DNA of 64,000 nt, from the NCBI GenBank assembly GCA_025201375.1, contig JAIWZP010000073.1, positions 60,267 to 124,266 on the forward strand, written 5' to 3'. Positions 1-64,000 of the stretch are shown here, piece after piece (position 1 is the stretch's first letter; each line of letters starts with the position of its first letter). The position numbers and the translations under genes are program-made. The stretch is from Gongronella butleri (Eukaryota; Mucoromycota; Mucoromycetes; Mucorales; Cunninghamellaceae). The notes under the pieces were generated by a model, which made no database searches, was not told the DNA's origin, and worked only from the letters and a program-made list of their open reading frames with translations.

Positions 1-3000
1 GCAAGGTACATGAGTGTCGTGCCCAGATCGTACCAGCCCAATTGGTCCTCGGGGTGCATGATGACATGATACTAGTTGATGTACAAAATCGGTGTGAGCA
101 AAAAGAGACACGGATGAGGGGATTTTTTTTTACCTGGAATTGCTCGGCGGCCTCCTCCAAATCGAGGAACGTGCGTTCCGTGACGATTTTTGGTCTGTTC
201 TTGATCAAGATCCTTAACATGCGGCCCCTGATCCAGAAGATCTGGTCGTAGACACCTACAAAGAAAGAAGGGAAAGTATTCAGCCATGGTCATTTGGAAA
301 TAAAAAAAGGCGCTTACAGGTGAGCGATGGCATTTTGGCACGAATGTCGGAAATTGGCATGGTGCATTGCTGGAGGATTGTCTCGATGGGCTGCGACACG
401 TTGATTTCCTTGTCCAGATACGCTTTGACAAAGTCGGTGTTGACGGACACGTTGGCTAAAACAAAAATGGGGAGGGGCCAATTGAGCTCATTTTGCCTTT
501 TTTTTTTTTTTTCTTCTTTTTGACATACCAATGCCCAATGGCAGCTTGTCGTACAGTTCAGCGACATTGTCAATGCCGTCCTTGAGGTCATGCTTTAGGG
601 AGACATTGCGATGCAGCTTTTCAAGGACGTCGTCGATGATCAGGCGGTACAACCTCTCTGCAGCAGCGTCATCCATGCTACCGTGCGTCGCGTGGTGCTC
701 CTCGACCATCTCGCCTTCTTTCTAAACACGAGAAAAGAGAATGAACATTAGATGTCAGTGTCCTGGCCCTCCAATTGCCCATGAAAATTCGAGTTTACCG
801 CGAGAAGAATGCCAAACAGGCAGTGGTAACATTGATACACGCCACTGCGATTGTCGTTCATGTCCAGACCGCCCAGGATCCTCATCAAATACTGCAAAAA
901 GATGCCTAAAAAAAATAAAAAAATGAGCCTTCCATTTTTTTTTCTGTTTTTTTTCTTTTTTTGTTTTACCATTGCCTGCGCCGCAAATTTCGCGCTCGCC
1001 AAGCTCATCGTGCAAGGTCTGCAGGACACTGGCGAGGCCCATCATCTTGTCATTGTCATCGTGGAAGCGGCGTTCCATGAGTGTGGCGACGAGGACCCAC
1101 GCACGCGTCGATAGAGCATTGAAAAAGTTGGCAATGGTGCGGCGCGACGGTACGTGCGGCGTCGAGTCTGGTGTGGCAAAGTTGTTGACGAGCGGGATGA
1201 AGTCTGGGTGCCGGAAAATGTACACCATCGACGTGCGCAGCAGAATCAGCAGACTGTCCAGCAATTCGGTGTCTACGGTCGCAGCGAGCCAGTCTAAAAA
1301 TCGGGCGGAAAAATTGAGCGCCCCATTGCCCATTTCTTGCTCTTTTTTTCCGTTACCTTCAAGAGGGGTATGCGATAGCATGTCGGCCATTTCGTGCACA
1401 ATGGCGTCAATCATGCCAAAGAGGCGGTAAAACTCGGTGTCATCCTTGCATGGGGCAATGGTATTGGCCGTCGCCATCTTGGCGCCGTAATGGACCATGT
1501 CACATGTTGTGCGCGCAAGCATCTTGCCGTACAGCGTCCATGCGTCCTTGCACTGCTTCAATTTCACATGACACTAAGGCAAACATACGAGAAAAAGAGT
1601 GAACCAAGGCGTTTCTTTGATGATTTTTGTTTTTTTACCTTGGCCACCATCATGATGATCTCAAACAGGCCGTCGGTCAGCCCGTCATGATCCAATTCGT
1701 CCATCTTGTCTTGCATCAGGGGCTCCATGTATTGCAGCACGGCGTCGTACTTTTTGTTCTCAAAGCTGGCCTTGGCCGTGAAAATGCTAGCCTTGAGCGC
1801 AATGGCACCGAGCTTGTTCTTAGTGAATTGTTCGTTGATGGTCGCGTCGAATCGACTATATAAAAAAAAAAGATGAAAACGGGGCGCTTTCTTGGTTTTT
1901 TTTTTTTTTTTCGTTTTTTTTCTTACCAAGGGAGTGTAAAAGATTGGTCTTGCCATGGAAGTGTCTGCAGCAGCTTGTTGCACTTATCGTACCAGGTGAG
2001 CGCGAGCTCTGCATTATCGGTGCAGAGCGCCAATTTGCCCTTGAGCAACCAATATCGCAACAGAATCTTGTCACGGCGGTCGTCGTCCATGTACACACTG
2101 CCGTCATCCAAGATGGTATCAATCTCGCACGTCGTCGCCGTCGCACTGCGATCGCCCATCGCCTGTGCAAACCAGAGCTGCTCCAAATGCGCAATCCAAT
2201 GCTGGCATAGCGCCTGTAGATCCTCGGCACGCGGCGGTGCGCTCTTATTGCTGCCGGTGCCACCGCGACTCGCCGCCGCAGGTCCATCCATCATGCGCAT
2301 GATCAGCTCATCCGCCAAAATCTCGCAAATGAACATCGTCACCTTTTTTTTTTTTTAAAAAAAAAGAAAAAAGTGTGAGCGTGAGCCCAATTGCATCCCA
2401 TTTTGCTTTTTTTTTTTTTCCCTTCTTTCCTCTTTTTTTTTACCTTTTGATACGTGTCAATGTCGAGTCGCGCGGCACAGGTGTTGATAAAGGTGTCGCC
2501 CATGAGATCGAATGCCTTGAGAAGTGCATGGACCGTGTCTTGTTCGAGCGCGGCGTCGCGGTCGGCGTGGTAGGCGAGCAAGGTGAGCATGGCGCGGCAC
2601 AGGGCTTCCATGGCGCCGGCGTTTTGCACATTGAGGTTGCGGATCAGGTCCGTCAGGGGCTCGACATCGGCATCGGCCATGGGCATGTCGGTGCGCTTCG
2701 TGAATGTCATGTACGGGTGAGAGTGCGCCTTGCCGCCATTGTCCGCTGCCATCAGCTGCGCATTGCTGTTGCGCCGGCGCGTCAAATTTGTCTTTCTACA
2801 AATTTAAAAGAAGGTGAGACTCGCTTTTTTTTTTATGAATGATCCCATGAATGTGTCCTTACGTGGGCGCATAATCGGCGGTGTCGAGTGTCCACGTGTA
2901 GGTGATGCTCAGTTCGGACACCTTGTGATCGAAATAGTTCAAAAAGCGGGGCAAGCTGGCGACAACGTCCATCTTTATCGGGTCGCTCCACTTTTCACCT

Positions 3001-5287
3001 CGCTGCCACTCGTCAAGCGTCGCAACCAGGTCTTGCATCTTGTCGTACAATTCATCCTCCTCCTTCATCATCTGTTGCTTCAGCACCTCCTCCGTATCTT
3101 GTTTTTGCTTTTGCCTCTTGGACGCCCTGAATTTGTTTTTTTTTAAAAAAAAAAGTGAGCAATTTTTTTGGTGACAAAAGTTAAAAAAGGGCGAATTTTT
3201 ACCGCAACGTGGGGAGTTCATATAGATCGTCATCGTTGTCGCCTTCTTGTTCTTCTTGCTGCTCGTCGTCCTTGGGCTGCTTGTCGTCTGGCGCATCTTG
3301 CAGCTTCCGCTTGGCACCAATGGCGTTTTCTGGGGTATTGGCAGCATTTTCCGTGGCATTGACCGCGTTTTTTGTGGCATTGGCCGCGTTTTCCGTGGCA
3401 TTGGCCGCGTCTTCAGAGGCACTGGCCGCGTTTTCAGAGGCACTGGCCGCGTTTTCAGAGGCATTGAGGGCATTTTCCAAGTCACTGGCTGATTTTTTGA
3501 TCGGTTTGGGCGGCTCGTCGTCGTCTGAGAGGGTGAGATCGACAATCATCTTGTCGAGGACCTGGGACGACTGCGCGGCGTGTTGTGCGGGAGGAAATGG
3601 AGGGACGGGACCAAAGGGGGTCGCGCCCATGGCATGGTTTGGATGGATGCTGCTACCACCATAGACCGGAAAGACGGGCGGGCCATAGGTGATGACGACG
3701 CCTGGCGGTGGCGGCGCGACAAATGGGATGCCGGCGATAGGCGCATTGTACAGCGATGCACGGATGGTCGGCTGCTCTTCTCGTGGTGGTGGTGCGAGTG
3801 CTTCTGGCTGCGCAGGCGGCTCGGAAGGCTCAGGTGACGCTTCGATGAGGATGGGCGCCGGGGCTGCAGGCGATGGATCCTTTGTGCGCGTGGCAGACGC
3901 CATGTCGGCATCGTCCATGTCGATGTAGATGGCCCGGTTGATGAATTTGGCAGGCGTGCCCGAATGGTCGTCCTTGGCGCCCTTTCTTTGCTTGCCTGAT
4001 GCGCGTCGCAGCTGGTTGTCGATCTCGTACTGCTGCATTAGCGCCAAAAGAACGTGATGCCACGTAACCTTGCTGATGGACACACTGACGGCCGGCGTGT
4101 ACGCGTCCAATTGCATCGTGTCGTCCAAATCGTCCAATTGGGAGGATCCCGCGTCCGTCTGTGGCGTCGCACGCGTCGCAGCTGCCATTTGCTCGCGCAG
4201 ATCCTTGCCAAGCTCCCATTGCCCATGTCGTGCAAGCCCAATGGCAACCAGACGCTCGCACATGGCAAAGTCGCCAATATCAAACATCACCTGGCCGCAA
4301 AAAAAAAAAAAAAAAAAAAAAAAAGGAAAAGAAAAAAATTGAGCCCACATTTCATGATTTTCCATGACTCTTTTTTTTTCTTACTCTGCACAGGCCCTCC
4401 AGACACAGCCATTGCTGCGGAGCAATACTGCCGGACCGCAACGCTTGCTCGGTATCTGCATTCATAATCAATGGATCGCCCGCCGTCAGCGCCATGCCGT
4501 GCTCAAAGGACGTGCGCGCCAATCTGTAATTGTGGCGGCCATAGGCAAGCGCGCCCAGACGATGCCAAAGCGCGCGATCCGTGCCATCCACCTCGAGCGC
4601 CTGTCAAAACAAAAAAAAAATGAAAAAAATAAAAGAGGGACGTGAAAACGCGTCCAATTGTCAATGCAAAAGGTGGATGATTCTTTACCTTGAGATAATA
4701 GTCCATAGCCTGCTGCGCCTTTTTTTCCATGTCGTCGTTCGTGTCAAACGTGGCCTCGCGGTACTCTTCATCGAGAATCGCCGCATAATTCTTGAACACA
4801 AGGAACCGCAGCATCACGAGCGATGACGAGTAGAGCGCCTCGCCCTTGGTATCCTCCTAGATGAAAAATGGACCACATTTCGTCAGCCTTCATGTCAAGC
4901 ACAAACAAAAACATGGCCATTCGCTCGCTTTACCTCGATGTCCTGGTCGTTCATGAGGTCGCTGCCAAGGATGTCGTCGTATTTGGCCTTGGCCTCGGAC
5001 CGGAAGCCTCGCTGGTGGATGCGCAACGCCTCCTGGTACGTGTTGAGGTAGTTCTCGGTCTAGAATACGGGAAAAAAGAAAAAAGAGAGTGGAGTCACGG
5101 CGTCAACAACATCGTATGGCATGGCCACGCGTCATGGACAACTTGTCTCTTACCAGGATTTCATAATTGGCATTCTGCTCGTCGTCTTCTTCCTCGACTT
5201 GATTGACGGTGCGCCAGCGGATCTGAGGAAAACAAAAGACACAAACGTAAGAAACATATTGCTAGCCATCGTCTGCCGTCTTACCAT
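1..5287 (-). CDS. HIR3: HIR histone-chaperone complex subunit, Hir3/CABIN1-like (3' end outside window)
   Basis: Multi-exon gene cut by the left edge. Hir3/CABIN1 is the large TPR subunit of the HIR/HIRA complex, which deposits H3-H4 independently of replication in the nucleus. The start reads MIRWRTVNQ, close to the MIR-x-x-x-LN start I know for CABIN1. Helical TPR-type repeats follow, including ALWHRLGALAYGRHNYRLAR and the family-typical CLEGLC segment, then a second repeat (FDIGDFAMCERLVAIGLARH) at 4230-4290. An Asp/Glu/Gln-rich linker with an Ala-Asn-Glu repeat lies at 3200-3560. The chosen ATG is 5287-5285, and the first intron begins right after it (spliced to ATC CGC TGG). At least a dozen short introns are visible, with T-rich tracts on the plus strand. 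It is the first gene after a 2-kb intergenic region. Family call is good; exact exons in 1-1600 are less certain. Confidence 0.8.
3325..3480 (-). repeat. 21-bp coding minisatellite in HIR3
   Basis: About seven tandem copies of a 21-bp unit (plus strand like ggcattggccgcgttttccg plus one base) encode a seven-residue Ala/Asn/Glu-rich unit of type (S/T)-E-N-A-A-x-A. Copies differ by a few bases, mostly keeping the residues. It sits in the acidic, low-complexity linker, so copy number could vary without breaking the frame. Confidence 0.8.
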
Positions 5288-7337
5288 AACAAAGGAACAA
5301 GAGCCGTGCTCAATGAGGTACAGCTCACGCTTGGGAAAAAAAATGAACAGGGAAGAGAAGCAAAAAAATCGAGGTACAAGCGTGTTTTTTTTTATTTCCA
5401 GGCGCATTTTCACGCCCCGCGGCCCAATTTTGGAAACAGCGCCTTCGCGCCCTTTGCCCGTCGATCTTTGGTCATGGCAAGAGGGCACTGACGCGTCACA
5501 ACGTGCTCCTTTTGAGCTCATTGGAACTCCACTTCATCAATTTTTCCATTTCCATTAAATGCACAGCAAAGAAGCTGTGATTTATGCAAAAGTGCATTTC
5601 CTCAGGACCGAGCGATCTGAGTTGCGAAAAAAAAAAGCTTGGAATCATTCTAGCGTCTAAATTTGAAGAACTGCGCGCATCCACATCGGGAGAAACGCGT
5701 AAAATATCATTTTGGCTCTGATTTTTCATTAGCAAACACGAATCTCATAATTTTTCAAGACTGGATGATCCGATTCGCGAAAAAAAAAATTGACAACATT
5801 GGAGCCTTGAGTCCACCATCAACTTGTCTACATCTGGGACCAGATGAGCGAGTTTCTGAGGAGTGTCGGATAAAATGGAGGGTGAACGGGGTAAAACCAC
5901 GACCATCTAGTTGCGTACCGCGGCAATGGCCCAGTCTATCGACGCGAAAGGTGCCTCAAATGAAGCAGCGGTCAAAAGCGATAAAAATGTGCTCGTGATT
6001 TAGAGAGATAATCGCGTTCAGATTTCGGCGACGTGGTGTGCAATGACTCTGAGAACTCACGTTTCCGATTTTAATTATTTTAATATGGCAGAAATGATGC
6101 TGGCTCGACTCTGCCTACCTGTTCATATGATATTCGCAAATTTGAGCTTCCACAACACAAGCGAAAAAATTCAGTCAACACCTCAGCAAGAAGCGCACGA
6201 GAAAATACGTACAAATTTCATCTGTTTTGGATTTTGCACAAAAAGAACGCGTTTGATCCGTCCATGTTTCAATTGCAGTGGACAGAAACTGACGCGTATT
6301 ATCATTTCAATGCGTGAAGCATCGTCGCTCTACACTGCTCTAGTACTGTATAATATTCAAATAACTGTATTTGTTCAAGTCTTCTTCTTCAGGATAACGA
6401 GCAGCAATAGAGCACTAATAAATATCATAAGAGCTTGATGATTGCTTGGTGGTGGTGTCTTTTCTGGAGAAATTCAGCATGTAAAATATAATTTAGAATC
6501 GAATGAATGATGTTTCTTCATGCCGTGCGTCCGCGTTCTCACTTCTCACAGTGAAAACGTGAAAAATGGCCCTGTAATGTATGTACCACGCGTCTGGCCA
6601 AACACGTTCGCGGCGACGAGCGGCGTTCAATGGCTTGAGGAATTGAAGGTGGCGTCGGCCTGCGATGCATGCTCGCAAAGATTCACCAGAGCCAACAGTG
6701 CGAGACGTGTTGCGTTCTCATCCGTGTATTCTGTCACGTAATAGATGCATAAGGCATGCATGCTACCCTGCTTTCGTGTTATGCGCACCATGATGACGAT
6801 TTATATGATATCATATCATACTACAACAGTACAAGAGATGATGATCAGAAAGTACAGCAACATCATACTGTAGTATTATGAGAAAGATCAAATACGTAGC
6901 GGCCAGTTTTGTGATGCTGGAATGTTTTTTTTTTTTTTGCTCCTTTTCGTCTCATGTACGTACATACAGTAGTAGCTCATTTTTCCTCCACTTTATCCAG
7001 TTCTAAAATAAATTTTACACCGCATTGCGAAACAAAATGGCAATTCAAGCAGTTTTTGAGGCACTTCCATTAGCGCAAACCACAAAAAATTGAGTCAGAT
7101 CGCTGCAAAAGGCAGCTTTCGCGTGATGCGCACCATGATTTTTACAAGAGAAAGTACGAGAAAGAAGTATGAGAAAAAAAAAAAAGAAAAAGAAAAAGAG
7201 AAAGAAAAAAAGGAGGAAAAGGAAAAAAAGTCCCTCTTTTAAACGAATTGCTTGAATTTACCATTTTGTGGCTCTCACGGTCTGGGATCCTTCATTTCCC
7301 CCCCCTTTTTTTTTCTTGTTTCAAAGTTGTTTCTTTT
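5288..7337. other. Intergenic region with degenerate repeats, no gene supported
   Basis: No convincing coding exon on either strand. The part near 5288 is presumably the HIR3 promoter. A stretch at about 6205-6345 resembles 56590-56710 (shared core ATCATTTCAAT then TGAAGCAT). Similar sentences ending in a run of A recur at about 5614 and 5766. Near 6800 there is a palindrome-rich patch (ATGATATCAT). TACTGTA/TACAGTA heptamers occur at about 6350, 6874 and 6966. 7145-7230 is a purine-rich (A/G) tract just past the 3' end of the next minus-strand gene. Confidence 0.6.
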
Positions 7338-9942
7338 TTATTCATCTTCTAGTTGATTAGCGGTAATCCATCGCTGGATGAGGTTGCCTGTGGTGTCTCT
7401 GTGGTCAGGGGCAATGGTGAGCATGGCGGCGAGCAGGGATCCAAAGGCGGCATCGACGCGTGTGGCGTCTTTGACGAGGGCGTCGACGTGTTCGCGCAAC
7501 TTTTGGTTCGCAATGACGGTATTGTAGTGCTGTATCGAGTCAAATGGCTTTTTCCCTGTGGCGAGTGTGTAAAGGACCATGCCGAGCGCCCAGATATCGA
7601 TGGATGGTTTGCTGAAAGTGGATGGCGGCAAATCTGGGCGGCTCACGATCTCTGGGGCCGTATATTCATGCAAATAAAGAGCGTGCGCGTCATCCTGGTG
7701 CGTGCTGCGCGTGTACACGGCGCGGTCAAAGCCAGTGATGGCCCAATCGGTTGCGGTGACGGGGTAAAATACGTTGGACGGATGGATGTTGCGATGGACC
7801 CATGCAAACCCGTGGACGGTGTGCAGCACGCGTAGCAGTGACAAGGTCGTCCACGCCTTGAATGAGAATTCCGTGGGATCGAATGGCAATTGCGATGCGC
7901 GCGTCGACGTTCTTGTTGTTGCGGCGCGTGCGTGGACGTCGAATAGAATGTGTTGCATTGTGTGTTCCGGCGTGTATGGCGTGGTGATCCAGATGTATTG
8001 ATACCCTTGCTGTGTCGGCTGCTCCAGCGCAAGCGCGTCCACTGTCAGCAGCACCGGCGCGTCTTGCGTGACGTCCTGAGGGTGGATGATTGACTGGCTC
8101 GCCTCAACATTGCGAGCAAAAAAGTGCGCGTCACGCGTCAACAGGTAATGCACCGTGCAATCGCGCCCATCCGCACGATTCCGCGCCGTCCTCAAAATGT
8201 ACCCCGGCAGGTACGGATGAATCGCCGCACCAGGCTCCAATTCGTACACGTTTCCCTAGGGGAAAAAAAAAGAAAAAAAGAAAAAAAAGGGGAAAAATTA
8301 GTAAACATCATTCAAATCAAGCATTTTGAGAAAATCAATTGGCAAAAAGGAACAAGAAAAAAGAAAAAGAGAGAGCCGGCTTACGGATGGGGCGGTCAAA
8401 ACGGGCAGACCATGCATTGGGTCGAAGCCATTGAGATCCGATGCGCCGCGGCCGACGAATTGGACGCGTTTTGCGGCGACAAGGCCCTTGATGAGTGCAG
8501 CGGTGATGGCGGTGGCCTTTTCGCTCATGTTGTCTTCGTTTGACGCGTGCGTGGCGCTTGGGGCGCGATTTTGCATGGTGTAATATTGTTGTGGCGGTGA
8601 TGTCGCGCCATTTGAATAGGGTTGTGGTGCGATGTCCTTTTTCATCACGGAGCTTTCGGTGACCAAGGGGTACCTTGTTGCGGTGGGGGTGCCAGGATAG
8701 CGATTGAGTTTGCGTCGCCAGCAGCAGATGACGAGGAACAGGCCAATGGCGAGAATGGCCACGCAACCAATGACGACGCCTACAATGGCCCCGACCGAGA
8801 GAGCGGGTCCGCCATTTGCCGATTGTGGTGCCGAGGGCCCAGTTGAGGATGGATTTGGAGCATTTAGGGAGGGATCGATCAGCTGTGCCCATTGGATGGT
8901 GGTCGGCACAGCCATCGGGCTATCATTGGGGACATAGACAGCACTGGAAGCGTCAGAAGACACCCACGTCAGGATCCCGGACGATGATCCGACGTGCAGC
9001 TGCTTGACGGCGGCCACAGAAGAAGACGACGACGAGGGCAATTGCACATTGTACACGTTATTTGTCTTTTTCGATGCAATGACAAGCACATTGTGCTCCG
9101 TGTTGAGAATTGCAGGGCCAATCTCAATGGGCGACGCATAAGCAAAGGCCCAGCTACTGCTGGAGCCTGTCGGAGTTGCCGTTGGTTGCGCAGCCTCAGT
9201 GGAAGTTTGTCTTTTTCGTATTTTTACCCTTTCATGTGCCGTGAGGGACCGATCGGTGGCTGTGGTAGGCGCGATGGATTGGACGAGCAGGTGTGATGGC
9301 GTGAGGATCAAAGCGGTGCCCTGATTATAGACAATGGTCGCGTCTGCCGTCATGTTGCGCACATCCGACGGCCAATTGATAATCGTCTGAGGCGCGCTGA
9401 TGGGTGCCGTCGCGTTGTACAATTGCACCATTGTTGCGTTGCTGGTTCGATACAACGCCACAAAGCAAGCAGGCGAGGATCCACTGCTACACGGCGCAAC
9501 AATGCCGTCCAAAATGGCAATTGGATTCGTTTTGCTGTAAATGGGTGTGCCCGCCATGGCCCATGGCCCGTTGCTCGAGCTGCTCGAACTACTTGTGCCG
9601 CCGCTCGTGTAATTATAAGTGATCACTAAGTAATAAAAAGGTACAATTGAGGTGCATGATCCTCCCACGCCGCGGATCTCGTGTATATTTTTTTTTAAAT
9701 TTTTGTCACGTACGCGCCGACGACGACGGCGATGCGCTGCTGATCTCGAGAACAGCGAGATCTTGGGCGATGGCGCAAGCGAATGTGTTGAACGAGGACG
9801 AGCTAGAGGACTTTGTCACGTCTGGAAACTGCAATTGGGCAAGTTGCTGCATGTTGGATGCATTGCTGATGGAATAGCCCGTGTCCGTGAGCAGCGATGA
9901 GATGATGATCAGTGTATCATTGATATATCCCGCGCAACTCAT
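7338..9942 (-). CDS. Single-pass membrane protein with cytoplasmic pseudokinase domain (receptor-like)
   Basis: The exon at about 8384-9630 encodes a Ser/Thr/Gly-rich, Asn-glycosylation-rich ectodomain, one membrane helix (core VGAIVGVVIGCVAILAIGLF) and a basic stop-transfer CCWRRK. A juxtamembrane linker leads into the exon at 7338-8255. This encodes a protein-kinase fold: the catalytic-loop equivalent reads HRNIHPSN, the DFG position reads GFDRA, then YTAPEI and DIWALGMVLYTLATGKKPFD. The catalytic Asp of HRD is Asn and DFG is lost, so an inactive pseudokinase is inferred. The AIK lysine also seems to be replaced (HFFARNV). At the 5' side the frame runs back to ATG at about 9942 (MSCAGYINDT), with no signal peptide there. 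An upstream exon with the signal sequence is probably missed. The architecture is seen; ligand and role are unknown. Confidence 0.65.
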
Positions 9943-10572
9943 GGTGATCAAGATGGATTCTCCGTCAATGAAACCGTCGTTGCCAAGGGAAAAAGGTTAA
10001 ATGAACAATCCAAAAGAGAGAAAAGGGGAAAAGAGAGAGGAAAAAAAAAGGGGGGGTGGCAGCACAATCAGGGAAGCTCAATATTGGACGCACCGGGGCT
10101 TAGTTTTTCGAGTCGTCTTGCCGCAATTGGTAAGCTTTAGATGCTGCTTTGTGCGACATGTGAGCCAAAAAAAAAAAAAAAAGGATAAACGCTTTTTGCT
10201 TCGCGCACAAATTTGATGACAGACGTGCAACCATCAGGTTCCGTGTGGGCTCAGCTCGGCCAAGATGGCGATCACATCCAAGCTTGAAACGAGCGAAAGT
10301 CCGCCCTTGTTCAAATTCATGCAAGTTCCCGCCGGAACCTCGGCAAAATCGCGTGCATGGCTAGCTGGAGAGCCAATTGGACCTCTTGCTTACCATGACG
10401 ACCCTTCTATCCTCCAGATCAGACATGTTCAGGTGCTCTCAAGCTCACTTGATGGGCGTGCCGGGACCAAAAAAGAGCAAAAAAAGAGAAATCACGGGCA
10501 AAAGAGGGGCACCACGCGACGCGATCGCGCGTTCGATGGCATGACGCGTGCATTTCCGAGGTATTTTATTAT
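9943..10572. other. Intergenic, may hide the first exon of the pseudokinase gene
   Basis: Contains A/G-rich tracts at about 10010-10060 and a run of A at about 10168. No signal-peptide exon could be identified with confidence on the minus strand, although the neighbouring ectodomain gene needs one. Confidence 0.4.
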
Positions 10573-11154
10573 TTAGAGATCAAAGAGATCACGAAGGAAC
10601 GATACAATGAGACCGCGTGTGGTGCAATATTGCGGGGTGTCCATGTAAAAGTTCATAAAGCCGTGCATGGTGCCTGCGACGGTGACGGCGGTGGCGGGGA
10701 CACCGACATTGTTGAGTCGCTGTGCATAGTGCAAGCCCTCGTCACGCAGCAAGTCCAATTCGGCGACAACGATGAGTGCGGGTGGAGCGCCCTTCAATTG
10801 ATCGTCTGTCGCGCGAATTGGTGATGCGCGAATGTCGCGGCACGGCTGCGACGCGTCCTCAAAGTACCACTCGGTGAATTGAGCCATCTCTTTCATGGGC
10901 AGCCCATAATCTCCGCTTGCAAACTCGTGCCACGATGCAAACGGCATGTCGTGTGCAAAATTCAAGTCCGGGTACACCATCACCTGTCCCTTGATGAGAT
11001 CACCATGTCCGTCCTCGACAAGTTTCACTAAACGAAGAAAAAAAAATGATGATCAATGACCATGTCCTCACGCACCTCATACCAAACACCTTTTTTTTTT
11101 TCATGGACTTACGAGACACTGTGGATGTCAGGTTGCCTGCATGAGATAAAAAAA

Positions 11155-11185
<31 letters not shown>

Positions 11186-11987
11186 CATGTGAATCAGCAC
11201 GCGTCGTTGCTGACCATAGGCCAATGACAAATGTGCCAACTTACCTCCGGCCGAGTCGCCTGCGAGCGCCAATTTGTCCGCATCGATGTGAAGCTCGCTG
11301 GCGTGCTTGTGCACCCAATGCACCGCGTCGTACGCTTCGTTGAACGCCGTCGGGAACTTGGCCTCAGGCGACAGACTGTACTCAATGTACACAACGGCCA
11401 TTTTAGTGCGCACAACCAACTTTTTAAAAGAATGGATCCATTAGAAACGAGGAAGTGGCCACGTGATACGTCGCACTTTGGGTTGTGCACCCTTATTTTA
11501 CCTCCTTGAGCAGCTTTTCGAAATTGCGGAATTGGAAAAAGACAAAACCACCCTGCACAGTGACAAAAAAAAATGTGTGTGAGTGTACCTGGGCGATTGT
11601 GTCACCTTTGGTCGAACTGTGTCACCTACACCATGGCTATGCCACAAAAAAAAAATGCAAGAAGCTGTGATGAGCATCACGCGTGACAAAAACGCAATGA
11701 AAAAGAAAAAAGAGGTGGTTTACAGATAGATCAAGCAAGGAAGCACCTTGTCTTCGGTGCTCAATGGCCTCAAATGCACCATTTTGACCGTGTGGCCGTC
11801 CACAGGGATCTCGGACACGCGCATGGACGTGTCGGGCATGGACAGGTTGTCTGGGAGATGTTCTGCCATTTTGCGAAAGTTTTCAGCGCCGATTTGCTTG
11901 AGGGTGAGCCCTGACGCCTTGCGGCCCTCGACCATGCGGTCGGCAATGAATTGATATGCACCAGCGGGCTTGGGAGTGTAGCTCATG
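10573..11987 (-). CDS. Alpha/beta hydrolase, HSL/acetyl-esterase (fold-3) type
   Basis: Predicted serine esterase/lipase of the hormone-sensitive-lipase-like family. Start ATG 11987-11985 (MSYTPKPAGAYQF). Exons: 11725-11987, a short exon near 11625-11655 ending in CATGGT, about 11505-11550, about 11245-11419, a very short exon near 11120, and 10573-11028. Splicing the third and second exons restores the oxyanion-hole motif HGGGFV. The nucleophile elbow is GDSAGG (at about 11248), the acid is in VVAELDLLRDEG, and the His is in TMHGFMNF near the C-terminus. About 330 residues, normal for the family. No signal peptide seen, so probably cytosolic. Substrate cannot be told. An in-frame stretch upstream (DKHPLLIPI, to about 12012) could belong to an earlier exon. 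Confidence 0.82.
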
Positions 11988-12613
11988 ATGGGGATCAGCA
12001 AGGGGTGTTTGTCTAAATAGATCAAAAGAAGTGAAATGAGAAAGAAAAAGGTGGATTTTTGTGATCTTGTGTGCCTTTTTATACGTTCTCCATTGTTGGG
12101 GCTGCACGCACACGCTCTCTTGGCAGGACGGACAACAAAAAATCCTTGTGTCGTGTCCTACATGGGGCGACATTTCGCGTCCATCACCGATGGAAAGCCA
12201 AGATTGCCTCAGTCAATGGCCATGGTCACCATGTCAATGATGTCTTGCCAAGGCTGGCATCTTGCTCATGCCCATGGAAGCCAGACAAAAGCAACCCTTT
12301 CTCCGTGATCTCCTTTGTGTCACCGTTCTCAAACAGTAAAATGGCCAAAAACAGTAGTTGAGAGAATGTTCATTCGTGTTGCGCCACACCTTGGCACTAG
12401 CAATGGTTCCATTTGCCTCTTTGGTCGCTCAAGTGGAAGGTTTGCGGGTGTTGGTTTGCCGAGTACCGGGCTCGTGTCGCGCAAAAGAACCCTTTCTCAA
12501 TGTTTTAAAGGCAAATGCGAGATCTCGTTTACTTGTGTATGTGTTTTGTGCTTGTAAATGAACAATTAGTAATAAAAAGGCGAGTAAAGAGGGAGGGGAA
12601 GGGAACAGGCGCT
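11988..12613. other. Intergenic, nothing supported
   Basis: Lies between the hydrolase start and the 3' end of the next minus-strand gene. No coding exon or RNA gene recognised. It should hold the hydrolase promoter, and 12025-12180 might include a short 5' exon. Confidence 0.4.
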
Positions 12614-14150
12614 CTATACAGGTAATTGATGTGTGGACGAGACGCCACCAAAGGTGATTTGGGATGCAATGCTGCTGTCCATGGGGGTGACCAGGCCCTT
12701 TTGGCTATCCTGGCCGTACAGGGTCGACTCGTCCATCACCTTGTTTTTCCCTCGGCTTGCTCTGAGCTGAAATAAAAAATCGCGCAGCGAGTGGATGGCC
12801 TTTTGGAAGAAAAAGCACGCAACAATGAAGATGAAGATGCCGCCATAGTACATGGCGGCGTGTGCAGGCTGGCTCAAATCCATGAACGAGTACACAAGCC
12901 AGCCTTCCCTGGAATTGAGGAAAAAAAAGAAAAAAAAAAGCGCGTCAGAACCCACTTATTTTTTTACGCACGCCCCTTGCTTGTTGCCACCATTTCACTG
13001 CCCGCTCCCTGTTGCTCCACTTTTCTCCCTGTTCTCCTTGCCAGCGTCCTGGTTTGTAAAAATGGCGCTTACGTCTCGTAGTAGATCAGAGCAAGAACCA
13101 AGTACAAGATGACGGTGAAAAGCACCAATAGCAGCATTCTTGTGTGGACAATCATGCGATTGAGCGTGATCTCGATCATGACCATGATCAGCGACGCACC
13201 GTGCACCGATGGCGTGAGCCACCATTCCATTCGATCATTAGTGGCGGCTAAAAAACAAGAAAAAAAAAGTGAGCTGCGATTACGAAAATAGGAGAATTGC
13301 GTGCGGCGCACATCAATGCATCCCTCCCGGTGGAAAAAGGAGAAATGAAACAACATCAAGGGGCGACAAAGGAGGCGCCCAATGGCGCCAATGGCACGGA
13401 GGATGCATCCATTGCGGCGGATGACGGGCAGGCTCACTTACCTTTTGAAATAAAGTCATAGGACAAGAGCGCCCAGTACACCACTGGTGTCACCATGCTA
13501 AGAATAAAAACCAACATTGATGCATTAATATCTTTTTCAACAACAAAAAAGGGTCTAGTCCCGTCTGGGACACCTGAAACGCGTCGCTTTATCAAATTTT
13601 GCATGAATTTTATGCTTGGCGTGCTTACTTGAAGGTGATGACGGTGTGGTACAGGTACACGTAAAGGTAATTCAAGCAGGGCCATTGGAACAGGAATGAC
13701 ACAGGACGTCGGGTTGCTAGCAGATAGCGCACTTGGTGATAAAGTGTGGTCTACAATGGCAAAAAGAAAAGCAGGAGAGGCTGTGAGGAGACAAAGTGGA
13801 GCAAAAGGGGGCGCGCAGGTTGAACCAGCGCATCGGGGGACGGGAGGAAAGCGCGGCGGCGCGCGTTGTTTTTTTTTTTCCATTACAACAAAGTAGGCGT
13901 GTAGCCCAATGAAGGTGAGATAAGTAAAATAGGCAAAATAGCGCTCGAATTGAAAGTGGGTGGCCATCCAATAGATGGATGCCCACTGCACAGCGCCGGA
14001 ATAAAGAACAAGGACAACGCGGACTGCCAGCAGCGCGTTCACCGAGATGAAATGCGATGTCATGGCGCGCTCCGGCTGGAATTGATCAAAACCAAACCAT
14101 TGCACTAGCCTGCCTTTGGAACTCGGAATGACTTCATCTTGGACGGGCAT
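12614..14150 (-). CDS. Multi-span membrane protein, possibly FAR-17a/AIG1 or rolling-stone type
   Basis: Start ATG 14150-14148 (MPVQDEVIPSSKGRLVQWFG). Five exons (about 13890-14150, 13628-13742, 13440-13500, 13072-13247, 12614-12910). About six hydrophobic segments: AVRVVLVLYSGAVQWASIYW, FAYFTYLTFIGLHAYFV, PCLNYLYVYLYHTVITF, VTPVVYWALLSY, MLLLVLFTVILYLVLALIYY and YGGIFIFIVACFFF. A soluble Ser-rich tail follows. The conserved His-then-acid pattern in SVHGASLIMVMIEI, following a TPVVYW helix, recalls FAR-17a/AIG1 (fatty-acyl ester hydrolase) and rolling-stone proteins. I cannot decide between them, so catalytic activity is only a possibility. Likely endomembrane. Confidence 0.6.
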
Positions 14151-14585
14151 GATCGATCAAAAATAAAAAAAAGAATGAAAAAGATACGTGCAATGGGACG
14201 ACAAAAAGATAAAAAACAGAGAAAAAGCAGAGAAAAGAAGTGTCAAAGGGAATCCGACAATCATGATCGTTTATTCTTCATTGTCAAAAAAAGGAGAGGG
14301 CGAGTTGAATGACGAGGGCGATGGCCGCCGAGCCATTTGAGTCTATGGAGATGAAAAAGAGGAGCAATTGTCTATAGGGCAAAAAAAAGGGGAATCAAAA
14401 GGGGAGAGAGAGAGAGCGAGAGTGGCCAAGGGGACGAGGGGGTCCGTACGCGATAAAAAAAGACACAAGCGAAAAAAAAAAGGGGAAGCCACGCAGGCCC
14501 AAGACATCAATGGGGGAAAGATGTGGGATGGTGCGGGCGCCTCCCTTTTTTTTTTTTTTTTTTTTTTGGCTTTTCGCTTTTTTTT
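14151..14585. other. Intergenic with long T tract
   Basis: Between two minus-strand genes. Contains a run of about 20 T at 14548-14568, next to the TMEM62-type stop codon, and a GA-rich patch at 14395-14430. No gene seen. Confidence 0.5.
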
Positions 14586-17334
14586 TCACGGGGTGTTGCC
14601 AAGCTGGCTGGAAGGGCTCCGTTTCCTGCTGTTGATAGCGATGCGCTGGGTATCGATGGAGGATGCGCTTGAAGAGCTCAATTGGTCCCTGTCGTCAATG
14701 TCGACAGAGTTGTGGTCAGCGGCCGTCAAGATGACGGATATCGCGTCGACCGAGGCATTGGACGCTGCGGGCGAGAAAGCAGGATGATCGGGTGCCAATT
14801 GACGACAAGTGGGGCATTCATCCAATAGTAATGGCACGTGCTGCGCCTTGGCGTGTCGCCAAAGAGCAAAGACGCCGTCTTTCTCCATGAGCAACATCCA
14901 AGCCATGGCGAGCATCCACCACACGAGCAGATTGTATACGAGCGCAATGGATCCGTAGAACCCGGCAATGCTCAACACGCTTTTCCATCGAAACACCCAA
15001 AACGCGCATGCAATAATCGACATGCTCCACCGATGACAAAAAGTAAGGAATTTGGCGATTGGCGAGGACGAGGACGGCGACTGGGTCGACATGTTCATGG
15101 GCATGCGCCGCGGGCACACGAGGTCGGCGGTGTTTGTGCTGCGCCAGAGCATCAGCAACATAAAAGGGGCCACATCAAACGAGAGGTGCATGGCAGCGTA
15201 CATCCATGTATCGCCAATTGGCAGCCATTCACCGTCAAACACGATGCCCCACATGTAAAACCATCCGTGCACGCCGCCACTCGGCACGAAATCGCCATAA
15301 AACCATGGCAGCGTCCAACATGCAAGAATAAACAGCCACGTCGCCGTGTACATGGCCGGCATCGCCTGTTGCCACAAGAAACACCGCGCAAGCCAACTCA
15401 GACCCTGCCGACGCGTCCAGCGCATCACAAACGGCAAAGACGCGTCATCCGCGTGCAAAGCGACGAGAATCTTGGTCGTCGCCATGGAATCATACGCTTC
15501 TTGGTAAATCCTTGGCCCAAGCACCAGTGTTAGCGTCAGTAGCACCGCCAGGAGACTAATGGTGTGAAACTAGCGATTAAAAATAAAAAAAAAGTGAGAA
15601 ACGTGATTTTTTCTTGGTTTTACAAGAGTCTTACAATGGAAGCCATGCTGGTGGAGATGATCCACTCGCCCATGCCACCGCGGATAGGCATGCGATCGCC
15701 ATCGAGGCAGAATGGCACGCTGGTGTCGGTGGTCTGGCCATCGGGCGCGTCGACGCGCACGCGGAAGGTATATTTGCCCGTGGTGTCCAATTCTTGCGGA
15801 TGCCATGGGACGGTCCACAGGTTTTTTCCTTGGAAAATGGGCGTGTCGCGCAGACGTTCGTCATTGATGAAGACTTGCACCTTGAGTTGTGCAGGGTCAT
15901 GGGCCGAAAACACGAGGAAACGCGCGTGCGTGCTTTGGCGGATACGGTGTGCAGGCTCTTTTTCGCCCAGAGCGAAGCGCGCATCCTTGGGATTGGTGAT
16001 CAGCACAATGGGCGCGAGCGCCAATTTGGAATTGGGCCAGATCACCTGCTCGTTGTCGTCGAGCGGCACGAGCGGCGTCGAGTCCGTGTCGATTTCGAGC
16101 CGTGGCAGATCCACATCGACAAATGACACTAGATCGTGGTCGACCGCTAGAATCCGATATACGCCGTGATCCTTCATGTCGCCCAGCTCTAATTCCAGCG
16201 ATTGCGTGCTCGTGTGGAACGATTTGAGCACGTCGCCAATGCCATACCCCAGGCGGTGTAAATGGCCGCAAAAATACACACTCACGCGTTGCAAAATGTC
16301 GCTGAACCGGTGCCCGTGCGTCGATTCACCAAACGCGGTCACCGTCGTAGGATAATGCGTAAACTAAGACGCCAAAAAATAAAAATAAAAATGAGGCCCA
16401 TTTTGATGCAATTCCCTCTTTTTTTTTTTACCATGAATGTATGGCTGTAGTCTGGTTTTTTCTCGTTTGTGAACATCAGCGCCGCCAGGCGATCCATGAT
16501 GGCCGGTGTCACGTAGCCAAAAAAATTGATGGGCCGTGCAATGCCTTTGGTAGGGCTAAAAAATGAAAAGCGAATGTTAAAATGTCGCCCATGACCTCTC
16601 ATTTGATATTTACCAAGGGTCCATGGCGATGAATTGGTGCTTTTCAAACGGGGCGTCGAGCGCCCACGAGTAGACGCCATTGCCCTCTTCCAGCAGGGCG
16701 GCCGATTTGCCGAATTGGCGGTACATGTTGATGCGCGAATCCCATTGTGGCACGTTGAAGCAGTCGTGGTTGCCACGCATGTCGTACCACGGCAACTCAT
16801 CGGGCGTGCCCTGATCCACAAGGCTCTTGTAGACGTGCCACTCCTCCTCGTATTGCAGCGTCTTGATATGACCATTGTCCTTGGCATCGGTCAAATCGCC
16901 CGTCACCACCACAAACTTGGGCCTGCAAAATGTACAAATGCGTGAGCGGCATAAAAATTGGGCGAGGAGGTACCTACGACAAAAGGGGCAAGACCGAATG
17001 AATGAATTGGACAAAGTGTTGCGTGTAATAGTAGTATTTTGAAATGTGCAAATCCGACACCTAGGCAAAACAGCAAAAAAAAATGAGATGAGAAAGCGCC
17101 GCAAGACGCGCGCAATTCGCTTTTGGCCCTCACCTGGACAAAGTAAAACAGGTTGTCTTGGGTGTCATTGATCTGCTGAGCGTCGTTCAAGGAAGGTACG
17201 GGGGTGTTTGGCAAGTCAGGCACGGAGGGCGTCGGAAACAAGGGCCCAGACGACACGTAGGATAGGTATGTTGCCCTCAAAAGGCAGAGAAGCGTGACAA
17301 CGACATATGTCCACGTCGCGCCGGTCAAGTTCAT
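14586..17334 (-). CDS. TMEM62-type membrane metallophosphoesterase
   Basis: Starts ATG 17334-17332 (MNLTGATWTYVVVTLLCLLR) with a hydrophobic segment that may act as a signal anchor. Calcineurin-like phosphoesterase motifs follow in order: VSDLHIS (about 17060), VVTGDLTDAKDNGH (about 16905), RGNHDCFNVP (about 16780) and CGHLHR (about 16250). The combination GDLTDAK plus W-x-D-x-RGNHD-x-FN is the pattern of the TMEM62 family. After the catalytic domain comes a beta-rich segment, then a C-terminal exon (14586-15600) with five or six membrane helices and a polar Ser-rich tail. Around 750 residues, slightly longer than animal TMEM62. Substrate unknown for the family. It shares a 219-bp divergent promoter with the bZIP gene. 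Introns at about 15570-15633, 16363-16430, 16557-16612, 16922-16975 and 17060-17133. Confidence 0.85.
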
Positions 17335-17553
17335 CGGCTTGTTCGTTCGAAAAAGAAAAAAAAAAGAGTTGAAAAAAAAGATTGAGAGCCAAAAGGGAGC
17401 ACAATTTTCTGGGCACCGATACGGGCGGACTTTGATTGATGTGTTACTGGATTGCAAACGGGCCAACCAGCGCAATTTCAACTCAAATAGGCTTTTGCGC
17501 TCTTGTTTTCTTGTTTCTCTTTTTTGTTTTCGTTTTTTCTCCCTCCACCAAAG

Positions 17554-18427
17554 ATGAACAGCAACAATAGCAGCAGCAACAGCAGCGTAGGCGGTGACCA
17601 CAGCGATAGCCCAGTGACAAAAAAGTCAGCTGGCGGCCGTCATCGCATTTTCACCAATGAACAGCGCAAGGTGCGCAACCGGCAGGCGCAGGCGGCCTTT
17701 CGCCAGCGCCGCACGGCTTACACAAAGACACTCGAGACCACCATCGAGCAAATGGAGGCCCAGATGGCCACCATGGAGATGCACGCCATCGAGGCGGACA
17801 AAAGGGCGGATCAGGCCGAGAAGAGGTGCGTCCAATTGGAAGCGGCCTATCTCAATGTTCATCGCATCCTGCAGTGCCTGTTGCCAACCCCCGCAGCCCC
17901 CTTTCGTAAGCCATTGCATGAAAAAAAAAAGGAGTGGGTCATCCTTGAGTCCTTATATTTTTTTTGCCCTCAATTCGATTTAGCGTCGCCACCTCCCATG
18001 AGCTCGCCGTCACCGACACTGTCATCTTCTGCCACAACATGCTCTGGATCACCGTCCATGGACGCCTTGCCGATTGTAGCCGATGCCCAGGCACCGGTGG
18101 CGGCAGTCCTTCCAGGTGATTGGACCGATCTGCTGCAAGGCATCCACACTCTAGGCGAGTCCAAGATTAGGCAGCCAAAAAGAAGTAATTTGATCCTAGG
18201 GCCTTTTTCGTTTTTCTCTTTTTCTAGGCGTACCGCTGGCTGCCCTTGCTCCCCACCCTGCATCGCCACCGTATGAACCTCAAATCTCACAAGCCCAAGC
18301 ATCAACACCACGAGCATTGTCCCCCTCTTATCTCGGCAAGTTCATCTCGTGTCACACAAACAAAAAAAGGCCATTTGATCCTAGTATCTCTCTTTTTCTT
18401 CAAATAGATCCATCACGAGGAGGGTAA
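17554..18427 (+). CDS. bZIP transcription factor, Pap1/Yap1-type
   Basis: The basic region RKVRNRQAQAAFRQRR contains NxxAQxxFR, the signature of fungal Pap1/Yap1 bZIP factors. A coiled-coil zipper follows (TLETTIEQMEAQMATMEMHA and on). The N-terminus is a short Ser/Asn-rich stretch from ATG 17554. Exon 1 runs to about 17905. An intron with an A run then a T run ends in TTTAG at about 17982. Exon 2 is Ser/Pro-rich (SSPSPTLSSSATTCSGSPS). A third exon starts at about 18229, and a last short exon near 18408 gives a stop at 18427 if a GC-AG intron (CTCG/GCAAGT) is accepted. No cysteine-rich domain like the Yap1 c-CRD is evident, so redox control is not supported. About 240 residues, small for the family. 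The 3' structure is the uncertain part. Confidence 0.75.
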
Positions 18428-18995
18428 AACTGGAAATCAATCACATAGCACCCATAAATCATAAACCAAATCAATAAACGAGTAATATTTTACCAATTGC
18501 GCGCTGTACAACCTCCCGGTGCGCCTGCCAAAAAAATCGGGCAACCCGGTAAGCGCGACAAGGCGCTTGAGAAATGAACAGGGCTACCTGAACGACGACC
18601 TCGTTCCAGTTTGCACCTTTTTCCTACGTAAAAAGAAGAGGCGCGACGAATTGACCATGTGGTAAAATTTCGCGGTGATTGAAGCACAATTTTACTGCGA
18701 AATGATTTTTTAAAAAACGCGCTAGATTGGAGCCTTCTTGAGATTTAGTCAACCCATCCATTGGTCTAAATTTGGCGCCATGCTGCCAGGCAGCGCTTTG
18801 TCGAAGCGGATGATCCACGTTACTGTAGTTCATCAACCCCTATCTGAGCATCATACATTATTTTATCATATGTACGCGCACCAGGCGCCTTTTTTTATTT
18901 GCATTGTAAAAATAAAAACTAGAAAGAGGAGTGGCTACTTGGCAAGTTCAAGGCACGGATAGAGAGAAAAGATCAATGCCATCAATCGCACTGTC
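18428..18995. other. Intergenic with repeat fragment
   Basis: Convergent space between bZIP and the Sec14-domain gene. 18672-18722 resembles 58312-58363: both have GATTGAAGCA, then a GCGAAATGATTTTT run and AAAAAACGCGC. A TACTGTA heptamer lies at about 18822. No gene seen. Confidence 0.5.
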
Positions 18996-20499
18996 TTAGA
19001 CGTCGTCGGAAATGTCGATGGCTTTGATGTTTCCAAAGTACTTTAAGATGAGTCTGTTGTTTTCAACATCAGCTAGACCGATTTCGTGGAATGTGGTGCG
19101 GCCGCGGAGGACGGGCTCGACGCGGATAGCTTCGTGGCGCACCATGCGTGCGTGTTTCTTGCGTTCCGGGTGTTTTGCAGGAAATTTGCTCATGGTGAAG
19201 AAGAAGGTCAGGTACAGATATTGCTCACATACGGCGTAGTACGCCTTGTACTCTGGCGAGTCCTGGTTGTCGCTCAACAGCTTGCCCGCTGGTGGCAATG
19301 GCGGGATCTTTTTGTTGCGCTCGATGTTTTCCTTGCCGAGAATGAATGGCGGCAGCACCGAGCGGTCAATAAACTCGGTTAGCTCGTCCAAGGAATTCGT
19401 AAAAAAGATCTTTGTCGCCACAACAGGGTCCAACATGGGTGAAATCACGCGCCACACTGCAAAAAAAAAAAAGAAAATGAGCTGTGAAATCTCTTTTTTT
19501 TTTTTTTCTTTTGAAAAAAATGTGCCTTGTGAAAAGACCCACGGCGCCTTGTGGATGATGCAACGACCAAGCGTCTCGGGGTAAAAGGCTTCAAAGCACT
19601 GGAGCAGGAAGCGCACAAAGTCGAAATCCATGTTTTCAAGGCCAAAACCCTCCATGTTGAAGACAAGACAGCATGTCTCTGTTGGCTGGTGCACAATCAT
19701 GCGCGAGCACTCCATAAAATAGATGCACAGAATCTTGAGCACCTCGTGGTCCTGGTCTTCTTTGCGGTGGAAGCGCACGTTCAGGTATCTATCCAAAAGA
19801 AAAAAAAGGAAAAACGAGGGAAAAAGCGTGTCAGCGCGTCGCAAATCCCCGTGTCACCTGCCACTTTTTCAATTTTTTGTCTTACGCGATGGGCCTGCCC
19901 TCCTTGTCTGGTCCGCCGATGACCGCCTTGTTGGAGAAGAGATTGTCAATGAACGAGTGGCCCATGCCTGGTTTGATCTTTTCGAGAGTGTTGCGGACAC
20001 CGTGCTCGCCAAGGGCGGTGATGTCGTCGACGCGCTGGACGAGGCGCCAGCGGAGGCAATGCAGCAGCATGTCGAGTGCGGCGTCGGCGTCCCATTTGCG
20101 CGCGCGCAAAAAGCGCAAAACTGTGCAATCGGCATTATCCGACGAGACCATATTCCAAAAGGTGAATGCAAGCTCCTCGCCGGGAATCATGGGAATGGCG
20201 TCTTCCAGGGGCAACGAGAGCCATTGCGGATTCTTGGTCGCACCTAAAAACAGATCCTTGCTATTTTCCGTGTTTTTGTTACTGCTGCTGGCGCTGCTGC
20301 TGCTGCGGAAGCCCCAGCGCGATTTTTTCCCTTCGTCCACCACGGGCGCAGGCGCAGACACGGTCTCTGGTTGGCCCTTTTGCACAAACACCTTGAGCAG
20401 GCGGAACCACGTGTCCTTGAGCATCGCATCTTGCTCAGGCGTCAGGGTGTCGACACGCCCCGGCAACGTCGTCTTTCCAGTGGGTAGGGTCTGTGTCAT
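18996..20499 (-). CDS. CRAL-TRIO (Sec14-like) lipid-transfer protein
   Basis: Start ATG 20499-20497 (MTQTLPTGKTTLPGRVDTLT). The N-terminal region has a Ser/Asn-rich insert and then a CRAL-TRIO N domain (DNADCTVLRFLRARKWDADA, about 20110-20150). The lipid-binding domain follows: ETCCLVFNMEGFGLENMDF, FLLQCFEAFYPETLGRCIIH, then WRVISPMLDPVVATKIFFTN, the usual Sec14 order. Exons: 19886-20499, 19552-19794 extending to about 19520, and 18996-19457. An intron at about 19458-19520 shows paired A and T runs. The C-terminal 100 residues are outside the domain and may be family-specific. Likely cytosolic phosphoinositide/phosphatidylcholine exchange; the exact ligand is not readable. Confidence 0.85.
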
Positions 20500-21618
20500 G
20501 GAGAGGTCAAATTCAGGGGAATGATAAAAAAAAAAAGAAATGAAATTCAAACTGACTCGACTCTTTATAGCAAAAAAGTGCGGCGCGTGCCCATAATTCG
20601 CATGTTCTCGTGGCACATACACCAATGTTATGGTGGAATCGACTGTCACACCCGTTCATCGTACACTCACGACGCTTAAGGTTTTGTGTCATGCTTTGAA
20701 ACCCCACTTTTTTTTTCGCGCTTTGCCACGGTATGCCTTCTCCCTCCCCCCCCCCCAAACACCACGCATCCCTCTTTGAGTTTACGGGCATCAGCAGCGT
20801 GATGTCCTCCTCTGCTCACCAGGGCGACATTGATGGCCATTGGAAATGGCCGTCTTTTTTATTATTTTTTTATTTTTTTTCCATTCACGAGTCGCATTGG
20901 CAGACGAGAACCATATTTGACGGGTGTGATACCGGTGCTTCAATTGAGATTGACATGATGCCTAGTAAAAATTAGCGCTTCATTCCCATGGTCGTGACAA
21001 TGGGGGGGGGTGTGCACACAGCTGTCAATCGTGGCCAGGGCAAGATCTCACCAGGTTTTTTTTTCTTTTAGGGATTGCATCAGGTGCGTGTGCGTCCAGC
21101 GGTCATGGTGTGAGTAATGTGTGGAGTGCCCCATCTGTGCACGAGGACATGCGAGAACTTTGCGTGTGCTGTTCCCAGTCCTTTATTTTTGTTTGATCGT
21201 GAGTGTATCCATGGTCAAATGCCAAGAGGCGGGCTGCCCAGCAAGCCAAGACGCGGCGGATCTTTATTTTTCTGCATGAGATCTGATGTGCGGCGCACCG
21301 ATTTTGTGCACATTGCCACACAACAGCAAGTGTGCCAATGCTTGACGGCTGGCCATCACATGTCAGCGACACCGTGAGTGTCTTGCGTGCACAGATCAGG
21401 CCCAATGTATTGGTTTGTGCAACATGAGTCAGGAAACAGCGCAAAATGTTAAAAAACGAGATGAAATAGTGAATATATTTATTATTTTGCCATGGATGCT
21501 AGAAAAAAAAAATGAGGCGCAGGGAGAAAAAGGATGCAATAGATGGGATTCATGTTGTCAGGCGGCCCTCTTTTTTTCATGGTGTATGCTACAAGTTCAA
21601 TGCAAATTTGGGAATTGC
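20500..21618. other. Intergenic, no gene supported
   Basis: About 1.1 kb between the Sec14-domain gene start and the F-box gene stop, both on minus. It contains short C, G and T homopolymers (20747-20756, 21002-21010). The reading frames there are low-complexity and look non-coding. Confidence 0.45.
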
Positions 21619-22452
21619 TCACAATGTGACCTGCAAATGTGAACGATGGATGGTGGTGTTGAGGGAATGAGGAGCGTGTGTGTGCCCTGTGGTGGCAGCA
21701 GGAAGCAAAGAGACGAGATGGAGGGAGGGACACACATTGAAAAGGTGCTGAATATGATCTGCAGACCAAGTGCGGCGCGTTGGCAAGGTGAGGCGTTGGA
21801 GGTGGGGTGTCCTGACTATACCAGAGGGAGTGCAAGTCGCAGTCATCAATGCTTTGCGTGAGACTCCAGAGGGTGACAATGGAGCGTGTGATGCGATGGG
21901 AGCCTTTTTGCCCTGGAGAGCCATAAGAAATGTGTCTGCATGGATATGGATCTGGCAGCCGATGCTCAATTCTTGCAGTGGACACAGTAGGAGAAGGCGC
22001 GCAAGCGTGGCGGCATCCATGGCGGTGTAGTTGGGCTGATCTCTTTCGCCGCACAAGTGCAATCGCTGTAACTTGAGTTGTGGGTGCAATTGCTTGAAGG
22101 CGTGGTCCGACAACGTTGTCCAGCCATCAAGTGTCAGCTCCTTCAGCTCGTGGCAATGCGACAGGATGTACCGGACAATGCTGTCGCGCACCCCGCGGAT
22201 TTTGATCGATTGGATCAGCTTGGCGTGCGGCCGCAGCAAGAATTCGAGGTCCTTCAGCGACCACAGTGGCCTGAGGCTGCGATCAGGCACAGAAAAAGGC
22301 GGCTCCAAGTCCAAATGACGCCAAAACATGGGATGATCCGCAAACGTGCGCATCTTTCTGCTCACAAAGCGCAATTGCGCCAAATCTTGCACAGGCACAA
22401 ATGAAAGGACGTGCCAGAGGGTCTCTGAGGGCAATTGTGACAAACGATCCAT
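21619..22452 (-). CDS. F-box protein with leucine-rich segments
   Basis: Intronless as read. Start ATG 22452-22450 gives MDRLSQLPSETLWHVLSFVP, a classic F-box (L-P-x-E-x-L-x-x-V-L-x-F-x-P), followed by VQDLAQLRFVSRKMRTF and WRHLDLE. F-boxes bind Skp1 in SCF ubiquitin ligases. Leucine-rich-repeat-like segments follow: LKELTLDGWTTLSDHAFKQL, LKLQRLHLCGE, LQELSIGCQIHI, LQRLTLPTRRTW, then LHLVSLLPAA. About 277 residues. Substrate unknown. Divergent from RIB5 across about 810 bp. Confidence 0.8.
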   Translation of the reverse strand: MDRLSQLPSETLWHVLSFVPVQDLAQLRFVSRKMRTFADHPMFWRHLDLEPPFSVPDRSLRPLWSLKDLEFLLRPHAKLIQSIKIRGVRDSIVRYILSHCHELKELTLDGWTTLSDHAFKQLHPQLKLQRLHLCGERDQPNYTAMDAATLARLLLLCPLQELSIGCQIHIHADTFLMALQGKKAPIASHAPLSPSGVSRKALMTATCTPSGIVRTPHLQRLTLPTRRTWSADHIQHLFNVCPSLHLVSLLPAATTGHTHAPHSLNTTIHRSHLQVTL

Positions 22453-23263
22453 AGGAAATGCCAAAAGAATTAAAAAAAATGCAGCGTGAAAAATATAAAA
22501 AAGAAGGGGCAGCGGTGAATTTACCGCTTTTATACCAAGATGTCTCCTTTTTTTTTTCAAAATTCATGCAGCTCGGCCTAGTCCGCGACTGGTGGACCTA
22601 AGCACGGCTCATGTTCCCAAGGTAGAAAGTCGATCCCTCATCGTGTGCTGATTCTGCCCATCCACTCTTTTATTCTACGTCATATACCCCCTCCTTGATT
22701 AATGTCAAATCAGCGAAAAACAAACAAACACAATCATTTGGCGGGATGATACCAATTTAGGTTCATGTGGGGTTGAGGGGAGATTGAGGTCTTGGTTATG
22801 ATGGATCACATTAGTGTCAGTGATGGTGTTATCATAAAACGCGAAAAAAAAGGAAAAATTGAAATGTACGCGTCTTTTAATGGGAATCGGCTCATGGTTG
22901 GCGCGCTTTGGAAGATGAGGAGCAAAGTGGGGGAGACCCACGCGCAGCGCGTTTGGTCATGGCAATTATCGTGCATGGCGTGGTCACGATGACGTGCGCG
23001 TCGGAAACGGCCATGATAGGTTTCCCTCCCTTTTTTTTTTTTTCTTTTTCTTTCGCTGGAGCCGAACGGCTTTCATTTCGGGATGGACGTCAACCTCGGG
23101 GACGAATCCAATGTCATGTGATCTTGTCTCAAAGGGGAAGCGGCGTTTGAATGGGCGGATTTCTTGCAGGGAAAAGGTTTGACATTCAAAATGCTGACTG
23201 ATGCTGAGTCGGCCCCACTTTTTTTTTTGCTCTTCTTTTTGCTTCCTCGTCTTTCTTTTTGCA
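22453..23263. other. Divergent promoter region between F-box gene and RIB5
   Basis: Holds both promoters and several T/A homopolymer runs (about 23030-23045, 23219-23228). No coding exon or RNA gene recognised. Confidence 0.4.
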
Positions 23264-24133
23264 ATGTTTACGGGTCTTGTTGAGTGTATGGGCACGGTGC
23301 GTGCCGTCAGTGAGTTGGATGCATCCGAAACAGGCGGCAATGGCTGGTCCATCACTATTGGTGACGCGGCGTCTATTCTCGGTGACTGTCACCTTGGTGA
23401 TAGTATCAGTGTGAACGGTAAGACACGGTCCCGACCTCACAAGACCAGCAGAACGCAAACAAAAAAAAAAAAAAAAAAAAACAAAAAAAAAAAACGAAAA
23501 AAAGAAAAAAAAAAGACAAAAAAAGGATGACTCACACGACAACATGGCTTTTAGGCACGTGTTTGACGGTGACGGAATTCGACGCAGATAGCTTCAAGGT
23601 CGGTGTGGCACCCGAGAGCTTGCGACGCACGAACCTTGGTAAACAGAACACTGGAAGAAGGGGGGGGATGATTGATCGCTAATTCCTTGTTTTTAGGCCA
23701 ATTGAAGGTGGGCAGCCAAGTGAATCTGGAGCGTGCGATGGACGCGCAGAAGCGGTTTGGCGGGCACATGGTGCAGGGCCATGTGGACATGACGGTGCGC
23801 ATTGTCAAGATTGAGCCCGAGGGCAATTCGCTGTGGTTCACATTCGAAGTGCCTGAAAAGGACAAGGACATTCTGCGCTTCATCATCCCCAAGGGTTTTA
23901 TTGCGCTGGACGGCACGTCATTGACGGTGTGCGATGTGGACGACGACGCGCGCACCTTCTCGATCATGATGATCGCGCACACGCAGAACCATGTGATCAT
24001 GCCCCAGAAGAAAATCGACGATCTCGTCAATGTCGAGGCCGACATGCTCGCCAAGTACGCGCTCAAGAGCTTGCAGGGCGCGCTCAAGGACAAGCAGGGC
24101 CTGGATACCCTGTTGCAGCGCGCCACCCAATAA
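23264..24133 (+). CDS. RIB5: Riboflavin synthase alpha chain
   Basis: Joins two 6,7-dimethyl-8-ribityllumazine molecules to give riboflavin plus the pyrimidine precursor, the last step of vitamin B2 synthesis (cytosol). The family start MFTGLVE is present (MFTGLVECMGTVRAV). The two lumazine-binding repeats each have the expected motifs: LGDSISVNG then GTCLTV across intron 1, and in the second repeat GHMVQGHVD and IALDGTSLTV. Exons 23264-23417, 23555-23638 and 23697-24133 keep frame. Intron 1 carries an unusually long A-rich tract (23461-23526). About 225 residues, normal length. It converges on MED10 with only 110 bp between stop codons. Confidence 0.95.
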
Positions 24134-24242
24134 AACGACCACTTGTAACACTTTTTTCCAACGTTTTTATAATTTTTAATTCAATTGGGACCAAATGGAG
24201 GATGGAGGAAAGCTGCTTTATGAGCAAAAATAGAAGGTATAT

Positions 24243-24912
24243 TCATGACTGGTGTTCCTGCTCGTCATTGGCAGCAGCATCGTCGAGGGTGTGCGTGTTT
24301 GTGTACAAATCTGGGAAGGATTTCGTGAATTCGGCCGAAAGTAATGATCGAAAGTCCTAGAGAACAAAGAAAAGGATCAATAGGAGCCATTGAGACGCGA
24401 CAATGTGTTCAATTGAGAGGCGATGAAGAGGCAAATAGAGTCAATTTGCACGCGCTTACATCGACAGCTTGGATTTTGCCATTGGTGAATTGATTCTCGC
24501 TTGCCGCGCGGCTGAGGAAAGCCTGTGTAAAGAGCTCGGGGTTGCGTCCAGTCTCGATGTAGCTAAAAAAAAAAAAGAGAGAGTCAGATGCCGAAAAAGA
24601 AAAATGCGCATTTTCACATGCTATCGCTTACTTTATGACCTCTTCAGGGACGAATTCCGTGAGCTGGTCTTTGAGGTGGTCAATGGATTGGAAATGCTCC
24701 AAAATGGCATTGCTAGGGGACGAGACAGGGTGAGTGAACAAGGAAAAAAGAGCAAAATAGAAGCTCGCTTACATCTTGTTCCTGACGTGCTCGTTTGATT
24801 GCGGCTGAAAGTCGTAGACCATGACACTCAGCTCAAAGAGGACCTGCAGGAGATCGTTGAGCTGGTCCTCTATCTGCTGCCTTGGTGATGTGTCAAGCGA
24901 ATCGTGTGGCAT
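24243..24912 (-). CDS. MED10: Mediator complex subunit 10 (Nut2)
   Basis: Subunit of the Mediator middle module, bridging activators and RNA polymerase II in the nucleus. Four exons from ATG 24912-24910 (MPHDSLDTSPRQQIEDQLND). The family pattern is clear: LFELSVMVYDFQPQSNEHV, then LKDQLTEFVPEEVI, then SYIETGRNPELFTQAFLSRA, then ENQFTNGKIQAVDDFRSLLS. About 140 residues, right for MED10. Introns at about 24358-24459, 24564-24630 and 24713-24773. Divergent from NAB2 with 178 bp between start codons, so the two likely share a promoter. Confidence 0.92.
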
Positions 24913-25090
24913 TTTATGGAAAAAGAATAAAAAAAAGAGAGGGACGGCGGAAAGAAAAGCAGCGCAAAAAAAAGAAAAAAAAAAAAGGCCCGTTTTTTTT
25001 TTTGTTTTATAAAAGTCCGCCACTCTCGCTTTGCAATTGTTGTCTCTTTTTCTTCCCGCTCCCTTTTTTTTCTGATTAGCCAGCACAACA

Positions 25091-26871
25091 ATGGACGATC
25101 AACAGTGGATCCAGCTAAAGGTGAGCCTCTTTTTTGGTATGCAAGCAACCCCAGCTCATGCCTCGTTTTTTTATTGTATAGAACGATATTCAAGAAAAGT
25201 GTGTCGCTTATGAATATGTCGAGCAGCACGGTAAAACGCCTCTTTTGCGAGCACGCACGCTCATTCAGGTCACTCAATTCTTTTTTTTTTCTTTTTCTTG
25301 TCTAGACACCTCGCTCAGTGATTTTATCATCAACTTTATCAAGGTCGGCTCCTCTATGGATGCTGTCAATGAGGAATTATTAGCGAGTAAGGCTGCAAAA
25401 CAGCAAATAAGCTCTTTTTCAAAGCAAAAAAGGTCTGTTTCAAGGCAAAAAGTATGTTGACGTTCTCTTTTTTTCCTTTTTTTTCTTTTTTGTTTCTCGC
25501 AGTGATTGGCGATGATTATGGTAAGCGCAAAGGGGTGAAGATGACAAGATGAAGCGATTGACTCACATTTTACCATTTTTTTAATTTTTTATTCGTTTTG
25601 CAGATCAAAATATCACGCCCTGGATCTTTGAGCGCATGGATGAGCTGAAGAACGCGCAAAATGGACACGACGATGTTGCGAATGGCGCGGTGCAGCCTGA
25701 GCAGACTGATCAGCCTGTGGAAGAGCAACCGGTCGTGCAAGAGCAATCAGAGGACGCGCGAGCTGAAGCACAGCAAGCATTGCGAGATTCGCACCGCCGA
25801 TTGACGGCCAACAGGCAACACCGCATGTTTGCGAGCGCGATGGGTGGTCTTGGGCAGCGACCTTCGATTCCTGCGCATCCTCAGCGCCAGGCACGCCTTC
25901 GTTCGCGGTCGCGTTCACCACCGGCCGATCCAGACCGTGCCTACAAGCACCGTCGACGCTCGCCGTCCCCTACACGTCATGATCAACGCGACTATCGCCA
26001 CGAACAGCCGTCCTCTTCGATCTTCTCGCGACTTTCGGATAATGCTGACGAAAACGAGCGTGGTTCATCCGTTTTCGACCGCCTCGGCATCCAAAAGCCC
26101 CCCGCGTCTGCCCACGATGATAATTCGCCTCGAGAGCAACGATTCACGCCCACAAGACGATGCAAATATTGGCCAGCATGCAATCAGGGTGATCAATGCA
26201 CTTTTGCCCATCCCACCACCCTCTGCCCGTAAGCAAAACCTGTTCCTTCTTTCTCTTTTTTCCCTTTTTTCACTCCCAATTGGCTTTCCAATGATCTGAA
26301 CTCTCATTTTTTTTTATTCTTTAATAGTGATTTCCCCAATTGCCCGAAAAAGGACAACGAATGCTTGTTTTTGCATCCTGCGATCCGCCCTGGCCACATG
26401 CCGCAGCTTGCCCAGCAGTATCAGCAGCCTCAATCGGTGCCAAGAGAGCCCAATGGCACGGAGCGCACCATCCCGTGTCGCTTCTTCCCTCATTGCACCA
26501 ACGACAATTGCCCCTTTTTCCATCCACCCGTCCCCGCCGCGCCCGCCGTCCCAACTGGCCCCAAGCGCATCCCCATCCCTTGCAATTTCGGCGACAAGTG
26601 CCTTCGTCCCGATTGCTACTACCTGCATCCCAAGGACAATGACAACCCGGCCGATGTCGTGTGCAGATTCGATGGTGCGTGCTCCCGCCCCAATTGCTTC
26701 TACAAGCATCCCATCCAGGGCAAAAAGATGATGCAGCCGCACGCTGCCCCGCACCGCTCCCTAGTCATCAATCAACAGCACCAACAGTCATCGCGTCTGG
26801 CCGCCGTCGCCGATGACACACAGGTCGAGAAAATGATCGTGGGCGAATCTGCCGATCTCATCAAGCAATAA
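25091..26871 (+). CDS. NAB2: Nuclear poly(A)-binding CCCH zinc-finger protein, Nab2/ZC3H14-type
   Basis: Binds poly(A) and couples 3'-end processing to nuclear export. Start ATG 25091 (MDDQQWIQLK). The N-terminal PWI-like domain is spread over small exons (NDIQEKCVAYEYVEQH, DTSLSDFIINFIKVGSSMDA, then ITPWIFERMDEL). A long Gln/Glu and Arg/Ser linker follows (RLRSRSRSPPADPDRAYKHR). At least five tandem CCCH fingers follow: CKYWPACNQGDQCTFAH, CPDFPNCPKKDNECLFLH across an intron, CRFFPHCTNDNCPFFH, CNFGDKCLRPDCYYLH and CRFDGACSRPNCFYKH. This spacing is typical of Nab2/ZC3H14. No RGG box is obvious. Six exons with small first exons. Confidence 0.9.
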
Positions 26872-27418
26872 CTCTTCCCATTCCCCTACCCCCCCCTTTG
26901 TACATAATTATGAATAAAAGACCATCCTCGTCGTATTGATTAGAGCCCACCCTTTTGCTTTATTGGTTCATCTTATTCTTAATTTTTTTGCCATCCTGGA
27001 GCGCTTTGCTCTTTAATGGTGCGTTTGACGCGTCCCTTGGCACGTGTTTAACACGCTTTTGACGCGCTTGACACACCTTTGGCAATGTCGCGTACAAAAG
27101 CTGCGTAATCCGTCTGTGATTCGAAAAATATCACGTCGCACGATAATGGGCTGTTTTTATGCTCACAATTTCACCCCAACAAAAATGGAAAACCAATGCT
27201 TTATACACTTTAAGCATGGAAAGGAGGTGCCTCTATGGAAAAAAGGGGCAATCATTGACAAAATGACTTTTTTTACCATGATCGAGGCGCTCATTTTTCA
27301 CGACCCATTCCGTGCAGAATGTTATTTTCTCCGCTCCGCCCAGCACCGCGTCACAACGCGTGCACGCGCATAAATCGGCCTCAATTCCTCTGCGTTTCCG
27401 ATTCCTTGGCTTTCACTT
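26872..27418. other. Intergenic downstream of NAB2
   Basis: Holds the NAB2 3' region (AATAAA-like AATAAAAG at about 26913) and repeat-like ACGCGT/ACGCGC words around 27030-27080. No gene supported. Confidence 0.4.
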
Positions 27419-27489
27419 GTATAAAAGGCGCGTCAGACCGTTCTAGTATTGAGACCGAGCGGCACTCTTTGTTTTATTGACGAGCAATA
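27419..27489 (+). promoter_or_regulatory. TATA-box promoter of the broken FkbM gene
   Basis: TATAAAAGGCGCGTC begins at about 27420, about 70 bp before the ATG at 27489. It looks like an intact core promoter in front of a coding region that is no longer intact. Confidence 0.45.
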
Positions 27490-28149
27490 TGACCATTGTA
27501 CCAGCTCAAAAGCATGTTTTGGTCTTGGCGATTGTAGCTACGCTACTGATCGCTATTGATGATGCTAGTTTTAGTCCATCGTGACCGACCGCCACGCCGG
27601 AAGCCTTCTATGGAGGAGACGCGCTCGGTGGCGGCACGTTAAGCCAACGCGGCAAAGACGGCTGCTAGGACATTTGGCATTTGAAGGCTGGCCTGTTTTT
27701 AACGAGCCATTATTGCGCAAGCTTGCAGACTCCATCGGCAAAAAACAGCATCGACTGCACTTGATGACCGAGTCTGTGATTAACACGTAGGACGGCACTG
27801 CGAAATTCTATCTCGACACGGTCAACAAGCACAAAAGTTTTGGGGGCAGCTCTCTCACAAGATTCATCCCGATATTGTCCATAGCAACTTGACAAATGTG
27901 GCCGCTAAATCGTACAATCTCGCTCGGCTCCTGATGGAAACTTACAGCATTGAGGACTACGTGATTGTAAAAATGGATGCCGAAGGCGCCGAACATGACT
28001 TGATCCCCCACTTGATCTAGGCCGGCGCAATCAAATACGTGGACGAACTGGCCATTGAATGGCACAAGTTTTTCGAGCCAATGGCTGGAACAGACAAGTT
28101 ATACAGCTGGTTGTTACAGCGACATTTTAATGTCACCTTGATGAATTGA
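27489..28149 (+). pseudogene. Broken FkbM-family methyltransferase-like gene
   Basis: The ATG at 27489 starts a hydrophobic signal-anchor-like segment (HVLVLAIVATLLIAIDD) that ends in a stop. Downstream, in another frame, are AFEGWPVFNEPLLRKLADSI, a stop at about 27789, then DGTAKFYLDTVNKHKSFGGS, typical of FkbM methyltransferases. A frameshift leads to NLARLLMETYSIEDYVIVKM and DAEGAEHDLIPHL, a stop at about 28018, then GAIKYVDELAIEWHKFFEPM. Several stops and at least two frame changes, plus a missing Rossmann glycine-rich start, make it a decayed gene. Such proteins methylate sugars or small molecules, but no function is expected here. Confidence 0.75.
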
Positions 28150-30120
28150 ACATATCATGTGATTACTAGAAAAATGTACAAATACAACAAGAATTTGATC
28201 AAATACAATGACCTGTACGTCCCTTTTACTTTTAGCGCATTAAAAATCACCCTATTTTCCGGGACAGTTCGTTAACATTTTGTGACTAAATGGGACCAAA
28301 ACGCGAAAAATATCAAAAACGTGAGCATGACATTTTTTTAATCGAGCATCAAATGCTGCTCGGTAGTTTCAAATTGCTTGCGCGGTTCGAACGAGCTCTT
28401 TGTCCAAGCATTCGAATCACTCTAGCTTTAGTAATCTTGAATTGTCGGCACTTAGCAGTTTTGGTGCCTCATTTGCTACAAAATGCTTGGCCTAACATGC
28501 ACTTTTATTATTATATCAGAATGATATGGGTGCTTATTAGTCACGTGTGGAGCAATGCAACTGGTTCATCATCGATGGAAGAATTATTAATCGCGCTATT
28601 GGAGTGTTTTTTACGTGTTTTGACCGTTCGTCAATGGCATTTACAACCTGAAAGCATGTTTACGCTTTATAGCAACGAATTCAATGTTTTCGCGTTCAAA
28701 TGAGCTCATTCTTGGGTCGCTAGGGCCACTGGATGGCATGCAATGACGATTTTCAAAACTGGCGAATTTTCCAAGGGGTCCAGTCATGGAGTTAAAAAAT
28801 GGAAAACCAAGGTCCTCAGATCGCCGCTCCATTCAACCACATGGTAAGCGACTTTCATTTACCGAGGAAAACGAGATAAAGCCAGGAGTCCATGGGCTAG
28901 TTTCGGCGCAAAACGCGTTTTCGGTCTTATTTTCGGCTCAAGGTCATCTCATTGAAAATTACCTGTTTCTCGACGAAATAAACATCATCAGAAAGAACGT
29001 GGCTCGCTGCATACGTGGATATTGGTGATCTGTGAAAAAGTCATCTTTTTTGTCGTTTTTGACACGGTTTGAACATCATAGGTAGTTTTCGACGCGTCGT
29101 TAACCGCGTCAGTCTTCGAGTAACACGCGCCTGCTGCAATAAGATTCATGCACCTGGCATGTCTCTTGCTACAGGACGCGTCAGCGCAGCCCTATGAGTG
29201 AGTTACCCCGTGCAATTCGCTTTTAAAATTAAATATAAAATCGCGAATTGCTCGACAACCAACAGATTGGTCTCACTCTTTTTTGGTGTTTTTGGTTGTT
29301 TCTGCAAGCAAGTTCCACTTGTGTGCTAGTTTGGCATGATTCTGCGAACCCATTTTTTCAATTTTGGTTTTGGAGCCTTGCCACGTCTAAATTTTGAATC
29401 CGGTCTAGCATATCCAAATGGCAGGCAACAAATGCAAAGCGCGTCCCTCCAAGGGTTTCTGGGATACAATTTATCATCAAGATGCGTCTTGGGGCGTCGC
29501 AATGCCTGGCTGGGAGTGAAATAGTTGATTTTCCCTGAAAATGGGCGGTCAATAAGCATCTCTTCACAAGTTACTTTAAATGGCACCGGCGCTTGATCAT
29601 TTGACGTACGACGCAAGAAGAGCTTTGAACTATGGTGTTTCTTGGACCTTGAATTGTCCTGCAACGCCAAAAAAAATCGCGAATTGTCGTTTTTAAATGC
29701 ATTTTGACGCATTGTCCATTTATTGCTAGAGCCGAATCATGTCAAACTTGCTGCATATATTTTTGGGCGTCTGCTAATCATTATCAATGCAATAAAAAGA
29801 AATTGCTTTGTTGGACTTGAATAAAATTACACTTCAATTTATTTGCGTGTGCCAAACCCACGTTCCGTAGCATCTCTCGAGTAAAACGTGGTAATTAAAT
29901 CAGCTCAACTTGTCACGCTTCATCTAGACAGTTTAGTTTTTCATTTTGGAGCAGCTGGGAAAAAAAGTGTCTGGGTAACAAAGTAAAACAGACGAAAAAA
30001 GCGGCTTTAAAATCATTTTTTAAAGCAGATGCGTCTCGCGAGAGCGACTGCTAGATTCACACTTGTCATTCTGATCAAAAGAGCTCGTGGCTCCATACAT
30101 TTAGAGTAAAAAGGTAAACT
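28150..30120. other. Intergenic with dispersed repeat copy
   Basis: Contains repeat family copy A (separate entry). 28150-28640 and 29600-30120 show no recognisable gene. Reading frames there are short, and their codon use does not look coding. Confidence 0.5.
28640..29590 (+). repeat. Dispersed repeat, copy A
   Basis: Aligns by eye over about 0.7-0.9 kb with 48560-49450 (same direction) and 41850-42560 (opposite). Shared anchors include TTTTCCAAGGGG, GGTCCTCAGAT, a cluster CGACGCGT then AACCGCGTCA, GGACGCGTCAGCG, and GTGATTCTGCGAACC or its variants. No ORF is conserved between copies. Copy divergence is considerable (roughly a third of positions), so it is old. Confidence 0.75.
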
Positions 30121-30124
30121 CGCT

Positions 30125-30560
30125 TTGCAATCCTTGCAATATCCCCAAAATCGCGTTTTTAGCAAGTATTATCGGGTCCAAATGGCCAATGGTTTGAAAT
30201 TTTACACGCGCTCCAGTGCTACCGCCTCTGCAGCCGGTGCATCACTTTCAAAGCGATCGGTCGGCAGAACAAATTTCGGCTTGGACGACGGATGTTTAGC
30301 AATTGAAATCGAATTGTATGGACAAAGGAAAAAAGGCATTGCTTCTTGGTCTTTTTTTTTTTTCTTCCTCACAATTTGCGCATTGCCACCCTTGTGTTTA
30401 GGTTTGCGTGCAACGCTCAGGGCGGTGAGAACGGAGGGGCGCAGCCTTTTAAAGCTTGTTGAACAGGTTTCCCGACTGTGGGGCAGTGGGGCCAATGGGA
30501 AGCCAAATGTACAGCGCGGGATCATGCTTTTGCTGAAAAAGTCCGCTCAGATCAGGTGGT
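30125..30560 (+). other. Possible upstream exons of the PKA gene
   Basis: An open stretch (YYRVQMANGLKFYTRSS..., then after a possible AG at about 30402, LRATLRAVRTEGRSLLKLVE) ends near a GTGGTA at about 30556. That could splice to the TTAG at about 30630. I do not recognise a domain. It may be 5' coding or UTR of the kinase gene or a separate small gene. Confidence 0.3.
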
Positions 30561-30633
30561 ATATTGAGATTTTCCATTGTTTTGATTCTCTCCCCTTTTC
30601 TTTACGATTTTTTGTTTTATTTCCTTAGTTTTG

Positions 30634-32216
30634 ATGACCCGAGACTCGTCGTGCTCTACTCACTTGTCTATGCTTGCGTCTTCTTCTGGTGATATTGTTG
30701 CGCCGACGCCCATCGCACCCAGTATCACGATCCTGGAGGCGGCTGATCAGAGTAAAACTGCCCCTTTTTTTTTTTGTTTCTCCCCTCTTTCCTCGGAACA
30801 CAAGAACGAACGCTGTCTCTGTCCTTTCTTCTTTGCCTTTTTTCGCCCTTTTTCGTCTTTTAGCAGCTCACATTGTGTTCTTTTTTGTTTTAAAGGCGTT
30901 GAAACATTGGTTCGTCCTTTATCACCTTGTTCGTCGTCTTCGCCGTCGTCGCCGCGGAGGAAGAGCAGTCTGCAAAGCCCGTCTCCGCGGCGGTCATTTG
31001 CGACCCGTGACCTGCGCAAGAAGCTGCAGCAAATGGCAATGACGCCGGCGGCGTGCGGGCAGGGACTTGGCCAAAAGGAGGGCAAATTGTCGTTGCAGGA
31101 TTTCTCCGTGGAAAAGATGGTGGGTCGCGGCATGTTTGGGCGCGTGCATCTCGCACAGAGCCACCTGGATGGCCGCTTTTACGCCATCAAGGCTCTCATT
31201 AAGCGCAAGCTCGTCACACAGCGCCAAATCGACTCTGCAAACAACGAACGCGCCATTCTGCGCGCCATCGATCACCCTTTTGTCGTCAAGCTTCACGATA
31301 CCTTCCAGGACGACCAATCCGTCTTTTTCGTCATGGATTATGTCCCCGGCGGCGAACTTTTCCGCTTACTGCGGCGCAACAAGGTAAATTTGTCAAAATT
31401 GGGGACAAAATGAGGGCAAAATCAAGCCATTTGTACTTAGAAAAAACAAATGATAAGTGGGGCAAAGGAGCAATTCGTCGAAAAAAAAAAAACCAGGGCG
31501 CTCACTCTTTTTAAAATCCACTTTAGCGCTTTTCCGAGCCCGCAGCGCGCTTTTATGCCGCGGAGGTGATGCTTGCTATTGACTATTTGCACTCCTTTCG
31601 CATTGTGTACCGGGACATCAAGCCCGAGAACATTTTGCTGGACGCACACGGGCACGTCAAGCTCGCAGACTTTGGCTTTGCCAAGCGATTGGATGACGAC
31701 GCGCAATGCACGACGGTGTGCGGCACACCTGATTATGTGGCGCCCGAGATTATCCGTGCGACGGGCTATGGGACAGCCGTCGACTGGTGGTCGTTTGGCG
31801 TGCTGATCTACGAATTGACCGTGGGCAAGGCGCCGTTCCACGCGGACAATCCCGTTGATATGTACGAGAAGATCCTCCAGGGCAATGTTCGCTACCAGTT
31901 ATACCAATCGGAAGAGCTCGTCGACCTCCTGAAGCACCTGCTCGAGACAGACCCCGACAAGAGGTACGGCAATCTGCCCAATGGCGTCCAGGACATCAAG
32001 GATCATCGCTTTTTTGTCAAACTCGACTTTGAAAAGGTCCAAGACCGCCACGTCAAACCGCCTTACATCCCAGACATCACATCCCCTGGAGACAGCTCTT
32101 GCTTCATCAATTACTCGGAGCCCAATACCCCTTATGGCTCCATCCACGGCACCGACGACGAAGATGACTGGGATTCACCGGCTCGCTCGCCAATTGATCC
32201 CTTTGCTGATTTCTAG
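30634..32216 (+). CDS. PKAC: cAMP-dependent protein kinase catalytic subunit (AGC kinase)
   Basis: Full Ser/Thr kinase domain with AGC features: Gly-loop GRGMFGRVHLA, catalytic Lys in FYAIKALIKRK, HRD equivalent YRDIKPENIL, DFGFAK, and activation loop CTTVCGTPDYVAPE, where the Thr equivalent to PKA Thr197 is kept. Then VDWWSFGVLIYELTVGKAPF. The AGC tail ends DPFADF, i.e. FxxF at the very C-terminus, as in PKA rather than PKB/PKC. The N-terminus (about 150 residues, Ser/Pro-rich with PRRKSS and PRRSF sites) is a fungal-style extension. Exons 30634-30751, about 30895-31383 and 31527-32216. ATG 30634 lies just after an AG, so translation could begin further upstream. Expected to pair with a regulatory subunit in cytosol and nucleus. 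Confidence 0.9.
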
Positions 32217-32660
32217 ATCGCATCTTTTTTTTTCAGTCTCTTTCTCTAGTTTTTAGTCTTGCACTCTGCCCTTTTTGCATGCTCTTTCTCGCACTTCTTT
32301 GTCCTTCATCTCATTGTACCTATACTAAAGTTTACACGATACCTTTTTTCATCCCAAAGGAAAACGACGTCTCTTTTTTTGACAGGCTCTTTGGCGGGAT
32401 TGGGTTGCCGTGTCATTGCCAATTGGCTGCATTCGCGGCCCGAGAGCTCCTCGGGATAAAGGGGGTGCTTAGCCTGGTGGATGCATGATGATGACAGACT
32501 GACACGGATGTCTCACCATAGGGTGCACGTGGTCGACCAAAAAAATCATCATCGTGCCGCGTGCTACGCAACAACAATTGGACGAGTGCCGTCATGGCAC
32601 TTTTTTTTTTTTTTGTTGTTGTTGCTCTTTGTTGTGTTTCTCGTCCGACGCGCGGTGATC
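32217..32660. other. Intergenic downstream of the kinase gene
   Basis: Presumed kinase 3' region and spacer. No gene supported. A run of about 15 T lies at 32600-32614. Confidence 0.4.
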
Positions 32661-33040
32661 ATGGTGCGACCGATGAGCGCATTGCACCGACTCGCTGGGG
32701 CGACCATGCAGACGGTGCAAAGGGCTAGGCTTTCCGCGAACCAATGGCTGGACAATAATCAAAAAGCAATGCGTTCTGCTTCACCCCTTTTTTTTCTGAG
32801 GTTTCCAAATACAGGAATTCTGTTTGTCACTTTTAGCTGATTTAGCGACTGATAAGAACGTGCTGATGCTGGCGGCTTTCATTTTGGCGGGCTTGTCGGA
32901 TGAACTCCGTGCACGCCAAATGAAACAAAACAAGGTTAGGTCCATCGGCGTGTCAATTGCCAAACCAGGGCCGCTCATTACCATTTTTTCAGCTGTTGCC
33001 CAGATTTTCCCGGGAATTTCCTTTGACAGCTGGATCAGGT
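32661..33040 (+). CDS. Possible small protein with one hydrophobic segment
   Basis: ATG 32661 opens MVRPMSALHRLAGATMQTVQ, basic and amphipathic and so like a mitochondrial presequence. A T-rich intron ending in TTTTAG at about 32836 leads to DLATDKNVLMLAAFILAGLS and DELRARQMKQNK. The frame stays open to about 33036, where a GTGCGC donor is possible. No donor for the first intron is clear, and I do not recognise the family. Listed because codon use looks coding in both segments. Confidence 0.28.
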
Positions 33041-33883
33041 GCGCACATGCAACCCATGCATGCATAAAAATAACGAGAAAAAAAACGGCCCTCCCGTTTT
33101 CGTCAATGATCATGGTCAAGACCACGTCGTCATCCAAGCACATGGACGTGTTGTTGCAAAGAAAAAAAAAGCAATTCTGCTTGGCCCTTTTTTTTTTTTT
33201 TGCATGTTGGGGATTGGTCAAGTTGCTGGCCAGAAGGTCAGAACGCCTTGAAATTTTTTTTCTGAGTTGGCTTTATCACGCAATCAATCAGTGCGTGTTT
33301 AAGGCACCGCTCGCTCTCTTCAGGGACGCTAGAGGTGATGGCCGCCAAGATAATCTCGACGTGCGCGCCCCCCTGCCACCCTCGTCACCCCCACCTTTGC
33401 ATCTGATCATGGAGAAGCACTGTAAGACAAAGCGACAGGAGAAACAATGGCAACGTGGGGTAAAGAGGGGAAGAGGGGAAGCCGAGGAAAAACAAAAAAA
33501 AACTCCATCCTTGCCGTCACCTACGCTCCTGAGAAGCAAATAGGCGACGTGCGTGAATACTTTTTTACTTTTTCATGCAACCTTGTTTTTCCCACTTTTG
33601 CCCTTTGCTTAAGGCCATTTTTTTTTACATGTCCCCGAGTCATCGAGTCCCATTGCTCTCTCATTGGATGGCCACATCTGGAAAAAAGTTGAATGACGTT
33701 GAACCGTGCCTTGGAAAAAAGGGCAAAGGCTAAACAGCGCTGGCCGAATGGGGGGATTTGTCTCGCGGCATTGAAGCCGCGACACTTTTTTTTTTCAAAG
33801 AGGGGGGTGGAGGCATCCCCAATTTTTTTTCTCTTTCTTTCCCCTCTTTTTTTTATTTTTATTTTTTATTTTTATCATATATC
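33041..33883. other. Upstream region of the sugar transporter, no gene supported
   Basis: Rich in A and T runs (33184-33201, 33788-33796, 33848-33878). It should contain the transporter promoter. The last 40 bp before its ATG are almost all T with a few A and C. Confidence 0.4.
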
Positions 33884-35473
33884 ATGACCGGCATTGACTC
33901 TCGCACGGCGGCCCTGAGGCCATTTGTCATTTTTTGCGCGTGCATTGCGTCGCTTGGTGCAATGAACAATGGTTTCAACACCAGCGCACTCAACATTCCC
34001 GGTGATTATGTCAAATCGTGCCCTGGTGTGCCCGAGGGCGTTGTCACTTATTATCCGAACTCGAGCTTGCCCGAGTGTATCCCCATGGACTCGTGGATCT
34101 GGTATGAAATGGACAAAAAAAAAAAAAAAGACACATCCAATGACTGACATTTTTGTTTAATCATTTATAGGGGTGTTGCCACGGGTATGTTTGCCGTCGG
34201 GGGTCTGATTGGCGCCATGATGTCGGGCTCTCTTGCGAGCAAGTTTGGTCGCCGTGACAGCATGCTCATGATGAATGTGACGTTCTTCATTGGTGCCGTT
34301 CTCTTGTCAACGTCGACGACGAGCGCGCAATTCGCGATTGGCCGCATCTTTTGTGGTATTGGCGCCGGCTTCATGACCGTCGTTGTTTCCTTGTATATTA
34401 CCGAGATTTCGCCCCCCAACCACCGCGGTGCGCTGGGAACGCTGCTTCAATTGTTTGTCACTGTTGGTATTCTGCTCATTGAGTGCATTGGCCTTGGTCT
34501 GTCGTCGTCCTGGGGCTGGCGCGTGGTGTGCGTGATGACGGTTGGCCCTGCGATCATCCAGATGGTTGCCCTTCCCTTTTTGCCTCGCTCCCCTCGCTGG
34601 TTGATCCTGAAGAACCGCGTCGACGAGGCGCGCGCCGAGCTGTTGCGCGTGCGCAATGGCGACATTGAAGATGAATTCAACGACATGTTGGTGTCGCTGA
34701 TCCAAGGCTATGATGTGGATGCGTCCAAGAAGAAGCAAGAGCAAGGTGGCGACGAGCACGACTCTGTCACGGGCATGGACGCTGGTGCGGCGCCCGTGGC
34801 GGCCAACAAGAGCATCTCCATCAAGCAATTGCTGTCTGTGCCTGTGTTGCGCAGCCTGTTGATCAAGATGATGATTGTGCACATGGCTGGCCAATTGACC
34901 GGTATCAACGCCATCATGTATTACTCGACGAGCATCTTCCAAACCTCCTTTGGCGACCAGGCTCAATATGTGACCGTCGGTGTCGCGGCCCTGAACGTGG
35001 TGTTGACCGTCATTTCTCTGGGCCTGATTGACCGTCTTGGCCGCAAGATGCTGCTGCTCATCTCGGCCGCCGGCATGTGTATCTTTAGTGTCTTGATGAC
35101 CATCGGTCTCAAATATGCCATTTCGCCGCTCCAAGTCGTCTGTGTCATGATGTTTGTCGCCTCGTATGCCATTGGTCTCGGTGTCATTCCCTTTGTCATC
35201 ACAAGCGAAGTCTTCCCGTCGTACGCCGTCGGCACCATGAGCTCCATCGCGCTCGCTATCAACTGGCTCTGCAACTTCATCATTGGTCTCATCTTCCCCA
35301 CCTTGCAACAAGCCTGCGGCCCCTATGTCTTCCTCATCTTTGCCGGCATCACCTTTGTCGTCTTCATCTTCTTCTTCATTTTCATCAAGGAAACTCGCCG
35401 CAAGTCCATCGAGGAGCTCGGCCGACTCTTTGGCTGGTACGATCTCGACGTCAACGAGATTATTGGCAAGTAA
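33884..35473 (+). CDS. Sugar transporter, major facilitator superfamily (sugar porter)
   Basis: Plasma-membrane hexose-type porter with 12 predicted helices. Exon 1 33884-34101, exon 2 34171-35473 (stop TAA). Sugar-porter marks: the first helix with NNGFNTSALN, the GRR of loop 2-3 (KFGRRDSMLMM), FAIGRIFCGIGAGF, LYITEISPPNHRGALG (PESPR-family E-x-x-P-x-x-R-G), FLPRSPRWLI in place of PESPRWL, QLTGINAIMYYSTSIF in helix 7, LIDRLGRKMLLLIS, FVITSEVFPSYAVG and a final KETRRKSIEEL. About 506 residues. The central loop carries a charged Lys/Gln/Glu insert. Substrate specificity is not readable. The intron is 69 bp and has a run of 15 A. Confidence 0.92.
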
Positions 35474-36452
35474 AATGCATTTGATCCCCCCTTTTTGCTT
35501 TTTTTTTTCTTGTAAATCATCCCCACTCCCATCCTTTGTATTCTCTTTTTTTTTTTTTATCTACTCCCTTTGTAGCATCTTGTCGCATCAATAGAAACCC
35601 ACATTTTAAATATCATTTCATTCGCATGTCCGAAAAAAAAGAGAGAAATCTTACGCCTTCATAATCGCCCACGAGTCTTTTAATTCCACTAGTCTCATGC
35701 GGCCTTCGTGGCTCCAGAGAAGAATGTTTCGATTATTCATGCACATGGCAGTGATTGAAACAATGTTACGAGTATTAAAAGTGGCGTTGTGTCTTCCTCG
35801 TTCCTCCACAAAAAAGAAAAAAAACGTCAATTTCACACAAACAAGGACGCGTTCATCCGTTCGGCTGTTCTTTGGACTTCAACATTTGCTTTTCCATTAC
35901 ATCATGTGCACCATGGCTATGATATGATAGATGCACAGATTGAAAATTACACGAAAAATGTTTATTTGCCTAATGATTTGCATGGTTCAAAGTTTCGGTC
36001 CTCGCTCCGCCTGGCTGCCAACAGTAATACTGTATTTGTGGCTTTTTTTCGTGTGGAAACAACAGTGGCCAGTCTCCATGGCGCATTGGATGGAGCCGAT
36101 GACGGCGCCTATGCATGATATCATATGACTTTCCAAAAAGTTGCTAATCCACTCATTGAGCCGCAGTCATCATATCATATTCACGACTTTCCGACGCGCT
36201 ATCATACATATTATCTTATTATGACGCGTCGGGTGAAGAGCGACGCACGTTCCGAGCAACCATTGGCATAGGCAATGAAGTTTTTTTTATTAATGCGAGG
36301 GACACAAGTAAAAAAAAAAAAGTACGGGGTGTAATCAGCGGGGGGAGGGGGATTCGCTAAAGAGGAATGTTGAAAGGGAGCGTGTGTGTGGAGAAAAAAA
36401 AAAAAAGATAAAAAAGGTGCGATAAAGATAAAAAAAAGATTGTGAAAGAGGA
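35474..36452. other. Convergent intergenic region
   Basis: Between the 3' ends of the transporter and the APSES gene. 35650-35810 on minus holds a short open stretch (ILLWSHEGRMRLVELKDSWA) without a gene around it. About 36110-36200 is rich in ATGATATCATAT-like palindromes resembling 6800-6830. A TACTGTA heptamer sits at about 36033. A/G-rich tracts flank 36300-36440. Confidence 0.45.
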
Positions 36453-39051
36453 CTAGACGATGGCCTGCAGCTGCTGGTCCTGCTGGTCTTTGTTGCGCTG
36501 GTCGATTTCGCTCTGTTCAAAGGAGGCGAGGAGCGGCGAGAGCATGACATCGACGTTTTCGTAGTTGACGTTGCAGCACATGGAGATGAGGCGCTTGTAG
36601 TCCTGGTACCGCTTGTTTGGCATCTGGCGCTGCAGCTGGACGACCTGTTGGATCATGGCACGGCGTGTGTCGCGCAGGTCTTTCCATTGGTGTGTGAGGT
36701 CGTCGAGATTGCTCTCGTCGAGGATCTCCTGGACGCGGCGCTTGAGGCTGGGCGACGCGGCCTTGTCGTTGGGCACAATGACCGACAATGGGGTTTTTTT
36801 CTCCTTTTCGTCGTCGGATGAGGTGTCCATGGGCTCACCTTGCTTTTCTTCGCCCTCCTGGCCGACGGTGTCTTCCTTGAGCGTATGTAAAAATGCGTCG
36901 GGGCGGTCGACGTGTTGCTGGACTAGGCGCAGCAGCTGTTTTTGCTGCGTGTACTCGAGCAGCTGGTGCAATTGGTGCTGCATGGTGTCTGCCTGTGCGG
37001 AAATCTCGTCCATGGAGCGCTTGTCGTATGACAGGCGATTGAGTGTGCTGACGGTGATCTCCAATCGCTTCTTCACCATCTGGACCTCGGATGTCAACTC
37101 GCGTAGCAGCTGATCCTTGTGCTCCTGGTCGCGTTCAAAGCTGTAGATGCATTCCTCGACGATCTTGGAGTGATCACGCAACGTCGGGCCTGGCACGGCC
37201 CATCGCGACGACAGTGTTGGTGCTGTTGATGCTGTTGCTGTTGTTGATGGCGGCTGCGACGACTCTTTTCCAGCATTTTCAGCAGCATTTTCCACTGTTT
37301 CGGCATTTTCGGCCTTGGCGGTCGAATTGGCAGTGTCTTGGTCAGCATTGGCTTCTGCCAACAGGACGTCGTCGACGCGCTGGCGTGCACGTTTCCGTGT
37401 GTCTTCATCAGGTCCCGGCTGGTGGCCAAGCGATTGGTAATAGCCGTCCATTTCGAGAATATAGTCCTGGGACGTCTTTCCTTCCTCATTGACGAGCTGT
37501 GGGTTGGCGCCGGCCTCGACGAGGAGCCTCACGAGCTTTTTGTTTCCGATGCGTGAGGCGATGGTGAGTGCTGTGTCGCCGTACACGTCCTGGACATTGA
37601 GGATTTGCACGAGATCGTCCTTGTTTGTGGCGCGGATGCGCTCCATGAGGCAGTCCATGTAGTAGCGCGAGGCATGGACCTTGCCCTTCCAGCCTGCGGT
37701 AGATGCGATGTGGTGGAAGACGGTTTGGTCCTTTTTGTCAATGTTGAAGATGGTTTTGCGCAGCATCTCGAGCATGTGCGGGAAGCAGCGCCTTTCGAAA
37801 TTGTTGGTGAACAGGACGGCGCGGATCAATGCGGTCTGGCCCTTGTAATTGACACGCGACACGTCTGCGCCGTGGTGCAGTAGCAATTTGACAATTTTCA
37901 GGTGGCCCATGGCGGCAGCCCAATGCAAGCTTGTGTGGCCCTCGTCGTCGATGATGACGTTGAAATCGAGATCGGGTGGCGGATGCATGAGCAAGCTTGG
38001 CACGCGTGGATCGCCCGAGATGAAGTGACGCAGCAATTGGCTTTCATACGGCTCATCGGATTCGTAACTGCTGTCATATTGTTCCGACGCGTCGTCGTAG
38101 CGTGCTGAAGCCTCGGTCGTGGGTGGATCGGGTGTGGCCGACGCGGCAGCGGCAGCGGCAGCAGAAGCCGCGGCAGAAGCAGAAGCCGCCGCAGCAGCAG
38201 CAGCAGGATCATCTGTGGCGGGTTGTGCGGAAGAGGAGGCGGACGAAGAAGGTGTTGGTGCGGCAAGATGTGGATGTTGAAGGTGTGCCATGGGTGGGGC
38301 CATTGGGTGGCCATGAGGTGGCTGTTGCTGCGGATGATGCATGTGTGGCGGAGGCGGATGGTGCGGATGGTGCGGCGGAAAGGCCATCATGTGTGGCGGA
38401 TAGGCGAATTGAGCGCCTGGCGGAGCCTTGTGGCCGATGAGTGGGCGTCCGTTGGCCTGTTGGTAGTGGTACGGATGAACATAGCCGTGCGGGACATGTG
38501 GCGGGGGCGCGTGATGCGGCGGAAGATGCTGGGGTGCCACGGCGGCAAGCGCAAACGGCTTTCCAGCCGTCATCTTTGGCTTTTTGGGCATCCGTGGTTT
38601 GGTGTGGTGTGTGATGGCGTGTTTGGGCGCAGGCGGAGGACTTGTCGGTCCAGGCGTGAATAAAAGAAGCGGCGAAAGCGTGTCGTATACATCGTAACGT
38701 CGACATAGCTCCTTGGCACGGTCTATAGGAATCCATGTGCCTATATGAAACGGATATAAAATAAAAGAGTCAATGGAGCCGCTCACTTTTGTTTCCCATG
38801 GTTGGAGAAAGCTAATTCTTACCTTGATATTTGCCATAACCTCCCTGGATCTTCTCGTGCAAACCCACTTGCACCTCTCTCTCAAGAATACGTGTGCGTT
38901 GCGCCTTGCCAAAGGCGGCCACTTTCAAGATTTGCGTCGCATTGATGTAGTCGTCCTCGCGTCGGCGCATGATGGACACGTCCTTGACCGTGATCTCATA
39001 CACCGGTACATGCGAATACGTCGCCTTGTAGACGGTGATTTGTTCGCTCAT
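36453..39051 (-). CDS. MBP1: APSES transcription factor with ankyrin repeats (MBF/SBF type)
   Basis: DNA-binding subunit of the fungal G1/S transcription complex, the class that binds the MluI box ACGCGT. ATG 39051-39049 ([20 protein letters not shown]). The KilA-N/APSES domain is near-consensus: [45 protein letters not shown], then after an intron (about 38742-38822) [20 protein letters not shown] long His/Pro/Gln/Ala-rich linker follows (about 38150-38640). Ankyrin repeats follow: [31 protein letters not shown], and [20 protein letters not shown]. Last is a coiled-coil C-terminal region, as in Mbp1/Res/Swi6, where partners bind. About 865 residues. Divergent from RAB5 (297 bp). Confidence 0.92.
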
Positions 39052-39348
39052 GAGGTCAAGAGGAAAAGAAAAATAAAAAAAGTGAAAAAAGAATAAAAAA
39101 GAGCAAGAGGAAAAGGAAGAGGAAAAAAAAAGAGGAAAAAAAAGAGCCGGACACGCTTCAATGGCCAAAACACGCGAGAGCGAGAAAACCCAGCCCTGAC
39201 AAAAAAAAAAAAAAAAAAAAAAAAAAATAACAAAAACAAGTCCGACGCTGGGGTTTCACTCATCCTTTCTCTTTCAATCTCTCAACTTTTTTTTTTTCAA
39301 CCCTTTTGTCCGTTGCCAAGACACACACACCTACTTATTTTCTCATCC

Positions 39349-40357
39349 ATGTCCAACGAACAAGCCAACAGCCCTGCCGCCTTGCCCAATAATAACAAGG
39401 CTACCAATGTCAAGCTCGTTTTGCTCGGTAAAAACGCCGTATTCCGTTGTTTCATTCGAAACCTCATCCTTTTTTCCCCTTTTCTCGTTCAGGCGAGTCT
39501 GCTGTCGGCAAGTCCAGCCTTGTTTTGCGCTTTGTCAACCGCGAATTCTCGGAAAACAGGGAGCCCACCATTGGAGGTACGTTCATTTTCCATGTTTTGG
39601 ATGATTATGATGCATTTGGTGCTAGTTTTGATGCCAATCGATGCCCTTTTTATTTTATCATAGCCGCCTTTTTGACGCAAAAGTGCCACTTGAACGACCG
39701 CACAATCAAATTCGAGATTTGGGACACGGCCGGCCAAGAGCGTTTCCACTCGCTTGCGCCCATGTATTATCGCTGTGCGCAGGCGGCCGTCGTCGTATAT
39801 GATATCACCAAGGCTGTAAGGAGAGCGGGGGACCGGGGGAGATGCAAGGGGATACCCAAAAAAAAAAAAAAAAGGGGGGGAAAGGGCAATTGGCCCTGAC
39901 ATCTTGCTTTTTTTTTTCAGGCGACATTGGACAAGGCCAAATCGTGGGTCAAGGAACTGCAACGCCAGGCGAACCAGGACATTGTCATTGCGCTTGTGGG
40001 CAACAAGCTGGATCTCGTGACGGAAGATGAATCCGAGCGACAGGTCGCTACCGAGGACGCCAAGGCGTATGCGGACGAGGCCGACCTTCTCTTTTTTGAG
40101 ACGAGTGCCAAGACCGCTGACAAGGTCGATGATGTGTTTGCCGCTATTGGTAAGCAAACAGAAATGGCACATGGACGCCACTGGAATCTCATTTTTTTCA
40201 TTTTTTTTTTTGTTCAATTTGCATGTTTTTAGCCGAGAAGATCCCCTTGGAATACATCTTGTCGAGCCGCAGCGGCGCCAATCGTCAAGGCGGTGCTGGC
40301 CGCGTCGAATTGACGCAGCCTGCTAACCAAGGCAGCGCATCCAGCTGCGCCTGTTAA
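39349..40357 (+). CDS. YPT5: Rab5-type small GTPase (Ypt5/Vps21)
   Basis: Controls fusion of early endosomes. Five exons. P-loop [14 protein letters not shown], effector loop [11 protein letters not shown] and AAFLTQ (Rab5 style, with an intron inside), [23 protein letters not shown], and the ETSAK motif. The tail SSCAC ends in a CXC geranylgeranylation site, as in yeast Vps21. Introns at about 39429-39491, 39579-39663 (large T/A part), 39816-39920 (with a run of 15 A then 7 G) and 40150-40233. About 210 residues. ATG 39349-39351. The very short exon 1/2 junction (LLG then ESAVGK) is restored only by splicing. Confidence 0.93.
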
Positions 40358-40593
40358 GCCAAAACTACGCCCCATGTCGCTGTCCTCTCTCTTATTTTAC
40401 TATTATCTACACACTTTTTTTTTCAGTCCCCCATACCCCCTTCCCCTCATTCTTGATTACACCCTCTCCAATGCCCTCTTATTTTCTTCCCCCTGCCCAA
40501 TTCTGCTCGAAAATTAAAATAAAAAAAAGGTGGCGCCGCTCGCTCCTCCATCCGCTGCCTTTTTTTCTTCCCATTGCCTTTCTGTTTTTCGCC

Positions 40594-41003
40594 ATGGACA
40601 ACCCGGCCACCTTTGCATCGGTATATTGGTGCTTTTTGGCCATTTGGATACGCGTTGCTGACGCAGCTTGCTTTTAGGAAACCGTCACGCATGTGCTCAA
40701 ATCGGCTTACAAGGACGAACGCACCAAAGGTAAGCCAAAAAACATGGCCACGACTGCTACCCCGCTAATACGCACCTTTCCGACCAGCAAATACGCAGGC
40801 CATCCAGCTCGCAGGCGAATTCGCACGCTTGTTCACCCAAGGTAACGCGAAAAACGAAAAAAAATGACGCGTCTCATCCGTGTCATCTCATGATAGAGGC
40901 CATCTGTCGCGCCGCTGACGAGGCTAAAAAAGACGACGACGAGTCCTCGTTGCAAGTCGTCCACCTTCAAAAGATTCTCGCACAGCTGATGCTCGATTTT
41001 TAG
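40594..41003 (+). CDS. MHF2: CENP-X/MHF2 histone-fold protein
   Basis: Small histone-fold protein that pairs with CENP-S/MHF1 at kinetochores and with FANCM/Mph1 at stalled forks. Four tiny exons: 40594-40620 (MDNPATFAS), 40678-40729 (ETVTHVLKSAYKDERTK), about 40789-40840 (ANTQAIQLAGEFARLFTQ) and about 40898-41003, ending QVVHLQKILAQLMLDF. The end closely matches the family's KI-x-PQLLLDF terminus, and KDERTK plus the EA-x-CRA stretch fits the histone fold. About 79 residues, normal for the family. Easily missed by automatic annotation because no exon exceeds about 110 bp. Confidence 0.85.
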
Positions 41004-43000
41004 CGCAAAATTAGCGCGCCATTGATATACCCTCTCGTTTGCTGCACCAATAAAAGCCCGCATGATTCCTATTTGTTCTTTCCTGAAATCGACGCGACGG
41101 TCGAAATGTCGTGCTTTTATTTAAACGCCCGTGACGCGTGGAACATGGGGTTTAACGCGTCGTTTGTAGGGATCAGGAAACAAATCGTGCGAAATCGGCG
41201 CATCACCCCCGCTGCAGATGGCTGTTTTCTCACAGCGGAGGACGTGTCGTAGGGTTTGCGAGGCACGAGCGTCAGCCACACCCTTTGCTGCGGCCCCGTG
41301 GCCGCCAGAAACACGCACAAATTACCAAAACCACGTGTTTCGCCTCCAAATTCGCAAACAGACACAATCGAATCGCGTCCAACTTGACACTGAGATTGGG
41401 CATGGCTGACGCGAAATGAGGCGCTAAACGCTTGGCTTTGGTAAATCAGAGGAAATCGGTCATGAGACAAGAAAATCATTCAAATCGCTCAAATTGCAAA
41501 TTTCAAATGTAAACAATTGGGTTACTCCACAGGTCGCCCTAGAGAACTTGGCATCATCGAGACTTTCCGATTCCTGTTGCAAAGTTTGGGGCCACTTGGA
41601 CTAGTCTATGGCAAAGATCTTATTAAAATAAGCATTTTTGCCTGTCATCCACCTGAAACTCGTCAACCGGTTATTGTAACGCCCAGAGAACGCGTCCAAA
41701 ATGGGAAAGAGCGCGTACGAAGACCCTATGGGACTCAAGTTGCAGCTGTCAGGGCAGTTAAAGGCAAGCCACCAGCAAATCAAAATTTGACCTGACCAGC
41801 TCCCAAACCAAACTTTGAAAATTCAGGTCTCCAGATTTCCGCCAAACTCTCCAGCAATAAAAAGGGCACGGAGAAACCACAAGAAGCGCCAAAAAAGAGT
41901 GAGATCAACCTGCTGGTTGACGAGCAATGAGCCATTTTAGATTTAATTTCAACGGCGAATCGCTCTGGAAAAACGCATCCATCAAGCCATGCAGACGCGT
42001 CCATCAGCAAGAGGGACGCCAAGTGCATGGATTTGATTAGAAACACGCGCGAGGGAATCGACGTCTGACGCGGTTAAACACGCGTCGAAGATTGCCTATT
42101 CTTTTAAACCCGCGTCAAAAGGGCCAATGAAATCACTTTTTTCATTGATCACCAGTGTCTACGTACGCAGCGAGCCACACTCTTTTTGATGGTGTGTGTT
42201 TCTCATAGATCCAAGCACTTTTCATCGAGTTGACCTTGCGTCGAAAATATCACCTCAAACGCATTTTACGCGGAAACTGGCCAATGGACCCCTCGATTTT
42301 TTCTCGTTTTCGTCGGTGAATGAGGGCCGTTTACCCATGTGGTTGAATGGTGTGGCGATCTGAGGATTCTGGTTTCGCCATTTTCAAGTCCACGACTGCA
42401 CCCCTGGGAAAAATCGTGATTTTTGAAAATGGGCATTGCACGTCATCCAGCGGCCACAGAGCATCACAAGTAGGCTCATTCAAACGAGAATGCATGGCAC
42501 GAGCGACTCAGAGAGAAAATAGCTCTGCCGGTTGTAAAAGCATGGACAAACGATCAATTTACACCAAAAATACACTCATTTCGGAAAATGCACATTGAAG
42601 CACGTAATCGATCGATCGTTTTATTCGCGCGACACGGATCTCTTGGAGTACCAAAACATTTGTGGTAAGTTTGACTCCATATGCTTCAAGCAATCGTGGG
42701 CAAGGCAAGTCAATGTTGCCCGTGTTCCGTGGCGCTTTCGATAAGTTTGTGCCAAAAAAGCATATTTTTGTAAAATGGTCAATTTCGATTCTCTTGCACC
42801 TCGCAAATGTAAGCATGGTTGCATGCAAAATCACAGATGAATCCGATTTATTTGTTAAAAAGGTACTTTTTTCAAAATTGGCGCGGGATTCCCATTACAG
42901 TCCATTCTTTGCGTTTACGCTTCATTTCAAAAAAAAGTTCAATTCCTTGGCAATGGGTGCCTGACGATGCGGTCGATGCGATTTTTATCAAAATTTGAGG
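41004..43000. other. Intergenic with inverted repeat copy
   Basis: Contains repeat family copy B. 41030-41850 and 42560-43000 have no recognisable gene. Their short reading frames look accidental. Confidence 0.5.
41850..42560 (-). repeat. Dispersed repeat, copy B (inverted)
   Basis: The reverse complement aligns with copies A and C: CTGGATGACGTGCAATG, CCCAGGGGTGCAGTCG, CCTCAGATCGCCACACC, CATTCAACCACATGG, then CGACGCGTGTTTAACCGCGT and GGACGCGTCTGCATGG, in the same order as in copy A. Position of the ACGCGT sites is kept in all three copies. Confidence 0.75.
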
Positions 43001-43349
43001 CTAGATGGTGCGATCCGTGCGTGTTGTTGCCCATCGTGCCATGTTTGCGGCGTGCATGGGGTGGTCTTGTCCGAGGTGCTTTGAGAGGCGCTGGTGATGG
43101 AACATGGCTGCGGCGGCGGGATCCATATCGTTTGGCGGTGCTGAGTGGCCGAATGCAGCAGGTGATTGCATGTCTGTCGGCGTGTCTGGGGCGAACGACG
43201 CGTTTGCAGGGTTTTGGGCGTGTTGTGGTCCACGTGCGGCAGCCTGTTGCATGGCTGCCGCGCCAGGGGGTGGAGGCATGCCGGCAAACAGCGGTGTGCC
43301 TGGATGCGAGCCCTGTGCGACAGCGGCGGCGGCGGCGGCTGCTGCCAAT

Positions 43350-43381
<32 letters not shown>

Positions 43382-44584
43382 TTGCTGTTGCTGCTGTTGT
43401 TGCTGTTGATGGTGGTGGTGATGGAGTGCTGCAGCTGCGGGGGACATATCCATAAAGGGTGGAGGCATCATGGGCGGCATGGCGCCTGGCATGGCGCCTG
43501 GCATGCGAGGTGGAGGAGGCAATTGGTGATGATGGTGATGTGATGGCATTGGTGGCGGGTGCGGGTGGCGTGGTGCGGGCGGTGGATTCATCATTGGCGG
43601 CGGGGCATGACGAAAGGGACGACGCGGATGTGGTTGTTGTGATTGTTGGTGTGGTTGGTGTTGAGGTTGATGGCGATGACGCGCGTATCGAGGTGGTTTC
43701 CGGGGCATTGGTTGCTGATCGCTGGTCAAGGAACCTTCATCGTCGTCGTCATCATCATCCATGTCGTCGCGATCGTCGAAATCGCTGAAAACCACGCTTT
43801 CTGTTTCGGAAGACGCGTCATCTTCGGGATGACGCGGTGGAGCCTGGTGCATCATCATCATCCATGCGCCTATGGGCTGATTCTGCATGATTTCGTTAAA
43901 AAAAGGCTGTTGCTGTGGTGGAGGGGGTGGAGGGGCGCGTGATTGGCCGAAAAAGGGAAGGCGTTGTTGTTGTTGTTGAAGGTAATAATGGTGCCACCAA
44001 GCCTGTTTTGGGTCCATGGCAGGGTACGAATCGTCGGTCATGGGGGTGGTGGCGGTCTTTCGGTGCGGGAGACTTTTGCTACGTCGGCGATGTGGCCGTT
44101 GTTGCTGGTTTCTCCGACGATGGCGATTCGACGACGATGCGCGGCTGCTTTTACGCGTATTGTCGTCATTGTCGTCATTTTCATCGTCGTAGACCATAGA
44201 CGGTGGAGGTGGAGGCGGTGGCGGAGGGGCAAAGGGTGGAGGCCATTCGGCAAATGGGGTCATTTGCGGCCAATCGGCTCCCCATGGAGGAAATCGGCCA
44301 TTGGGAGGCGATGGCGGCGCGACGCCATAGTGGTGGCTATGATGACGTTGTTTTTTGGCGTGTTGTTGCTTTGTTTCCTGCTGCTGTTGCTGCAAAATGG
44401 CCAATTGGTCACAAATGGACGTATAGATCGATTGCCACATGAATTCACGATGTCGCATCTGTTGCTCCAATTGATAAATGGAAAATCGCATCTGGTCGTA
44501 TTCCTTGGCAACGCAATCGCGCTCCATTTGCAGTTGATCCAGCGCAACTTTGAATTCTGCCCATTCGTCGTCCACCAACGATGC

Positions 44585-44643
<59 letters not shown>

Positions 44644-45358
44644 CCAATGGCGAATAGTAATCATGAGAACGATAATCATGCGACCGAGAATAATGAGGCC
44701 GAGAATGATAGTCCATCTGCTGTTGCTGCTGTTGTTGATTATGTTGATGTTGTTGTTGATGTTGATGTTGTGCATGCATCATGCCCGCCATCCGAGCCGA
44801 GCCTTCGCTTGTCCCCCTGCGTGTGTTCTTGCCCCGCCGCTCATGACGTCGTTGCTCTCGTCCTTGCTCTCTTGCTTGTTCTCTTGCTTGTTCTCTTGCT
44901 TGTTCTCTTGCTTGTTCACGTGTCTGTTGGGACGTGGATGTCTGCGATTGCGTCAATGGCGCGAGAATGGGGTCCACTGTCGCTGCTGGAGGGTGCTTTT
45001 GCCCCGATGAAGAGCCAATTGCTTGTGACGTCGATGACGACGCTTGTTGCTGCTGCTGCTGCTGTTGTTGTTGTTGTTGTTGCTTTTGTGCCTGTTGTGC
45101 CTGGACTGGCGGCTGCTGAGGCTGCGGCGGCGGTTGCGATGGACGACCACTGACTTTCCAGCTGGCCTTGGCCTTGTTGGCCGACGCCGACGTGGGTGAC
45201 GGAGCCCGATGGCCACCATCTAGAGCAAAATACCCATTGTTCGGCCCTGACGACGACGATGCGCCTGCGCCACCGCCAACGAAATCATACTCGTCCATAC
45301 CAGTCGTATCATCCACCAATTGCACAGGAGGTGAGCTCAATGTCACCTTGGTTGCCAT
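43001..45358 (-). CDS. Glutamine/proline/histidine-rich protein of unknown function
   Basis: Single long exon, 785 residues, from ATG 45358-45356 (MATKVTLSSPPVQLVDDTTG). It has several polyglutamine tracts (about 45040-45080, 44584-44642, 43350-43408), an EQAR tandem repeat at 44866-44925, polyproline patches, an Asp run at about 43740-43765 and a polyAla run. The one non-repetitive part (about 44440-44580: DEWAEFKVALDQLQMERDCV, MRFSIYQLEQQMRHREFMWQ) predicts a coiled coil. I recognise no domain. Such composition is common in fungal transcription co-regulators and RNA-granule proteins, which is inference only. Divergent from LTV1 over 645 bp. Confidence 0.75.
44866..44925 (-). repeat. 12-bp tandem repeat coding EQAR
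   Basis: About five copies of CTTGTTCTCTTG (plus strand) in tandem, encoding repeated Glu-Gln-Ala-Arg on the minus strand. Units are nearly identical, so the array is recent or homogenised. Confidence 0.85.
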
Positions 45359-46003
45359 TTACCGATGAATGAAAAATGCAAAAACAAGAAAAAAAAAGAT
45401 AAGAAACAAGGAAAAAAGGGAAGGAGGAGGGAATTCGAAAAGGGGGGCGTCCATCTCCTTATTTTTAAAGCAATGGGTGTTGTCATCAGGTGTTCATGAC
45501 GGGCTTGTGCAAGCCTCGGAGGCGTCCCGACGCGCCTCCTTTGGCACCACCCATTCTCTTTTTAACAACGCCCCTTTTTGCCGCCTTTTTATGCAGCCCA
45601 GCCCGCCATTGAAACCCCGGACCCACCCAGGAAACGCAAAAAAGGGGTGGGCTAAAATGAAGTCAATGGAAGCGCAATTGAAGCCCGTGGATGCAAAATG
45701 AGATGCCAAAAGACAGTAAATGCCATGAATCATGCAGAGAAAAGAGGAACAAGGGCATCGTGCCCCCCTGACTGTTTCATGTTTGGCCACACAAAGTGCA
45801 CAAGGCGCCAACCTTGTGCCTTTTTGTGCAAATGGTCAAGCAGGTCCTTTTTGCCAGTGCTCACAATTCCATCATTAAAAGACCGCATGTCGGGATTATA
45901 AATGAGGGGAAGGAAAAAGCCACTTTTCTCTCTGTCGGCGCAGGCACCTTTTTTCTTTTCTTTTTCCTTTTTCTTCACCCTTTTTTTTTTCACACTTTTT
46001 ACT
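45359..46003. promoter_or_regulatory. Divergent intergenic region (polyQ gene / LTV1)
   Basis: No coding exon supported. The last 60 bp before the LTV1 ATG are T/C-rich (TTTTTCCTTTTTCTTC), a pattern seen before several start codons here. Confidence 0.4.
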
Positions 46004-48002
46004 ATGCCCAAGAAAGGTTTTATCGATCGCAAGACGGCCAAGCACTTTAATGTGGTGCACCGCTCGCAGCGTGACCCGCTTATCAATGACACCGACTCGT
46101 CGTCCCGCGTTTTGCAAGAAGTTGTGCCTTCCAACTTGATCAAGGTAATAGCAACCAGCCCCCCTTTTTTGCTGACAATTCCTCTCATTCTTTTTTTTTT
46201 TTCGCTTTTCTCTCGTAGCACAAGTCGCCCGAAGACATGAAGCGTCTTGCCGCCCGGCCGACCAAGCTGTCCCAGGACGAAATTGACGAGTAAATAGAAA
46301 AAAAAAACGCAAAATCTCTGGTTTCTGGAGCAACATGCTGATTCTTTTTTTTTTCTTTAGCCGCGTGGGCCAGGCCGCGCTGCACGGCATCTATTTCGAC
46401 GATGGCGAGTACGACTACATGCAGCACTTGCGTGTGATTGGCGAGAGCCGCGACGCTGTGTTTTTGGAGGCGCCGTCAGCGAAAAAGGAAAAGTCCAAGC
46501 AAGGTGGGCTTCAATTCCGTGACAACGAGGTGGATACGTCGACGGCGGATCTATTCAACAAGGTCGAGCGCAAAAAGAACCCGAATCTGATCGAATTGCC
46601 CGAGGGCGTGCTTCCGTCGGCCGTCGAGGTTGAAAAGGTGAACCGTACCACGGGTCTTGAGGGTGGTCTGCAGCCGGACATGGACCCGCGCCTGCGTGAG
46701 GTCCTTGAAGCCCTCGAGGACGAGGAATATGTCGAAGACGACCTTGGCGAGGACTTTTTCGACCAATTGAACGACCCCGAGGCCGAATTCTACGACCCCG
46801 ACGAGGACGAATATTATGACGATGAGGACGACTATTACAATGACTACAGCGGCGAAGAGGAAGAAGAAGAAATCGAGGAGGTCTATGAAGATGCGCCCGT
46901 CGATCCCGAGAATTACGACTGGCAGGCCGCTTTCAACAAGTAAGATCTCCTTTTTTTTTTTTGTTGCTCAGGGCATGCGCATTGACACTCTTTCTACTTT
47001 TTTTTTTTTGAAAATGACAGATTCAAGCGCGACCAGCGACGAGCCGACTCGGACGACGAATTCGACGAGGAGAATGACCGCGACGATGTGCGATCCAAGG
47101 GCACGGGCATGTCTGCGATTTCATCGTCGACCATGTTCCGCAACAAGCATCTGCAGGTGCTGGACGACCGATTTGACCGCATTGAGGAGGAATACATGCA
47201 TGACGACGACGAGGAAGACGAGGACGAGGGCGGCGAGGCGTTAGAGGAGCGTGCCGATTTCGAGTCCATCTTGGATGAGTTTTTGGACAAGTACGAGGTG
47301 CTTGGCAAGCACATGGCGGCGCGCCTGGACGGCGAGACGTCGGCGGCGCAGCTGGACACGGTGCGTCGTGCTCTTGATACCCTGAACATTGCCGAAACGT
47401 ACAACAACGAAGAAGAAAAGCCCGAAACCGCCACGACGCGCAAGCCAAGGGATCCAAATGACATCAATTGGACCGCCCCCGTCGCGCCAAAGAAGCGCGC
47501 CACCTGGGATTGCCAGTCCATCATCAGCACCTACTCCAATCTCGAGAACCACCCGCATCTTATCACGGACAAGGGCCCCTCCAAGAAAATCACCATCGAC
47601 CCAAAGACCGGCATGCCCATTCTCGTCGAAAAGCAACGCAAGCCGCGACGCCAGGCCGAGCAAGACGCTGAAAACGAGGCGGCCAGCGACGACGAAGAGT
47701 TGGACGACGACGACGAAGAGGAGCCCGTCAATCTTGGCGCCGCTCGCTCAAAGTTCGAGTCCAAGGAGGAAAAGAAGCAGCGCAAGCTCGCACTCAAGGA
47801 GGCCAAAAAGGTACACGGCAAAAAAAGAAAAACAGAAAAACAGATTAAAAAAAACGCTTGTGCTCATTCTTTTTTTTCATTTTTATAGAATCGTCGCGAG
47901 GAGAAGAAATCCACAAAGGAGGCGTTCAAGACGGAAGAGGTGCGCCAGCGCCAGTCCATGAAGCAGCAGCGCATGGCCCGCGCCGTCACGCACATCAACT
48001 AA
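46004..48002 (+). CDS. LTV1: LTV1, 40S ribosome-biogenesis/export factor
   Basis: Needed for late maturation and nuclear export of pre-40S particles, released after phosphorylation. The start MPKKGFIDRKTAKHFNVVHR is the typical Ltv1 N-terminus, with RSQRDPLIND and SSRVLQEVVPSN following. Exon 3 has the family's YDYMQHLR (DDGEYDYMQHLRVIGESRDA). The middle is very acidic (Asp/Glu/Tyr, about 46730-46910). Exon 4 carries AARSKFESKEEKKQRKLALK and exon 5 ends in a Lys/Arg-rich tail. Exons about 46004-46145, 46219-46290, 46361-46940, 47021-47810 and 47889-48002. About 590 residues, somewhat longer than yeast because of acidic inserts. Confidence 0.93.
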
Positions 48003-49723
48003 AAAAAAAAAAAAATTGCATTTCATCGCGCCCCTTCTTCATTTCCAATGTGTATTTTGTTTATATCATTCTCATCCATCTCTCCATCTATTAAAATGAT
48101 CATTCCAACTTACAATCATGTCTGGAGAGCGGGTGTCCTGTTTTTTTGTATTGTTTCTGTTTTGTAATTTGCTGTCCACAGATCAATTTGCGCCCTGGGT
48201 TGCATCCAAATCCACTTACAATGCGTCTTTTGAGCCTGGATTCACTGTCAATCAAGACTCGAAATGGTCACATTCGTAGTCCCAAAATATTAAAAATAAG
48301 AGGTGTCGACAAAGGTCGTATTTGGCCACCATCATCATGTTGCTTCATGTAAATGCCGGGTCACCTGAAAGTGTAAAGTACGCATTGCTCATTGCTCTTG
48401 CGTAAAATTTAACGCCGAGGGCGAGACATGTCTATGCGATGGAGAAACGCACGATTATCGTTATTTATTGTTTTTTTTTTTAATTTTTGTCCATCCGTTT
48501 ACAATTTACTAGCGAGTATGCTTAATTTGTCAGCGAGTGCCAAGCTATCTCGTTTTATGAACCTGCCCTTGCGGCACTGCGATCATTAGATCGCGCGCAA
48601 TGGCCATTTTTAAAATGGGGGATTTTCCAAGGGGTGCAGTCGAGGAATTGAAAAAGTGCGAGATTTAGGTCCTCAGATTGCCACATCATTCGACCACATG
48701 TTAGTCAACAGTCATTAACGGACAGAAATGCCATAAAAATCGGGGGGGTCCATTGGCTGGTTAATGCGTAAAACACGAAAAGCGGCGATTTTTCACATCA
48801 AGGTAAACTCAACGAGGACTGCCCGCAGCGCCTTGAAAGTGACTTCATCAGAAAGAGCCTGGGCAGATGCGTCTGTGGACAATGGCGATCATTGAGAAAT
48901 GTGATTTTTGGCATTTTTGACACGGTTTTAAAATCATATATGTTTTTCGACGCGTGATAAACCGCGTCAAGCGTTCGTGTTGTACGCGTTGTTCCTAGTT
49001 AAATCCACGCGCCTGGCGTCTCTCTTGCCAGCAGACGCGTCAGCGGGGATCCATGAGCGCGTTTTCCCCGTGCAATCCGCGTTTGAAGTTTAAGCTAAAA
49101 TCTCGAATGGCTCACTAACCTGCAGGTCGATCCCACTGTGTTTTGGCATTGTCCATGGTTTCTCCATGCAGCATTTCTTGTGTGCAAGTTTGGTGTGATT
49201 CTGCGAACCTGTTTTTTCGATTTCTCCTCGGCTGCTTAAATCAGATCATTTTTTAATTTTCATGTAGCACGCTTCCAATGCACTTTTGACATCTGCATGC
49301 TTAAGTATACTAGGGGTTTCTCGCTTGCCAATACACATTACGATGTGTTTCGCGAGCTTGCATTGCCTGGCTGGCCAGCCGCTGCCAATTTTTGGCTGCA
49401 ATCAGCTCTTTATAGAGCATCTCTTGACAAACGCGTCCAAATGGTTACAAAATTGAAACAGAGGAGAAGAGAGGTTCCAAGACCAACAACGGCATGAACC
49501 AAAAGGATGACGTGGCTGATGAGAAAATTACCATTTGAGCTGATTTATTCCTGTATTGATGTTTTTATTGATTGCGGAAGTTCTTTCTCGGACCTCAGGC
49601 CCGAAATACGAACCCTTGCGTCCGCAATACCAGGTCTAGGCACTAATCCCTCCCCTTTTGTGCATAGCGATCCATAGCAGAAAAATCCACGGACGGGTTT
49701 ATTATATACAAATCAATTTAGTG
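48003..49723. other. Intergenic with dispersed repeat copy C
   Basis: Convergent space between LTV1 and the Nudix gene. It holds repeat copy C at 48560-49450. Nothing recognisable in 48060-48550. 49560-49640 has an antisense tRNA-like sentence that does not fold convincingly. Confidence 0.5.
48560..49450 (+). repeat. Dispersed repeat, copy C
   Basis: Parallel to copy A with shared blocks: GGATTTTCCAAGGGG, CCTCAGATTGCCAC, TTCATCAGAAAGAGC, GACACGGTTTTAAAATCATA, CGACGCGTGATAAACCGCGT, AGACGCGTCAGCG, TGTGATTCTGCGAACC, and further on TTGCATTGCCTGGCTGG and AGCATCTCTTGACAA. Confidence 0.75.
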
Positions 49724-50900
49724 TTACAAACGCGACTTTTCGGCCACGACATCAGTGACGGCGAATTCAAAGAGTTGCTGGGACATGCGCAGCGTCAGAC
49801 CCCACAGGATGACCGGCATTTCTTGCTCGTCTTGCACGGGTAGCACGATCGACGGCACCTGGATCTTGTTTTCCGACGCTAGCGGCCATCGCTCGCGGCG
49901 CTCGTGATTGCGCAGCGCCCATGGGTCGAAATTGAACAGCTCCGCGTGCAGCAGGTACTTTAGACTGATCCCTGTTCGATGATGAATATGAAAAAAGGGG
50001 GGTCAGCATGCTATTTAGAGCGGAATTGCGTTTTTGGATGACAAGCGCGTACAGTAGACGGCGGCAACCTCTGAATCCTGGATGGCCAGGGGTGGCGTCA
50101 CGGGGCTAATTTGGAGGAACACTGTGCGCAACAAAAGAAGGGGGTGGGTGGGACAATGAAAAGATGAATAAGGCGTGCCGATCGGTGTTCCCCCCCCCCC
50201 AATGGCCCACACCATGTGGGGTGGGGGTGTTTTATGGTTTTTCCGCTCCATTTCTCCTTACCAAAAGGCACAACAACCAGTTCCTTGTACACCTGTTTGT
50301 CATCCAATTTGCCCAATTGCAGAAAATTGGTCGTGTCCGTCAAATCCAGGCCAATTTCCTCATGGACCTCACGCGTGGCCGTCTCCACATCCTTGGTATC
50401 CTCGGGCTCGTTTTTGCCGCCCGGAAACGCCACCTAAAAGCCGATCAGCCCACTGGGGACGTTGCCATCATCACATGCAAAAGCAAAGAAAAATGCGTGC
50501 GCTTTGATTTTTTTGTTTCTTTTTGCTCACCTGGCCGGACCATACGTCCCCCTTTCGCTTCGCACGCTGGATGTACAGGATTTCCAAGTGGCCTGGGGTG
50601 TCTTGCCATTGTTTTAGGACGTCCAGCGGGTGCGTTGGCGTGGATGACGGTGATTCCGTATGTAATACCGCATCATCCGGCGGCGTCGTGGCGTGCCACC
50701 GTAGAATGGCGACCACCGCGGCTCGACGAGGATACTGGGCTGGCGACGTGATATTCAGCACGCCTTTGGTTTGCAAGTTTTCACACAAGTTGCGCAAATC
50801 TTTTCAAATATCAGAATTGGACCGCTTGGTCAGCACAAACGTCGCGTCGTGGGTCACTCACTGTGCTCCTCTCTACAGGCAACTTACTCGCTAGGGACAT
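49724..50900 (-). CDS. PCD1: Nudix hydrolase, CoA-diphosphatase type (Pcd1/NUDT7-8)
   Basis: Cleaves CoA and its derivatives to acyl-phosphopantetheine and 3',5'-ADP in this family (peroxisome or mitochondrion). ATG 50900-50898 (MSLA, then an intron after 13 coding bases). Exon 2 holds NLCENLQTKGVLNI and YPRRAAVVAILRW. The join between exons gives GQ|VAFPGGKNEPED, and the Nudix box follows: GGKNEPEDTKDVETATREVH with EEIGLDL. Exons then encode KQVYKELVVVPFG, ISPVTPPLAIQDSEVAAVY and the C-terminal GLTLRMSQQLFEF. A Ser/Thr/Pro-rich insert sits before the box. About 260 residues. No clear SKL-type tail (ends EKSRL, which resembles a weak PTS1, S-R-L). That tail could be a peroxisomal signal. Confidence 0.85.
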
Positions 50901-51146
50901 GGTGGGCGGTCGACGCAACTGAAAAAGACAAAAAAGAAAAGAAAAGAAAAGAAAAAAGCGGGGCGGGGCAAAAAATGCATGAACTTAAAAACCAAGCGGG
51001 GCCATTCACACCCCGATGGGGGCAGGTGATGACTGATGGTTTTTTTTAATTACGAGCGTGTGGGGAATTTGGGGAAAGGGTTGGAAAATTACAAGGTGGA
51101 GTAGAAACGTATAAATAATCTATGTAGCATGGGCCAAAATAAATAC

Positions 51147-53511
51147 TTAGAGGTGATCAATTGATGGCTTTTGCGGCGCTGGGTCAAACATGGGTCTGTG
51201 GTCGCGTTGGTACTCCACGCCATAGGGCTTGACGGCGGCCTCGCCGTGGGCATCGGTCATTTCGGCATCGTGGTCATTGTCGTGTGCGGCGTCGCCCACG
51301 GGTTTGAGTGCCAGGGCGGTCATGGACGCCATGGTGGGCGCGGCATTGTCCGGCTTTTGCGCAAGGCTGTTGAACGATTGCGACGTGAGCGTCGTGGACC
51401 CGTCCTGGCTAAATGTTTGGAACGGTGGCCTATCTGGCTTGTCCGATGACGGAAGAAGCTCGTGATCGCTGTTTGTGCCCTCGCCGCCAGGGAATAGGGG
51501 CTCGCTAAAGCCCGTGGGCGGCGCACCTGGATGGAACAAGATCCCACGGCGGTATTGCCGATAAATCCAAAAGCCAGCACCACCCAGCAATAGGGCCTGT
51601 GGGAAAAATAGTGGGAAAAGGGGAAGAAAAGAACGGAAAAAAAATGAGAAAGGCGAACGATTGGGCGCGTCGCGCCGCCTTTTTTCTTTCTCTTACTCCG
51701 ACGACGCCGCCGACAATGGCGCCAGCCATGGCACCCGTGCTGAGAGAACTGCTGTCCGAGCCATTGGGTCCATTGCCATGGCTGCCGGGTGGCGTGCCAT
51801 TGGTGAGGAATTGAGCGCCCCAGTACATGTTTTGTGTGTTCTCAATGTTGGCAAAGTACATGTCATTGAGCGGGGTGTTCTTGGCATTGGAGCCGAACCC
51901 GATGAGCATCCACTTGTCATTGTAATTGACAGCGATGTGCGAGGACCGCGGACCGGCACCATTGTTGCCGGAAATGTCGGTGGACCGCCACGAAAACGTC
52001 GAAAGATCCAAAATCGCTACATAGCCCCATTGGATGTACCCGCCCTGCACATTGTTCCCGCCGTAGCTGATGATCTCGTTGGTCCGATTGACTAAAAATT
52101 TCATAAAACGCGTCAGTATCATCTCATTTACACGATTTTGAGCCAAAAACTAGCGCCGCTGTCTTTTTTTTTTTTTTTACCATAGATGCATGTGTGGCCG
52201 CTGCGTGGTGGCGGGATGCTGCCGGGCTGGACGTTGATCTGTTTCCAAGCAGTGGCCTGCGTGTCAAAGGCAAAGATCTCGTCCATGGGCGCGTATTGTG
52301 TACAATCCATGGTATCGATCGCAGTGTACATGCAATCGCGCCCGCCAATGTAGTAGATGACGCCCGCCGACGATATCACCGACGCCATGTAGCTGCGTTT
52401 CATCCATCTGTTTTGATCCACCATGTCGTACGCGCTCGTGCTCCAGGTGTATGCCTTTTTAAGAGAAAAAGTGAGATCAGCACGCTCGTCCAAAAATAGA
52501 ATCGAGACGATTGCAGGCAAAACCGGTGCAAGGGAAGTCCATCTCTCTCTTTCCCCTCTCTTTGCTCGCCCCTCTTGCAGAGCCCGGCCGCCATTTGTCG
52601 CATGACCATTGCCTTTTTCACTCGCTGCACGCATCCAACAGCTGCGGATCGCCCACGCAATCTATACAACGAAGCATTACCGATGTGCTCAAGATATCAA
52701 AGGTGGCTCTGGCGTTGGTCGCGCCGGCGGCAATGGTCGACGACCCATCCCACACCCATAGCCTGCCGCTATTGTCCATTGATCCAACAATCGTCAGCCG
52801 CGTAAAGTTGGCATTGCCACTACTTGTTTTTGTAAGACAGAGAGAGAAAAGAGGCAATGAGATGCAGGTCACCTCCTTTTTTTTTCTTTTTTAGTTGCTT
52901 CCTTGGGGTGCTTTGCTTTTTTTTTACACTTTGCCAAAAAACGAGCCATTGAGGTTGACGGGGCTGGCCAAGTTTGTGGGGATCGCCTGCCAGCTGTTCT
53001 GTGCCGCGTTGTACAGCGTTGTCAGGTTCGTTAATTGAATCGGATTCGTATTGTTGCCGGCGCCACCTGGAGAGAAAAAAAAATATTGAGAAAAAAAAAG
53101 GGGGGAGACCTTTATTTGGTTCGTACCGATGATCACGTAGGCAGATGCATTCACAGGCACCATAGCAAACGCGGCGTTTGGCTCGAGAGCAAAATCGGAT
53201 GGTGGCGGGACGGCCTGCCACTGGAAGTTGGATGTGTCGAAATTGACGCTTAAATCAAGCGAATAGTGCGTGTTGTATGTCGTGATGTTGTTTAGAGCGC
53301 CCGTGTCTGAGCCGCCGTAGCAGTACAGTGTCTTTTGAAGCACCACACACCCTGCAACAAATAACAACAAAAAAAAAAGGGGAGGAATGAGCACAATGAA
53401 AATCGCAGATTACCCGCTCGATGGCAGCTTACCGACGCGCGCCATTGGTGTTGGCGTGATGGCCCGAGCCGCTGTGGCCAGCATCAGCAAGACCGGAAAA
53501 TGAAGAAGCAT
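51147..53511 (-). CDS. Kelch-repeat single-pass membrane protein
   Basis: The signal peptide from ATG 53511-53509 is MLLHFPVLLMLATAARA. The ectodomain has kelch-type blades: LYCYGGSDTGALNNITTYN, TTLYNAAQNSWQAIP, VIYYIGGRDCMY with FAFDTQATAWKQIN and PPPRSGHTCIYG, IISYGGNNVQGGY with LSTFSWRSTD and GPRSSHIAV, and a WMLIGFGSN blade. A transmembrane helix at about 51560-51735 is split by an intron (GAMAGAIVGGVVG then LLLGGAGFWIYRQYRRG). A 130-residue soluble tail follows. Asn-x-Ser/Thr sites are frequent. This kelch/galactose-oxidase-like surface architecture is known from fungi. Role not assignable. At least seven exons; edges in 52600-53000 are uncertain. Confidence 0.75.
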
Positions 53512-54037
53512 GCAAAAAGTTGTGTGTGGGGCGAAAAAAAAAATAAAGTAAAAACGAAAGAAAAAGGCAAAAATAAAAGCAACACAAACCTTGATCTTTT
53601 TTTTTTTTTTTGTTCGAGGGCCGTGACACAATTGCCACAGTGGAAAAGCCGTGTGTGACATGCCTTCAATTCAGGGACACACCCATGGTTCATTTCGCAG
53701 GGAGCCTGCCGCGCCTCACTTGCGCCATCTTCGCCCACGACGATCCACAGGCTCTATCCTTTGGCCGTGTGCGCCCAATTCTGATGAAAAATCCATATTC
53801 TCGGCACGATCTTGGAGGGATGCACCCAAAAAAAAATATTACGAAAACAGATAAAAACTAGAAAGTGGGCTTCGCAAAAGACGATTTTGGCATAGCAGTG
53901 ATCGTCGGAGGCCGCAGGGCGGGGAGCTCGGAATGAGGAAATACCTCTCTTTTTTTCGAAGGGCCGGGGGTACTTGAGCTTGCGTTTTTCTTCACTTTTT
54001 TTTTCCACGTCTTTCCTTCTTTTTGCCTGTCCTTCCT
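53512..54037. promoter_or_regulatory. Divergent promoter, kelch gene / frataxin
   Basis: 526 bp between start codons, with A/T homopolymers next to both starts. No coding exon supported. Confidence 0.45.
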
Positions 54038-54840
54038 ATGTTATCACAAGGCACACGAGCGCTTGGCACGGCCGCGCGCCAATTCACACGGCACACATAC
54101 CACCGTGCCGCCGCTGTCACGTCCCTGACACGATCGCACGTCATTTCAGCGTCGCCTCGCGCGGCCGTCACCACCCGTCACTTGCCGATCACCCGCCTCG
54201 CCTTACTACACACGTCCCGGTCCTGCCTGACGACGTACCAGCAAGCGTAAGCACTCCTGATAGATTTAATTGGAGAGAGAAAGAGAGGAATTGGGCGAGA
54301 ATTAATGCTGTTTTTTTTTACCCAGCGATGTGCCAATTGAGCGGTACCACCGCATTGCCGATGTGACCCTGGACGTCATGGTCGACAATCTCGAGGCTGC
54401 GGGCGAGGAGGTCGAGATTGACGGCTTTGATTTGGAGTACTCGGTAAGAAAATTAGCTTTTTTTTTTTTTTTTGTTCTTTGTGATAGATAAGGGATGCTG
54501 ATCGGTTTTGATATAGCAAGGAGTCATGACGCTGAAGCTTGGTGCTCATGGCACGTACGTGATCAACAAGCAGCCGCCCAACAAGCAGATCTGGCTGTCG
54601 TCGCCCAAGAGGTACGGATTTTAGCTAAGAAAAACACGGGATTTCAATTGATTTGGCGCACTGATGTCCGTCTTTTTTTTTTTTAGTGGGCCCAAGCGAT
54701 TTGACTATGACGACGCGCAGCACAAGTGGTTCTATCAGCGCGACAATTCCACGCTGGACGGTCTGCTAAATGACGAGCTGAATGGCATCCTGGGCGATGA
54801 TATTGACGTGCTTGAAGGACTAGACACGGATGAGCTGTGA
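54038..54840 (+). CDS. YFH1: Frataxin, mitochondrial iron-sulfur cluster assembly
   Basis: Stimulates sulfur transfer during Fe-S cluster assembly in the matrix. The Arg/Ser/Ala-rich presequence from ATG 54038 ([20 protein letters not shown]) lacks acidic residues. The mature frataxin fold follows: the acidic first helix [48 protein letters not shown], then [10 protein letters not shown], the signature strand, [10 protein letters not shown] and [12 protein letters not shown]. Exons about 54038-54247, 54329-54442, 54518-54612 and 54688-54840. The C-terminal extension ([17 protein letters not shown]) is acidic. About 190 residues, normal. Confidence 0.94.
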
Positions 54841-54991
54841 ATTTGAATTCATTAAACGGCTCATTTCTTTGCATTTTCATCTATCAAAGCGATAACGAGG
54901 GAGGTGGACGGAGCCATTGTAGAAAAAAATAAGGAGTGAAAATGAAAAAAAAAAAACAAATTACACGATGGGAGGGGATTTATTAGTGGGG

Positions 54992-55863
54992 TTAACGATC
55001 TCTACTGCTTGGGCCGGCATAATTCTTCTTGCCAAGGTCAAAGGGAATATATCTGTACTTGATCATGTGCTTGATTTGGCGGCGCATCGTGATGGCAAAC
55101 AGAATGCAGAAATACACGAGCAAAATCGGCCAATAGACGGGGATGTCAAAGACGCGGAACAGGCTACAAAAGAGCGCAATGCACGTCGCCTTGGTCACCG
55201 AGTACCTGATGCATGACAAAAAAAAATGGGCATCAGTGGGACCCGCGCGTCGCATTCCTCACTCTCCTTCCCCTTTTTTTCTGCCTTACCAAAACTTGAA
55301 TTCGGGGAGACGTCGAATGAATGGCTTGAATTCCTCGTCGTTCTTCATGGGCAAGCTGGGACCCTCCTCCATTTCCGTTTCTTGCTCGTCCAAGTCCATT
55401 GACGGGTCAATTTTGGGCGTCAGGAATGCAAGGAACAAATTGAGCATGTAAATGCCAAGCGCATAGCTACACATACAAAAGAACAATGAGCCCACGAACT
55501 AAAGGCGACCCTATGCCAAGGACCGCGCGCTCAGAGCCGCCGGTGCCCGCCGCCAAAAGAGCTCTTACGTGACAATATACCAGCCTTCCGCCAGCACGAC
55601 GCGCAACAAGAACAACACAAGCAACCCTGCCGTGGCCATCCAGCGGTACTGTGCATAGGGCGTCACCTCATCTAAGAAATGTTGAAACCTCTGTCAAAAA
55701 AGAAAAAAAAAAAAAAACGGCGAGGTGAGCTTTTTGATGGCGGTCTGATGCTTTTTTTTCGCTCTTGTCTATTGCCAGGGCCCCAACTTACGCGCTCCAG
55801 CTGCGTCTTTTGTTGTAGCAGGTTATTGGTCGTGCCCTCTGTTTCACCCGCAATATCGTTCAT
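54992..55863 (-). CDS. RER1: RER1, retrieval receptor for ER membrane proteins
   Basis: Golgi four-helix protein that returns escaped ER membrane proteins in COPI vesicles. ATG 55863-55861 ([20 protein letters not shown]), then [20 protein letters not shown], the first helix pair [20 protein letters not shown], and [20 protein letters not shown], a family hallmark. Then [40 protein letters not shown], and the tail [20 protein letters not shown] with YIPFDLGKK. Four exons. About 195 residues. The stop is 54992-54994, 152 bp past the frataxin stop, so the two genes converge. Confidence 0.94.
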
Positions 55864-58743
55864 GAGATCGGAAAATGAGAAAAAAAAGACGAAACGAAAA
55901 AAAGAGGGAAAAAGAAAAAGGAAAAAGGGCCAAGAAACAAAAAGGCCATCTGATATTGAGTGGGCCCAGAAACCTGCCAATTGATTTCAGGGCCCGGCCG
56001 GTCGGCCCGCCCTGCCGACTTCAAATGGCCCCTTTCCACATGAAATTGACAGGTGGCCAATTTCCTGGGATTCCACCGCCTCCTTTTTGTGTTGGCCCAC
56101 GTTTAGCAATGATACTGGTTGCGACCACAACAGATGCCACAAACAAAAATACCAAAAAAAAGCAAGTGACCTGCACCTCACCCGATGCCCTGCTTGCCTT
56201 GTTCATGCATGCACCTATCATATGGCCTACGCGCCAAAGCGCAATACAGTAATAATAAACCAAAGGGACATCGAACAGCGACTTCTCATCTGCAAGAGCG
56301 GCGCGTAGAAAAAAAAAAAAGGTGGACTGACCTTGGAAGACATCGATTTTTCGCGGTTTTGCGTTTTTCGCGTGCCTTGTTGTCGCTACACGACCACCCT
56401 TTTCAACAGCACAAACTACACTGGACGGGCGTCATGCGCTACAATTTGGTTGCTTTCGGCGTCTCAGGGGCCGCCACTGCAGGACCTGTGAAGCCATGAT
56501 GCCTTGATGGTTGATGCCCAGAAGCAACACGAATTCCATGCCAAAAGAATGAGCAACAAGCGGAAAATGCTTAACGATTGACAAAAACTAGTATTTTGCA
56601 GATTTGCACGCAAAAATAGTGTCATCCTGCATTTTTTAATCACATTTCACATTGGACAGTTTCTGGCGCTTGCGATCATTTCAATACTTGAAGCATTGCG
56701 CTAAATTGCACAAAAAAGTGCACATTTGACTTTTGAAAACGATACTGTAGTACAACAGTAAAGCGTGTTTTTCTGACTTTGTCGGTCTGCTGTACCTCCA
56801 GAATTTTTTTTACAGCCTAGCTGCCCACCAACGATTTCCGCGTCGCGGCGTAATCTACGACCCAATGCTCAGGATAGGACCACCCGATTTTTTTTGGACT
56901 CGAAATTTCCAAAAACGTCAGATTTGTTCTCTTTTGCATTCGCTTCGCCACCCGCTTGGTCGACCCCGCTCAAAAATAGCCGCATCGCATTCAGCGCAAA
57001 ATTTGCAACAAATTTTCTTAAACCCCCAAAGCGCTACGACCACTTTTGAAAAACTCAGGGGTCACTCAGGGGTCACACATTTCAATCTCAGAAATGCCAA
57101 ATTTGTGAAATTTCGAGCTCCGAGTGATCAATGCATCCCAAACAGGTAACCCCGACAATTTCCTATTGGCAGACAAAATGGCAGGTCACCCCGAAACTAA
57201 TACTGTAAGAAAAATGCCCAAAGAGTGACGCATGAACAACGATCGACTGAGAAAATCGCCTGCTTTGGTGCGAACTTTTTTTGCAAAATTTAAGGCTTGA
57301 GACTTCCAAATTAAGTGCCTGGATTGCATGGAATTTTATTTTTTTCATTTTTTTTATTTTTTTTTATTTTTTATTTTGCACTTTTTTTGTGGTGAGTGGG
57401 CAGCAAGCTGGTGAAATGACCGATGCAAAAAGTTAAATCCGAAGCTAGCGCACTGAAATTCATCCCATTAGATGCTTTGCTCCCTTGTTTGTTAGTAAAA
57501 CTGTCATAAAAATCACAGGTTTATTAGACCGTTGTCGAGCAAATCGCCATTTAAGAACTTCTCAAATAAAGCAGTTTTCTCTGTCAGTTTTGATCCGATC
57601 GCGGTGAAACAGGTCTTAAATTCCACAGAGACTCAGCAGCTGCATTTGATATGTTAAAAGCATTGAGGATTGTTTTTCCAGTTGTCGAGAAAAGTAGGGT
57701 TGAAAATTAATCCAATCTTTGATCGACTTTTGCAAGCGTGCAAAGTTCGTCCATATTGAATGGGCAAACAATCTGAAAATGACATCCGAATGCGTCTCTT
57801 TCGACTGTTGCTATTTTCACCGCGATCCACAAAATATTTCGAGATCATAAGCTAAATTTGTGAAAATATCGGCATTTTGGATTCATTTGCCCAAGGACCA
57901 AGCCGACCTCTGATTTTTGAGAGTTTGTAGGAACTACGGTACAGTACAGTAGACACCCGAAATAACTTACAGTAATGTATAGGTTTGGGGAGGCGACCCA
58001 ACCATGGTTTGTGGCCTTTAAGACTTTATTTGTGAAAATCATGCAAAAATTGCCAACTTTCTAAAATTGTCGACAACGGCCTACTGTAATTACCCACTCG
58101 CTTTTAACGTTTCTTTATAAATTGGCGTGCCAAAATTACGTCATGGCTATTTTTGGAACCGATCCAATTATGGTTTGTAGCTGTCAGCATTGCATTTGTG
58201 AAAATTCGTGAAATCAGCGCATATCTGGACAACGGCCAGAGTGACCTCTGGTTTTTATTTTTTCTGAAAAGAGGCGCGTTAAAAATTACATCTGATGCCA
58301 AGTTTGGGAATGATTGAAGCAGCACGATTTCACCGCGAAATGATTTTTAAAAAACGCGCCACAGCCAAATTTCCAGCAATGTCAAGTTGCTCGCCGAGTC
58401 AGCTGATCAATGTCGGTATTTTAATTTTTTCTGAAAAGAGAGGAGCCAAATCCTATACTGTATGTGGGAAAGTTTCGTGGCGCTGCAATGAATTCTTGGT
58501 GGTGAAATGATTTTTTTCGAATTTGGAAAAAAAAAGTTGGTCAGGTCAAAATGCATCTGGAGGGTCCCCCGCTTGAGAGGTTCAAGCCCAGCCAGAGAAT
58601 CCAAATCCGTTTGGCGATCTACACCCCAGCACCGTAAGAGTCATTTCTTTAGATGCATCAACCTTGGTTTTCTAAGCAAATCTGCAATAAGAATTGGCGG
58701 TCGACTTGGCCGTTGCCGAGAAAATAGGGATGTATGCCAGAAT
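55864..58743. repeat. Repeat-rich intergenic block left of the A+T-rich element
   Basis: No gene recognised. Diverged repeats: 56590-56710 resembles 6205-6345. Three degraded copies of a unit (ATTTGTGAAAAT then ...GACCTCTG..TTTTT or ACAACGGCC) occur at 57852-57922, 58026-58085 and 58195-58258. 58312-58363 resembles 18672-18722. TACTGTA/TACAGTA heptamers are frequent (for example 56744, 57203, 57945, 58082, 58456). 57337-57380 is a T-rich tract. Confidence 0.6.
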
Positions 58744-58831
58744 AATTGACAAGTTTAAATCGGAGTTTTAAATCGTGCATAAGTAAAATGGCAAAATTGA
58801 ATTTCTATTTATTTAAAAATATGTTCTTTAA

Positions 58832-59704
58832 ATGTTTAGTGAACCTTACATAAATTTGAAAGACTTATTTCATGATGAAGAAAAAGCTTTGTTATATTTA
58901 ATTGAAAATAATTATGTAAATAAATACGAAAAATGTCCAACTTGCAACGAAGATACTCAGTTATATTTGAAAATGAAAGTATATAGATGTAAAAATTATA
59001 AATGTCGCAGAGCATATTCGCCTATGCGTGGTACAATCTTTTCTAAATTGAAATTACCATTAAATATTCAATTACATTTATTAAATTATTTTCTTCTAAA
59101 AATGCCCAATAGTAGTATTGCAACTACTTTAGATATAAGTAGAACTACAGTCACCTTATATAATAAATTATTCAGAAAATACTTGAAAGATAAACAATAC
59201 TTTCATAAAGAAAGAAAAATTGGTGGTGAAGATAAAATTGTTGAAATGGATGAAACGAAACTCTCAAAAAGAAAATATAATAAAGGTCATCGTGTTGAAG
59301 GTGTTTGGATTATAGGTGGAGTTGAAAGAAGTATGGAGAAAAATAAAATTAAAGGAGAAAGATTGTTTTTATTGCCAATTGAAAAGAGAGATACAGAAAA
59401 TATAGATAATATTGTTAAAAAGTTTGTCATTCCTGGTACCACAATTTATACAGATTGCTGGAAAGGCTATAATAACTTAAAAAATATAGGATATAAACAT
59501 CAAACTGTTAACCATAAGAAGCATTTTAAAGATCCTATAACAAATGTTCATACTAATACTATTGAAGGATTATGGAATGGGTTAAAATATGGCTTAGTTC
59601 CAAGAAATAGAACCAGGCAAGGAATTTTATTGCATCTTTATGAATACAGATGGAGGAAGAGAAATAAAAGAAAAAATTTGTGGATGCAATTTCTAAAAGA
59701 TTAA
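58832..59704 (+). CDS. IS1595/ISXO2-like (Merlin) DDE transposase
   Basis: 290 residues, uninterrupted. The N-terminal zinc ribbon has Cys35-PT-Cys38 and Cys53-KNYK-Cys58. A helix-turn-helix follows (MPNSSIATTLDISRTTVTLY). The DDE core has Asp140 in VEMDETKLSKRK, Asp208 in IYTDCWKGYNNL, and a third acidic residue Glu245 in HTNTIEGLWNGLK. The preceding H-x-x-HFKDPITNVHTN is the family's typical lead-in. This zinc-ribbon plus HTNxIE arrangement is that of IS1595 transposases in bacteria and of Merlin transposons in eukaryotes. All catalytic residues are present, so it may be active or recent. Codon use (AAA, ATT, TTA) differs sharply from the host genes, which suggests transfer from an A+T-rich genome. 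Source unknown. Confidence 0.9.
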   Translation: MFSEPYINLKDLFHDEEKALLYLIENNYVNKYEKCPTCNEDTQLYLKMKVYRCKNYKCRRAYSPMRGTIFSKLKLPLNIQLHLLNYFLLKMPNSSIATTLDISRTTVTLYNKLFRKYLKDKQYFHKERKIGGEDKIVEMDETKLSKRKYNKGHRVEGVWIIGGVERSMEKNKIKGERLFLLPIEKRDTENIDNIVKKFVIPGTTIYTDCWKGYNNLKNIGYKHQTVNHKKHFKDPITNVHTNTIEGLWNGLKYGLVPRNRTRQGILLHLYEYRWRKRNKRKNLWMQFLKD

Positions 59705-59809
59705 TAATAAATAAAATAAAATAAAATTGAATATTATTTTACTAAAAAATTGATTCGATCTCTAATAAACAAGATTTAGATACTGCATTTTTAAAATACA
59801 AGATCTAAA

Positions 59810-60100
59810 ATGGATGCAACAGTTGCGGTGAATAGTAAATATAAATCAAATATAAAGAGAAGTTTTATTATTAAAGACATGAAAAATAATGATATTGAGG
59901 AATATAAAATCATACGACAGAAAAATGAATATAAAATTTATATAAAAAGAATGGGATCTTTATTTAAGGAACCTGAATTTATTTATTCGTTTACTAGTTA
60001 TAAAAATAAATCTTGTAAAAATCCTAACAAAAGGAAAATGAATGCAAGCATTGAAGAAGTAGACGTTTTAACAAAATTTAAAAAGATAAAACTTGAATAG
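59810..60100 (+). CDS. Small lysine-rich protein of the Merlin-type element (ORF A)
   Basis: 96 residues, same direction and same extreme A+T codon use as the transposase, starting 106 bp after its stop (MDATVAVNSKYKSNIKRSFI). Two basic clusters (NPNKRKMN, KFKKIKLE) look like nuclear-localisation signals. No known domain. Its middle (NIKRSFIIKDMK, then KNEYKIYIKR) resembles ORF B at 62.8-63.4 kb (NVKRMFIMKEIE, then EKSFKINIEK). An accessory role in the element is an inference. Confidence 0.6.
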   Translation: MDATVAVNSKYKSNIKRSFIIKDMKNNDIEEYKIIRQKNEYKIYIKRMGSLFKEPEFIYSFTSYKNKSCKNPNKRKMNASIEEVDVLTKFKKIKLE

Positions 60101-60210
60101 TATTTTTATGTTAAATGGGCTTGAGACTATACAGTATACTGCCTGAAATAATAATGGATTTCGAAATGATATATAGGCATACAAAAAAAGAAAAATTTTA
60201 AGTTTGTCAA

Positions 60211-61157
60211 CTATGATGAACATCACCCGAAAATAGTGATAAAGGTCTAATTTTAGAAGCTTGAATTTCTATACCAGTTTAGGTCGCACGCCCGTGAAAC
60301 TGGTCTCATTCGATAGAAAATCAAATTCTGCATTTTTCGTCCTGCAAGTTTGTCGTGGGTTATTTTGTCTCGTCGTCACAAGAAAATTCGGATTGAAATG
60401 TTTGATCACGCGTTGCAAGTGTAAAAAAAAGGTCGCGCATCGACGTTGCCAAGCAATGACAAAATGACACGCAAACGCGTAGTTTTCTGTACTGTACGTA
60501 CCAGTTTCAGTCCGATCGTGTCATGATTTACAGTAGCGCGTCGCGGTCGGAAACGTGAATTTATCAATAAATATCGATTTTCTCGTCAACGGCCCGATCG
60601 AACCCCGGTTTTTACGATTGTTTTGAAAAGAAAAACGCCAAAATACCTAAAGGACCAAGTTTTTTCGAGGGACTGCAGTCACCTGATGGCGTGTCATGTC
60701 AATTTGGAAAATGGCGATTTTTCACGGATTTCCCAAGGGGTACAGTCGATCATTTTCACTGATTTTCAAGTCGCGAAATTTCACCCCATCTTACCATAAG
60801 TGGGTGCCATTTAGAATACAAGGCGGATTTTGAAACCCGTCGTAAGTGGCCCACCTGAATAGGTTTCAGCCCTTCTTGGAACCTTTGCACCACTTTTCCC
60901 ATCCTGACCTTCCCACACCTTCCCTCCAATTGGCCCACAGCTCCGCCAGACCGCCATATCCCCAATGAGCCTGCCCCCCCAAAGGTGCCACAGCAACACA
61001 TCACTCCCATTGGTCCACAGAGCCGCGCGTATTCAATTTTGTATGCAAACCATTTGCAAAAAAAAAAAAAAAAAGAAAGAGAAAGGTGACAAGAGGGACA
61101 ACAGGCAAAGAAAAACAAAGACAAGCAAAGAGAATAAAGAGCATGATCAACAGATCC
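60211..61157. other. Intergenic between the A+T-rich element and the KDZ gene
   Basis: 60655-60765 is a fragment of the dispersed repeat (CTGATGGCGTGTCATG and CCCAAGGGGTACAGTCG, matching copy B words). TACTGTA/TACAGTA words lie at about 60489 and 60530. 61058-61150 is A/G-rich next to the KDZ stop. No gene seen. Confidence 0.5.
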
Positions 61158-62693
61158 ATCAGGAAGAGGGGGAAGAGGGGGGGAGGGGAGGAATCTTTTG
61201 GAGATAATGCTCGATCTTTGCTACCTTGGGCTTGAACAATATGGCGGCCATTTGCGCCGCAGCTAGCTGGCCTCCCTCCACGGTGCCGCGCGCAATTTCT
61301 TTTGCGTAAAGATCTGTACTTTTGCGCTCGATGTTGGCGAGGTTCGCGCAAAGAGTGTCAATTTCAGCCTACATGTCGCCATCGCATTTAAAAAAACATA
61401 CGTGATCTGACCGTAATGACACTTCCACCTGTCTTTTTGGTACACTTACGGCGACAAGAATGAATTCCTCTCTGCAGCGCTCGAGCAACGCGACTTGTTC
61501 CGCTTGGGCAATGTTTTCGAAGCAATTGCGCACCACCTCGCTGTCAAGAAACTCAGGGCCCGCAACTGCGCTGGACGAGCTGGTAAGCCTCGGCTTACCG
61601 TGCTTGTCTAATCCAATGGCATTAATTGCGAGTGCTTATTATTGATTTTTCTTTTTTTACATACCAGCAAACTTATTGTAACGCTCCTTGGCCACTGAAA
61701 ACCGGGTTTTCAACACCCAGAGGCGCTTTCGCAATGCTGTCATCGTCTTTTGACCATGCTTTGCCCGTGGGTTGAAGACAATATTGTTGATCTTCTTTAC
61801 CGCTGTGGCGGCCGCATAAACGCTAGAAATTAGGCTCCGGCCCTCATTTTTCGTTATAGCGTCGCGGAATTCCTGGTCGATTTGGCGATTGCCGGTGCGC
61901 TTTGGACGGGGTCGGATGCTGTGAGCACTCTCATAAGCTTCCAGCTCCCTGTTGAGGTCACATCCTGCGCGAGTGGTCCTTGGCTCCATCTTGTTGTACT
62001 CGTGCAAGCTAAGAAGGTACTGCTCGCGCTCGGACAGCCCGGGAAGATGGCGCGTGGTTCCATGGCGTCCAATGCGGATGAACTCTAGCTGTTGCATTAA
62101 AGAGCCTCTGTCCGCGTTTCCCAAGGTATCAAGCGCCTTCTTTTGTGTGTCAATCGCTCGTTTGTAGAATTCGTACAGGGTTTTGCCAGAACCCCATATT
62201 TTGACCTCCCAAACATGATGTAAAAGGGTAGCAATGGTTTGAACGCGAACGCCATGTGACGCGCTTCGCAGGATGGGCACCACCTTTGTAATTGACGCCC
62301 ACGTACGCTCGACACCCTCTCCTAAAAGAATAATGCGAAGAAGCGCGTCAGGTTCTTAAATTAAAGTGGCGTTGACACGCCATCGCACTCTTTTTCGATT
62401 TTTAGCTCATAACATACCATCGCATAAGCCCCATCCTGGTCGGAATCGCGTGGATCGCAGGTAGAAGCAGTCGAGGGTGTGTGCATGGGCGTGGAAGCAC
62501 CCGACAGCGAAATCAATCTCCAAGGGCGGCTGACCATCCTTTGTATTAAAAAAAAAAAAAAAAAAAAAAGAGGCGAATCAGCATCATTTAGCAATTTTTC
62601 CAATTTTTCCAACATGCGGGATCAGCCCTCGCCTTTATTACCTTCATAAAACTGGGTGCAAAGCGGCAGTTGACCTGGTGCGTAATAAAATAC

Positions 62694-63495
62694 ATCAAAT
62701 AGCTGCTTTAAGCCTTCTTGTTATTCTTATTTTTCAGCTTACATCATAAACATGATTTCATTATGATTATAGGTCTCAGGTTTTTCAATTATCCACATTA
62801 GCCATTTTATATTTTATTATACCATATTTTTTGAATATAATTTCAAATTCCTTAAGTAAATGTTTAACATGAATATGTTGTGGATCATCTTTAATTTCAT
62901 TTATTTTAATAAATAGTTTTATATATTTGTACAATTTTTTACATAAATTATCATTCATATAGCTACTACTACTTGGTTTTCTATTTGTTTTAATGTTATA
63001 GTCAATATTTTTGTCACTATTTAGATCACAAGAATGTTTTGTAATATTATTTTCATCATCAATATGATAAGATGGAGCATTTATTTTGGTAGAAAAATCA
63101 GATGTGGGTGAATTATCATATTGATTTGTCTTCATTTTTTTATTATCACTGTTCTCATTTTGATCTATCTCCTTCAACTTTCTTTTTCTATTCTCAATTT
63201 TCTTTTTTCTATTTCTTCTTTTAACTGTATAATCTACAAAAAAGTTAGCATTATCTTTTTCAATGTTGATTTTAAATGATTTTTCGTCTTGATCATATTC
63301 TATTTTTATATTTTTAATATTATACTTCTCTATTTCTTTCATAATAAACATTCTTTTTACATTCTTTAAAAAAGTATTTGAATAAAGTATATCTTCAAAA
63401 CAATTCATCATGGCAATCTTTTTTATAACATCATAATTCAATTTTTAATCCATTTGGTACATTTTCAAAATCTGGGAGCTATTTTCATAATATAC
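62694..63495. mobile_element. A+T-rich island nested in the KDZ gene
   Basis: About 0.8 kb of very A+T-rich DNA with abrupt edges inside otherwise balanced coding sequence. Inner ends carry inverted AAATAGCT (62697-62704) and AGCTATTT (63477-63484). Outside them, TAATAAAATAC (62683-62693) and TCATAATATAC (63485-63495) match at 9 of 11 positions and could be a decayed target duplication, with three extra bases on the left. It encodes only ORF B. Confidence 0.6.
62785..63441 (-). CDS. Lysine/asparagine-rich protein of the nested island (ORF B)
   Basis: 218 residues without introns, ATG 63441 (MNYDVIKKIAMMNCFEDILY). The N-terminal third resembles ORF A. A basic run follows (KRRNRKKKIENRKRKLKEID), a candidate nuclear-localisation signal, then an Asn/Asp/Ser-rich linker and a C-terminal helical segment (YIKLFIKINEIKDDPQHIHV, LLKEFEIIFKKYGIIKYKMA). 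No known domain recognised. The intact long frame in A+T-rich DNA argues for recent selection or recent insertion. Confidence 0.6.
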   Translation of the reverse strand: MNYDVIKKIAMMNCFEDILYSNTFLKNVKRMFIMKEIEKYNIKNIKIEYDQDEKSFKINIEKDNANFFVDYTVKRRNRKKKIENRKRKLKEIDQNENSDNKKMKTNQYDNSPTSDFSTKINAPSYHIDDENNITKHSCDLNSDKNIDYNIKTNRKPSSSSYMNDNLCKKLYKYIKLFIKINEIKDDPQHIHVKHLLKEFEIIFKKYGIIKYKMANVDN

Positions 63496-63761
63496 CTAAA
63501 CATGCATCAATTTCTTCGCGTCAGGGTTCCTGGCTATGACTTCCTTTGTGAGCGCCTTTCCATATTCATAGGATTCGCCAGCGAGGATGTCCATTGTGAC
63601 TATCGGATGGCCATGGCGCGCATCAATGGCACAAAAGATGCCATTGGCATCGCGTACAGTGTTGGTGCTGGAATCGCTTGTGTCTTTGTCCGCCTGAAAG
63701 ACGCTTGAGCAAGTGACAGGCTCGTTCGTCGAGGTGGGATTGACGCCAGCCGCGCCACCGA

Positions 63762-63792
<31 letters not shown>

Positions 63793-64000
63793 TTCGTCAT
63801 CGTCGTCATTCTCATCCTCCAAATTTTCGTTTTCGTCACCTTCCCCGTGATCACCCTCATCATCTGTACACTCATTGTCATTGAGAGTGGCTGGCCCGGA
63901 ATCACCGCCTTCCTCTTTCCGCTCATCGTCCTACAGAAAAAAAAATCAGTGATTAGAATGTGCTAATTTAGCCTTTTTTTTTTTTTAACCTTGCGCAAGT

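Follow-up and report, generated by a model that had tools for sequence, protein, structure and literature searches.

Harbinger elements are two-component DNA transposons that carry a transposase and a small partner protein in one element, and within the bacterial IS1595 family, elements with passenger genes are known. As described in the part of PMC8101967 available to us, the inverted ends of Merlin elements terminate in GG, the elements are flanked by 8-9 bp duplications, and a single transposase gene is usual in the IS1595 family, to which Merlin is related. The text of that paper makes no mention of a second ORF, an additional ORF or a passenger. The accessible part of the Pandoravirus paper (PMC4495683) names Merlin twice, once as an outgroup and once in a reference. 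The transpovirons and virophages of mimiviruses are small elements having regulatory signals in common with giant viruses, according to the available part of PMC11464507. Here, we analyzed a window of 64,000 nucleotides from Gongronella butleri (the whole stretch presented above), in which a preliminary description, made from the sequence alone, had noted two A+T-rich islands of like composition, each encoding a small non-transposase protein (ORF A and ORF B). The two elements have a GC content of 0.249 and 0.216 versus 0.485 for the window, in line with the A+T-richness noted there. We propose, at roughly even chances of being right, that A and B are two branches of one accessory family on an AT-rich, probably horizontally spread Merlin/IS1595 group, aiding the element that carries them.

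Table 1. Positions of the two AT-rich elements, their parts and the interrupted KDZ exon in the window.
Feature	Positions	Strand	Description
Autonomous-type Merlin/IS1595 element	58728..60228	+	1501 bp, GC 0.249; transposase and ORF A; 8-bp duplication, inverted ends, GG at both termini
Target-site duplication GAAAATAG	left 58720..58727; right 60229-60236		exact 8-bp duplication
Left terminal inverted repeat	58728..58753 (partner 60203-60228)	+	16/26 matching
AAAATTGAATT motif	58793..58803	+	39 nt upstream of transposase ATG
IS1595/Merlin transposase	58832..59704	+	290 aa; zinc-ribbon cysteines and DDE residues present
AAAATTGAATA motif	59723..59733	+	87 nt upstream of ORF A
ORF A	59810-60100	+	96-aa accessory protein (putative role)
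Non-autonomous element	62755..63496	-	742 bp, GC 0.216; ORF B as sole gene; ends, duplication, six empty sites
Target-site duplication TAAACATG	low 62747..62754; high 63497-63504		exact duplication
ORF B	62785-63411	-	208-aa accessory protein (putative role), ATG start
AAAATTGAATT motif	63435..63445	-	34 nt upstream of ORF B ATG
Terminal inverted repeat, 5' side of ORF B	63471..63496 (partner 62755-62780)	-	17/26 matching
KDZ transposase exon broken by ORF B element	63499..63822	-	domain match, empty-site copies

Both small ORFs were present as described (Table 1), the sole correction being the start of ORF B, which was listed as a TTG at 63441 that lies inside the upstream signal, the first ATG being at 63411. 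The element borders were set by looking for 8- or 9-bp duplications that are exact and accompanied by matching inverted ends. Ends as good as those of the transposase element were obtained at 4 of 1000 random places (window positions 1-57900) and in 11 of 1000 piecewise shuffles, and when GG at both termini was included, at none of 1000 in either comparison. The Merlin-type transposase that had been placed beside ORF A is encoded by an intact ORF matching DDE_Tnp_IS1595 (E 8.6e-17), and its match to NCBIfam IS1595 was above cut-off. Among 24 aligned sequences, D208, E245, C35, C38, C53 and C58 were invariant, and D140 was conserved in at least 90%; we take D140, D208 and E245 to be catalytic and the cysteines to be zinc-binding.

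ORF B had been located inside a KDZ gene, and its element does interrupt a KDZ exon, the domain match itself being weak (E 8e-5, 22.8 bits, below the Pfam cut-off of 26.6). When joined without the element, the flanks matched six other places in the genome at 200 of 200 bases. Compared with the window flanks, these six copies showed 99.2-99.7% identity across about 500 bp to one side and about 1000 bp to the other; in them, the two flanks meet precisely, and TAAACATG is present once. The genome has seven or more near-identical KDZ copies, including the one that carries the ORF B insertion. Since the near-identical copies are empty at exactly that site, the insertion is recent, and the ORF B element moved without a transposase of its own. 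The preliminary description had offered an accessory protein or a nonautonomous relative carrying it; both hold together, as A is an extra gene in a transposase element, and B lies on a non-autonomous element with related ends.

We then looked for related elements across this genome, 33.0 Mb in 110 contigs, from which alone all element counts derive. Six AT-rich elements were found, with lengths of 1501, 1427, 1376, 571, 742 and 753 bp and a GC content of 0.211-0.249. Three encode a transposase and a small ORF (A or C), and three encode A or B alone. An accessory ORF was found in all six, a count that is biased because the elements were located through their own proteins, so that copies with neither gene would escape. 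A transposase search of the genome revealed no AT-rich copy without an accessory ORF. The second A copy, on contig C21, is intact, and the second B copy, on contig C2, is broken. The elements on C41 and C53 are AT-rich Merlin elements whose transposase is 60% identical to that of the window (DDE_Tnp_IS1595, 1e-19) and which have ORF C in place of A; the transposase of the C53 element is broken. The preliminary description had asked whether homologues of the small protein always lie beside the transposase. As counted in this one genome, one of two A copies and both C copies do, but neither B copy does, so that the linkage is not constant. In the three non-autonomous copies, the accessory ORF is intact in two, and the upstream signal described below is kept in all three.

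Duplications of 8-9 bp flank four of the six elements (GAAAATAG, TAAACATG, GCGAACCAC and, read by eye on C2, AGGGGACAC). The C21 element has eight T on each side, an ambiguous duplication, and no credible duplication was found for the C41 element in the search for exact 8- or 9-bp repeats. Terminal GG was present at both ends of the window transposase element, at one end of four others and at neither end of the sixth, whose ends are unsure. By eye, five elements have the end pattern GGTAT-ATATG-A-ATAG-TCTCAG in common, and the window transposase element is more divergent. A genome search with this pattern, allowing up to three mismatches, recovered one end of three elements and one further place; it is a weak test for bare-ended copies because only 3 of 12 known ends were recovered. 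In addition, the genome contains four Merlin-like copies of ordinary GC (C27, C89, C30 and C44), none of which has AAAATTGAAT.

The stretch that ORF A and ORF B were said to share was found in all five A/B members as N-[IV]-K-R, starting at residues 11, 14 and 16 in the A family and 17 and 20 in the B family, together with a lysine five residues after the arginine and a few more residues. Two lysine- and asparagine-rich proteins encoded in AT-rich DNA might look alike by chance without being related, and the BLASTP comparison of the pair alone (E 0.014) and the hhalign comparison of the two families (E 3.9e-4, probability 35%; the B alignment took in two pieces of the broken copy) leave room for this. 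The family-level shuffle tests, the similar position of the stretch in both proteins and the relatedness of the elements disfavor it, and we regard chance as very improbable. Specifically, the scores of six A-family by B-family Smith-Waterman pairs were equalled by 1 to 20 of 1000 shuffles, and family HMM scores were matched by 11 (B), 1 (P0001), 3 (A), 21 (P0002) and 14 (C21 copy) of 5000 shuffles. Joint column permutation of B and P0001 gave none of 5000 as high, whereas the similarly lysine-rich transposase, used as a negative control, was matched by 3363 and 3948 of 5000 shuffles with the family HMMs. As judged from these alignments, the likeness of ORF A and ORF B goes deeper than composition, which bears out the kinship first proposed. 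Kinship of ORF C with A or B was not significant in Smith-Waterman shuffles and family HMM tests. Among 5.8 billion proteins, the outside relatives were P0001 for B (E 6.5e-25) and P0002 for A (E 3.2e-5), and beyond these two, no outside match to A or B was obtained at E up to 10. Both relatives lie on short contigs, of at most 547 bp for A and 1363 bp for B.

AlphaFold models built separately for the A and B families both had a helix followed by three strands, and the confidence was low in both. The A model had a mean pLDDT of 53, with blocks of residues 21-60 at 64-76, and gave no fold match, the model being weak; the B model had a mean pLDDT of 38.6 and no residue at or above 70. The accessory proteins are lysine-rich, and no NCBIfam family was matched by the extra protein. 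Basic runs of the kind earlier called NLS-like clusters are visible, their prediction as nuclear localization signals being by eye.

We next compared substitution rates between copies. The A pair had a dS of 1.28 and a dN of 0.41 (dN/dS about 0.32, 87 codons; Fisher 6e-4), and the C pair a dS of 0.28 and a dN of 0.019 (dN/dS 0.07, 66 codons; Fisher 5e-5), so that, by their codons, A and C are under purifying selection. For the transposases, the first pair had a dS of 1.67 and a dN of 0.30 (dN/dS 0.18, 287 codons), and the second pair (TnpC) a dS of 0.26 and a dN of 0.014 (dN/dS 0.05, 210 codons; Fisher 9e-15). No significant purifying selection was detected between ORF B and its broken copy, the sole pair available (dN/dS 0.48, 84 codons, P 0.26).

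There were 825 relatives of the transposase. Most of the best 120 of these 825 come from contigs of about 1-3 kb; five come from contigs of 1.6 to 5.9 Mb. Among these 120, organism names are given for Mucor hiemalis, Thamnidium elegans and Circinella minor only. A tree was built from 55 rows: two additional rows and, from the 55 relatives listed with the best scores, the 53 that are 250-345 aa long. TnpA of the window and TnpC of C41 fell in different supported clades and were together in none of 200 bootstrap trees. Given this separation in the tree, at least two transposase lineages probably entered the genome separately, from AT-rich sources, which is the simplest reading; they may also have split long ago inside the host lineage.

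An upstream signal is common to the six elements. AAAATTGAA occurs ten times in them, always on the coding strand and 32-140 nt upstream of one of nine ORFs; it precedes all nine and occurs nowhere else in the six elements or on the other strand. Note that the motif length was chosen after inspection of the signal. The bare 8-mer AAAATTGA is the core of the signal. Of its 15 copies in the elements, 12 lie upstream of ORFs and three inside them, without exception on the coding strand; each of the nine ORFs has the 8-mer no more than 150 nt before its start codon. The Markov expectation of the 9-mer was 0.19-0.31 per element on the coding strand. For the four elements with two sites, 31-86 of 2000 simulations reached counts as high, which is only mildly unusual; for the two B elements, 482 and 509 of 2000 did, which is not unusual. 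The constant placement is a stronger point than the motif count, although the elements are not independent of each other. In seven of the ten signals, TATAAAA begins 3-13 bases after AAAATTGAATT. Furthermore, the 5' extensions of two close transposase relatives, P0004 and P0043 (the two rows whose usual start was recognised by the pattern behind the extension), read KKKLNFF and KIEFF, in line with a translation of AAAATTGAATTT, at distances of 52 and 60 nt from the usual transposase ATG by hand count. These peptides fit the motif and are no proof of it. By eye, no such peptide was seen in the extensions of more distant relatives (e.g., P0061, P0063, P0075, P0094, P0098 and P0103).

In the explanation that we propose, the unit would consist of inverted ends and a small accessory ORF, with a promoter-like AAAATTGAA signal for each gene; some copies also include a transposase. 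The transposase made by one copy would cut and paste, in trans, any element with fitting ends, giving rise to the 8-9 bp duplications. The accessory protein, which is small and basic, its core predicted to be alpha-beta-beta-beta and its tail basic, would enter the nucleus and bind the ends or the promoter of its own element, and by this binding the carrier copy would be favored as a substrate or kept expressed. Such a benefit in cis would explain why the accessory ORF and its signal are present in the transposase-less copies found. Since the ORF is intact in two of the three transposase-less copies and the signal in all three, we infer that the protein favors its unit; its nuclear location, DNA binding and cis benefit are putative in the same way. 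The B element was presumably mobilized by this transposase group, and its mobilization by the window transposase itself is uncertain because the ends of the two elements differ. The first guess about this locus was largely right, with the helper role of the protein as the part that we infer.

The same signal can be read differently. AAAATTGA might be a true early promoter of Mimivirus- or pox-type viruses, so that the accessory protein would be an early gene in the virus factory and a virus would have ferried the elements into this genome. According to the available part of PMC5294985, the early motif of Mimivirus is AAAATTGA lying no more than 150 nt from the start codon, and 45% of Mimivirus genes have it. 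The placement of AAAATTGAA before every ORF and on the sense strand only, the AAAATTGAATTT-like extensions of P0004 and P0043, the GC content of the elements (0.21-0.25 versus 0.485) and the two transposase lineages from different clades are all in keeping with this, and for fungi, a large DNA virus has been described from an endogenous region of Rhizophagus, as given in the accessible part of PMC10640383. However, scans of 2.9 million viral contigs contained no relative of the transposase, A or B, and the transposase relatives listed include the contigs of 1.6-5.9 Mb and the three fungi named above. There was no capsid match in this genome, in a search made without a positive control. The bare AAAATTGA is also found inside three ORFs, TATAAAA follows seven of ten signals as it might in a cellular promoter, the motif count per element is mildly above Markov expectation or, for the two B elements, not above it, and the extensions of the distant relatives lack the peptide by eye. 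We therefore consider viral adaptation of these elements unlikely. The wider idea that a group of eukaryotic transposons runs on giant-virus early promoters, with every gene, that of the new accessory family included, built for switching on in infected cells, so that the elements can hop into and out of viral genomes and be carried between fungi or protists, appears to us slightly less probable still. Among the papers found on giant viruses, transposons and AAAATTGA, none deals, by title, with transposons bearing that signal.

It is also conceivable that the protein is selfish cargo that shields its element from RNA or chromatin silencing, for example by binding double-stranded RNA, with no part in cutting or joining. 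Double-stranded-RNA-binding domains have an alpha-beta-beta-beta-alpha order, which is the order seen in the ORF B model; the proteins are lysine-rich, and each gene has its own signal. However, the confidence of that model (mean pLDDT 38.6) is too low to name a fold, and no double-stranded-RNA-binding family was among the Pfam, NCBIfam or PHROGs matches. This role seems doubtful to us. More generally, a passenger gene without any part in movement would leave a picture similar to that expected of the accessory family that we favor.

Retention of an accessory gene by mobile transposase-less copies is contrary to the usual decay of non-autonomous elements, and these copies offer a simple test of the protein's job. 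No partner protein for Merlin was found in the literature on Merlin and IS1595 elements examined here (titles and abstract openings), in agreement with the preliminary description, which knew of none. If the start signal is viral, the passage of transposons between eukaryotes via giant viruses could be studied directly through it.

Among known systems, the elements resemble the Merlin superfamily in the DDE_Tnp_IS1595 transposase, the short inverted ends, the 8-9 bp duplications and, in one element, GG at both termini; they differ from it in having a second gene, an accessory ORF on the non-autonomous copies (intact in two of three) and a AAAATTGAA signal for each gene. With bacterial IS1595 elements, they share a transposase family with an N-terminal zinc ribbon and the presence of extra genes inside the element, but here the genome is eukaryotic, and the extra protein has no NCBIfam match and is also found without the transposase. 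Like transpovirons and virophages, they are small elements with regulatory signals in common with giant viruses, here by motif likeness, whereas they are chromosomal cut-and-paste transposons for which no common gene and no viral relative were found. Harbinger likewise combines a transposase and a small partner in one element; in the present case, with sequences compared via family libraries only, it is the partner, not the transposase, that occurs in all six elements.

The window's KDZ gene has six further copies in the same genome, with at least 99.2% identity across ~1.5 kb, and these near-identical copies point to a recent KDZ burst. A Merlin-like family of ordinary GC is also resident; its copy on contig C30 has a 523-aa open frame, most of which was also recognized by eye in the C89 copy.

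As judged by eye, a long inverted repeat containing ACGCGT-rich sequence lies to the right of the element on C21 that carries an intact copy of ORF A, a small accessory ORF of AT-rich Merlin/IS1595 elements. The element on C2, which has a broken copy of the accessory ORF B, has similar ACGCGT-rich sequence next to it, also by eye.

Locations of the repeat and of the dispersed copies
Feature	Contigs	Loci	Positions
Inverted repeat	C21	L010	about 1960-2990
KDZ copies	C107, C106, C102, C39, C31, C17	L073-L078	
Merlin-like copies	C27, C89, C30, C44	L004-L007, L027-L030	

Otherwise similar element copies differed by insertions creating TACAGTA or TACTGTA, each of 5 bp except one of 6 bp. The broken copy of ORF B holds three of these insertions; one more lies within the broken transposase of the AT-rich Merlin element on C53. 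In the window plus L023-L030 (116.5 kb, loci picked for transposon content), these two sequences made up 134 of the 432 TA-N3-TA heptamers, followed by TATGATA (35) and TATCATA (33). The insertions resemble the footprints that Tc1/mariner-type elements leave on excision.
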